DNA of 43,135 bases from a virus. Positions within the stretch are counted from its first letter, which is position 1. Each line of letters starts with the position of its first letter. A program made the position numbers and the translations under genes. The notes under the pieces are model-generated. The model did no database searches, was not told the DNA's origin, and saw nothing but the letters and a program-made list of their open reading frames with translations. Location of the stretch: positions 1 to 43,135 of the IMG/VR virus record IMGVR_UViG_3300043395_001623; one strand, given 5' to 3'. This document shows, one piece after another, positions 1 through 43,135 of this stretch.

Positions 1-555
1 TTACATTTTTTAGATTATGTAAAACGAGATTTCAAAAATTTATTAGATGTCCAAATTATACCAGGTGGATTTCCCGCAAAAGCACGATTAAATGGTAGTA
101 AATTGGTAAATACCCCTCATATTTTATTTTTAGATGCAGATATAATGTTAAAAGATAAATCTGTATTATATCAATGTTTAAATTATGATACTGATTTAGT
201 AACCGTTCCATTTCAAACCGAAAGGGGGTTTAATTGGATATTCAGATTATTTGATATTCAACAAAAATTAAGTAATTGGCTGGGAACGCCATTTGCAGTG
301 GGTGGATTTCAATTATGGAAAACCGAAGCATATTGGAAAACCGGTGGATATGATGAAACCCATTTATTCGCAGAAGATTATTGGGTGTCACAAAAATCAA
401 AGACAATGACTATACATAATACAATTGGTGTATGGACATCCGCACGAAGATTTAAGAATAAGGGATTTTTTTATATGGCTTGGTTAAGCATAAAATGTTA
501 TTTTAATCGTAATAATTCAGAATTTTTTAAAAAATCACATAACTATTGGAACTAA
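1..555 (+). CDS. Family 2 glycosyltransferase, 5'-truncated by the window edge
   Basis: The frame is open from base 1 with no start, so the N-terminus lies outside the window; a TTG at 103 is internal. Visible features are an ARLNGSK stretch, the strand LFLDADIML with the DxD motif that binds metal and nucleotide sugar in GT-A enzymes (about 133-141), and a later GGYDE...FAEDYW segment that resembles the catalytic-base ED region. Family knowledge: such enzymes transfer a sugar from a nucleotide donor. The acceptor cannot be read from sequence; phage surface sugars, host envelope glycans or virion proteins are possible. Four bases separate it from a small membrane gene, and a phosphoesterase follows, which suggests an envelope-related group. 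The class is fairly sure, the substrate unknown. Confidence 0.75.
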   Translation, partial: LHFLDYVKRDFKNLLDVQIIPGGFPAKARLNGSKLVNTPHILFLDADIMLKDKSVLYQCLNYDTDLVTVPFQTERGFNWIFRLFDIQQKLSNWLGTPFAVGGFQLWKTEAYWKTGGYDETHLFAEDYWVSQKSKTMTIHNTIGVWTSARRFKNKGFFYMAWLSIKCYFNRNNSEFFKKSHNYWN

Positions 556-558
556 AAA

Positions 559-654
559 ATGGGTACTATATTTCCGTGGATTATCTCACTCGCTATCGTT
601 GTATCTTTGTGTATAATTGGCTTGATTGTAGATAGTATAACTAAAAAAAGATAA
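559..654 (+). CDS. 31-residue single-span membrane peptide
   Basis: An ATG three bases after the glycosyltransferase stop opens a 31-codon frame that ends one base before the next ATG, so it fills the gap exactly. The product has a short N-terminus (MGTIFP), one uninterrupted hydrophobic segment of about 19 residues (WIISLAIVVSLCIIGLIV) and a basic tail ending SITKKR. This predicts one inner-membrane helix with the positive end in the cytoplasm. There is no clear Shine-Dalgarno, so it is probably translated by coupling. I do not recognise the family. The tight packing and clean transmembrane pattern argue for a real gene; its shortness lowers certainty. Confidence 0.5.
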   Translation: MGTIFPWIISLAIVVSLCIIGLIVDSITKKR

Positions 655-655
655 T

Positions 656-1372
656 ATGAAATATCAAGCAATAATCGTATCTGATTTACATTTGGGAACT
701 AAAGATTCTAAAACCGAAGAATTTTTAAATTTTGTAGAATCCCATCCAACTGATTTGTTAATTCTTAATGGGGATATTGTAGATGGTTGGGCATTGGAAA
801 GAGGTGCAAAATGGAAAAAGAAATATACAAAAGTTATAAATAAATTATTAAAATTATCTAATAAAACTAAAATCATTTGGATTAGGGGAAATCACGATGA
901 ATTTATAGGTGAATTTATTGGAACTACATTTGGTAATGTTGAAATCAGAGAAGATTATGTATTAGAATTAAAAAATGAAAAATACTATATATTTCACGGG
1001 GATGTTATAGATGTATTCATTACAAAATACAAATGGTTATCAAAGATAGGTTCAATAGGATATGATTTTGCACTTTGGTTAAATAGAGTATATAACACCT
1101 ATCGTAAATGGAGAAAATTACCTTATATATCCATATCTCAAAAAATAAAAGGTAAAGTAAAGGCTGCAACTAATTATATTAACGATTTTGAAACATCTGC
1201 ATTATCAATGGCAAAAAATAAAGGCTGTGATGGTGTTATTTGTGGTCATATTCATCATCCAGAGGATATTATGATAAATGGTAAGAGGTATTTAAATAGT
1301 GGAGATTGGGTTGAGAATATGAGTGCAATTTTAATAAAAGAAAATAAAATAATTCTTAAAAAAGAAATTTAA
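656..1372 (+). CDS. Calcineurin-like metallophosphoesterase, LpxH-like
   Basis: This 238-residue protein carries the metallophosphoesterase blocks in order: SDLHLG (D10, H12), NGDIVDG (D40), RGNHDE (N79, H80, D81), FHGD (H114, D116) and CGHIHHP (H198, H200). These are the ligands of the two-metal site. Length and spacing are close to UDP-2,3-diacylglucosamine hydrolase (LpxH) and its relatives, which cut a pyrophosphate bond on the cytoplasmic side during lipid A synthesis. An insert of about 70 residues between the HGD and GHIHHP blocks is rich in aromatic and basic residues, as in membrane-associated members. The phosphoesterase call is strong; LpxH substrate specificity is inference. A link to surface remodelling fits the neighbouring glycosyltransferase. 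Confidence 0.85.
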   Translation: MKYQAIIVSDLHLGTKDSKTEEFLNFVESHPTDLLILNGDIVDGWALERGAKWKKKYTKVINKLLKLSNKTKIIWIRGNHDEFIGEFIGTTFGNVEIREDYVLELKNEKYYIFHGDVIDVFITKYKWLSKIGSIGYDFALWLNRVYNTYRKWRKLPYISISQKIKGKVKAATNYINDFETSALSMAKNKGCDGVICGHIHHPEDIMINGKRYLNSGDWVENMSAILIKENKIILKKEI

Positions 1373-1495
1373 TTTTATATTCTTGTATATATTATGGAAA
1401 CCTTGTGGTTAAACATTCAGTGTCTTATATGACATTTGAGTTGGAGAAATACCAACAAATGAATTTTTAAATACAAACAAAAAATAAGGAAAATT

Positions 1496-2284
1496 ATGAA
1501 ACAGTCAATTTGGACGGTTAATCAACCGTCAAACCCCCAAGCGTTTATTACAAAACGCAAACAAAGAGTAAAACAATTCGAAGGTCAGGTCTATCTTAAT
1601 GATGGTGATGAATACGAAATTGAAATCTTTAATCCAACTCCAAATCACATTTTAGCAAAAATCAAAATTGATAACGATTATTTATCAGGTGGTGGTATTG
1701 TGCTAAGACCAGGTGAAAGAGTATTTTTGGAACGATTTTTGGATACTAATAACAAATTTGTATTCAGAACATATGAAGTAGGAAAAGAGGCGGTTAATTT
1801 AGGTGCTATTGATAATAATGGGTGTGTAGAAATACAATTCTTTAATGAAGAGCAATCATTTCCAAATAAAACAATATATGGTAGTGGATATACTACATGG
1901 AGTAACAATATCACTTATACAACAGGTACTCCTGCTATTTTTACTACAAATACATTAGGAATTAGTGGAATTACTAATACTGCATATTATAGTAATAGTA
2001 ATTCAACTTTAACCTCAAATTCATTGGCTGGTCCAAATATTCGAAGTCTAAATAAAGTAGAAACTGGCACAACTGAAAAGGGTGATACATCTAATCAACA
2101 ATTTACATCATCAAATAGAAATTTTAATTCATATTCATTTCACAATGTAGCATGGAGAATTTTACCGTCATCACAAAAGAAATATCACAAAGAAGATTTA
2201 GGTGTTCTATATTGCGGTGAGTGTGGTGCAAAAAGAAAAAAAGATACACATAAGTTCTGTCCACATTGCGTAACTAAATTTTAA
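1496..2284 (+). CDS. Phage protein with conserved beta-rich N-terminus and C-terminal zinc ribbon
   Basis: The 262-residue product has three parts. Residues about 30-120 form a beta-rich domain of the pattern YEIEIFNPT...ILAKIKID...GGIVLRPGERVFLERFLD...FRTYEV, which I recall from uncharacterised proteins of large T4-like phages. Residues about 125-215 are a low-complexity Ser/Thr/Asn/Tyr linker. The C-terminus is a zinc ribbon with C240, C243, C255 and C258 (CGECG...CPHC). A clear Shine-Dalgarno (AAGGA) lies before the ATG, as for the virion genes, and a terminator follows. A virion role is plausible from domain style and signals but unproven; the ribbon could bind nucleic acid or be purely structural. 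Confidence 0.6.
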   Translation: MKQSIWTVNQPSNPQAFITKRKQRVKQFEGQVYLNDGDEYEIEIFNPTPNHILAKIKIDNDYLSGGGIVLRPGERVFLERFLDTNNKFVFRTYEVGKEAVNLGAIDNNGCVEIQFFNEEQSFPNKTIYGSGYTTWSNNITYTTGTPAIFTTNTLGISGITNTAYYSNSNSTLTSNSLAGPNIRSLNKVETGTTEKGDTSNQQFTSSNRNFNSYSFHNVAWRILPSSQKKYHKEDLGVLYCGECGAKRKKDTHKFCPHCVTKF

Positions 2285-2310
2285 TTAATAAAATCACAAG
2301 GTATTCATTA

Positions 2311-2336
2311 AGGGAAAAGAAATTTTCCCTTTTTTT
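2311..2336 (+). terminator. Rho-independent terminator after the zinc-ribbon gene
   Basis: The 8-bp stem AGGGAAAA / TTTTCCCT with a GAAA loop is followed by a run of Ts. The last T is also the first base of a late-promoter box, so one unit ends where the next begins. Confidence 0.85.
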
Positions 2337-2345
2337 ATATTTATA
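2336..2345 (+). promoter_or_regulatory. Late-promoter box TATATTTATA
   Basis: A perfect copy of the box seen before most late units here, 19 nt upstream of the ATG at 2365. No conserved second box is visible upstream; that stretch is terminator. Confidence 0.6.
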
Positions 2346-2364
2346 TAAAACAAAACCATATTTT

Positions 2365-2532
2365 ATGGGGAAATTTTATGAAGATTTACTTACACTTAAC
2401 GAATTAGTAAGAAAATTAGAAAAAAAAGATAAAATAAGTGAATTCATTATACGAGCTCTTCGTAATATGAAAGATAATCCAACAAAATCAGTTTCAGATG
2501 TCATCCAAAAAACAAAGAAAGAATTCAATTAA
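2365..2532 (+). CDS. 55-residue charged helical protein of unknown function
   Basis: An ATG 19 nt after a late-promoter box opens a 55-codon frame. The product (MGKFYEDLLTLNELVRKLEK...) is rich in Lys and Glu and looks wholly helical, with leucines spaced as in a short amphipathic helix. It overlaps the start of the next frame by 35 bases. No Shine-Dalgarno is obvious. I do not recognise the family. The promoter spacing is the main support; without this gene the box would have a leader of more than 150 nt before the next ATG. Confidence 0.5.
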   Translation: MGKFYEDLLTLNELVRKLEKKDKISEFIIRALRNMKDNPTKSVSDVIQKTKKEFN

Positions 2533-2731
2533 TTCAGGTCATTATTTAGAATTAATGGATAGATTGCATGTCATCAATTGTACTATTGATGACCATATCC
2601 TAAACCACCCCCTAACCGAACATCACAAAGATATTGAAGATAAAATAGGTTCTGCATTAGAGTTATTATTAGAAGCATATCAAATGGTTGGGCACGAAAG
2701 TTGTGAATATGATGATTTAAATCATAACTAA
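2498..2731 (+). CDS. Small acidic protein of unknown function
   Basis: The 77-residue frame begins inside the end of the 55-residue gene. The first 19 residues are basic and polar; the rest (from MDRLHVINCTIDDHIL) looks like a compact helical protein with an acidic end (CEYDDLNHN). A second ATG at 2555 would give 58 residues and remove the overlap, so the start is uncertain. A strong terminator lies just after the stop, so this closes the unit begun at 2365. The His/Asp/Cys content is notable, but no known metal motif is complete. Confidence 0.5.
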   Translation: MSSKKQRKNSINSGHYLELMDRLHVINCTIDDHILNHPLTEHHKDIEDKIGSALELLLEAYQMVGHESCEYDDLNHN

Positions 2732-2750
2732 TTAATAATCAATTATTTAT

Positions 2751-2781
2751 AACTCATTGATAGTCAATGAGTTATTTTTTT
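2751..2781 (+). terminator. Rho-independent terminator
   Basis: A perfect 10-bp stem AACTCATTGA / TCAATGAGTT with a TAG loop is followed by A and seven Ts. It separates the late-type unit from the host-promoter block downstream. Confidence 0.85.
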
Positions 2782-2810
2782 GTCATTTTTTTAAAAATAA
2801 TATCTAAAAA

Positions 2811-2860
2811 ATTTGGAAAATTCAAAAAAAGGTTGTATATTAGCTGTATAAGATTGAGAG
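2811..2860 (+). promoter_or_regulatory. Host-type (Bacteroidota sigma) promoter, copy 1
   Basis: TTTG at 2812-2815 and TATATTAG at 2836-2843, 20 nt apart, match the known Bacteroidota -33/-7 pattern (TTTG / TAnnTTTG). About 50 bases, including the transcribed AAGATTGAGAG, recur nearly unchanged at 3301, 41563 and 42175. The ATG follows at 2886. Confidence 0.8.
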
Positions 2861-2885
2861 ATATAAAACTTAAAAGATAAAAGAT

Positions 2886-3290
2886 ATGACAACTGAAATT
2901 TCCCACCGCGATTCTTTAATTCAACTTTATTCTGATTACCATAAGGAGGCGTATGGTTACCGTCCCACTTACAACTATTCTCTTTTAACAACTGAAGAGT
3001 TGGAGGCTGATTATGAAGAATTCGGCCGTATTTGTAAAGAGAATGCCGAAGAGGAGGCTAAGGCTGAGAAATTAGCAATTGAGAAGTTTAATCAGACCGT
3101 TAAGAAGATGATTAAAATGGGTGCTAAAAACACCAAAACCGCTCTTCGTTGGATTTGTGAGGCCGGAGTTGAAGAAGATGGTTGGGATATGGATTTCTTC
3201 CTATGGAAAATGGGTATTTCCAAATATAGTTCAGAGGGTTCGGTAGTTTATAATAAATTACTACCATTTTGGAGAAAGGCTCTAAAATAA
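2886..3290 (+). CDS. Phage protein of unknown function, 134 residues
   Basis: This is the first gene after host-type promoter copy 1. The N-terminal half contains YSLLTTEELEADYEEFG and an acidic, Ala/Glu-rich helix; the C-terminal half contains KMGAKNTKTALRWICEAG and DMDFFLWKMGIS, a compact alpha-helical pattern. No catalytic motif is visible. The leader is A-rich (AAAAGAT before the ATG) with no Shine-Dalgarno. The gene sits alone between two copies of the same promoter, so it is probably a short early transcript. GC content looks somewhat higher than in its neighbours, with more C-ending codons, which may mean a different origin. Gene reality is fairly certain, function unknown. Confidence 0.7.
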   Translation: MTTEISHRDSLIQLYSDYHKEAYGYRPTYNYSLLTTEELEADYEEFGRICKENAEEEAKAEKLAIEKFNQTVKKMIKMGAKNTKTALRWICEAGVEEDGWDMDFFLWKMGISKYSSEGSVVYNKLLPFWRKALK

Positions 3291-3300
3291 CTCCCAAATT

Positions 3301-3350
3301 ATTTGGAAAATTGGGAAAAAAGTTGTATATTAGCTGTATAAGATTGAGAG
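3301..3350 (+). promoter_or_regulatory. Host-type promoter, copy 2
   Basis: The same 50-base box, starting ATTTGGAAAA and ending AAGATTGAGAG, begins 10 bases after the previous stop and drives the block at 3373-4370. TTTG and TATATTAG are again 20 nt apart. Confidence 0.8.
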
Positions 3351-3372
3351 TTAAAATATAAAATATAACATT

Positions 3373-3585
3373 ATGATAAAGACAAAACAAAACAGAGGTA
3401 TTGAAATTGATTTAACCGGTTCACAAGGAAACGCCTTTTTCTTATTAGGAACTGCGGTTAAATTATCAAGACAATTGGGTTTAAATTCTGAAAAAGTATG
3501 TGAAGAAATGAAAGCCAAAGATTATGAACATTTGGTTAATACATTTGATAAATATTTTGGTGAATTTGTAACTTTATATAGATAA
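3373..3585 (+). CDS. Small conserved-looking phage protein, 70 residues
   Basis: The product has a short N-terminal strand (IEIDLTGSQGNAFFLLGTA) and then a helical region (LSRQLG...EEMKAKDYEHLVNTFDKYFGEFVTLY). I recall similar 65-80-residue proteins in many T4-like and Bacteroidota phages, always without an assigned function. It is first in a three-gene block that follows host-type promoter copy 2, and the next start is one base after its stop. No Shine-Dalgarno is present. The gene is probably expressed early or throughout infection. Confidence 0.7.
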   Translation: MIKTKQNRGIEIDLTGSQGNAFFLLGTAVKLSRQLGLNSEKVCEEMKAKDYEHLVNTFDKYFGEFVTLYR

Positions 3586-3586
3586 T

Positions 3587-4135
3587 ATGAATAACCTACA
3601 ACTTTATATTGATTTTTACGAATCTAAATTAAAAGAAGCAAACGAATGGGGTAAGAAAGGTGAAATGGGAATGGTTCGTTCTACTATGAAAGATTCGGTC
3701 GAATTGTTATTGGATTTAATTTGGAAAACTGAAAGAGGTGGTGAATCAAAAAAGAATGATTTTGTAGAATCAAAATCTAAAAATGGATATGTTCTAAAAT
3801 TTCAGGTAGATAGACATTTATATTCTAATACTTTAAATGGATTGGGTGAATGTAAGGCTTATTTAGATAGATGTTTTATGGAAAGGGCAAGTTCAGATTT
3901 TGGTAGAATCAAAAAAGGTATAATCGAAACTCCAAAGACATTTGTACTAGCTTTAGAAGATGGAGTTGGTAAAACTGCGTATAATTATTATATGGATGAA
4001 GGTAATATTGATAATGTGTTTTATCTATGTGATGGAAAGCGTAATCCTAAAAAACCAATTTGGAAAGATAAATTTTATAAACCTATCAATATAAAAAAAT
4101 TAGAAAATTTTATTCAATTTATTAAAACATTATAA
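3587..4135 (+). CDS. Candidate PD-(D/E)XK nuclease-like protein
   Basis: This 182-residue protein has helices at the N-terminus, then a stretch where D75 in FQVDRH is followed twelve residues later by E88-C-K90 in GLGECKAYLDRC. D-x(12)-E-x-K is the active-site layout of the PD-(D/E)XK fold, and ECKAYLDRC...RASSDF resembles the core of some type II restriction endonucleases. Small size, no membrane segment and position in a host-promoter block fit an enzyme acting early on DNA. Alternatives are an inactive relative or an unrelated fold with a chance motif. No methyltransferase is adjacent, so a classical restriction-modification pair is not supported. The gene is sure; the nuclease call is tentative. 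Confidence 0.5.
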   Translation: MNNLQLYIDFYESKLKEANEWGKKGEMGMVRSTMKDSVELLLDLIWKTERGGESKKNDFVESKSKNGYVLKFQVDRHLYSNTLNGLGECKAYLDRCFMERASSDFGRIKKGIIETPKTFVLALEDGVGKTAYNYYMDEGNIDNVFYLCDGKRNPKKPIWKDKFYKPINIKKLENFIQFIKTL

Positions 4136-4136
4136 T

Positions 4137-4370
4137 ATGGGTAGATGGCCTGAAAAGATAGAACCAAAACCTACTAAATTTGAAATAACTTATAAAGATG
4201 ATGATGGTTGTATATCTATTTGGAAATACGATTTAAAGAAGTTTACAAACGGCCCAATTGAAGTTAGTATAAAATATCCACCGGGATATGAAAAGATGTT
4301 AAAAACGAAATTAAAGGAACGAAATTTAGAAAAGAAAACTAAAAAGATAGCTAAAAATAACTTTTTTTAA
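4137..4370 (+). CDS. Small basic protein of unknown function
   Basis: The 77-residue product starts one base after the nuclease-like gene, so the two are probably co-translated. Residues 1-50 suggest a small beta domain (KFEITYKDDDGCISIWKYDL...IEVSIKYPPG); the last 25 residues are strongly basic (KTKLKERNLEKKTKK). A basic tail could bind nucleic acid or an acidic partner. Pairing with a candidate nuclease invites the idea of a partner or inhibitor, but nothing in the sequence proves it. A terminator follows directly. Confidence 0.6.
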   Translation: MGRWPEKIEPKPTKFEITYKDDDGCISIWKYDLKKFTNGPIEVSIKYPPGYEKMLKTKLKERNLEKKTKKIAKNNFF

Positions 4371-4391
4371 AAATGGTTCGGTAAATATGAT

Positions 4392-4421
4392 AAAGAGAAT
4401 TCAATGAATTCTCTTTTTTTT
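4392..4421 (+). terminator. Rho-independent terminator closing the small-gene block
   Basis: An 11-bp stem AAAGAGAATTC / GAATTCTCTTT with an AAT loop runs into a T tract, followed at once by a late-promoter box. Confidence 0.85.
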
Positions 4422-4422
4422 A

Positions 4423-4432
4423 TATATTTATA
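4423..4432 (+). promoter_or_regulatory. Late-promoter box TATATTTATA
   Basis: A perfect copy directly after a terminator and 17 nt before the ATG at 4450. Confidence 0.65.
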
Positions 4433-4449
4433 ATAAATAATTTATTTAA

Positions 4450-4821
4450 ATGGAACAAATAGCATCAATTTTTTTTCATAGTAGAACTCAAGCACATCAA
4501 TTCCACACTTTAGTAAAAGGTCCTGGTTCATTAGCAATTCATTTAGCATTAGAAACCTACTATACTGAAATTGTACCATTGATGGATGGTTTGATTGAGG
4601 CATATCAAGGTAAATATGGTTTAATAACCTATAAACACGTAAATGGCAATGATAACGATGCAAGCAAAGAAAATATAATAGCATATTTTGATAAACTCAT
4701 AAAATTTTTAGAAAACGAAAGACAATCAGAACAATTAAAAGATAGTTGGATTCAAAATGAATTAGATAATATCGCTAAACTACTATATTCTACAAGATAT
4801 AAATTAATAAATTTAGGATAA
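4450..4821 (+). CDS. DUF5856-like helical phage protein
   Basis: The 123-residue product is all-helical. The N-terminus FFHSRTQAHQFHTLVKG...AIHLALETYY and the central MDGLIEAYQGKYG match the pattern I know from DUF5856 proteins of T4-like phages. Several His and Glu residues lie on successive helices in a way reminiscent of ferritin-like bundles; metal binding is inference only. It stands alone between two terminators with its own late box, so it is expressed with virion genes but not as part of the tail operon. Function unknown. Confidence 0.6.
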   Translation: MEQIASIFFHSRTQAHQFHTLVKGPGSLAIHLALETYYTEIVPLMDGLIEAYQGKYGLITYKHVNGNDNDASKENIIAYFDKLIKFLENERQSEQLKDSWIQNELDNIAKLLYSTRYKLINLG

Positions 4822-4857
4822 TTAAAATTAATACCATATTTTAGACTTGATATTTTA

Positions 4858-4885
4858 AAGGGAGTGTTTTTCACTCCCTTTTTTT
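4858..4885 (+). terminator. Rho-independent terminator
   Basis: The stem AAGGGAGTG / CACTCCCTT (9 bp) with a TTTTT loop is followed by a T run. It ends the single-gene unit before the neck genes. Confidence 0.85.
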
Positions 4886-4891
4886 GTTGTT

Positions 4892-4901
4892 TATATTTAT
4901 A
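4892..4901 (+). promoter_or_regulatory. Late-promoter box TATATTTATA before the neck operon
   Basis: A perfect copy six bases after the terminator and 33 nt before the ATG at 4935. It lies inside an upstream in-frame extension of the next gene, which argues against that longer start. Confidence 0.65.
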
Positions 4902-4934
4902 GGTGTATTATTGTATAAACGAGGGAATAAAAAT

Positions 4935-6086
4935 ATGTCTCAAGCAAAAATTTGGACGGGTACAACTACTTTTACTTCTGGCTCTTCAACTCCATTCGGT
5001 ATTTACGATGCCGATTCAGAATTTGGAATAGAAGCACCAAAGGTTGCATCTTGGTGTGCCAAAAGATTAGGTTATCCTATTATTGATATAGAATTGCAAG
5101 GTGAAAACTTTTTCGCAGTATTTGAAGAAGCAGTAAGTGAATATTCTGCACAAGTAAATCAATTTAATATCAGAAATAATTTAGGTGCATTACAAGGAAA
5201 AAATTCAGGTACGAATTATACTGGAAAAAGTGTAAATGGTTCTGAATTAAATAATATTATTGAAATTGCACAAGCTTATGGAACACAAGCAGGTGTAGGT
5301 GGTAGAACTGATTTTAAATCAGGTTCTATTGATATGATTACTGGTCAACAGGATTATGATTTACAAACCCTTTTTAGTGATGTGAGTGAAAGTGGAGAGA
5401 GAATCACTATTACAAAATTATACTATGAGGCAACTCCTGCAATTAGTAGATTTTTTGACCCATATTCAGTAAGTGGCCAAGGAACATTAAACTTAATTGA
5501 TGAATTTGGATTTGGTTCATTCTCACCAGCAGCACAATTTATCTTAATGCCAATTTATGAGGATATGTTAAGAATTCAAGCAATTGAATTCAATGACCAA
5601 TTCAGAAAATCGGCACATACATTTAATATAGTAAATAATAAATTACAAATATTCCCAATCCCAACTACAAACTATAAATTATGGTTTGATTATTATGTTG
5701 ATGCGGAATTTAGTAATAATTCTACAATTGTTAAAGGTAATGTTGTATCTGATTATTCAAATATTCAATATGATTTTGCTACCTACTCACAAATCAATGA
5801 TGTGGGTAAACAATGGATTAGAAAATATACTCTTGCATTGGCAAAAGAAATGTTGGGTGCAATTAGAGAAAAATATAATCAAATTCCAATACCTGGTTCT
5901 GAAGTTTCTTTAGATGGTGCAGCTTTAAGAGCAGAAGCACAAACTGAAAAGGAAGGATTGATTACTCAATTAAGAGAAAATTTAGAAGAAGTGAGTAGAA
6001 AGACTAGAATGGCTAATGAAGCTGAAATAGTTGACCAACAACAAAAAATAATTGGTAAAGTACCACTTGCAATATACATCGGATAA
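4935..6086 (+). CDS. Neck / head-tail connector protein, T4 gp13-like
   Basis: The start at 4935 is chosen because a GAGGGA Shine-Dalgarno and the late box lie just upstream; the frame is open back to a TTG at 4884, but that region holds the promoter and terminator. The 383-residue product begins MSQAKIWTG and contains YPIIDIELQGENFFAVFEEAVSEY, a pattern I associate with neck or connector proteins of marine T4-like phages, then a large beta-rich middle and a charged helical C-terminus. Identification rests mainly on order: it precedes gp14-like and gp15-like genes, as in T4. Role by family: closing the filled head and forming the platform for the tail. T4 gp13 is shorter (about 309 residues). 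Confidence 0.6.
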   Translation: MSQAKIWTGTTTFTSGSSTPFGIYDADSEFGIEAPKVASWCAKRLGYPIIDIELQGENFFAVFEEAVSEYSAQVNQFNIRNNLGALQGKNSGTNYTGKSVNGSELNNIIEIAQAYGTQAGVGGRTDFKSGSIDMITGQQDYDLQTLFSDVSESGERITITKLYYEATPAISRFFDPYSVSGQGTLNLIDEFGFGSFSPAAQFILMPIYEDMLRIQAIEFNDQFRKSAHTFNIVNNKLQIFPIPTTNYKLWFDYYVDAEFSNNSTIVKGNVVSDYSNIQYDFATYSQINDVGKQWIRKYTLALAKEMLGAIREKYNQIPIPGSEVSLDGAALRAEAQTEKEGLITQLRENLEEVSRKTRMANEAEIVDQQQKIIGKVPLAIYIG

Positions 6087-6100
6087 AAAAAATATAAAGT

Positions 6101-6655
6101 ATGCCTAAATTTTTTAATGCAAATGATTTGGATTTTATCAAAACAATAGCTGAAGAAGTTGTTGATTATGTGGTAGAACAAGCTATTACTCTATTCAAAG
6201 TATCGGTTGGTGAAACTAAAACCAATTTGTATGGAGAATCATTGGGTAAAATCTATCATGCACCTGCAAATTTAATGGCAATTATAGATAGAAATCCACA
6301 AACTATTCAATATGAAGGATTTGGACCCGATAGATTACAATCAGTTGAATTTAGATTTAATAGAATGAGATTAAGAACTGAAACATTACCGCGTTTAAGA
6401 GATGTGAATGGTGTATTAGTTCCTGCAGATGCAATTCAAAACACATATTTTGGATATCCTGAAATTGGTGATATTATTTATTTTGATGAAGCCTATTATG
6501 AAGTTGATAATATTGAATCTACAAGATTAATTGGAGGACAACCTAAAATATATAATCAAACATCTGGTGAATTTGAAGATGCAAGAATGTTTTTAACTGC
6601 AACCTGTCATATGGTAAGACGTTCACAAGTACAAATAGAGGATAGAGTAAGATAA
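6101..6655 (+). CDS. Neck protein, T4 gp14-like
   Basis: The 184-residue product has an N-terminal helix, then VEQAITLFKVSVGETKTNLYGESLGKIYHAP, a segment typical of gp14-like neck proteins in which a loop with YGE...K.Y leads into beta strands. GFGPDRLQSVEFRF and the FGYPEIGDIIYFDEAYYEVDNI strand pairs continue the pattern. T4 gp14 is about 256 residues, so this is a compact version. It starts 14 bases after the gp13-like stop, with no Shine-Dalgarno, and its stop overlaps the next start (TAATG). Together with gp13 it would build the neck. Confidence 0.6.
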   Translation: MPKFFNANDLDFIKTIAEEVVDYVVEQAITLFKVSVGETKTNLYGESLGKIYHAPANLMAIIDRNPQTIQYEGFGPDRLQSVEFRFNRMRLRTETLPRLRDVNGVLVPADAIQNTYFGYPEIGDIIYFDEAYYEVDNIESTRLIGGQPKIYNQTSGEFEDARMFLTATCHMVRRSQVQIEDRVR

Positions 6656-7800
6656 TGAGTATAGACCCACTAAAAAGAAATCTTAATAGAGGAGAACAAC
6701 TTAAAACCGAACCTCAAAATCATAAAGGTATAAAGTTGTACGATGTTGATTTAGCAATTGCTGAACACATGATAGATGTTGTTGTCCCAACCGTAGAAGT
6801 TTTCAATGAAAAAATTAAAGTACCAGTTGTTTACGGAAATCCAGAAAGATGGATGTCAGTACAAAAACACGGATATTTAAGAGATAAACAGGGACAAATT
6901 CAAATTCCACTTATAATGTTTAAACGAAATTCGATTGCAAGAGATGAATCAATACCATCTACTATGAATCGTAATTTAATTTATCCAACAGTTTCAAAAT
7001 ATTCTAAAAAACATAAATACGATTTGTTTTCTCAAATGACGGGAGCAAAAAGACCGGTGGAACAATACAATATTACAATGCCGGATTATGTTAGCATTTC
7101 TTATGAAGTAATGATATGGACGGATTACACCGAACATATGAATAAAATCATAGAAGCATTTCAATATGCAACCGATGAATATTGGGGAGATAAAAGTGGA
7201 TTTAAATTTAGAGTAAAAATTGATTCATTTGATAATACAACTGAAGTTGGTGAAGGTTCACAGCGAATAGTAAGAACATCATTCACTATGGTGGTAAATG
7301 CGTATTTATTACCAGAAAAATTTGATAATGAATCTACTACTAAAAAATCATTTTCACCAAAAAAAGTAGTTTGGGGAATTGAAACCGATTTAACGGTTGG
7401 TAATAGTAATCAAAGTTCTGCTAATCAAAAATTATATAGTGAATATTCTGAAATTATAGATTTCATGTCTATCAGAGGGTCACAACAAGCAACATTTGTA
7501 GATGATGATACCGTTAAATTGCAAAATGTAGAATTACCAAAACTTCCACCTGAATTAAGAGGTACATTTAATGTAGATGATTGGTTTAGAGTTTATATGA
7601 ATGGAGTGTATATTCCACCTGCAAAATATTCATATACAAGTTCATATGATACAAATGAAATATATTTTAATTTCAATACAGGTTCATTATCAGAAGGTGG
7701 AGTTTATCCAACGAATTTAATGACAAGTGCTACTGAATTGGGATATATTGTGGAGGTTACCGATGAAATTGGTGTAACTGGTAAATTTATTGAATTATGA
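6655..7800 (+). CDS. Tail completion and sheath stabiliser, T4 gp15-like, with extra C-terminal domain
   Basis: Residues about 40-240 follow the gp15 plan: a helix, then strands VPVVYGNPERWM..., the QIPLIMFKR...YPTVSKYSK block, and the key segment MPDYVSISYEVMIWTDYTEHMNKIIEAF, close in pattern to T4 gp15's YELSIFTRYEDDMFQIVEQ. The family caps the top of the sheath and tube and joins the tail to the neck. Residues about 285-381 are additional: a small beta domain with FRVYMNGVYIPPAKYSY, resembling the two following gene products. It overlaps its neighbours by 1 and 4 bases, so translation is coupled. I am fairly confident of the gp15 relation and less so of the extra domain's role. Confidence 0.65.
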   Translation: MSIDPLKRNLNRGEQLKTEPQNHKGIKLYDVDLAIAEHMIDVVVPTVEVFNEKIKVPVVYGNPERWMSVQKHGYLRDKQGQIQIPLIMFKRNSIARDESIPSTMNRNLIYPTVSKYSKKHKYDLFSQMTGAKRPVEQYNITMPDYVSISYEVMIWTDYTEHMNKIIEAFQYATDEYWGDKSGFKFRVKIDSFDNTTEVGEGSQRIVRTSFTMVVNAYLLPEKFDNESTTKKSFSPKKVVWGIETDLTVGNSNQSSANQKLYSEYSEIIDFMSIRGSQQATFVDDDTVKLQNVELPKLPPELRGTFNVDDWFRVYMNGVYIPPAKYSYTSSYDTNEIYFNFNTGSLSEGGVYPTNLMTSATELGYIVEVTDEIGVTGKFIEL

Positions 7801-8129
7801 TAAAAGAATTAAATAAAATATTATTACAAGTTCACGAACCAAATGAATATAAATTGATTCCACATAATATGAATCATCCGTTATATTGGATTTGGAAAAT
7901 CGAAAACGCAAGAATGAAAAATTTAAATTTAAATTTAAGACCATTTCGTAAGGAACACTCGCGTTTTGATATATTTATAAATGGACAATTTATTTTGGAA
8001 AAGGATTATATTGCATCTCAAGTTGATAAGGATTTTCATATAAAATTCATAAAAAATAATTTTGTGGGTGCATATGACCTATCCGAAAATGATGATATTA
8101 AATTAGAGGGAGATATTGAGTTAGTATAA
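7797..8129 (+). CDS. Small virion-like beta-domain protein
   Basis: The 110-residue product starts in an ATGA overlap with the gp15-like gene and ends in a TAATG overlap with the next. Its C-terminal half (FDIFINGQFILEKDYI...IKFIKNNFVGAYDLSENDDIKLEGDIELV) matches the small beta module with the layout V.-NG-..-DY-..-I.F-..-GD-I that is common in phage fibre and neck appendage proteins. The first half contains aromatic and basic residues (HPLYWIWKIENARMKNL). Position between tail completion and fibre genes suggests a collar or fibre-attachment part. Function is inferred only. Confidence 0.6.
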   Translation: MIKELNKILLQVHEPNEYKLIPHNMNHPLYWIWKIENARMKNLNLNLRPFRKEHSRFDIFINGQFILEKDYIASQVDKDFHIKFIKNNFVGAYDLSENDDIKLEGDIELV

Positions 8130-8491
8130 TGAAAACTGCACCAAAAATAATAGTTCCCTTTGATGATAAACAAAGATTTAAAGATTTAGTGTTAAATGTA
8201 ATCGAAGATTCTTGGATTTACACTGTAGCACCAAATTCTATCAGTTTAGATGGAGTTTTGTTTACCTTAACTTTATCAAACAAAAAATTTGTATTCGAAG
8301 ATATTAAAGTAGATGGGTTATCAGATTATATTGATGTTTATCTACAAGGAATCAAAAAAGCTTCTAATACATATGAGGTTATTGATAATGGAAACGATAT
8401 TATAATTTCTTTTAATCAAACAATCACTTTAAGACCACAAGATATTGTGAAAGAAGATTTTTTGATAAAAGGTAAAATAGTAAATAGATAA
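8129..8491 (+). CDS. Small virion-like beta-domain protein
   Basis: The 120-residue product has a similar C-terminal beta module (IDVYLQGIKKASNTYEVID...IISFNQTITLRPQDIVKEDFLIKGKI) to the preceding protein and to the end of the gp15-like protein. The N-terminus (PKIIVPFDDKQRFKDLVLNVIED) is different. It is translationally coupled to its upstream neighbour and lies 10 bases before the first large fibre gene, which has its own AAGGA site. Three consecutive copies of one module point to local duplication. A structural role next to the fibres is likely but unproven. Confidence 0.6.
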   Translation: MKTAPKIIVPFDDKQRFKDLVLNVIEDSWIYTVAPNSISLDGVLFTLTLSNKKFVFEDIKVDGLSDYIDVYLQGIKKASNTYEVIDNGNDIIISFNQTITLRPQDIVKEDFLIKGKIVNR

Positions 8492-8501
8492 GGAATAACG
8501 A

Positions 8502-11500
8502 ATGGCAACATTAATTCAGAGTAAACAAATTGAAGGTATAGTAACCGCCTCGGTAGTTGAAGGTTCATTTACCGTATCCGGTTCGATTCTCGGAACGAAT
8601 ATTACCGCATCTTCAATTTCATCATCAGGTCCAATTTATGGTGTTAGATATAATGATATACAAGGTACTCCCAATTTTATTGGTGGTAGTGGTATATTAA
8701 TTACACACACTGGAAATAATATTACAATCACAAACACCGGAGGTGGGGGTGGTGTATCTGGTTCTGCAGAATTAATCACATCAGTTGCCCTTTTAAATCA
8801 ATATACTGGTTCTAATGATATAATCATATTAGGATTAGAACAATTTACAGCATCTATACAATCAGAACTTAATTCTTTAGAAACAAGAGTATCTGCATTA
8901 GAATCACAAACTGATAATACTGGTTCTGATTCACAAACACTTTCTATTGTTGGTGACCAATTAACAATTAGTGGTGGAAATACTATAACAATTCCAAGTG
9001 GTGGAGGTGGAACATCTGATTTTACCGAATTAACAAATGTACCAAGTGGATTAGTATCTTCATCTGACCAAATATTAGGTGGAACTGGTATTTTATCAGG
9101 TTCTCATACCGATATCTCTTCATTAAATGATTTTACATCATCTACTGATAGTAGATTATCAAATTTAGATACTTTTACCGAATCAATTGATTCAAGAGTA
9201 ACTGCTTTAGAAAACAAAACTGATAATACCGGTTCTGATTCACAAATTTTATCAATAAATGGTAATGAAATCACTATTAGTGGTGGAAATACCATCACAA
9301 TTCCAACTGGGTCTGAATTACCAATTGGAATTATATCATCATCTCAACAAATTAGTGATTTAGGATTCATTTCTTCATCACATACCGATATATCTGCATT
9401 AAATCAATTTACTGAATCATTCAACGCATTCAGTGCATCGGTTCATGCTGAAATATTGGCTGGAACAAACGAACAAGACCTTTCTAATTTAGTAACAAAT
9501 GTTACATTAGGAATTTTAAGTGGTAGTGTTGATGGTAGATTAGATTCATTAGAGTCTCAAACAGGTTCTTATGAAACAACTGGCAGAGGAATTTTAAGTG
9601 GTAGTATTTCATATACATCATTATCAGATATTCCAACCGGATTAGTATCATCATCCGACCAAATATTAGGTGGAACTGGTATTTTATCAGGTTCTCATAC
9701 CGATATCTCTTCATTAAATGAGTTTACATCATCTATTGATGTAAGAATATCATCATTAGAAGCATTTACTTCGGCTTTAGATTCAACATATGTAACTGAA
9801 ACCGAATTATCAGCATTTTCATCATCAATTGATGATAGATTATCATCGTTAGAAACTAAAACTGATAATACTGGTTCGGATTCTCAAATATTAAGTATTG
9901 ATGGTAATCAAATTACTATTAGTGGTGGAAATACAATTACAATTCCAACTGGTAATGGAAACACATCAACAAATATTTCAGATACACCACCTACATCACC
10001 AACTGAAGGAGATTTGTGGTGGAATTCTACTGATGGTGGATTATATATTTATTATGATGGATATTGGGTAATAGCAATTGATTATTTATCCGCAGTATCA
10101 CAATCGTTACTATCAGATGGATTAATTTCCGGTTCTGACCAATTAACATCTTCATTAGATAGTAGATATGCATTAAGTGGTTCTATTACAAATACATCTA
10201 CTGATTTTGATGGTGATAGAATTATATCAAATACATTATTAGGTGATTTATACACTAACGCATTTAATGCAGGAACGACTGGTTCAGTTGTTGATTTTTT
10301 AAATGCAGTATTTTTCCCATCATCTGCACCAATAGCAGAATTTACTGACCAAACTAGTAAATTTAATACAAATTTAGCAACTAACACTACAAATTTAGTT
10401 TCGGTTTCATTAACTGATACCGTAGATAATTCACCATATAATTTAGTGTTAAGTGGTACTAACGCATCATCATTTACGGCAGTTCCAACTAATGCTCAAT
10501 CATCTTCATGGGAAATTAGAGCAAATAGTAATTTATCTGCAGGTACATATTTATATGATGTAGTTGTTAGTGATTCAACAAACGCAGAAAGAACATATAG
10601 TGGTAGAAGTATTACGATTGCTCAAGCTGATAATGGAACTCTTACACCAAATGGTACATTTTATATCATAGAATCTGCAACTTCTGGTGTAATAACTTTA
10701 ACTACAAGTGGAGTACCTGGTTCAACCGCAGGAGTTTCAGTATCATACACACCAAATTATGGTACACAAGTTGCAACTAATTTTAATTCGTCAAATCCAT
10801 TAATTTCTGTAAATTCAACAAATGGACAATTGAGTGTTGGTTCTCCAATTAGTGGAAGTGGTAATTTATTTGGTTCTATTATTTCATCAAGTATATCTTG
10901 GAATGACCAATATGGAAATTCAGATAGTTCATCTATTTTGATAAATGTAACTAAAAATAATGCACCAACAATAAGTTCAACTTTAAATACAAATACAAAT
11001 ACGAATCAAGCAACAAGTTCTGCACAAATCGTTAGATTAACTGTATTGGATGCTGAAAATGATTCTATACCAAATAATAGATTGAGTTGGTTAAATTATA
11101 ATTCAACTTATTTTAGTGCATCCATTGCTACTCCATATTTGTATTTAAATGCAAAAAATACAAATATTCCAGCTGGAACATATCCATACACTGCATCATT
11201 ACAAGATACTCATGGATTTAGAACAAATACAATAAGTGGTTCGGTAACGATTTCTCAAGCAGGAATTGGTACATTAAGTGGAGATACTACTTCATATATA
11301 ATTGAATCTGCGGTAAGTGGTTCATCGTTTAGAGATGCAACTGGATATAATGGTGGTAACCCATCACAATTGACAGTTTCATATTCACCAAATTATGGTT
11401 CACAAACGGTACAATCATTTACATCATCAAATCCTGCAATGGTAATTAATAACACTGGTTATTTAACATTAGGAATTAATTTGAGTGGTTCGGTAACGCA

Positions 11501-12455
11501 AAGTGGTGCTATAATTTCATCTAATATAACCTATACTGACCAATATGGAAATGTAGGTAGTGGGTCTATATCGGCAAATGTATTTGCAAATAATGCACCA
11601 CAATTAACATTTGTTTCTGCATCATCTTATAATGATGGAAATGCAATAAGTGGTTCTACGGCTGGTACATTAACGATTACAGATACTGAATCAAATTCAC
11701 CATTCCAAATTACATTGGGTGGTATTAGTGGCAGTATATTTATAGTGAGTGGAAGTAGTTCTCCATATTCAATAAAACCAACTGGTTCATTATCAACAGG
11801 TACATATCCAATTAATATTACTGCAGTTGATAATTATGGAAAATCAACAACTTTGACAAATAAAAATATTATTGTGGATTCAAATTCTTCGTATGGTAAA
11901 GTTTATATTTACACATCTACTAGAACAGGGGGTGGAACTTTAAACGCAGGAAATTATTTAGCAATACAAGGTGCATCTACAACAAATAGTGATGTTCCAC
12001 CATTAGTAACATCATATACTGCTGATACAACATCTCCATTCTATCTTTTGAAAGGTGGAAGTATTGGAAACTCGTCAATCACAGTTGGTGGTGGTACAAT
12101 GACATTAAGAAACACAATTAGTGGTTCAAATTTAACTACGATTGTATCACAATCATTTGATGGAAGCAATAGTACCGAAACATTTATGATTTTATTTCCA
12201 AGTGGAAGTGATATGACCGGAATTCCAAAAAGTATGACAGATACATTAGGTGGTTCAACATCTGGCGAATATGTAATGTATGCAAAAACAGCAGGTGAAT
12301 CATCATATAATGTTGTTGCATCAACAATTCATTCATTACAATTAGATAACGCACATGAAGGATATACAAAATGGAATGTAATAGGTAGAACGGGAACACA
12401 TGCTACAACTGCTTATGAAATTAAACTTGTACCATCTAGTGGTTCTGCACCATAA
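8502..12455 (+). CDS. Large tail fibre / adhesin with cadherin- or Ig-like repeats (1317 residues)
   Basis: The N-terminal half alternates SGS-rich beta segments with short coiled-coil units (FTSSIDVRISSLEAF, SSIDDRLSSLETKT) and three near-identical SDSQxLSI...ITISGGNTITIP blocks. At about 493-526 is a TPPTSPTEGDLWW...YYDGYWV module common in phage fibres. Residues about 600-1130 hold successive Ig/cadherin-like repeats (SAGTYLYDVVVSD; PAGTYPYTASLQD; STGTYPINITAVD). The last 190 residues form a distinct domain ending LVPSSGSAP, probably the tip. A Shine-Dalgarno AAGGA precedes the ATG. Exposed Ser/Thr-rich adhesins of this kind bind host glycans or surface proteins. The receptor is unknown; the class is secure. 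Confidence 0.8.
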   Translation: MATLIQSKQIEGIVTASVVEGSFTVSGSILGTNITASSISSSGPIYGVRYNDIQGTPNFIGGSGILITHTGNNITITNTGGGGGVSGSAELITSVALLNQYTGSNDIIILGLEQFTASIQSELNSLETRVSALESQTDNTGSDSQTLSIVGDQLTISGGNTITIPSGGGGTSDFTELTNVPSGLVSSSDQILGGTGILSGSHTDISSLNDFTSSTDSRLSNLDTFTESIDSRVTALENKTDNTGSDSQILSINGNEITISGGNTITIPTGSELPIGIISSSQQISDLGFISSSHTDISALNQFTESFNAFSASVHAEILAGTNEQDLSNLVTNVTLGILSGSVDGRLDSLESQTGSYETTGRGILSGSISYTSLSDIPTGLVSSSDQILGGTGILSGSHTDISSLNEFTSSIDVRISSLEAFTSALDSTYVTETELSAFSSSIDDRLSSLETKTDNTGSDSQILSIDGNQITISGGNTITIPTGNGNTSTNISDTPPTSPTEGDLWWNSTDGGLYIYYDGYWVIAIDYLSAVSQSLLSDGLISGSDQLTSSLDSRYALSGSITNTSTDFDGDRIISNTLLGDLYTNAFNAGTTGSVVDFLNAVFFPSSAPIAEFTDQTSKFNTNLATNTTNLVSVSLTDTVDNSPYNLVLSGTNASSFTAVPTNAQSSSWEIRANSNLSAGTYLYDVVVSDSTNAERTYSGRSITIAQADNGTLTPNGTFYIIESATSGVITLTTSGVPGSTAGVSVSYTPNYGTQVATNFNSSNPLISVNSTNGQLSVGSPISGSGNLFGSIISSSISWNDQYGNSDSSSILINVTKNNAPTISSTLNTNTNTNQATSSAQIVRLTVLDAENDSIPNNRLSWLNYNSTYFSASIATPYLYLNAKNTNIPAGTYPYTASLQDTHGFRTNTISGSVTISQAGIGTLSGDTTSYIIESAVSGSSFRDATGYNGGNPSQLTVSYSPNYGSQTVQSFTSSNPAMVINNTGYLTLGINLSGSVTQSGAIISSNITYTDQYGNVGSGSISANVFANNAPQLTFVSASSYNDGNAISGSTAGTLTITDTESNSPFQITLGGISGSIFIVSGSSSPYSIKPTGSLSTGTYPINITAVDNYGKSTTLTNKNIIVDSNSSYGKVYIYTSTRTGGGTLNAGNYLAIQGASTTNSDVPPLVTSYTADTTSPFYLLKGGSIGNSSITVGGGTMTLRNTISGSNLTTIVSQSFDGSNSTETFMILFPSGSDMTGIPKSMTDTLGGSTSGEYVMYAKTAGESSYNVVASTIHSLQLDNAHEGYTKWNVIGRTGTHATTAYEIKLVPSSGSAP
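9066..9130 (+). repeat. 65-bp direct repeat, first copy (second at 9657-9721)
   Basis: Sixty-five bases starting GACCAAATATTAGG recur without mismatch at 9657-9721, 591 bases (197 codons) downstream in the same frame of the first fibre gene. Confidence 0.85.
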
Positions 12456-12458
12456 AAA

Positions 12459-12468
12459 TATATTTATA
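12459..12468 (+). promoter_or_regulatory. Late-promoter box TATATTTATA
   Basis: A perfect copy three bases after the stop of the first fibre gene and 35 nt before the ATG at 12504. Confidence 0.6.
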
Positions 12469-12503
12469 TTATAGAATTATTTTATAGAACGGAGATATAA
12501 TAA

Positions 12504-12995
12504 ATGCCATCATTCAGTAGTAAAGTAGAACTAACCTCAGCCGCATCGGCATCCGGTATTGCTCTAGCAGATATAGAGTTAATAAAAGGTGCCTTTTATA
12601 CGGTACTGTTATATACTGATTTATCAAATATTCCAATATCAAGAATATCGAACAAACAAATCGTATGGGTAGAAGATGCGGGTATGTGTTATCAAGCTAC
12701 GGTTGTACAACCTAATTTCGTAACATCATTTGAACCATCGGTAGCATGGACTGAATTTACAGGATTTGGTGGTGGTGCAGGTGGTGGTGCAGGTGATATT
12801 ACTGCAGTTATTGCAGGTAGTGGTTTAACAGGCGGTTCTTTTAGTGGAACTGCAACTCTTAATATTGGAGCAGGTAATGGTATAACCGTTTCTGCTGATG
12901 CGGTATCATTGAACACTGGTTCATTACACTTTCAGGAAGGAGTAGAGTATTACATTTCTTCCGGTTCATACATAATCGATTCAGGTAAAATATAA
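12504..12995 (+). CDS. Short fibre-like protein, possible truncated fibre (163 residues)
   Basis: The N-terminal 95 residues (MPSFSSKVELTSAASASGIALADIELIK...QIVWVEDAGM) form a small domain, then a Gly-rich hinge (GFGGGAGGGAGD) leads to GDITAVIAGSGLTGG...LNTGSLHFQEGVEYYISSG. That last block has a clear counterpart in the 1570-residue fibre at about residues 807-850 (GDITAVIAGDGMSGG...LNTGSTHFIDGVEKLI), where some 700 more residues follow; here the protein stops. It may be a genuine short adapter or the remnant of a longer fibre. It has its own late box and a GGAG Shine-Dalgarno, so it is probably expressed. Confidence 0.65.
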   Translation: MPSFSSKVELTSAASASGIALADIELIKGAFYTVLLYTDLSNIPISRISNKQIVWVEDAGMCYQATVVQPNFVTSFEPSVAWTEFTGFGGGAGGGAGDITAVIAGSGLTGGSFSGTATLNIGAGNGITVSADAVSLNTGSLHFQEGVEYYISSGSYIIDSGKI

Positions 12996-13011
12996 TAAAA
13001 ACTTTTTGTAT

Positions 13012-13021
13012 TATATTTATA
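13012..13021 (+). promoter_or_regulatory. Late-promoter box TATATTTATA with a long leader
   Basis: A perfect copy, but 106 nt before the next ATG (13128), the longest leader of the set. The leader holds a 16-bp palindrome at 13030-13045. Confidence 0.55.
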
Positions 13022-13029
13022 ATGGAAAC

Positions 13030-13045
13030 AACACTATATAGTGTT
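13030..13045. other. 16-bp perfect palindrome in a late leader
   Basis: AACACTATATAGTGTT is a perfect inverted repeat beginning 9 bases after a late box, close to the expected transcription start. It could be an operator or a 5' hairpin that protects the mRNA of the next fibre gene; chance is not excluded in AT-rich DNA. Confidence 0.4.
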
Positions 13046-13127
13046 TATTATTAGGCAAATGTCCTGTCAAAAAACAATTAAGGTTTTCGGAGTAACAAAC
13101 TAAAAAACAAAGGGAAAAAAAGTCAAA

Positions 13128-16100
13128 ATGGCACAAATTATTAAACACAGACGCGGTTCGTTAGAATCCATTTCTAGTGCTACCAAACGTGCTGGTGAAT
13201 TGTTGGTTGTTACGGGTTCAGCAGGAATCACTGCCGATAATGGAGGTTCTCTATTATTCGTTGGTATAGATGGTTCTACTGCAACTGCGGCTAACAAAGT
13301 ATTACAAGGTTCATCAGTTCCAAACTTAACGGGAGCAAACTACGATACATCAATCGATGGTATTCCATTTTATGATACTAACGCACAAAAATTATATATC
13401 TTAAACAAAGCCGGAAATGTTGAAGTTAAAGCAACTGCAAACACCGGTGGTACAGGAATCGTTTCAGGTTCTGCACAAGTAAAGGAATTATTACCTGCAG
13501 GAACTGTTTCAGGTTCTTCTCAAGTTGTTGGAATTTTAGATTCATTAAATTCATTCTCAGCTTCTCAAGAAGGAAAAGATGCTACTTTAGCTTCGTACAC
13601 TTCTTCAGTTGATAGCACTTTATCAAATATTAGTGATGCACAAGATGTACAAGATGGTAGATTATCTGCTTTAGAATCATTCACTGCTTCATTAGATGCA
13701 GGATATGTAACTCAAGCTGAATTAGCTTCTGCTACTGGTGCTTTAGAATCTGCTGATATTACTTTACAAAATAACATTGATTCATTAGATACAACCGTAA
13801 GTAATAACTACAATACATTAGATACTGCTATTTCTAACGAAGTAACAAGAGCACAAAACGCAGAATCTGGATTAAGTAGTGATATTTCTAATTTATCAAC
13901 TACCGTAAATAATAACTACTCTTCTTTATCATCTGATATTTCAGCTGAACAAACGAGAGCACAAAACGCAGAATCTGGATTATCTTCTGATATTTCTGAT
14001 TTAACAACTACCGTAAATAACAACTACTCTGAATTATCAGGTGATGTTACTGAATTATTCGCATCTGCTTCTAATCACGAAGGTAGAATTGATACATTAG
14101 AAGCTGCAGTTGGTGCTGGTTCTAATATCGATGGTAGATTAAATGCTTTAGAATCATTCTCTGGTTCTCAAGAATTAAAAGATGCTACATTAGCAACTTA
14201 TACTGCTTCAGTTGATGCAGATTTAACAGAATTATATGCATCTGCTTCTAACCACGAAGGTAGAGTTGATTCATTAGAAGCAACTGGTTCTGACCACGAA
14301 GGTAGAATTTCTGATTTAGAAACATTTGAAGGTATTGTTAATAATGCAATTTCAATTGATGGAACTGCAGTAACTATCGCAGGTGATTTCTTCGTACAAG
14401 GAACACAAACTATTGTTGATTCACAAACTGTTCAAATCGGTGATAATATTATCGAATTAAATGGTAGTGGTGCAGCAAATGGTGGATTATGGGTTAAAGA
14501 TGCTACAAATCCTAACACAGAAACAGGTTCAATCGTTTGGGATTCTACAAATGATTACTGGAAAGCTGGTGTTAAAGGTGCAGAATCTAAAGTATTAGTT
14601 GCAGGTGGTGATAATGTAGTTTCTTCTTCTGCTCAAATTAATTTAGCAGATGTAACTGGTAATAATACTGATAATGTAACTGAAGGTTCTAACCTTTACT
14701 ATACTGATGCAAGAGTTAAGACTAAATTAAACGCTGAAGGTGTAATCTCTGGTTCATCTCAAGTAACAATTTCTTCTACAACTGGATATACTTCATTTAG
14801 TTCTTCATTAGCAGCAAACGATGTAGAATTATTCGCATCTGCTTCTAATCACGAAGGTAGAATTGACACAATCGAAGCAGCAATCGGTAACGGTTCTAAC
14901 ATCGATACTCGTTTAACATCATTAGAATCAGTAACTGGTTCTTATGCAACAACTGGTTCTAATACATTTGCTGGTAACCAAAATTTAGGTTCAAATAACT
15001 TAACTTTAGATGGTGGTGCAGTTCAAAATGATGGTGCCGGTGTTGAATTATATTCAGATGAATTCGCACAATTAACTTATAATAACTACTCTTATGTATG
15101 GGTAGATAATGGTGGTGTTCATTTTGAAGTAGATGGTACAACATTACAATTTGATTACGATGGTGGTTTACAATTGCCTTCATACACTTTACCAAACGCA
15201 GCGGGTGATGTAAATCAAGCGTTATTAAACGATGGTAATGGTAATTTAAGTTGGACATATGTTCAAACAGCAGCTGCACAATCTGATTTCAGTTCTTCAG
15301 TAGCTTCTACATTTGCATCTGTTGATTCTGCACAAACTGCACAAGATGGTAGATTATCTGCTTTAGAATCATTCACTGCTTCATTAGATGCAGGATATGT
15401 AACTCAAGCTGAATTAGCTTCTGCTACTGGTGCTTTAGAAACAACTATCAACAACTTAACAACTGATGATATTGCTGAAGGTGATAATCTTTATTTCACA
15501 GACGCAAGAGTTAAATCTAAATTAGATGCTGAAGGTGTAATCTCTGGTTCATCTCAAGTTCAATATGCTAACATTTCAGGTATTTCAGCTGGTATCGTTT
15601 CGGGTTCATCTCAATTAAACGATACAACAATTGATTACTTAAACTTAACAAATGTAACTGCAGATGGTACTTTCACAGGTACATTCTCTGGTGATGGTTC
15701 AGGATTAACTGGATTAGTAACTGAATTAGGTTTAGCAGGTGATATTGGAACAGGTGCTGTTGATTTATTATCTCAAACATTATCAGTTGAAGGTGGTGAA
15801 GGTATTGATGTATCAGTTTCTGGTACTACAATCACTATCGCAGGTGAAGATGCTTCTACATCTAACAAAGGTGTTGCATCATTCTCTGATACAAACTTCG
15901 CAGTAACTTCTGGTAATGTTGCAATTAAATCAGGTGGTGTTAAAGCTTCTACTTTAAACTCTGATGTTGCAGGTACTGGTCTTTCATTAAACGGTGTTGA
16001 TAATTCATTAGAAGTTGATTTCGGTTCTACAGCTGGAACTGCAGTTGAAGGTAATACTTCATTGACAGTACAAGGAACTGCAAACGAAATCGAAATCTCG

Positions 16101-16703
16101 GGTGGTTCAATCACTTTAGGTGCTGGTGGTACCGTTACTATCGGTTTACCGGATGATGTAACAATCTCTAACGATTTAGTAATTGGAAACAATGCTGAAG
16201 TTGGTGGTGATTTAACTATCGTTGGTAACTTATTCGTACAAGGTACAACTACTACGGTTGATTCAACAACCGTTCAATTAGGTGATAACATCATCGAATT
16301 AAATGGTACGGGAGCTGCAAATGGTGGTTTATTAGTTAAAGACCCAACAGCACCAAACACTGCTTCAGGTTCATTATTGTGGGATTCTACAAATGACTTC
16401 TGGAAAGGTGGAGCATTAGGTTCAGAAAAAGAATTCGCAAGAATTGATTCTTCACTTTCTGCTGGTACTGTTCTTAAAGCTGACGCGAATGGTTTATTAG
16501 TAGATACCAACATTACTGATGATGGTACTGATGTAACAATCGCTAACGATTTAATTATCGGTGGATTATCTGCAAACGCATTCTTATTTACCGATGGTAA
16601 TAAGATGTTATCTGCAGTTGTTCCTTCTAACGCAGGTGATATGATTCAATGGAATGGTTCTTCATTCGTTGCTTCTAACACAGTTGACGGTGGAACATTC
16701 TAA
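13128..16703 (+). CDS. Large tail fibre with coiled-coil and duplicated beta modules (1191 residues)
   Basis: It opens MAQIIKHRRGSLESI...GELLVVTGSAG, a phage-fibre N-terminus (xxRRG...GEL) shared in outline with three other genes here, probably the virion anchor. Residues about 140-400 are short trimer-type coiled-coil units (SNHEGRIDTLEAAVG, AQDGRLSALESFTAS). A module VQxGDNIIELNGxGAANGG...WDSTNDxWK occurs twice (about residues 425-490 and 1040-1105). A 100-bp perfect DNA repeat lies at 13649-13748 and 15341-15440. The C-terminus ends AGDMIQWNGSSFVASN, with no S74 chaperone, unlike two neighbouring fibres. It has the longest leader of the late units and ends in a strong terminator. Confidence 0.8.
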   Translation: MAQIIKHRRGSLESISSATKRAGELLVVTGSAGITADNGGSLLFVGIDGSTATAANKVLQGSSVPNLTGANYDTSIDGIPFYDTNAQKLYILNKAGNVEVKATANTGGTGIVSGSAQVKELLPAGTVSGSSQVVGILDSLNSFSASQEGKDATLASYTSSVDSTLSNISDAQDVQDGRLSALESFTASLDAGYVTQAELASATGALESADITLQNNIDSLDTTVSNNYNTLDTAISNEVTRAQNAESGLSSDISNLSTTVNNNYSSLSSDISAEQTRAQNAESGLSSDISDLTTTVNNNYSELSGDVTELFASASNHEGRIDTLEAAVGAGSNIDGRLNALESFSGSQELKDATLATYTASVDADLTELYASASNHEGRVDSLEATGSDHEGRISDLETFEGIVNNAISIDGTAVTIAGDFFVQGTQTIVDSQTVQIGDNIIELNGSGAANGGLWVKDATNPNTETGSIVWDSTNDYWKAGVKGAESKVLVAGGDNVVSSSAQINLADVTGNNTDNVTEGSNLYYTDARVKTKLNAEGVISGSSQVTISSTTGYTSFSSSLAANDVELFASASNHEGRIDTIEAAIGNGSNIDTRLTSLESVTGSYATTGSNTFAGNQNLGSNNLTLDGGAVQNDGAGVELYSDEFAQLTYNNYSYVWVDNGGVHFEVDGTTLQFDYDGGLQLPSYTLPNAAGDVNQALLNDGNGNLSWTYVQTAAAQSDFSSSVASTFASVDSAQTAQDGRLSALESFTASLDAGYVTQAELASATGALETTINNLTTDDIAEGDNLYFTDARVKSKLDAEGVISGSSQVQYANISGISAGIVSGSSQLNDTTIDYLNLTNVTADGTFTGTFSGDGSGLTGLVTELGLAGDIGTGAVDLLSQTLSVEGGEGIDVSVSGTTITIAGEDASTSNKGVASFSDTNFAVTSGNVAIKSGGVKASTLNSDVAGTGLSLNGVDNSLEVDFGSTAGTAVEGNTSLTVQGTANEIEISGGSITLGAGGTVTIGLPDDVTISNDLVIGNNAEVGGDLTIVGNLFVQGTTTTVDSTTVQLGDNIIELNGTGAANGGLLVKDPTAPNTASGSLLWDSTNDFWKGGALGSEKEFARIDSSLSAGTVLKADANGLLVDTNITDDGTDVTIANDLIIGGLSANAFLFTDGNKMLSAVVPSNAGDMIQWNGSSFVASNTVDGGTF
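13649..13748 (+). repeat. 100-bp perfect direct repeat, first copy
   Basis: One hundred bases from ACAAGATGGTAGATT to GGTGCTTTAGAA match 15341-15440 exactly; bases flanking both ends differ. The spacing is 1692 bases, a multiple of three. Confidence 0.9.
15341..15440 (+). repeat. 100-bp perfect direct repeat, second copy
   Basis: Identical to 13649-13748. Both copies encode the same stretch, DGRLSALESF...ELASATGALE, in the same reading frame. Confidence 0.9.
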
Positions 16704-16725
16704 TATAAAAAAATAATTAATTTTT

Positions 16726-16758
16726 AATCCCTCACCCAAAAGGTGGGGGATTTTTTTT
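16726..16758 (+). terminator. Rho-independent terminator after the 1191-residue fibre gene
   Basis: A GC-rich stem ATCCCTCACC / GGTGGGGGAT (one G-T pair) with a CAAAA loop is followed by eight Ts. The strength fits a highly expressed late unit. Confidence 0.9.
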
Positions 16759-16828
16759 ATACTTTTATTTTTTCTATACTTATATAAGTGAAGTTATATC
16801 CATTTCTCTCTAAATTATTGAGAGGAAT

Positions 16829-16838
16829 CATATTTATA
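16829..16838 (+). promoter_or_regulatory. Late-promoter box variant CATATTTATA
   Basis: One mismatch from the common box, 26 nt before the ATG at 16865. A small CTCTC/GAGAG hairpin lies just upstream (16806-16824). Confidence 0.5.
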
Positions 16839-16864
16839 CTAAAAAATAATGGAAATCTAAATAG

Positions 16865-19800
16865 ATGGCTGCAATATTACAATTAAGAAGAGGAACATCC
16901 ACACCAACTTTAGTTCAATCTGAACTATTTTTCAACACAACAAGTAATACTTTAGTTGTAGGTGATGGTTCATCCAACCATACCCTTGTTAAAATTGGTT
17001 CAAACACTGGTAATATCAATTTAACAGGTAATTTGGTTGTAGGAGGAATTTCGGGTTCTTCATTAAACATTACAGGTGATACCAAAATTGATGGTAACCT
17101 TACATTAGGTGGAAGTTTAATTAAATTAGGTGATGAAGGTACTGATGAAATTCAATTTGTTGGAACTTTAAGTGGTTCGTTGTTACCTGATACCGGTAGT
17201 ACATATGATATTGGTAGTCAAACCAATCCATATAGAAATGTTTATGCAGATAATCTTTCAATTAGTTTAGTAAATGGAACTGAAATAGATTCATTTATTT
17301 CAGCTACAAATACATTTACATCTTCACAACAAGGTAAAGATTTAACTCTTGCAAGTTATACCGGTTCAATCAATAATAAATTTAATGAAATAGCATTAGT
17401 TACTACATCATTTGATAGCAGAATTACTCAATTAGAAACTGATACTGGCTCTCAAGATGGTAGATTGGATAATTTAGAATTATTCTCGTCTTCACAAGAA
17501 TCAAAAGATTTAACTCTTGCAACATATACATCTTCTATTGATGATAAATTCTCAACATTAGAAACTTATACATCTTCAGTTGATATTAAATTTGGTATTA
17601 TTGAATCATTTACATCTTCACAAGAAGGTAAGGATTCAACACTTGCAATTTATACTGCTTCAATTGATGATAAATTTTCAACATTAGAAACTTATACATC
17701 TTCAGTTGATGGTAGATTGAATAATATAGAAAATACTACTCAATCATTTGAAGGTAGATTGGATAGTATAGAATTATTTACATCTTCACAAGAAAGTAAA
17801 AATTCAACATTAGGAACTTATACATCTTCTATTGATGATAAATTCTCAACATTAGGAACTTATACATCTTCTATTGATGATAAATTCTCGACATTAGAAA
17901 CCTACACTGCATCAATAGATGGTAAGTTTGATGAAGTAAGTGCATCTACTGCTTCATTAAATGAGTTTACATCTTCACAAGAAAGTAAAAATTCAACATT
18001 AGGAACATATACAAGTTCTATTGATGATAAATTTGATACTTTAGGAATTTATACCGCATCAGTAAGTGATGCAATCGGTCATATACATTCATATACTGCT
18101 TCATTAAAAGATGCACTTGATGTAACTGATGGTAATACTACAATTAAAGGAAATTTAACAGTAGTTGGTACAACAACTGCAGTACAATCATCAACTTTAA
18201 ATGTTGCTGATAAAAACATTACGATTGCAAGTGGTTCAACATCATCTGCAACTTCTGATGGTGCAGGTATTACAATTGAAGGTGCTAATGCAACTATGGT
18301 ATGGAATGATGCCAATAGTTCAATGGTATTTAACCAAAAAGTATCATCTTCAGTAGGATTTAAAGGAGATGGTTCGGAATTAACTGATGTTTATGCAGTA
18401 GGAGTTGATTTTAATAATATAGATAATAAACCAACATTAGTTTCAGGTTCAGACCAAGTAACAGGTTCATTAGATTATAGATATTTACAAATCGATGGTG
18501 ATGATGTAGTTTCTGGTTCATCTCAAATTGATTTGACACAAACTACAAATTATGTAAGTGGTATTAAAGATAGATTAGATGCAGAAGGTGTAATTAGTGG
18601 TTCAACTCAAATTACAAATGGTAGTGGATTATTATCATCTTCATATACTACATTTGCAGATTACACTGCATCAGTAAATGGTCATATAAATAGTATTGAA
18701 TTCTTCACAGGTTCGCAAGAGATAAAAAATTCAACACTTGCAACATATACATCTTCAATTGATGGTAAATTTACAACATTAGGAACTTATACCGGTTCGG
18801 TTAATAGTAAGTTCTCAACATTAGAAACATATACACAATCAGTTGATTCAGATTTGAGTATTTTACACTCATATACACAATCAAATGATTTAGATATAAC
18901 AGAATTATTTGCAACTGCATCTCAATATGAATCATTCAGTTCTTCAATCGATTCTACGATTAAGAATAAAATGAATACTGAAGGTGTAGTATCATCATCA
19001 TTAGATTCAACCACAATTGATTTTACAATTACAAATGGTGTAATAACTGGTGATGTAATTGGTGGAATTGTTAGTGGGTCATCTCAATTAACACAATCTT
19101 TAAATGGAATATACGAACAAAGTGGTTCGGTTGCACAATTAGTAGGTGAAAACGGTGGATTGGGTTCATTAGGAACTGCAGCATGGTATAATGTATCATC
19201 TTCTATATCAGATGGTAACCCAGAGGTATTGGGTAATGCTGGTGCAGTTAAAGATTATATTGATGAACAATTATTAATAATTGGTGCAGGGGATATTACA
19301 GCAGTTATAGCAGGTGATGGTATGAGTGGCGGTGCTAATTCAGGTCCCGCAACTTTAACACTTAACACAGGTTCAACTCATTTTATTGATGGGGTTGAAA
19401 AGTTAATAGGTAATGGTGATGGTTTAGTTTCATCTTCATTACAAGTTGTAGGTATATTAAATTCATTAAATTCATTTACACAATCATATTTTACATCTGA
19501 TTCTGCTTCGTTTGATAGTAGATTGGATTATTTAGAGGCTTATAGTAGCTCTCTATTAGTTCCATCTTCATCAATGTCATTTAGAACATTACAAACTGAT
19601 TTACATGTAAAAAATACATCTGGTGCACAAATTAATAAAGGTACTGTTGTGAGAATAAGCGGAAATACAGGAGATAATCCTTTGATTTCTACCGCAAGTT
19701 GTGATTCTGAAAATCTATCTGCAAATACATTAGGTATAACAAATGAAGATATACCAAATGATGCGTGGGGATATGTAATTACTGAAGGTATATTAACAGG

Positions 19801-21577
19801 TATTAATACAACTGGTATGCCTTCCACTTCATTATTATTTTTAGGATTAAACGGTACATTTACAACAACACCACCTACTGCACCAAATCATAATGTACGA
19901 TTAGGTCAAGTTTTAAGAGAACAATCAAACAATGGTTCAATACAAGTAAGAATCGATAATGGATACGAACTGGGTGAATTACATAATATAATCGATTCAT
20001 CTACTAATTCATCTTATGGTGATATTTTAATGAAAAATGGAAATGTTTGGGTTAATAACACATCATTCTCATCTTCAGTTGATAGTAGATTGGGTACATT
20101 GGAAGGAACACCGATTGAAAATCCATTAACATTTACCGATACAACTACGATTAATTTTACAAGAACAACCGATACTATTACAGCTGATGTAATTGGTGGA
20201 ATTGTTAGTGGTTCACAACAGGTAATAAATTTATTACCATCCGGTGTAATTAGTGGTTCTATTCAAATTTTAGGTGGAAGTGGAGTATGGAGTGGTTCTG
20301 CACAATTACCATCTGGAGTAGTTAGTGGTAGTTCACAAGTAGTTGGAATTTTGAATTCATTAAATTCATATACACAATCTAATGATACTACAAATACAAC
20401 TCAAAATAATAGATTAAGTTCAATCGAAGCAATAACTGCATCATTGAATTCAACATATGAAGAAAAAGCAAGTGGTACACATACATTAGTTTCTGGTTCA
20501 TCTCAATTAACATCATCATATGATAATAGATATGTTACATTAGTAGGAGACCAAACAATCGGTGGAACAAAAACATTTAATAATATCGTTGTTAATGGTA
20601 CTGGTTCATTCTCACACATTGAATCGGTTACTTCACAGGCAGTAATTGTTGGTAATTCATATGTTGTTGTAAATAATAGTACACCAACACAAAGATACGC
20701 AGGTATTTCAGTATATGATTCGGGTTCAGCAACCCCAACAACTGCTTCATTCTTTTTTGATGGTGAAACAAATAGTTGGAATTATGAATATACATCATCT
20801 GAAGGTTTAGATTTCGCAACTGCCTTATTTGGTCCAGAATATTCTACAAAAGGTTCACCAACATATCCAACTAATAATAAAATACAAAAGGGTACTGGTA
20901 CACATCATCTTGCTGATACAAATATTACTGATACCGGTACTTTAATTACATTAGGGTCTGATACTACAATTAGTGGTACAATTCTTGCAACAGGAACACC
21001 ATTAGTAAGTGGTTCATCTCAAATTAATTTGACACAAACTACTAACTATGTAAGTGGTATTAAAGATAGATTAAACGCCGAGGGTGTAGTTAGCGGTTCG
21101 ATTCAAATTACAAAAACATTACAAAATGTTACTGATGCAGGTGCAACTACTACAAATGCAATAACAATATCAAACTCAACTGCATCTACCACATCTACAA
21201 CCGGAGCATTAATTGTAACAGGTGGTATTGGTGTTGGTGGAAGTGTAAATGTTGCAGGTGATGTTGTAGCTTATTCATCATCTGATAGAAGATTAAAAGA
21301 TAATATTCAACCAATTCAAAATCCTTTAGAAAAAATTAATAAAATTGGTGGTTACAGTTTTGACTGGAATGCTGATAAACAGAATATTTATAAAGGTAAA
21401 GATTATGGAGTGATTGCACAAGAAATTGAACAAATCCTACCAGAATTAGTAGAAAACAGAGAAAACGGCTACAAAGCAGTCAAATACGATAGATTAATAT
21501 CACTTTTAATCGAAGGTATTAAAGATTTATCAAATCAGGTTAACGAATTAAACGAAAAAATTAACAACAAGGAATAA
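16865..21577 (+). CDS. Very large tail fibre with C-terminal S74 intramolecular chaperone (1570 residues)
   Basis: N-terminus MAAILQLRRGTSTPTLVQSELFFNT...LVVGDG is the widespread phage-fibre anchor pattern. A TYDIGS...RNVYADNLSI module follows, then many repeats of about 14 residues (TYTSSIDDKFSTLE) typical of a long trimeric stalk, a GDITAVIAGDGMSGG module near 807, SGS-rich segments, and a peptidase S74 domain from about 1473. Its catalytic pair is intact: S1473 in SSDRRLK and K1478; by family knowledge the domain helps trimerisation and then cuts itself off, releasing about 98 residues. YGVIAQEIEQILPELV and YKAVKYDRLISLLIEGIK are typical S74 blocks. The gene for the next fibre starts four bases after the stop. 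Confidence 0.85.
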   Translation: MAAILQLRRGTSTPTLVQSELFFNTTSNTLVVGDGSSNHTLVKIGSNTGNINLTGNLVVGGISGSSLNITGDTKIDGNLTLGGSLIKLGDEGTDEIQFVGTLSGSLLPDTGSTYDIGSQTNPYRNVYADNLSISLVNGTEIDSFISATNTFTSSQQGKDLTLASYTGSINNKFNEIALVTTSFDSRITQLETDTGSQDGRLDNLELFSSSQESKDLTLATYTSSIDDKFSTLETYTSSVDIKFGIIESFTSSQEGKDSTLAIYTASIDDKFSTLETYTSSVDGRLNNIENTTQSFEGRLDSIELFTSSQESKNSTLGTYTSSIDDKFSTLGTYTSSIDDKFSTLETYTASIDGKFDEVSASTASLNEFTSSQESKNSTLGTYTSSIDDKFDTLGIYTASVSDAIGHIHSYTASLKDALDVTDGNTTIKGNLTVVGTTTAVQSSTLNVADKNITIASGSTSSATSDGAGITIEGANATMVWNDANSSMVFNQKVSSSVGFKGDGSELTDVYAVGVDFNNIDNKPTLVSGSDQVTGSLDYRYLQIDGDDVVSGSSQIDLTQTTNYVSGIKDRLDAEGVISGSTQITNGSGLLSSSYTTFADYTASVNGHINSIEFFTGSQEIKNSTLATYTSSIDGKFTTLGTYTGSVNSKFSTLETYTQSVDSDLSILHSYTQSNDLDITELFATASQYESFSSSIDSTIKNKMNTEGVVSSSLDSTTIDFTITNGVITGDVIGGIVSGSSQLTQSLNGIYEQSGSVAQLVGENGGLGSLGTAAWYNVSSSISDGNPEVLGNAGAVKDYIDEQLLIIGAGDITAVIAGDGMSGGANSGPATLTLNTGSTHFIDGVEKLIGNGDGLVSSSLQVVGILNSLNSFTQSYFTSDSASFDSRLDYLEAYSSSLLVPSSSMSFRTLQTDLHVKNTSGAQINKGTVVRISGNTGDNPLISTASCDSENLSANTLGITNEDIPNDAWGYVITEGILTGINTTGMPSTSLLFLGLNGTFTTTPPTAPNHNVRLGQVLREQSNNGSIQVRIDNGYELGELHNIIDSSTNSSYGDILMKNGNVWVNNTSFSSSVDSRLGTLEGTPIENPLTFTDTTTINFTRTTDTITADVIGGIVSGSQQVINLLPSGVISGSIQILGGSGVWSGSAQLPSGVVSGSSQVVGILNSLNSYTQSNDTTNTTQNNRLSSIEAITASLNSTYEEKASGTHTLVSGSSQLTSSYDNRYVTLVGDQTIGGTKTFNNIVVNGTGSFSHIESVTSQAVIVGNSYVVVNNSTPTQRYAGISVYDSGSATPTTASFFFDGETNSWNYEYTSSEGLDFATALFGPEYSTKGSPTYPTNNKIQKGTGTHHLADTNITDTGTLITLGSDTTISGTILATGTPLVSGSSQINLTQTTNYVSGIKDRLNAEGVVSGSIQITKTLQNVTDAGATTTNAITISNSTASTTSTTGALIVTGGIGVGGSVNVAGDVVAYSSSDRRLKDNIQPIQNPLEKINKIGGYSFDWNADKQNIYKGKDYGVIAQEIEQILPELVENRENGYKAVKYDRLISLLIEGIKDLSNQVNELNEKINNKE
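17813..17896 (+). repeat. 42-bp tandem repeat, two copies
   Basis: Two adjacent 42-bp units (17813-17854 and 17855-17896) differ by one base and each encode GTYTSSIDDKFSTL. Further diverged copies lie around 17520-18060, so the stalk appears to have grown by slippage or unequal recombination. Confidence 0.85.
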
Positions 21578-21581
21578 AACT

Positions 21582-22226
21582 ATGGCCCAAATAATCAGAC
21601 TAAAAAGGTCTACAAGTTCTGGAACTAAACCAGCAGCTAACGATTTACAAACCGGTGAAATTGCAATCAACGTCTATGATGGTAAAGCGTTCACTCGTAA
21701 AAGTGGTAGTGTTGATGAAGTAGTTGAATTTGTAACCACCAATACTGAAACTGCAGTTGCAGGTAACTTAAATCTTAGCGGTTCAGTAACTGCATCTTAT
21801 TTTGTAGGTGATGGTAGTAGATTAGAAAATATCACAGTTGCACAAGCAGCTACAGTTCAACGCTCATTTACACATCAATCAACTTGGGTTGTAAATCACA
21901 ATTTAGATACTCCAAACGCAATTGCACAAGTATTCGATTCAGAAGGATATCAAGTTATTCCACAAACTTTAAGACATACAAACAATAACACAGTAACAAT
22001 TACATTCAGTGCACCTGAAAGTGGATATGTTGTAGTTGCTAAAGGTGGTCATGTTGTTAGTGGTTCAATTGATGCTGCTAATATTGATGGTTTAACTGGT
22101 GCTATTACTGACCAAGTTAATGCAATTGGTGCTTATAGTAGTTCTGCACAAATAGAATTAAGTGGTGATGTAACCGGAACTGCAGCAGGAACTATAATTT
22201 CACAAATAGATGGTGGTTCAATTTAA
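21582..22226 (+). CDS. Short fibre protein with anchor and tip-like domain (214 residues)
   Basis: MAQIIRLKRSTSSGTKP...LQTGEIAINVYDGKAF is the anchor pattern; VTASYFVGDGSRLENI is the usual linker; residues about 90-160 form a compact beta domain, FTHQSTWVVNHNLDTPNAIAQV...VIPQTLRHTNNNTVTITFS...SGYVVVAKGGHVVSGS, found again in the 312-residue fibre downstream. The HNL...I.P....NNT.T..FS pattern occurs in fibre proteins of many phages. It starts four bases after the 1570-residue fibre, with an AAGGA Shine-Dalgarno, so the two are probably made together. It may be a short fibre or a tip subunit for the long one. Confidence 0.75.
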   Translation: MAQIIRLKRSTSSGTKPAANDLQTGEIAINVYDGKAFTRKSGSVDEVVEFVTTNTETAVAGNLNLSGSVTASYFVGDGSRLENITVAQAATVQRSFTHQSTWVVNHNLDTPNAIAQVFDSEGYQVIPQTLRHTNNNTVTITFSAPESGYVVVAKGGHVVSGSIDAANIDGLTGAITDQVNAIGAYSSSAQIELSGDVTGTAAGTIISQIDGGSI

Positions 22227-22231
22227 AAAAA

Positions 22232-22241
22232 TATATTTATT
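22232..22241 (+). promoter_or_regulatory. Late-promoter box variant TATATTTATT
   Basis: One mismatch at the last base; it lies five bases after the previous stop and 23 nt before the ATG at 22265. Confidence 0.5.
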
Positions 22242-22264
22242 AGAATAAAAGAGGATATAAAACA

Positions 22265-24769
22265 ATGATATTACACAGTCCAATAATTTCAGGTTCATTA
22301 ACATTCGCAGATGGTGGTACATTTACCCTACCAGATAACGGTGTTTATAGTGGTTCATTTAGTGGTTCAGTAGCCGGTATAGGTGACCCAACTGCATTTT
22401 CTGCATCATTAGATAGTAGATTAGATTATTTAGAAACTGATACAGGTTCTCAAGATAATAGAATTGATGTGTTAGAAGCATTTAGTGGTTCTATCAACAC
22501 TACTATTAAAACTAAATTGAATCAAGAGGCTGTTGTATCTGGTTCATCTCAAGTATCTTACGCAAATTTATCAAATATTCCTGCAGGAATTGTTAGTGGT
22601 TCTGAACAAGTAACAATTTCTTCTACAACTGGATATTCTGCATTTAGTTCTTCTTTAGATAGTAGAATTTCTACTGAAAAAGGAAGAGTTGATGCTATTT
22701 TATCAGCAGCAGATGCAGATAAAGATTCATTTGCTGAAATTGTAACATTAATTAATTCAGTTGATACAACTAATGATAACGCATTTGCATCGTTCTATAC
22801 TGCAAGTAATGCAACAAATGATGCTCAATCTGCTAGATTAACTTCTTTAGAATCTGCAACTGGTTCATATGAAACAATTGGTAGAGGTATTGTTAGTGGT
22901 TCATCTCAAGTAACAATTTCTTCTACAACTGGATATACATCATTTAGTTCTTCTTTAGATAGTAGAATTTCTACTGAAAAAGGAAGAGTTGATGCTATTT
23001 TATCAGCTTCTACTGCAGATGCTGACACTTTTGCTGAAATTGTAACATTAATTAATTCAGTTGATACTACAAATGATTCGGCATTCGCATCATTCTACAC
23101 ATCTTCAAATGCTACAAATTCAGCACAAGATGCTAGATTATCTGCTTTAGAAACAAAGACAGGTTCATTAGATTCTGCAAACACTGCTCAGAACTCAAGA
23201 TTAACTTCTTTAGAATCTGCAACTGGTTCATATGAAACAATTGGTAGAGGTATTGTTAGTGGTTCATCTCAAGTAACATATAGTGGTTTATCATCAATAC
23301 CTGCTGGTATAGTAAGTGGTTCATCTCAAGTAACTACATTATTACCGACAGGAACTATTTCTGGTTCATCTCAAGTTGTATTAAGTTCAACTACTGGATT
23401 TGGTAATATTGCTACAACATACGAACCAATCGCAAGTGGTACTCATACATTAGTATCGGGTTCTTCACAAATCAATTTGGCAAGTGTAACCGGTAATAGT
23501 ACATCAAATGTAACTGAAGGTTCTAACCTTTATTATACTGATGCAAGAGTTAAGACTAAATTAACTGCAGAAGGTGTAATTAGTGGTTCAGTACAAGTAT
23601 TGGGTGGAACTGGAATTGTTTCAGGTTCATCTCAAATTACTTACGCTTCAATTTCATCAATTCCAGCGGGCATAGTTAGTGGTTCTGCACAAGTTACTCC
23701 ATTATTACCAACGGGAGTAGTTAGTGGTTCAGTACAAGTATTAGGTGGTACTGGAATCGTTTCTGGTTCATCTCAAGTAACTTTGGCATCTACAACAGGA
23801 TTTGGTACATATATCAATCAGGCATTATTAACAACATCAGATGTAACACATAACAATGTAACGGTTTCTGGTAATTTAATTGTTAATGGTACTACAACGA
23901 CTGTAAATTCAACAACTGTTCAATTAGGTGATAACATCATCGAATTAAATGGTAGTGGAGCAGCAAATGGTGGTTTATTAGTAAAAGATGCAACTGCACC
24001 AAATACTACTTCAGGTTCATTATTGTGGGATTCTACAAATGATTACTGGAAAGCAGGAGCAGCAGGTTCAGAATTACCATTAGTAACTACATCTGGTACT
24101 CAAACTCTTACAAATAAAACAATCGATGGTTCTCAATTAGTAAATGCATCAGTTGCAAACGCTAAATTGGCTAACTCAACAATTTCAGGTATTGCTTTAG
24201 GTTCTAACTTAGCAACTTTAACAATCGGTACTGGTTTGAGTGGAACATCATATAATGGTAGTGGTGCGGTAACAATCGCAAACACCGGTGTAACTTCTGC
24301 AGTAGCAGGAACAGGTGTTAGTGTGAGTGGAGCAACAGGTGCGGTAACAATATCAATCGGACAAGCAGTTGCTACTTCATCAAATGTTCAATTTAATTCA
24401 TTAGGAATTGGAATGGCAGCATCGGCAGTTGCTGGTGAGATTAAGGCATCTGCGGATATCATCGCTTACGCATCTTCTGATGAAAGATTAAAAGAAAACA
24501 TCAAACCAATCGAAAATGCGTTAGATAAAATTTCTAAAATTAGCGGTAACACATTTGATTGGAAATCAGGATACGAAGAAATTCACTCTCATGAAGGAAA
24601 CGATGTTGGTTTAATCGCACAAGAAATCGAAGCAGTATTACCACAATTGGTAACAACTCGTGAACATGGTTTCAAAGCGGTTCAATACGATAAGTTAGTT
24701 GCATTGTTAGTTGAAGGTATCAAAGAACAGCAAAAACAAATTGACGAATTAAAGTCAAAGTTGAAATAA
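22265..24769 (+). CDS. Tail fibre with tandem 100-121-residue repeats and S74 chaperone (834 residues)
   Basis: The N-terminus (MILHSPIISGSLTFADGGTFTLPDNG) differs from the RRG-type anchors. Two tandem units of about 100 and 121 residues (VTISSTTGYxxFSSSLDSRISTEKGR...) follow, then a series of VSGSSQVT and LLPTGxVSGS repeats, one GDNIIELNGSGAANGG module (about 555-600) shared with the 1191-residue fibre, and a C-terminal S74 domain. The S74 pair S738 and K743 is intact (SSDERLK), predicting self-release of about 97 residues. DVGLIAQEIEAVLPQLV and FKAVQYDKLVALLVEGIK confirm the family. It has a GAGGA Shine-Dalgarno and a terminator after it. Confidence 0.85.
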   Translation: MILHSPIISGSLTFADGGTFTLPDNGVYSGSFSGSVAGIGDPTAFSASLDSRLDYLETDTGSQDNRIDVLEAFSGSINTTIKTKLNQEAVVSGSSQVSYANLSNIPAGIVSGSEQVTISSTTGYSAFSSSLDSRISTEKGRVDAILSAADADKDSFAEIVTLINSVDTTNDNAFASFYTASNATNDAQSARLTSLESATGSYETIGRGIVSGSSQVTISSTTGYTSFSSSLDSRISTEKGRVDAILSASTADADTFAEIVTLINSVDTTNDSAFASFYTSSNATNSAQDARLSALETKTGSLDSANTAQNSRLTSLESATGSYETIGRGIVSGSSQVTYSGLSSIPAGIVSGSSQVTTLLPTGTISGSSQVVLSSTTGFGNIATTYEPIASGTHTLVSGSSQINLASVTGNSTSNVTEGSNLYYTDARVKTKLTAEGVISGSVQVLGGTGIVSGSSQITYASISSIPAGIVSGSAQVTPLLPTGVVSGSVQVLGGTGIVSGSSQVTLASTTGFGTYINQALLTTSDVTHNNVTVSGNLIVNGTTTTVNSTTVQLGDNIIELNGSGAANGGLLVKDATAPNTTSGSLLWDSTNDYWKAGAAGSELPLVTTSGTQTLTNKTIDGSQLVNASVANAKLANSTISGIALGSNLATLTIGTGLSGTSYNGSGAVTIANTGVTSAVAGTGVSVSGATGAVTISIGQAVATSSNVQFNSLGIGMAASAVAGEIKASADIIAYASSDERLKENIKPIENALDKISKISGNTFDWKSGYEEIHSHEGNDVGLIAQEIEAVLPQLVTTREHGFKAVQYDKLVALLVEGIKEQQKQIDELKSKLK
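22611..23273 (+). repeat. Two tandem units of 300 and 363 bp in a fibre gene
   Basis: Unit A (22611-22910) and unit B (22911-23273) begin with the same TAACAATTTCTTCTACAACT and stay highly similar; unit B carries an in-frame insertion of 63 bases. A third, partial start follows at 23274. Both lengths are multiples of three. Confidence 0.85.
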
Positions 24770-24792
24770 TAAAATAAAAAATTAAGGTTAAG

Positions 24793-24822
24793 AACCCCCT
24801 CTATATATGGGGGGGTTTTTTT
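24793..24822 (+). terminator. Rho-independent terminator after the 834-residue fibre gene
   Basis: A stem AACCCCC / GGGGGTT with an AT-rich loop (TCTATATATGG) is followed by seven Ts. Confidence 0.85.
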
Positions 24823-24864
24823 ATAAACCGAGTAATTATATAATGAAACCGGTAATCCATAGAT

Positions 24865-25803
24865 ATGGCACAAGTAGTAAAACTAAAAAGAACAGCTGTT
24901 GAAGGTAAAGTTCCGTCTACTCAACATTTAGAGTTAGGGGAATTAGCAATTAATACACATGATGGTAGGATATTCTTTCAAAAAGATGATGGTACACCAA
25001 CAATTCAACATATTGTCACAACAAATTCAGTTACTACTGGCTCTATCAGTCTCATCGGTGATGTAACTGCATCAAATTTACAACTTAATGGTAATGCAAC
25101 CATTAATGGAAATTTAACTCTTGGTGGAAATATAACAATAGGTGATTCAACATCCGATACTATAACAATATCGGCCGATTTATCATCATCTATTATTCCA
25201 GATTTAACCGATACATTTGATTTAGGTTCTTCTTCTAAAAAATGGAATAAATTGTATGTAGTAACTGCATCTGCAGATTATTTCATAGGAGATGGTTCTC
25301 AATTAACAGGTATTAGTGCAGATGTATCTCAAGTAGCAACAATAACTGCATCATTTCAAAATCAATCATCAATTTCGGTAACACATAATTTTAATTCAAA
25401 AAATGTTATCATATCGGTATATGGTTCAAATGATTCACAAATAATACCACAATCAGTTGTTTTAACTGATAATAATACAACAACAATTGGATTATCCGGT
25501 CCACATAGTGGATATGTTGTAGTTGCTAAAGGTGGCCACATAGTTAGTGGTTCGGTAAGTGCTAATAATATTAGTGGATTAGAATCTAAAATTATTGAAT
25601 TAACTTCATATAATGAAATTGTTAGTGGTAATTCTACTTATTCTATCATTCATAATTTAGATGAAGAATATCCATTAGTTCAAGCATGGAATACTACCAC
25701 TAAAAGACAAGAACAACCATCTATTATTGAATCAATTTCATCAAATGAAGTATCAATATCATTTGCAGGTTCGTTTTCAGGTAAAATTATAATTAAAAAA
25801 TAA
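24865..25803 (+). CDS. Fibre protein with anchor, stalk and tip-like domains (312 residues)
   Basis: MAQVVKLKRTAVEGKVPS...LELGELAINTHDGRIFFQKDDG is an anchor closely like that of the 214-residue fibre. A beta-stalk module (LNGNATINGNLTLGGNITIG), the DTFDLGSSSKKWNKLYV block and ADYFIGDGSQLTG follow, then the HNF...IIPQSVVLTDNNTT...SGYVVVAKGGHIVSGS domain, and a second copy of the same fold at the end (TYSIIHNLDEEYPLVQAWN...GKIIIKK). No perfect late box precedes it although a terminator does; an AT-rich TAATTATATAATG stretch at about 24833 is the only candidate. No Shine-Dalgarno is seen, which is unusual among the fibres. Confidence 0.75.
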   Translation: MAQVVKLKRTAVEGKVPSTQHLELGELAINTHDGRIFFQKDDGTPTIQHIVTTNSVTTGSISLIGDVTASNLQLNGNATINGNLTLGGNITIGDSTSDTITISADLSSSIIPDLTDTFDLGSSSKKWNKLYVVTASADYFIGDGSQLTGISADVSQVATITASFQNQSSISVTHNFNSKNVIISVYGSNDSQIIPQSVVLTDNNTTTIGLSGPHSGYVVVAKGGHIVSGSVSANNISGLESKIIELTSYNEIVSGNSTYSIIHNLDEEYPLVQAWNTTTKRQEQPSIIESISSNEVSISFAGSFSGKIIIKK

Positions 25804-25810
25804 TATTTTA

Positions 25811-26809
25811 ATGGTTTATGATGTTTATTACACTACTGGCGGAGGTCCGTGGGTAAATGCTGGTTCTGATACATGGGTAAATTTATGGATGGAATTGGTT
25901 GCACCTAAATTAGATGTAAAACCCATTCTTTTAATTCATAGAAACAAACCCAAAGGTCACGAAGATTACGAATTTCCGATTGAAACTTATTGGCATGGTG
26001 AAAATATTGAAAAATTTGAAGAATTGTGTAAAGGTGCACGAAGAATCAATATTTTACACGGTCATTATACTCCTATGAAGTGTATTGTAGATAATAAAGA
26101 TAAAATACATTCAAATGTTTTACATAATTCAGTAGACCACATTCTAAAATCACAAGTTTTAACCGATGCATCATTAGGTTGGCACCCATATTTAAGTTCA
26201 GAGTGGGAAAAGGAAGTAAATGAATGGTCATCTAATACAATTTGGGTAGGATTGTTTGATATTTTGTTTCCAAATCAAAATATTAAAAATTTTTACGAAT
26301 TTAAACATAATTCACCCCTTTCAAATTCTATAAATTTAGGATTTGCATCGAGATGTGAAGGTAGAAAGAATCCACATTATTTAGATGGATTAAAATCTTT
26401 CATTTTTACTGATTCTCATGAATTTAACGCAATATGGAAAGGTGGAGTGAAGGTAGATACTTCTAAATCAAAAATATATCACTATAAATCAGAATTTAAA
26501 GACATATTCTATAATATGGATTGGGGAATATCACATTCCGCATTTACATCCGAACCATTTGGATATGGTATATTTGAAGCAGTGGATAGAGGTAAATTAC
26601 CAATAATTCACAAACTTTATATGAAAGATTTAGAATATCCATATAGAGCTTCATCTAAAAAGGAATTTGTTGATATTTATAATAGGATTTCTAGTGAATC
26701 TTACGAAACTAAACAAATTTGGTTTAATAAACTAAAAGAGTATATGATAGAAAACTTTACCAATAAAAATAAATGGGTAAACGATTTATTAAATATTTAT
26801 AATACATAG
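25811..26809 (+). CDS. GT-B (family 4-like) glycosyltransferase inside the tail gene cluster
   Basis: The 332-residue protein has an N-terminal half with Gly-rich YYTTGGGPWVNAGSDTW and a C-terminal half containing SEPFGYGIFEAVDRGKLPII. There E248 and E256 form the EX7E motif of retaining GT-B enzymes, and the following Gly-Lys-Leu-Pro corresponds to the donor-binding loop. HGHYTPMKCI and the ring of His/Trp residues in the middle are consistent with an acceptor cleft. It starts seven bases after the last fibre gene and stops 13 bases before the Hint protein, so it is co-expressed with Ser/Thr-rich virion proteins. Modification of fibres is the natural guess; host-surface modification is the alternative. 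Confidence 0.7.
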   Translation: MVYDVYYTTGGGPWVNAGSDTWVNLWMELVAPKLDVKPILLIHRNKPKGHEDYEFPIETYWHGENIEKFEELCKGARRINILHGHYTPMKCIVDNKDKIHSNVLHNSVDHILKSQVLTDASLGWHPYLSSEWEKEVNEWSSNTIWVGLFDILFPNQNIKNFYEFKHNSPLSNSINLGFASRCEGRKNPHYLDGLKSFIFTDSHEFNAIWKGGVKVDTSKSKIYHYKSEFKDIFYNMDWGISHSAFTSEPFGYGIFEAVDRGKLPIIHKLYMKDLEYPYRASSKKEFVDIYNRISSESYETKQIWFNKLKEYMIENFTNKNKWVNDLLNIYNT

Positions 26810-26822
26810 GAGAAAAACAATT

Positions 26823-28106
26823 ATGGCAGCATCATCAGGCGATACTTTATCACTTTACAATTTAGCTGGAGCAACTGGTAATTCACTTACCAATATTTCA
26901 TTGGGTGCAATTAAAGGAACACCAGCAGGAGGTGATAATATTTCGTTAGGAAATGATTTTCATATCACTGCAGTTGGTTCATCAACATCTGATATTACTG
27001 GTTATTCATATGCGGTAGAAGGTACATCTGAATCTTATACGGTTAATATGCAAAACGCTGGTAGTAGATTTGCTAGTAAAATTGGTAACAGAGCAGCTAA
27101 CTTCACTTGGTCAGTACCGGCAGGAACAAAAATATCGGTAGGAACTAATAGTGGTGGTAGTGCTACATTTAGTGTTGGTTCAATTACAAACGCACCAACT
27201 CAAACTGTTTTACAAGCAGTAGAAGCACATACAATTAGAGTAATATTCGCAGATGGTTTTAATGACCATGCAACAAGATATAACACAAACATCCAAAGAA
27301 CGGTTTATTCAGTAGATTCGTATGATGGAAACTCTGCTGCACTTTGTTTAACAATTGATTCTCCTGTTATTTTAGCAGATGGAACAATTGTAGAGGCAGG
27401 TGATTTAAATGAAGGAGATAAATTAAAAGGATTCTCAATCGGTGGATTAGGAACTGATTCTGATGGAACATTTTTAGAATGGGCATCATCTGATTTATCA
27501 AAAACTGAAAAAGATGTAACTATCGTTAATTTAACTTATTCTTTCGCATCTCGTTATTATGATATAAATGGTGGTGAGATTACTGCAACTGCAGAACACC
27601 CTATGTTAGTAAAAGATTCAGTAGATGGTACATATCGTTTTAAGGAAATGTTTAATTTAGTAACTGGTGATAAATTAGTTAAAGGTGATGGTACTGAAGT
27701 TGAAATCACATCAATCGAAATCGTACAAAAAACAACCGAAATTGTTTCAATTGATGTTGAAGAAGAAGATACATATATGGTAAATGGATATATTACTCAC
27801 AATAAAGGTGGTAATTCATTCAGTAACTTCGCAGGACCAAGTGCACCAACAGTAACTGGATATAGTTCACCAATGATTAACTGGACTGCACCTGCTAAAA
27901 CTTTAACTGCAGGTATTACTGCTTATCAATATCAAATAGCATCTGATTCCGGGTTTGCAACAATTGTAAATACTGCAGATGAATGGAGTACAACCCAAGT
28001 GGAAGTAAATACTATATTATCGGCAGGTACATACTACTTTAGAGTAAGAGCAATTGAGGCAGGTTTAAAGGGAAGTTGGTCATCTACTTTAACATTTACT
28101 AGATAA
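26823..28106 (+). CDS. Virion-like protein with an internal Hint (intein-like) domain and a C-terminal fibronectin III domain
   Basis: Residues 1-174 are a beta-rich N-domain. The Hint domain runs from C175 (CLTIDSPVILADGTIVEAGDL) to H326-N327 (YMVNGYITHN), with the block B TxxH motif in ITATAEHPMLV. At about 153 residues it has no room for a homing endonuclease. The residue after the final Asn is Lys (HNKGG), not Cys, Ser or Thr, so normal splicing should fail, while N-terminal thioester formation and Asn cyclisation could still cut the chain, as in bacterial intein-like domains. Residues about 338-427 look like fibronectin III (SAPTVTGYSSPMINWTAP...YYFRVRAIEAG). An AGGAGA Shine-Dalgarno precedes the ATG. 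The N- and C-domain roles are inferred. Confidence 0.8.
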   Translation: MAASSGDTLSLYNLAGATGNSLTNISLGAIKGTPAGGDNISLGNDFHITAVGSSTSDITGYSYAVEGTSESYTVNMQNAGSRFASKIGNRAANFTWSVPAGTKISVGTNSGGSATFSVGSITNAPTQTVLQAVEAHTIRVIFADGFNDHATRYNTNIQRTVYSVDSYDGNSAALCLTIDSPVILADGTIVEAGDLNEGDKLKGFSIGGLGTDSDGTFLEWASSDLSKTEKDVTIVNLTYSFASRYYDINGGEITATAEHPMLVKDSVDGTYRFKEMFNLVTGDKLVKGDGTEVEITSIEIVQKTTEIVSIDVEEEDTYMVNGYITHNKGGNSFSNFAGPSAPTVTGYSSPMINWTAPAKTLTAGITAYQYQIASDSGFATIVNTADEWSTTQVEVNTILSAGTYYFRVRAIEAGLKGSWSSTLTFTR

Positions 28107-28132
28107 TATTTTTATCGTTTCCGAAAAAGTGA

Positions 28133-28142
28133 TATATTTATA
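28133..28142 (+). promoter_or_regulatory. Late-promoter box TATATTTATA
   Basis: A perfect copy 34 nt before the ATG at 28177. CGAAAAAGT just upstream is also found before the next box (28494). Confidence 0.6.
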
Positions 28143-28176
28143 TATATAACGAAATTAATTAACAAAATATATCAAA

Positions 28177-28449
28177 ATGGTAGAACAAATTAAGTTTACG
28201 GATGAGGAAATTGCTGAAATTAACAAATTAAGAGAAGAATTTACTCAAATTTTTATTCAATTGGGACAAATTAGTTTGGATAGAAAAACTAAAATGAATG
28301 AATTGGATGTTTTGGAATCTCAATTAGTAGAATCTCATTCTAAATTAATCGAAAGAGAGGAAATTATATTCAAATCATTGAATGAAAAATATGGTGATGG
28401 TGATTATGACCCAAACACCGGTATTTTTACCCCAATTACACAAAACTAA
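28177..28449 (+). CDS. Small coiled-coil phage protein (90 residues)
   Basis: The product is almost entirely charged helix (KFTDEEIAEINKLREEF...LDRKTKMNELDVLESQLVE) with heptad-like spacing of Ile and Leu, ending in a short KYGDGDYDPNTGIFTP tail. I recall proteins of this plan (two helices, then K-Y-G-x-G-x-x-D-x-x-T-G) in many T4-like phages, without a known function. It sits alone between two late boxes just before the sheath gene, so it may be a tail chaperone or a minor component. No Shine-Dalgarno is present, unlike the sheath and tube genes. Confidence 0.65.
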   Translation: MVEQIKFTDEEIAEINKLREEFTQIFIQLGQISLDRKTKMNELDVLESQLVESHSKLIEREEIIFKSLNEKYGDGDYDPNTGIFTPITQN

Positions 28450-28493
28450 ATACAAACGAAATAAATAAAAAATAATCTTTCGAAAAAGTTATT

Positions 28494-28503
28494 CATATTT
28501 ATA
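28494..28503 (+). promoter_or_regulatory. Late-promoter box variant CATATTTATA before the sheath gene
   Basis: One mismatch, 43 nt before the sheath ATG. A CGAAAAAGT element at 28481-28489 is shared with the box at 28133. Confidence 0.55.
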
Positions 28504-28546
28504 TTCGTATTATTATAACAAAGAAACTTAACAGGAGTAATATAAA

Positions 28547-30862
28547 ATGGCAGAAAAGATTGTATCACCAGGTGTATTTACAAGAGAGAATGACCTTTCT
28601 TACTTATCACAAGGTATTGGAGAAATCGGAGCAGCAGTTATTGGCCCTTTCGCTAAAGGACCTGCATTCGTACCAACCGTTGTAAACACACAATCAGAAT
28701 TCGAATCTATATTCGGTGTACCTAATGGAGATTACTACACAGGATATACCGTACAAAACTATTTAAGAGAGGCCGGAGCAGTAACAATTGTAAGAGTTGG
28801 TCACGTTGGTGGTTATACTCAACAAGATGCAGTAGGTATCACTATCTATAATCCAGAAACAGAAGAAACTAAATTAGTGAGTGTTTTAAAATCAACTCAC
28901 AATTGGACAACTGATGGAAATGGTGATTCTATTGAAGCAACAATAGATGCACAACCGTCAGCATCAGTATTCAATCTTTCATTAGCAGGTTCAGATTCTG
29001 CATATGATACTACAATATCTGCATCAGTTTTACATACTGCAGGTAATGATTTATCAGATGTATTTGGTGAATCACCAAGAGGTAAGAAAGGTGTTTATGC
29101 ATCTCAATTCTTTGAGAACGCAGCAGTTGATTTCTTTAGTGCAGCAGATGGGTGTGAAGTTTCTGTTATTAATTTAGGTGAACAATCATTTGCAGGTCAA
29201 GATGTTACTTATGCATCTACTCCTTGGATTCAATCACAACTAATTTCTGGTGAAAGAAGTAATTTATTCCGTTTACACACATTAGGTGATGGAACATACA
29301 CAAATAAAGAATTTAAAGTATCAATCTTTAATGTAAAAGCAGCAGGTGAATCAAACGCAACTGATTATGCTACATTCTCATTAGCAATTAGAGGATTTGC
29401 TGATACTGATAAGAAAAAATCAATATTAGAAACATATAACAATGTTAATTTAGACCCTGCATCTCCAAACTATATCTTAAAGGTAATTGGTGATAGAAAT
29501 GTAGAAATTGATGCTAATGGTAAACAATTTGAAAATGGTGATTATGCAAATCGTTCTAAATTAGTTAGAGTTGAAGTTGCACCAGAAGGTTCATTCCCAA
29601 TCATCGCAGGACCATTTGGACATGAAGCATATTTATCTCCAATTGCAGGAAATGATGAAATCACACCAGCAGTTGTATTTACAACTAATTCTGATAATAA
29701 CACATCATCTTCTACATATAGATATTCTGGTATCGATTTAGAATCTTCAGTTGTTAAAATTGATAATGGCCATTTCTTAGCTCCAATTCCAAACGAAGCA
29801 GGAAATGGAACAAATACTGCATTTGCATTTGATTCTCAATTAGATTATGAACTAACTGGTTCTGATTCAACTGATGTTGCTAAAAGACAATTTGTAGTTG
29901 GTTTTCAAGGTGGATTTGATGGTGTAACACCAACGGTATCTATTGATAAAGGTACTGATATTTCTTCTGGTAACTCACAAGGATTTGATTTATCATCATC
30001 TACTGCAAGTGGTTCAGTTGCATATGTAAAAGCAATTAATTCAGTATCTAATCCTGATGATTTTGATATTAATTTAGTATCTGCACCAGGTATTGTAAGA
30101 TATCACCACTCTTATGTATTTGATAAGATTATTGATATGGTAGAATCTCGTGAAGATGCATTCTTCATCGGTGATGTAGTAGGACCTGCAGAAGGACAAG
30201 ACCAAGCAGTAGAGCAGGCACAAGCAGTAGATTCTAACTATGTTGGTACTTACTATCCATGGGTTAAAACAATCGATTCTAGAACAAATAAATTAACTGC
30301 AGTTCCACCATCAGTATTGATGCCAGGAATCTATGCAGCGAATGATGCTACTGCAGCTGAATGGTTTGCACCAGCAGGTTTGAACAGAGGTGGTATTGTC
30401 GGAGCAGTTTCAGTATTAGACAGATTAACACATTCTGAAAGAGATTACTTATATGAGAATAAAGTAAATCCAATCGCTTCTTTCCCTGGTGAGGGTATCG
30501 TGGCATTTGGACAGAAAACTTTACAAGATAAAGCATCTGCATTAGATAGAATCAATGTAAGAAGATTATTGATTAAAGTTAAAAAGTATATTGCTTCAAC
30601 ATCAAGATATTTAGTGTTCGAACAAAATACTGCTTCAACTCGTTCAAGATTCTTAAACACAGTAAATCCTTATTTGGAAGCAATTCAACAAAGACAAGGT
30701 CTATATGCTTTCAAAGTGGTAATGGATGAATCTAACAATACACCAGATGTAATTGATAGAAACATATTAGCAGGTTCAATTTACTTACAACCTACTAAAA
30801 CTGCTGAATTCATCGTAATTGACTTCAACATCTTACCAACTGGGGCATCATTTACAGCGTAA
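28547..30862 (+). CDS. gp18: Tail sheath protein, T4 gp18-like
   Basis: The 771-residue protein starts MAEKIVSPGVFTRENDLSYLSQ and continues AAVIGPFAKGPAFVPTVVNTQSEFESIFG, the standard sheath N-terminus. The C-terminal region has the conserved core RLLIKVKKYIASTSRYLVFEQNT and the closing strand ILAGSIYLQPTKTAEFIVIDFN that links subunits in a contracted sheath. T4 gp18 is 659 residues, so there is extra outer-domain material (about 130-500). A strong AGGAG Shine-Dalgarno and a late box fit one of the most abundant virion proteins. It is followed by the tube gene as in T4. Confidence 0.95.
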   Translation: MAEKIVSPGVFTRENDLSYLSQGIGEIGAAVIGPFAKGPAFVPTVVNTQSEFESIFGVPNGDYYTGYTVQNYLREAGAVTIVRVGHVGGYTQQDAVGITIYNPETEETKLVSVLKSTHNWTTDGNGDSIEATIDAQPSASVFNLSLAGSDSAYDTTISASVLHTAGNDLSDVFGESPRGKKGVYASQFFENAAVDFFSAADGCEVSVINLGEQSFAGQDVTYASTPWIQSQLISGERSNLFRLHTLGDGTYTNKEFKVSIFNVKAAGESNATDYATFSLAIRGFADTDKKKSILETYNNVNLDPASPNYILKVIGDRNVEIDANGKQFENGDYANRSKLVRVEVAPEGSFPIIAGPFGHEAYLSPIAGNDEITPAVVFTTNSDNNTSSSTYRYSGIDLESSVVKIDNGHFLAPIPNEAGNGTNTAFAFDSQLDYELTGSDSTDVAKRQFVVGFQGGFDGVTPTVSIDKGTDISSGNSQGFDLSSSTASGSVAYVKAINSVSNPDDFDINLVSAPGIVRYHHSYVFDKIIDMVESREDAFFIGDVVGPAEGQDQAVEQAQAVDSNYVGTYYPWVKTIDSRTNKLTAVPPSVLMPGIYAANDATAAEWFAPAGLNRGGIVGAVSVLDRLTHSERDYLYENKVNPIASFPGEGIVAFGQKTLQDKASALDRINVRRLLIKVKKYIASTSRYLVFEQNTASTRSRFLNTVNPYLEAIQQRQGLYAFKVVMDESNNTPDVIDRNILAGSIYLQPTKTAEFIVIDFNILPTGASFTA

Positions 30863-30881
30863 TTTAAAAAATAGAGAAAAC

Positions 30882-30891
30882 TATATTTATT
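30882..30891 (+). promoter_or_regulatory. Late-promoter box variant TATATTTATT before the tube gene
   Basis: One mismatch at the last base; it lies 24 nt before the tube ATG and 19 nt after the sheath stop. Confidence 0.55.
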
Positions 30892-30915
30892 AGTATATAA
30901 AGGAGAAATAAAAAA

Positions 30916-31404
30916 ATGGCAGAAGTATTAGAATTTAACGATATGTTCTATACGAACTTTGAACCAAAGATGAAAAATCGTTTCATCTTGGAAATAGGTG
31001 GTATTCCATCATATTTAATCAGAGTTGCAAATAGACCAGCAATCCAATTTGAAACAGTAGTATTAGACCATATCAACGTTAAAAGAAAGTTGAAAGGTAA
31101 AGGTGATTGGCAAGATGTTAATTTAACATTATTTGACCCAATCGTACCATCTGGGGCTCAAGCAGTAATGGAATGGGTACGTTTATCACACGAATCTTTG
31201 ACAGGTAGAGATGGATATGCAGATATGTATAAAAAAGATATACAAATCTATATGTTAGGACCGGTAGGTGATAAGATTGAGCAATGGACTTTAAAAGGTG
31301 CATTTATTTCTCAAGCAAACTTTAGTGATTTGGATTGGAGTTCAAATGACCCGGCACAAATCGATTTAACACTTACATACGATTACGCAATACTTGAATT
31401 CTAA
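30916..31404 (+). CDS. gp19: Tail tube protein, T4 gp19-like
   Basis: The 162-residue length equals that of typical T4-like tube proteins. The pattern MKNRFILEIGGIPSYLIRVANRPAIQFE, the charged loop NVKRKLKGKGDWQDVNLTLFDPI and the end DPAQIDLTLTYDYAILEF are characteristic of the inner-tube fold. It directly follows the sheath, has the best Shine-Dalgarno in the window (AAGGAGA) and its own promoter and terminator, so it can be made in large amounts independently. The hexameric tube forms the DNA channel inside the sheath. Confidence 0.93.
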   Translation: MAEVLEFNDMFYTNFEPKMKNRFILEIGGIPSYLIRVANRPAIQFETVVLDHINVKRKLKGKGDWQDVNLTLFDPIVPSGAQAVMEWVRLSHESLTGRDGYADMYKKDIQIYMLGPVGDKIEQWTLKGAFISQANFSDLDWSSNDPAQIDLTLTYDYAILEF

Positions 31405-31424
31405 TAAAAGTACTCTATATAAAG

Positions 31425-31454
31425 AAAGGTTCTCAATTGAGAACCTTTTTTTTT
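31425..31454 (+). terminator. Rho-independent terminator after the tube gene
   Basis: A perfect 10-bp stem AAAGGTTCTC / GAGAACCTTT with an AATT loop leads into a T run. Confidence 0.9.
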
Positions 31455-31470
31455 AACTTTTTTTAAAATG

Positions 31471-31480
31471 TATATTTATA
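31471..31480 (+). promoter_or_regulatory. Late-promoter box TATATTTATA
   Basis: A perfect copy 23 nt before the ATG of the baseplate assembly gene at 31504. Confidence 0.65.
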
Positions 31481-31503
31481 TATAAACAAAATAAAGGTTT
31501 ATT

Positions 31504-32271
31504 ATGGCAAATTATGATTTTCCAACGGAGGTTATTGGACTTCCATCAAAAGGATTAATATATCCAGAATCAAATCCACTTTCATCTGGTCAAATAGAAA
31601 TTAAATATATGACAGCAAGAGAGGAGGATATTCTATCATCTCAAAATTTAATTAAAAAAGGTGTAGTATTAGATAAATTATTTGAATCAGTTGTGGTATC
31701 TGAAGGTGTAAACATCGGTGATATATCAGTTGGTGATAAAAACGCAATCCTTTTAGCAACTCGTATATTAGGATACGGTGCAGAGTATAATGTAGAGGTG
31801 ACAGACCCATTCACATTAGAACCACAAAAAGTAACAATTGATTTATCAAAAGTACAAACAAAAGAAGTTGATGATTCAATCTTAAATAGAGAAAATCGTT
31901 ACGAATTTGAATTACCAACTGCTAAAAAGAAAATTAAGTTTAAATTACTTACTCATAAAGATGAGATTGATATTAACGCAGAAATTCAAGCTTTAAACAG
32001 ATTAGTAAAAGGCGATAATAATATATCACAAGAAGTTTCAACTCGTTTGAGATATATGATTGTTGAAGTAGATGGTAATACTGATAGAGGATTTATCAAT
32101 AATTTTGTTAAGAATAATTTATTAGCAAGAGATAGTAAAGTATTCAGAGAGTATGTAAAAAGTATATCACCTGATATGGATTTTAAATATGAATTCACAT
32201 CAGAATTAACAGGTGAATCGGAGGCACTTGATATACCCTTTGGGGTTGGGTTTTTTTACCCTACCGAGTGA
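31504..32271 (+). CDS. T4_baseplate-type (gp26-like) tail assembly protein
   Basis: The 255-residue product follows the Pfam T4_baseplate pattern closely: IGLPSKGLIYPESNPLSSG, IEIKYMTAREEDILSSQNLIKKGVVLDKLF, VGDKNAILLATRILGYG, KFKLLTHKDEIDI, NLLARDSKVFREYV and the end IPFGVGFFYPTE. It lies two genes upstream of the tape measure, the place of tail assembly chaperones in many phages. The last 59 bases overlap a second frame (to 32473) that continues with conserved-looking sequence after a run of seven Ts, so a frameshifted longer form is possible. An AAGG Shine-Dalgarno precedes the ATG. Family call secure; the frameshift is inferred. Confidence 0.85.
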   Translation: MANYDFPTEVIGLPSKGLIYPESNPLSSGQIEIKYMTAREEDILSSQNLIKKGVVLDKLFESVVVSEGVNIGDISVGDKNAILLATRILGYGAEYNVEVTDPFTLEPQKVTIDLSKVQTKEVDDSILNRENRYEFELPTAKKKIKFKLLTHKDEIDINAEIQALNRLVKGDNNISQEVSTRLRYMIVEVDGNTDRGFINNFVKNNLLARDSKVFREYVKSISPDMDFKYEFTSELTGESEALDIPFGVGFFYPTE

Positions 32272-32473
32272 TTATAGTATTCAATTACATAATCAACTAT
32301 GGGAAATGGTTAATTATGGAAATGGATTTACTTGGTCAGAGGTTTATACAATGCCTATTCATTGGAGAAGATTCTATTTTAAAAAATTAGTAGATGCCAA
32401 AAAGAAAGAAAAAGAAGAATACGATAAAGTTAATCGAAAAAATAATGGACCAGGAGTAAGAGTGAGGAAATAA
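32213..32473 (+). CDS. Overlapping ORF, likely gp51-like or the frameshifted C-terminus of the upstream protein
   Basis: This frame is +1 relative to the upstream gene. Its only early start is a GTG at 32213, with no Shine-Dalgarno. The first 15-16 residues are the shifted reading of the upstream gene's coding DNA and look meaningless; recognisable sequence starts just after the T tract at 32251-32257: SDYSIQLHNQLWEMVNYGNGFTW...YTMPIHWRRFYFKKL and a charged tail. I recall the Y.-M-P-..-L/W-R-R-F-Y pattern in proteins next to T4_baseplate genes. Either it starts at GTG by coupling, or ribosomes enter by +1 or -2 slippage. The last codons lie inside a terminator stem. Confidence 0.6.
   Translation: MNRRHLIYPLGLGFFTLPSDYSIQLHNQLWEMVNYGNGFTWSEVYTMPIHWRRFYFKKLVDAKKKEKEEYDKVNRKNNGPGVRVRK
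32248..32257 (+). other. Candidate ribosomal slippage site GGGTTTTTTT
   Basis: In the upstream frame the site reads GGG TTT TTT TAC, with the stop TGA 12 bases after the T tract. A +1 (or -2) shift within the tract joins ...IPFGVGFF to TLPSDYS... in the downstream ORF. Confidence 0.45.
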
Positions 32474-32489
32474 TTTCCTCACTTTTTTT
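32461..32489 (+). terminator. Terminator that overlaps the end of a coding region
   Basis: The stem AGTGAGGAAA / TTTCCTCACT (10 bp) has the stop codon TAA as its loop, followed by Ts. The last codons of the overlapping ORF form the left arm. Confidence 0.85.
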
Positions 32490-32495
32490 ATATAT

Positions 32496-32505
32496 TATAT
32501 TTATA
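32496..32505 (+). promoter_or_regulatory. Late-promoter box TATATTTATA before the tape-measure operon
   Basis: A perfect copy six bases after the terminator and 30 nt before the ATG at 32536. Confidence 0.65.
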
Positions 32506-32535
32506 TAAGACTTAAACTATTTAGGAGAAATACTA

Positions 32536-32754
32536 ATGGCTAATAAAAAACCCGTAAATGAAAACATCTTTGATGCAGCTAAAAAATTTAGTGATGCATT
32601 TTTTGATGGTTTAAAACAAAACGCTACAAATAAAGCAATTCAAGCAGCAAAGAAAAACAAAAAAATCCCTTTAGCAATTATTGATAAAATGGAAAAAATA
32701 GAAAAGGCTGCAAAAGAATTAGAAAACGATTTGAGATATTTAGACCCACAATAA
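32536..32754 (+). CDS. Small helical protein upstream of the tape measure (72 residues)
   Basis: The product is basic and helical in its first two thirds (KKFSDAFFDGLKQNATNKAIQAAKKNKKIPLAII) and acidic at the end (MEKIEKAAKELENDLRYLDPQ). An AGGAGA Shine-Dalgarno and its place as first gene after a late box suggest good expression. It lies 13 bases before the tape measure, so it may be a small chaperone or cap that binds it. No family is recognised. Its stop-to-start spacing and Shine-Dalgarno support a real gene. Confidence 0.65.
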   Translation: MANKKPVNENIFDAAKKFSDAFFDGLKQNATNKAIQAAKKNKKIPLAIIDKMEKIEKAAKELENDLRYLDPQ

Positions 32755-32767
32755 GGTTTAATTAATT

Positions 32768-35284
32768 ATGGCTAGCGAACAAGAAAAAATAAATGAATTA
32801 TTAAGAGAGCAGAATAAGCTTCGTAGGGAGGCCAAACAACAATTGGCAGAAGCAGGTGCAACTACTACTCAACAAATAAAGGATTTTAAAGCCGGTAATG
32901 AACTATATAGAGATAGAATAGATAGATTAAAACAAATCAACGAAGAATTAAAAGAACAACGTGATACCCAGAAACAATTAGTAGATGATTATATTCAACA
33001 AGAATCAAAACTAAAGGGTTTAACTGGATTACAAGCAAGTTTATCATCATTAGAACATAAACGCCTAAATGCAATGGCGAATATGAAAAATTTGGATGAA
33101 GATAGACGTAAAACTTTTGATTCAATCGCATCTTTACAACAAGATTTATTAGACCTATCAGCAGAAGATGTTATTGGAAGAAGAGAGATAGGTAGACAAT
33201 TAGATGCTCATTATAAAGATTTAGAAGGTGCAAGAGGTGTACATGCACAAATCAGAAAAAATTTATTAGACCAACGCTCTATTGCTGAAGGTGTTTCTGA
33301 AATGACTGAAAAACAACAGAACTTTTTAGATGAACAACTTAAAGTATATGAAGGTATTAAAGATACGATTGGTGGTATATTAGAAACTGCATCTTTATTG
33401 GCAGGTACATGGGGTGGTAGAATTGGTGGTGCAATAATCGGTGCTGGATATGCTGCAGAAGCATTAGGTAAAACGGTTAGAGAAATGGGTGGATATTTAG
33501 GTGGAGCATCTATTTCATCTACAATATTATCTACCACTTTTGATGAAGCAACAAATGTAACAAAGGGATTATCTAAAGAATTAGGTGGATTGAATGATGT
33601 TACATTTCAGAATCAGTTAAATACCAACTTAATGGCCGTTAATATGGGTATTAGTGGTGATGAAGCAGCACAATTAACTGGAGTATTTGCTAGATTGAAT
33701 AGTGGTTCAATTGAGATGGCTCAAAATATGGCAGAATCTACAAAACAATTGGCTATTCAAAGTGGAGTTGCACCTACTCAAGTAATGCAAGATATCGCAG
33801 CTAATTCTGAAAAATTTGCAGAATATGGTAAAGATGGTGGAAAGAATTTAGCCATGGCAGCGGTTCAAGCAGCAAAATTAGGATTGAGTTTAGATTCGAT
33901 GACAAAGGTTACCGATTCCCTTTTAGATTTTGAAACATCTATTACAAAGGAATTGGAATTATCTGCAATGTTAGGTAAAAATATTAATCTAAATCGAGCA
34001 AGAGGATTAGCATATGAGGGTAAGATTGGTGCAGCAGTTAAAGAAAGTATTAATCAATTAGGTGGTAGAGATGCTTTCAATAAAATGGATATATTCCAAA
34101 AAAGACAGGCAGCAGAGGCGTTAGGAATATCGGTTGATGAATTACAAAGAATGTCTGAAAATTTGGATAAATTAAATGATGATGGTTCGATGCAATTAAC
34201 TACATTCGAATCTTGGTCACAATCGCTTTCAGCATTTGCATCAGGTCCAATGGGTAGTGTTTTAAAAACTATGGGCAGTGTTTTAGTTGCAGCAGGTCAA
34301 ATGACTCCGTTCTTAAAGGATATGGGAATCAATTTGGGTGCAGTTGTAAAAGGAACTGGACAAGTACTTAAAAACCTATGGGATATGACGGGTAGTAAAG
34401 TGATGGGTGGATTAGGTAAAGTAGGTTCATCTCTTATGAATTTTGCTTCAGAATCTAAAGTAGGAAAAGGATTTAGTGCGTTTAAAGAAAAATTATTTGC
34501 AGGTGTTGGTAGTAATAATAATCCATCTAATACAAATAGTTTACCAAATACATCAGATGCCGGAAAAAATACGAGTAAATTAACTGATAGTATTTCTAAA
34601 ATAAAAATGAATGATGTAGTGAAGGGAGCAGCTGCATTAGTATTAGTTGCAGGTGCAATGTGGGTATTAGGTAAAGCATTACAAGAATTTCAAGGAATTG
34701 GATGGGAAACATTAGCAGTTGCTGGAGTTGCTCTTTTAGGATTAACTCTTGCATTGGCTGGAGTTGGTGCAATTATGATGAGTGGTGTTGGGGCAGTTGC
34801 AATTCTTGCAGGTGCAGCTGCAATGTTAGTAATAGCATCATCTTTATTTGTATTAGGTAAAGCTTTGCAAGAAATATCAATAGGATTTCAGGCATTAAAT
34901 ACTATTCAACCGATTTTAAGTGGTTTAGTATCAATGGTAGGTGGTATATTTGCACTTGCAGGAGCATTCACTGCATTATCCGCTTCATTGGGATTAATTG
35001 CTATTAGTGGTATTGCTGCACTTCCTGCTTTATTAGGATTAGCAGCAGTTGGTGCCGGAATGGGTATGTTATTTGGTGCGTTAGGATTGGGTGGTGAGAA
35101 TAGTGGAGTTGAGCAAGGTTCATTAAGTGAATATGAATCATCTATGTTATCAAAAATGGATGCCCTAATAACTGAAGTTGCAAAAAGTAGAGATGTATAT
35201 TTAGATAAGGAAAAGGTTAGTGCGGTAATAAGTAGAACATCAGAACGTTCAAGTAAAAATGTATTCGGAGTAGGAGTAGCGTAA
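32768..35284 (+). CDS. Tail tape measure protein (838 residues)
   Basis: Residues 1-200 are long charged coiled coil (KINELLREQNKLRREAKQQL, DRLKQINEELKEQRDTQ). A Gly/Ala-rich region near 215-245 may be a membrane-active segment. The middle is helical, and residues about 615-780 are strongly hydrophobic (AAALVLVAGAMWVLGKAL, LLGLTLALAGVGAIMMSGVG, LVMVGGIFALAG-like stretches). This order of coiled coil, helices and hydrophobic block is that of tape measures, which set tail length and help DNA enter the cell. T4 gp29 is about 590 residues, so the tail may be longer here. Position after the gp26-like gene and before the tube initiator supports the call. Confidence 0.85.
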   Translation: MASEQEKINELLREQNKLRREAKQQLAEAGATTTQQIKDFKAGNELYRDRIDRLKQINEELKEQRDTQKQLVDDYIQQESKLKGLTGLQASLSSLEHKRLNAMANMKNLDEDRRKTFDSIASLQQDLLDLSAEDVIGRREIGRQLDAHYKDLEGARGVHAQIRKNLLDQRSIAEGVSEMTEKQQNFLDEQLKVYEGIKDTIGGILETASLLAGTWGGRIGGAIIGAGYAAEALGKTVREMGGYLGGASISSTILSTTFDEATNVTKGLSKELGGLNDVTFQNQLNTNLMAVNMGISGDEAAQLTGVFARLNSGSIEMAQNMAESTKQLAIQSGVAPTQVMQDIAANSEKFAEYGKDGGKNLAMAAVQAAKLGLSLDSMTKVTDSLLDFETSITKELELSAMLGKNINLNRARGLAYEGKIGAAVKESINQLGGRDAFNKMDIFQKRQAAEALGISVDELQRMSENLDKLNDDGSMQLTTFESWSQSLSAFASGPMGSVLKTMGSVLVAAGQMTPFLKDMGINLGAVVKGTGQVLKNLWDMTGSKVMGGLGKVGSSLMNFASESKVGKGFSAFKEKLFAGVGSNNNPSNTNSLPNTSDAGKNTSKLTDSISKIKMNDVVKGAAALVLVAGAMWVLGKALQEFQGIGWETLAVAGVALLGLTLALAGVGAIMMSGVGAVAILAGAAAMLVIASSLFVLGKALQEISIGFQALNTIQPILSGLVSMVGGIFALAGAFTALSASLGLIAISGIAALPALLGLAAVGAGMGMLFGALGLGGENSGVEQGSLSEYESSMLSKMDALITEVAKSRDVYLDKEKVSAVISRTSERSSKNVFGVGVA

Positions 35285-35285
35285 T

Positions 35286-37574
35286 ATGCCAACAATATTA
35301 GAATTATTTAAAGGTTCGCCATTGGACAAGGCTGTACAGCCAGATAGAGATACTGTGATTGAACAAGAATTTTCAGGTATCAGACCTCGTTCTGCGGTAG
35401 AATTAAATAACCCATTACTTTATGGTAATGAAGCAATTCGTATTGCTACTCGTTCAACATCATCAGTTGAAAAAATGAAACAAGGAACTGGTGGTTCTGC
35501 AGCAGATGGTGGATTAATTGGTAAGGGATTGGGTGCAATTACAGGTGGTAAATTTGGTAAATTTGTATTTGGTGGTAAAGTAACATCTTTAAATCAAGCA
35601 AGAGATGGCGTAAATACTCGTTTGGGAATCCCCGTCAATACAATACCTACTTATGTATATAATACAGGAGGATTACAAGCGGGAATCGAACCCGATACGA
35701 TGGTTACCATTGGTAAAATTAAAAATGATGCAACTGGTACATTACTTGGACAATTTTTAAAGAAAACAGGCGGTGGTACACCTCAAACAATTGGTAAACA
35801 ATTATTGGGTGGTGGTATATCATTAGGAAAAAGTAAATTAAGAACTGCACTTTTTGGTAACCAAACTTCAATGGGTTCAAACACTGCAAATGCTATCGAT
35901 TCATTTAGTGGTGTAGATAGTGGCGGAAAAACTCCTGCAAATGGAGGTTGGGAATATAGTTCAAATTTACCATATTCAAAACAAATTAGTCTTGCTAAAT
36001 TTAATACAAAAGCAGTAGATGGATATGTTGAAGGTACATCTCAAAATATTGTTAAAAAAGTATCACAATTACAATTAGATGCTAAAAAGAAATTAGGTGA
36101 AGCAACAGCAAATGCAACCGCTTCATTAAAACAAAGATTAAAAGGTTCTGATAATAAATCGGAATTAGATAAACATTTAGATGATGCAAAACAAGCTAGA
36201 GAAAAAAATCCAACACCATCTTCAGAAACACCTTATACAACAACGATAGGTGATTATAAAAATGAGGGCGGTAAAGATAAATTTACTCGTATTGATTTAT
36301 CATTAGTATCACCTGTATATGGTGTAGATAGAAAAAAAACAAAAGGTAAATATGGTACATCTGAATACGCATTTCAGGACGTACATAACCAAACAGGTAT
36401 ATATTCTCCATATAATCCAACTGATGGTAAAAAATATAGTAATAAAAATAAAGCAAATTGGGATAATGTATATGGTTTAACAAATAAATCAGATGATATT
36501 ACATTATCTAATATTGAAGGTTCACCGAATGAGCATTTAGAAAATATGGATTTAATTCCTTTCTGGATTCAATCGGTAAGAAGTAATGAAACAGCACATT
36601 TTAGAGGATATATAACAGGTCTTTCAGAGACATCATCTCCATCGTGGAATACTAATAAATTTTTTGGTAATCCTTATAGTTTTTACACATATGATGGTGT
36701 TGAAAGAAGTGTCCAATTTAACTTAAAAGTTGTGGCATTAAATCAGACCGAATTGGCAAAAAATTGGGTAAAATTAGAATTTTTAACAAAACAAACATAT
36801 CCTATATTCTCAACACCAAGTCCCGGTCAAACATATACACAACCACCTATTATTAAATTTAGAATAGGTAGTCTTTATGATGGTAAAATTGGATATATTG
36901 AGAGTTTATCATATACATTTGATGAGAACACCCCATGGGAAACAAATAGTGATGGTTTATTAGTACCTAAATTTGTAGATGTTGCTATAACAATAAAGTT
37001 TATCGAATATATGTCAACCGAAAATACTTTATATAACACATTACGCGATGGTGATACTATTAAAATGATTAATCAAAAGAATGGGGCAGGTGGTTCATTT
37101 ACAACCGATACTGTTGCATCTCCGGATTCCAATCCAATAGAACCAATCACTCCACCAAAGATTGATAAAAAGGGTAAACCTGCAACTCCACCAAAAGAGG
37201 GAGGTGTAAACAAAACACAAAAAAATACTAAAGGTAAAACAGAAACAACACCTAAACAAAAAGAAAATAGCGGAGGTTTGGATTATAGTGATAAGGCTAT
37301 TTCAGAATGGGCTAGGAAATCAGAAGAAAATACTAAAAAGTTAATGAGTAAAGGTGTACCTGAAATAACAGCATCATTTATAGGTAGACAAGAAAATGTA
37401 GATATCAATAGTGTAACTAAATTAAATGAAACTACTTGGTATTATGAAAGACCATATCTTGGTGGAAAAGGAACATTTAAAGGAACATTTAATCAAAAAA
37501 ATGCACAAATAAATAGTTACTCAAATTGGGTTTCTGATTACAACAAAGGTGTTGATGTACTTAAAAAATTATAA
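35286..37574 (+). CDS. Baseplate / tube-initiator-type protein, T4 gp48- or gp54-like
   Basis: The 762-residue protein has a Gly-rich N-terminal half with no clear match. Residues about 420-590 form the diagnostic part: LIPFWIQSVRSNETAHFRGYITGLSE, PYSFYTYDGVERSVQFNLKVVAL, AKNWVKLEFLTKQTYPIF, KFRIGSLYDGKIGYIESLSYTFDENTPWE. I associate this plan with gp48/gp54-like proteins, which sit at the hub-tube junction and start tube polymerisation. A Pro/Lys/Thr-rich linker (about 600-660) leads to a small C-terminal domain (SEWARKSEENTKKLM...). T4 gp54 is about 320 residues, so this is a much extended version. The start is one base after the tape-measure stop, with GGAG upstream. Confidence 0.65.
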   Translation: MPTILELFKGSPLDKAVQPDRDTVIEQEFSGIRPRSAVELNNPLLYGNEAIRIATRSTSSVEKMKQGTGGSAADGGLIGKGLGAITGGKFGKFVFGGKVTSLNQARDGVNTRLGIPVNTIPTYVYNTGGLQAGIEPDTMVTIGKIKNDATGTLLGQFLKKTGGGTPQTIGKQLLGGGISLGKSKLRTALFGNQTSMGSNTANAIDSFSGVDSGGKTPANGGWEYSSNLPYSKQISLAKFNTKAVDGYVEGTSQNIVKKVSQLQLDAKKKLGEATANATASLKQRLKGSDNKSELDKHLDDAKQAREKNPTPSSETPYTTTIGDYKNEGGKDKFTRIDLSLVSPVYGVDRKKTKGKYGTSEYAFQDVHNQTGIYSPYNPTDGKKYSNKNKANWDNVYGLTNKSDDITLSNIEGSPNEHLENMDLIPFWIQSVRSNETAHFRGYITGLSETSSPSWNTNKFFGNPYSFYTYDGVERSVQFNLKVVALNQTELAKNWVKLEFLTKQTYPIFSTPSPGQTYTQPPIIKFRIGSLYDGKIGYIESLSYTFDENTPWETNSDGLLVPKFVDVAITIKFIEYMSTENTLYNTLRDGDTIKMINQKNGAGGSFTTDTVASPDSNPIEPITPPKIDKKGKPATPPKEGGVNKTQKNTKGKTETTPKQKENSGGLDYSDKAISEWARKSEENTKKLMSKGVPEITASFIGRQENVDINSVTKLNETTWYYERPYLGGKGTFKGTFNQKNAQINSYSNWVSDYNKGVDVLKKL

Positions 37575-37581
37575 TTAAAAG

Positions 37582-37869
37582 ATGGCAAGTAGATATCAAA
37601 AAAATACAACACAAAAACTAAAAGATGGTAGAGAGGTATATAGAACAAGAATATATCCAAATATACCATTAAAAGATACTGATATGTATGTTGTATCACA
37701 AGAAGGTGATAGATTAGATACTCTAGCATACCAATATTATGGTGACCAAGGTCTTTGGTGGATTATTGCTACTGCCAATAATTTGCACGATGCAAGTTTT
37801 GCAGTAGAAGATGGTACGATATTAAGAATACCAGAAAATTATATAGAAATCATAAATAATTTTAGATAA
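37582..37869 (+). CDS. gp53: Baseplate wedge protein with LysM-like fold, T4 gp53-like
   Basis: The 95-residue product contains DMYVVSQEGDRLDTLAYQYYGDQGLWWIIATANNLHD...VEDGTILRIPENY. This is the LysM-like pattern (V..GD.L..LA..YYGD..LWW.I...N.......G..L.IP) of gp53-like baseplate proteins, which join neighbouring wedges. T4 gp53 is about 196 residues, so only the LysM part is kept, as in many simpler contractile tails. It starts seven bases after the preceding stop and ends one base before the next ATG. There is no Shine-Dalgarno; coupling is likely. Confidence 0.8.
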   Translation: MASRYQKNTTQKLKDGREVYRTRIYPNIPLKDTDMYVVSQEGDRLDTLAYQYYGDQGLWWIIATANNLHDASFAVEDGTILRIPENYIEIINNFR

Positions 37870-37870
37870 A

Positions 37871-40213
37871 ATGTTATTTCCAAATTTATCAAACTTTGCA
37901 CCGGGAATTGAAAAAATGATGCTCAATCGTAGAAATAATGTCTACGCATCGGGTATGAGTGCATGGGTTAGATTAACAGCATCGGGAGGTTTAGTTATTG
38001 AAACTAATCCACAAACTACTCAAGTAACAAAGGATGGTAAGCGAGTTGCAGATACTGATAATTTTAATAGGAGATATGGTAATGGTACTAAATCTGGTGC
38101 AATAGGTAGTTCATTATGGGGAGATTCAGTTTTTGCAGATGGTAATGATAGAGGATTTAGACCATCACCTACTGTGGAAAGTTTATCCATATCATTTGGT
38201 ACAGGTGGGTTATCAAGAAAATGTACATTTGATATAACTGCATATACACTTAAACAAGCTGAAAAAATATGTGAATATTTTTTAGAACCAGGATATACAG
38301 TCCTTGTAGAATTTGGATGGAATAATCCTGCATCAGTACATCAAAAAATTAAATTAGATAATTATTGCGAATATACTCGTTTTTTACAATATAACTGGCT
38401 TAAAAACAAACAAGAAGCAGCCAATTATATGTATGATGGATTTTTAGGATATATTACCGGTGGCGGAATGAAATCTGCTGAAGGAGAAAAATATATTATA
38501 TCAGTTGAATTAACTACTATTGGTGAAATACCAATGTATTTACAACAACATAGAGGTGGAAATACCGTAGATGCAAGTAAAAATAAAGGTGGTGAAAAAT
38601 TCAATCAAGCAACGATTGATAAATATATTGACGATGGTGCAGTTGGCGTTGGATTATTCATGCAAATGTATAATCGATTACCCGAAGCAAAACAAACTGC
38701 CTCTGTAAAAAAATTATTAGAAGATGGATTAATTATACCTCATGCAAATCATGAAGGAAATTATATTAATATGGATGATGACATTAAAAAAGAAATGTTA
38801 GAATCCTTAACAAATACTAATATAGAATCTGAAACCGATGATGCATCTGCAAAAATACCTGAAGGTGCTCCACTTATAAGTGATTCTAGTTATATAAAAC
38901 TTGGATTAGCGTTTGATATATTAAATGCATATTCTATAAAATTAAAAGCAAAAACAAATCCATGTGGTGAATCGTCATTTAGTTATGTAATTGATTACAA
39001 AAATACCATATGTAGAGCACACAAACATATATTTTCGATTGATGGTAGTAAAATGATGATACCAAATCCAGTTGCACCCGATTTTGGATTATTAGATGTA
39101 TTAAAATCATCAACTGAATTATCAGGTTCACTTTTAAAAAAAGAAGGTGATTCAGTTGTTCCAAATCAAACCCAAAACTTATATCAATTTGAAGGAACTG
39201 ATACTACACATACATTTCCACAACAAGTACCACTTTCTGAAAGTAGATATAAATGGGTACCAGATGCAGAACCATTTGATTTACCTGCTGGAACATATGG
39301 ATTTTTAGAAGATTTATATGTAAATTTTGAATTCTTTTGTGAGGTGTTGGGAAGAGCAAATTATGTTACAAAAGATATTTATTTAGAATTGCTAAATGGT
39401 ATATCAACTGCAGCAAATTCAATCTGGCATTTTGAAATAGAGCAAATTCCGGGTATTAATAATAAAGGTATGTATCAACTTACTGTTGTTGATTTAAATT
39501 TATGTGGTATTACACCATCTATTTATGAAAAGGCTACAAAATTTCAATCATCTGGTATAAACACACCATTTCTATCATCGGAATTATCATTAGACATACC
39601 CGGTGCAATGAAAAGTATGATTGTTGGTAAACGAAGCGATTCAAAACCAGATGCAATATCCGAAGGAAATTTACCATTTCAGAGTATATTTGCAACAAAA
39701 CAAGACCCCGTATTAAAATTATTAGAATCATTTCAAATTGATAATTCAACTACCCCACCATCAATTACCGAAGAACCGGATGAAGATGCCGAAGACCAAG
39801 CTAGAAAAAAGAACTATGAAGTTTTTATGTCAAAAGCAACGGTAGTACCAAAAGTTAAAGATAGAACTGCATCTAAAGATGCAGCAGAAGGTGGGTGGTA
39901 CAATCCATTTAGTAATGCAGATGTTAATATTGAAGAAATTGTAAACGTAGTAGCATGGTCAGACCCCGATGTATTTAGAGCTTTAGATAAAGGAGACCCA
40001 AATTCTAAAAAAGCAAATAATGTATTAGTTCCAATTACATTTACATTTACCATATTAGGATTATCGGGCATTAAAACCGGTGATATGTTTAGAATAGAAG
40101 ATTTACCTGCTAAATTTAAAGATAGTGTATTTCAAGTAGTAGAAGTATCACATGAATTAAGTGAAAATTTATGGAAAACAACGGTTGTTGGTAAAATGAG
40201 AAACATATCATAA
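37871..40213 (+). CDS. Large baseplate hub-like structural protein (780 residues)
   Basis: The N-terminal part holds a domain with TVESLSISFGTGGLSRKCTFDITAYTLKQAEKICEYFLEPGYTVLVEFGW, a pattern seen in hub proteins of the gp27 / late-control-D type, where beta barrels form a ring under the tube. The middle is variable. The end (VPITFTFTILGLSGIKTGDMFRIEDLP...FQVVEVSHELSENLWKTTVVGKMR) also resembles the D-like barrel that deals with the tube end. T4 gp27 is about 391 residues; the extra length is in the middle. Its place after the tube initiator and gp53 genes supports a baseplate role. The exact homologue is uncertain. Confidence 0.6.
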   Translation: MLFPNLSNFAPGIEKMMLNRRNNVYASGMSAWVRLTASGGLVIETNPQTTQVTKDGKRVADTDNFNRRYGNGTKSGAIGSSLWGDSVFADGNDRGFRPSPTVESLSISFGTGGLSRKCTFDITAYTLKQAEKICEYFLEPGYTVLVEFGWNNPASVHQKIKLDNYCEYTRFLQYNWLKNKQEAANYMYDGFLGYITGGGMKSAEGEKYIISVELTTIGEIPMYLQQHRGGNTVDASKNKGGEKFNQATIDKYIDDGAVGVGLFMQMYNRLPEAKQTASVKKLLEDGLIIPHANHEGNYINMDDDIKKEMLESLTNTNIESETDDASAKIPEGAPLISDSSYIKLGLAFDILNAYSIKLKAKTNPCGESSFSYVIDYKNTICRAHKHIFSIDGSKMMIPNPVAPDFGLLDVLKSSTELSGSLLKKEGDSVVPNQTQNLYQFEGTDTTHTFPQQVPLSESRYKWVPDAEPFDLPAGTYGFLEDLYVNFEFFCEVLGRANYVTKDIYLELLNGISTAANSIWHFEIEQIPGINNKGMYQLTVVDLNLCGITPSIYEKATKFQSSGINTPFLSSELSLDIPGAMKSMIVGKRSDSKPDAISEGNLPFQSIFATKQDPVLKLLESFQIDNSTTPPSITEEPDEDAEDQARKKNYEVFMSKATVVPKVKDRTASKDAAEGGWYNPFSNADVNIEEIVNVVAWSDPDVFRALDKGDPNSKKANNVLVPITFTFTILGLSGIKTGDMFRIEDLPAKFKDSVFQVVEVSHELSENLWKTTVVGKMRNIS

Positions 40214-40232
40214 TAAATAAAAAATTAAAATT

Positions 40233-40622
40233 ATGAATAATTCCGATGCATATAATAAATTAAAGAAAAAATCGTTTTTCTCTTTAAGAGAAACTGTTAG
40301 AACAAACATACCAACTCCCACATCAATAGATTATAAAAGAGGATGGGTTCAACGATATTTTGCACAAAAAACAAATGATAAAGGTTCTGCTATATACGAA
40401 GTAGATTCTGCACAATTTAGTTTATTAACAAGTAGACCAATATTTACTTTAGTATCAATTAGATGGAGAATATCTGGCCCAATTGATGCACAATACGATT
40501 CAAAAGGAAATGTGATGGATAAAGGTGTGAAGGAATCAAATAGAATTGCTATAAGTTTAGTCGCAGATAGAATACCAAATTTAAAAATGTATCTACCTAA
40601 TTTACTTCAGTTTCACAAATGA
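40233..40622 (+). CDS. Small virion-like protein of unknown function (129 residues)
   Basis: The product has a basic N-terminus (YNKLKKKSFFSLRETVRTNIPTPT) and a conserved-looking core, YKRGWVQRYFAQKTNDKGSAIYEVDSAQFSLL...TLVSIRWRISGP. I recall this R-Y-F-..-K-..-E-V-D-..-Q-F pattern in baseplate gene clusters of large phages. It follows the hub-like gene by 19 bases and is the last gene of the tail operon. No Shine-Dalgarno is present. A minor baseplate or assembly role is likely from position; nothing more can be read. Confidence 0.6.
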   Translation: MNNSDAYNKLKKKSFFSLRETVRTNIPTPTSIDYKRGWVQRYFAQKTNDKGSAIYEVDSAQFSLLTSRPIFTLVSIRWRISGPIDAQYDSKGNVMDKGVKESNRIAISLVADRIPNLKMYLPNLLQFHK

Positions 40623-40662
40623 TGAAAATCATAAAAATAAAATAAGATTTTTTCAAAAAATA

Positions 40663-40672
40663 TATATTTATA
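40663..40672 (+). promoter_or_regulatory. Late-promoter box TATATTTATA
   Basis: A perfect copy 21 nt before the ATG at 40694; it places the dioxygenase-like gene in the late class. Confidence 0.6.
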
Positions 40673-40693
40673 TAAAACAACAAAATAAGTTAT

Positions 40694-41476
40694 ATGAGTA
40701 ATTTTAAACATTTATCAGATTTAGAAATCCAACAAATGACCTTCGATTGGAGATATAGAGGTTGGACGGTATTTCAATTACTTACCGAAGAGGAATGTGA
40801 TGAAATAAATGAAGAAATGGAACGATTGAGACAAGAGCGTTCTAAAACCACCAAAGAAGGTGGTGAACAATGGGGAGAGTGGGACCCTTTCGCATATCCA
40901 CATAAAATTTCATCAAAATTAGAGAAATTATTTGCACATCCAAAATTGATTGAAGCTATGGAATTCCTTATGGAAGGTGATATAGTTGGAATGCAAACTT
41001 GGGCGTACTTTAAACCACCAGGGCAATTAGGTAGAGACCAACATCAAAATGCTTTCTATACAGGATGTGGTCATAATGAAATTATCAATACTGCATTGGC
41101 ATTAGATAATCATGATGAATCAAATGGTGCAGTATGGAACTATGAAGGTTCGCATAGATTGCCTGTTTTACCAATTGAAGTGGATGAGGAAAGAACAAAA
41201 ACTAATCCAACATTTTGGAGAAATGAAAGAGGTAAACCTTGTGTAATGCCAGAAGGACACGATTTCCAAAAAATACAAGGAAATCTTCGTAAAGGCGAAG
41301 TAGTTCTTTTACATTCACACACAGTACATGGTTCAGAACCAAATAACTCTAATAGATTCAGAAGAAACTTTTTAGGAGGTTATTTGAAGAAAGGAGCCCA
41401 TTTCAATCAGGGTAATCATATGAAAAGAGAACCAATTGATATATACGAATTAAGAGAAAAACATTGGGGAGAATAA
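40694..41476 (+). CDS. Phytanoyl-CoA dioxygenase (PhyH)-like 2-oxoglutarate/Fe(II) oxygenase
   Basis: The 260-residue protein follows the PhyH plan: an N-terminal GWTVFQLLTEEECDEINEEME helix, MQTWAYFKPPG, then GRDQHQNAFY, ALALDNHDESNGAVWNYEGSH, and the distal LLHSHTVHGSEPNNSNRFRR. The last provides H212 and an arginine (R223 or R224) for 2-oxoglutarate. The first motif, normally HxD, reads H117-Q-N119, so one iron ligand is Asn instead of Asp. The enzyme may be active with an altered centre, use another nearby acid, or be inactive. Family members hydroxylate small molecules or protein side chains. It has its own late box but no Shine-Dalgarno, and a terminator follows. The substrate is unknown. 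Confidence 0.8.
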   Translation: MSNFKHLSDLEIQQMTFDWRYRGWTVFQLLTEEECDEINEEMERLRQERSKTTKEGGEQWGEWDPFAYPHKISSKLEKLFAHPKLIEAMEFLMEGDIVGMQTWAYFKPPGQLGRDQHQNAFYTGCGHNEIINTALALDNHDESNGAVWNYEGSHRLPVLPIEVDEERTKTNPTFWRNERGKPCVMPEGHDFQKIQGNLRKGEVVLLHSHTVHGSEPNNSNRFRRNFLGGYLKKGAHFNQGNHMKREPIDIYELREKHWGE

Positions 41477-41498
41477 CCCAATTAGTTACTGTCAAATA

Positions 41499-41530
41499 TA
41501 ACCCATTGAAAATCAATGGGTTATTTTTTT
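41499..41530 (+). terminator. Rho-independent terminator at the end of the late region
   Basis: An 11-bp stem TAACCCATTGA / TCAATGGGTTA with an AAA loop is followed by seven Ts, just before host-type promoter copy 3. Confidence 0.88.
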
Positions 41531-41562
41531 GCCCAAAAATAATTAAAAAAAAGTGATAAAAT

Positions 41563-41612
41563 ATTTGGAAAATTGGAAAAAAGGTTGTATATTAGCTTTG
41601 TAAGATTGAGAG
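41563..41612 (+). promoter_or_regulatory. Host-type promoter, copy 3
   Basis: The 50-base box recurs with two changes near the start site (GCTTTGTAAG instead of GCTGTATAAG). TTTG and TATATTAG remain 20 nt apart. The ATG follows at 41633. Confidence 0.8.
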
Positions 41613-41632
41613 ATAAATAAAACTTAAAAGAT

Positions 41633-41863
41633 ATGAACATTAAAAACTATTATTGTGAGACTTTTCCAACCGATGAATTGGGGAGTGAGATTAACGAAAA
41701 TGCTACCTTTATTGGGTTGTATCATGATTTACTTATAGGAGGTGACCCATACGAATACATCGGTGTTGATGATAGTATAGTAAGGGAACGATTATTTGAG
41801 AAACTTGCAAATATAATCGATACTTCTTATGATTATGTTTATAATTTATGGTTAAACGCTTAA
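41633..41863 (+). CDS. Small phage protein of unknown function (76 residues)
   Basis: The product (NYYCETFPTDELGSEINENATFIGLYHDLL...YEYIGVDDSIVRERLFEKLANII) has a pattern I recall from small proteins of Bacteroidota phages: an acidic strand-helix start, then an IGVDDSIVRERxFEKLA helix. No catalytic motif is evident. The leader after promoter copy 3 is A-rich and ends AAAAGAT before the ATG, as for the gene at 2886, with no Shine-Dalgarno. It is probably expressed early and shares its transcript with the next gene. Confidence 0.7.
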   Translation: MNIKNYYCETFPTDELGSEINENATFIGLYHDLLIGGDPYEYIGVDDSIVRERLFEKLANIIDTSYDYVYNLWLNA

Positions 41864-41875
41864 AATTTAAAAGAT

Positions 41876-42166
41876 ATGGAAAATATGTTAGGTTACACAA
41901 ATTTTAATCGCCACGCAAATATGAGTGGTGAAACATTGAGAGAGGTTGGTTCTCTTATTGATATGGTTCAATTTGGACCAAATGGTGATGATGGGGTAGA
42001 TAGGCGTTCCGAAGATGGGTTTAACCTAATAAATGAATTATATGGGTTATATGATGGGTATTTATATAATGACCTGTTAGTTTTGGGTAAAAACCTCCTA
42101 AATTCAGAGTTATTCAACCGTTTAGAATCAGTAGTAAAAATAGTTGAAAAATATCCAAAATTATAG
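41876..42166 (+). CDS. Small acidic helical protein of unknown function (96 residues)
   Basis: The product begins MENMLGYTNFNRHANMSGETLREVGSLIDMVQFGPNGDDG and ends in a helical LLVLGKNLLNSELFNRLESVVKIVEKYP. It is acidic, has no Cys or membrane segment, and no recognised motif. The start is preceded by the same TTAAAAGAT leader as the preceding gene, 12 bases after its stop, so the two form one unit. Host-type promoter copy 4 starts nine bases after the stop. Confidence 0.6.
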   Translation: MENMLGYTNFNRHANMSGETLREVGSLIDMVQFGPNGDDGVDRRSEDGFNLINELYGLYDGYLYNDLLVLGKNLLNSELFNRLESVVKIVEKYPKL

Positions 42167-42174
42167 GTAAAAAT

Positions 42175-42224
42175 ATTTGGAAAATTCAGCTTTTCTTCGT
42201 ATATTAGCTGTATAAGATTGAGAG
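42175..42224 (+). promoter_or_regulatory. Host-type promoter, copy 4
   Basis: The box from ATTTGGAAAATTC to AAGATTGAGAG recurs; the spacer is more diverged (CAGCTTTTCTTC) while both boxes and the downstream leader are kept. One base of the TATATTAG context changes (CGTATATTAG). Confidence 0.78.
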
Positions 42225-42246
42225 TTAAACTTTAAAATATAAAAAT

Positions 42247-42606
42247 ATGAGCTTACCATTTAATTTGAATTCGGTTTATGAAACTTCTAAATTAGTAGAG
42301 GGTTGGTCATCAATCGCAAGTGTTTTCCCAGTTGAAGGTCGTTTTACTAAAAGAGTAATCACTTATTCTGAAGCAGTGTTTGAGGCTCTAAATGATGTTG
42401 CTGAAGATTATTCAGATTGGCCAGAAGACCAGGGGTTTGGTAGTTCAGATATGACATATGTTCGTAAATCATTCATCGATACTATGATTGATATTGCTAA
42501 CCTACGAGGTTATTACGAAACAAAATTTCAACCTTATTTAAAAGTGGTTGAATATTCAGAGATTGAGAAGGAAGAATATGACCTTCGTAGAGAACAAGGA
42601 TTGTAA
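42247..42606 (+). CDS. Phage protein of unknown function (119 residues)
   Basis: The first gene after promoter copy 4. The product is acidic and mostly helical, with RFTKRVITYSEAVFEALNDVAEDYSDWPEDQGFGSSDMTYVRKSFIDTM as its central part and a charged end (EKEEYDLRREQGL). No motif is recognised. The leader is A/T-rich (TTTAAAATATAAAAAT) and lacks a Shine-Dalgarno. The next real start is 16 bases after its stop. Confidence 0.65.
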   Translation: MSLPFNLNSVYETSKLVEGWSSIASVFPVEGRFTKRVITYSEAVFEALNDVAEDYSDWPEDQGFGSSDMTYVRKSFIDTMIDIANLRGYYETKFQPYLKVVEYSEIEKEEYDLRREQGL

Positions 42607-42622
42607 TTTAAAATATAAAAAA

Positions 42623-42811
42623 ATGTTTAACGAAAAGATTTTTTGGAAAGAGGATTTTAATGGCGAAGAAGCCAAAGGTGGAATTTTCACAAGAGCAGTA
42701 GACCTTAAAAAGTTTATGGAATTAGTAGAACAATCAGAGATGGGTGGTGAAGTTGTTGGATTGCGATTTGATGATAATAATTTGGAATTAATTATAAAAC
42801 CTAAAAAATAA
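42623..42811 (+). CDS. Small protein of unknown function (62 residues)
   Basis: The frame is open further upstream, to an ATG at 42548, but that start lies within the preceding gene and adds 25 basic, unlikely residues. The ATG at 42623 has the local TTTAAAATATAAAA leader and gives MFNEKIFWKEDF...GGIFTRAVDLKKFMELVEQSEMGGEVVGLRFDDNNLELIIKPKK, a neat small alpha/beta protein. No family is recognised. It is followed after five bases by the final gene. Confidence 0.6.
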   Translation: MFNEKIFWKEDFNGEEAKGGIFTRAVDLKKFMELVEQSEMGGEVVGLRFDDNNLELIIKPKK

Positions 42812-42816
42812 AAGTT

Positions 42817-43135
42817 ATGGGATTAGACATGTATTTGTACAAGAAAAATTATATGAGACAGGGTGATTTTTATAAACCCGAATTCGTAAATGAAGTAATC
42901 GTTAAAACTGGTGGTGAGATTGATAAAAGAATCAAACCGGAACGAATTACATATGTAGTAGAAGAAGTTGGTTATTGGCGTAAAGCTAATCAAATTCACA
43001 AATGGTTTGTTGATAATGTTCAAGAAGGGAATGATAATTGTGGTAATTATTATGTTAATAGTACTACATTAGAAGAGCTATTAGAACTTTGTAAACAGGT
43101 TAGAGATGACCATTCAAAAGCAGAAGAATTATTAC
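42817..43135 (+). CDS. Conserved phage protein of unknown function, 3'-truncated by the window edge
   Basis: The ATG at 42817 opens a frame that runs to the last base. The product starts MGLDMYLYKKNYMRQGD and continues RIKPERITYVVEEVGYWRKANQIHKWFVDNVQEGNDNCGNYYV...LEELLELCKQV. I recall this MGLDMYL...GYWRKANxIHxWF family as common in phages and some bacteria, always of unknown function. The Tyr/Trp/His/Cys pattern suggests a small enzyme or ligand-binding fold, but no activity is established. It belongs to the unit driven by host-type promoter copy 4. Confidence 0.75.
   Translation, partial: MGLDMYLYKKNYMRQGDFYKPEFVNEVIVKTGGEIDKRIKPERITYVVEEVGYWRKANQIHKWFVDNVQEGNDNCGNYYVNSTTLEELLELCKQVRDDHSKAEELL

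Follow-up and report, generated by a model that had tools for sequence, protein, structure and literature searches.

A family of proteins in uncultured T4-like phages carries a permanent Hint domain that retains its full set of catalytic motifs and is always followed by a lysine. We propose, with moderate confidence, that the Hint domain of the 427-residue protein studied here is an active type-A bacterial intein-like (BIL) domain, fixed in a protein of the phage structural region, and that the following residue, Lys328, takes part in its reaction, most likely as an amine acceptor.

Protein architecture and gene neighbourhood

The window, i.e. the whole stretch of 43,135 nucleotides that was analysed, is an IMG/VR virus fragment (43 kb) from the part of a T4-like phage genome that encodes structural proteins. 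Tail fibre genes with an S74 chaperone end are followed by the Hint gene (26823–28106, + strand; taken from the open reading frame list, homologues found), a gene for a 90-residue protein (28177–28449, +), the tail sheath gene (28547–30862, +) and the tail tube gene. The closest cultured relatives of the window's sheath were those of Microcystis phage Mel-JY01 and Flavobacterium phage immuto. In a neighbourhood comparison, the 90-residue gene and the sheath gene were conserved downstream in 212/216 and 214/216 loci with enough sequence, respectively, and glycosyltransferase-like and fibre genes were present upstream in 80–83 of 84 loci, the loci overlapping in part since the same contigs were counted more than once. 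The 90-residue gene lay immediately upstream of the sheath gene, including in cultured relatives without a Hint gene. The glycosyltransferase-like gene (window 25811–26809) had no family match and lay 5' of the Hint gene in 83/84 loci. Elsewhere among the tail genes, the stretch 40694–41476 weakly matched chlorinating or hydroxylating dioxygenases.

The motif TATTTATA is located 21 nt 5' of the ATG of the Hint gene (26794–26801, +), and the same motif occurs in immuto. It was found at window positions 4425, 12461, 13014, 16831, 26794, 28135, 28496, 31473 and 40665, on the + strand and 17–45 nt (once 106 nt) from the starts of structural-region genes. The window held 19 copies of it on the + strand versus 2 of TATAAATA. 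In immuto it stood 18–30 nt 5' of six genes, including sheath, tube and neighbouring genes, and it may act as a late promoter element in these phages. The original prediction had described the Hint protein as late and structural in type, which is borne out in part by its position beside fibre, sheath and tube genes and by this upstream motif.

The N-domain (residues 1–174; 26823–27344, +) was beta-rich and, in the survey of open reading frames, always accompanied by Hint. Modelled alone, it gave many beta strands with a pLDDT of 86, and no solved structure matched it at E < 0.001. It closes with a conserved linker, VDSYDGNSAAL (27312–27344, +; from the alignment and the model), whose last residue is Leu174. 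The Hint domain itself comprised 153 residues and lacked a homing endonuclease. As originally predicted, an intact Hint domain was present at 27345–27803 (+), which corresponds exactly to residues 175–327, and the profile and fold searches agreed. The NCBIfam profile TIGR01445 (intein_Nterm) matched with 27.1 bits (cut-off 24.5) in an alignment starting at residue 175, Pfam PT-HINT (PF07591) scored 27.9 bits, just above its cut-off of 27.7, and a weak match to Pfam Intein_splicing ended at residue 327; Foldseek likewise recovered Hint structures. Behind it lie a flexible linker, KGGNSFSNFAGPSA (27804–27845, +), seen in the alignment and the model, and an FN3-like C-terminal domain (about residues 342–427; 27846–28103, +). 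The latter was apparent in the model and matched Pfam fn3 with E = 1.8e-4, just under the cut-off, so the predicted placement of Hint between a beta N-domain and a fibronectin III domain held up. The AlphaFold2 model of the full protein, built on the family alignment, had a pLDDT of 80 and low-confidence stretches at residues 124–130, 167–173 and 329–336. Since the last two of these flank Hint, both of its junctions appear to lie in flexible linkers.

Fixation of the domain and invariance of the lysine

The protein family was a fixed component of uncultured T4-like phages. Viral sequences were scanned with exact DNA patterns, and the resulting counts are therefore samples. The whole-protein scan yielded 69 loci, and the scans based on the Hint and N-domain alignments at least 80 loci each. 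Hint was present in all 223 open reading frames with an N-domain (the window plus the matches listed). A search with the N-domain alignment for relatives of this domain that lack Hint found none among the best 80 of 230 matches; it used two scan patterns, one of which adjoins the junction. The C-terminal part always consisted of one FN3-like unit of 98–111 residues. Among 28 representatives, the N-domains shared a mean pairwise identity of 54%, the Hints 60% and the C-terminal parts 46%, with minima of 33%, 32% and 18%, respectively. The co-occurrence of N-domain and Hint, the single C-terminal unit and the fixed synteny indicate that Hint is a permanent part of the protein and not a mobile intein. 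No full-length relative was found in cultured phages or in a search of bacterial genomes. Around the sheath gene of immuto, Mel-JY01 and the uncultured phage LR756508, we found the sheath and a gene resembling that of the 90-residue protein but neither N-domain nor Hint, indicating that the Hint protein is not essential to the tail.

The catalytic residues were conserved throughout the family. These were the block A residue Cys175 (27345–27347, +), the predicted thioester-forming nucleophile; the block B motif TAEH (residues 256–259; 27588–27599, +), in which E258 and H259 were invariant and the first residue was T, S or N; Asp311 at position 4 of block F (F:4; 27753–27755, +), a block whose role has been described (PMC4031507); and His326-Asn327 (27798–27803, +), the predicted site of Asn cyclisation. 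Together with Lys328 at +1 (27804–27806, +), the residues C175, E258, H259, D311, H326 and N327 were unchanged in 24/24 diverse relatives, and the catalytic positions were all invariant in relatives down to 40% identity. In line with the original prediction, no canonical nucleophile followed Asn327. The +1 residue was lysine in 112/112 distinct Hint junction sequences (codons AAA 104, AAG 8), and +2 was mostly glycine (Gly 108, Glu 3, Asp 1). Entropy was zero at K328, and the adjoining linker varied. The lysine had previously been read as the mark of a missing acceptor; its invariance in 112 distinct relatives and its recurrence in unrelated viral Hints identify it instead as a conserved part of the system.

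This recurrence was observed in several scans. A scan for HN-Lys-Gly gave 37 loci, about thirty of which were Hints with flanks unrelated to the window family. As that scan had itself selected lysine, scans with a free +1 position were also run. The pattern YxANG-xxx-HN recovered Cys 96, Ser 7, Thr 5, Lys 7, Ala 1 and Phe 1 at +1. Among the Hint-like matches to NGxxVHNxG, +1 was Cys, Ser or Thr in 80, Gly in 3 and Lys in 2, and lysine is therefore not universal at this position. Where a canonical nucleophile is absent, lysine is the commonest, but not the sole, +1 residue in the viral Hints sampled. The sharpest pattern came from Hints followed by a single residue (ANGxxxHN-x-stop; 31 loci): 29 ended in lysine and one in cysteine, and one was a spurious 14-residue frame, which leaves lysine in 29/30 credible loci. 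The lysine tails fell into 12 clusters at 70% identity and used both Lys codons, and lysine was the last residue in 19% of open reading frames in the same loci. A control scan for ANGxxxHN-stop returned no credible Hint ending at HN, its one match being a spurious 19-residue frame. Together, the two scans indicate that Asn is not the last residue of such viral Hints and that a one-residue tail, where present, is lysine. Where lysine is the only tail residue, it cannot serve a C-terminal part. An acidobacterial control for +1 residues gave 8 matches, mostly canonical inteins and one with lysine, which is too few to call Lys +1 viral.

Hints with Lys +1 were found in tail proteins (a central tail fibre, L247, and a tail protein, L379), and also in DUF4815 proteins, glycine-rich proteins and tandem Hint arrays. 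The arrays were viral proteins with at least two tandem Hints joined by short, often Pro/Gly-rich linkers and ending in HN-Lys-stop (L273, L301, L356, L498, L500–L504, L506–L516, L518–L520, L522 and L524); they are a phage counterpart to poly-BIL arrays. Several C-terminal viral Hints (L365, L379, L383, L232, L240, L071 and L493) carried runs of glycine directly ahead of the Cys (GGGGGG|C), reminiscent of how ubiquitin-type conjugation partners end in glycine.

In a tree of 63 Hints, the window family formed one clade (100/100). A supported enclosing clade (100/96) joined it with Hints of phage NCTB (Ala at +1), an Erwinia phage (Thr), LR756508 (Lys) and contigs with Phe, Thr, Ala or Lys. Lysine is thus not essential to the Hint fold, as +1 is A, T, F or K in the family's nearest relatives. 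The lysine label required at least five changes over the starred branches, a count made uncertain by long branches and Lys-selected sampling.

Predicted reaction and alternative explanations

All that Cys175 and Asn327 need is kept under strong constraint, so both should act, and we regard active self-processing of the window Hint as highly probable. We are equally confident that selection maintains Lys +1 for its part in the Hint reaction; being kept independently of a C-terminal part, it most likely takes part in that reaction. By analogy with the family, Cys175 would take over the N-domain as a thioester. Asn327 would then cyclise and free the FN3 part, now starting with Lys328. The thioester would most likely be attacked by an amine of Lys328, either the alpha-amine that Asn cyclisation releases or, directly, the side-chain amine. 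Some N-domain would in this way be rejoined to the FN3 part, and the remainder would stay cleaved, giving fragments of 174, 153 and 100 residues.

The simplest chemical role for Lys +1 is that of amine acceptor, with precedents in the free-amine route proposed for type-A BILs and in the lysine acceptors reported for BIL2. We nevertheless put forward Lys328 as the acyl acceptor only tentatively. A Hint with lysine as its sole tail residue would ligate only a lysine, and the BIL2 analogy is weakened by the location of BIL2's own acceptor lysine elsewhere than at +1. Lys +1 could instead tune Asn cyclisation or the first step. A generalisation, which we consider possible but doubtful, is a widespread viral class of Hints in which Lys +1 replaces Cys, Ser or Thr as a dedicated acyl acceptor, an amide or isopeptide to lysine being formed and Hint released. 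If so, the window N-domain would be welded to the FN3 domain or to another virion subunit, and poly-Hint proteins ending in HN-Lys-stop would keep a lysine on their N-terminal part. Were Lys +1 to accept, phages would possess a fourth +1 splicing chemistry besides Cys, Ser and Thr, and an ATP-free means of joining virion proteins covalently. Even if it is no acceptor, its retention across unrelated viral Hints, and as the sole residue behind HN, is a strong clue to the function of Hints without a +1 nucleophile.

The original prediction was that the domain should cleave but not splice. The presence of all block A, B and G residues and the lack of a +1 nucleophile speak for this, but type-A BILs also splice, and the claim was too strong as worded. 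Lack of a +1 Cys, Ser or Thr does not forbid splicing, because in type-A BILs the freed amine can attack the thioester (PMC4031507). For the same reason, correct splicing despite the lysine, once named as an outcome that would overturn the prediction, is one expected product of the type-A BIL class. A reading confined to cleavage, in which thioester hydrolysis and Asn cyclisation free the N-domain and the FN3 domain and Lys +1 sets the rate of C-terminal cleavage or limits splicing, is somewhat unlikely in our estimation. It accords with the intact cleavage residues, with the flexible linkers at both junctions and with the mostly cleaved products of published type-A BILs (PMC4031507). It gives no account of why lysine specifically is kept, least of all in the 29 of 30 credible one-residue tails, where C-terminal cleavage frees just a lysine. 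Self-cleavage and covalent transfer had both been considered possible at the outset, and both are plausible. Transfer to a lysine amine has been reported for Tetrahymena BIL2, the closest solved relative (PMC8616854). Transfer in trans would pass the N-domain from the Cys175 thioester to a lysine or the N-terminus of another virion protein, for example the sheath, a fibre or the 90-residue protein, with FN3 guiding contact and the virion becoming cross-linked. The conserved flexible linker ending at Leu174, the constant adjacency of the 90-residue and sheath genes and the reported conjugation of the BIL2 N-flank to different substrates via Lys isopeptides (PMC8616854) would suit such a transfer. 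We still judge it quite improbable: immuto and Mel-JY01 have sheath, tube and the 90-residue gene, yet their sheath-gene regions contain neither N-domain nor Hint, and, with no full-length relative in cultured phages, no partner seems to need the Hint protein.

Some Hint-fold domains may function without splicing, which counts in favour of a Hint that is catalytically inactive and retained as a structural spacer. A spacer needs none of the Cys, block B His, block F Asp, His-Asn and Lys that stay invariant while Hint identity falls to 32%, and this explanation is very improbable. The matches to TIGR01445 and Intein_splicing would be expected of an ordinary class 1 intein that recently lost its +1 nucleophile. 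However, Lys +1 is old and invariant, an endonuclease is absent, no intein-free allele occurred among the 223 open reading frames (matches listed), and the flanks are two separate domains, not one split protein. Such an origin is scarcely credible, and the ordinary intein was rejected on the missing intein-free alleles and the invariant Lys +1. A pretoxin was also rejected, as there is no toxin part and an FN3-like domain follows Hint.

Comparison with known Hint systems

By sequence and by fold, the window Hint is nearest to BIL domains. The best Foldseek matches of the Hint domain were Tetrahymena BUBL1 BIL2 (TM 0.78 on target) and a Clostridium thermocellum BIL (0.80), followed by inteins, and BIL2 also ranked first in the sequence profile search. 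Type-A BILs end in HN without a +1 nucleophile, and splice weakly, with cleavage products dominating; their proposed route proceeds from thioester formation via Asn cyclisation to a final step in which the newly free amine attacks the thioester (PMC4031507). The window Hint has every sequence feature by which type-A BILs are defined, namely the Hint fold, block A Cys, block B TxxH, block G, the HN end and no Cys, Ser or Thr at +1. The described bacterial type-A BILs occur in hypervariable regions of non-conserved proteins (PMC7765530), a setting unlike that of the window family with its fixed architecture and synteny. We filed the window Hint as a type-A BIL variant, because the hypervariable setting is a habit of the bacterial members and not their chemistry. 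The Clostridium thermocellum BIL (2lwy) shares with it the Hint fold, a length of about 150 residues, the Cys start and HN end, the lack of a +1 Cys, Ser or Thr and the lack of a homing endonuclease. Type-A BILs differ in that the window Hint resides in a fixed phage structural-region protein of one architecture, not in a hypervariable bacterial protein, and in that its family always has lysine at +1.

Class 1 inteins have Cys, Ser or Thr at +1, where the window family has lysine, and are known by intein-free forms of the host protein, which the collection scans did not reveal among 223 N-domain frames. Pretoxin Hints (PF07591) resemble the window domain in profile, its score lying just over the cut-off, and differ in the C-terminal part, which is FN3-like in the window protein and not a toxin. 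In named records, the nearest Hint relatives were those of jumbo phage NCTB, of Erwinia, Dickeya and Yersinia phages and of LR756508, most of them located in proteins with a tail or virion-structural annotation. Their Hints are C-terminal, with 2–10 residues after HN in those read, whereas an FN3-like domain follows in the window protein, and their +1 residue is Ala, Thr or Lys.

BIL2 of Tetrahymena thermophila BUBL1 (6y75, 6tmm), the top match by profile and fold, lies, like the window Hint, between two independent domains. These are ubiquitin-like in BUBL1, in contrast to the N-domain and FN3-like domain of the phage protein. BIL2 is also characterised by zinc activation and a zinc site (His48/His125). 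According to its structure providers, BIL2 forms an isopeptide bond with the side chain of a lysine and dispenses its N-flank to different substrates (PMC8616854). The solved BIL2 construct has Met after the mutated HN, so that its acceptor lysine must be located elsewhere than at +1, whereas the window family carries lysine at precisely this position.
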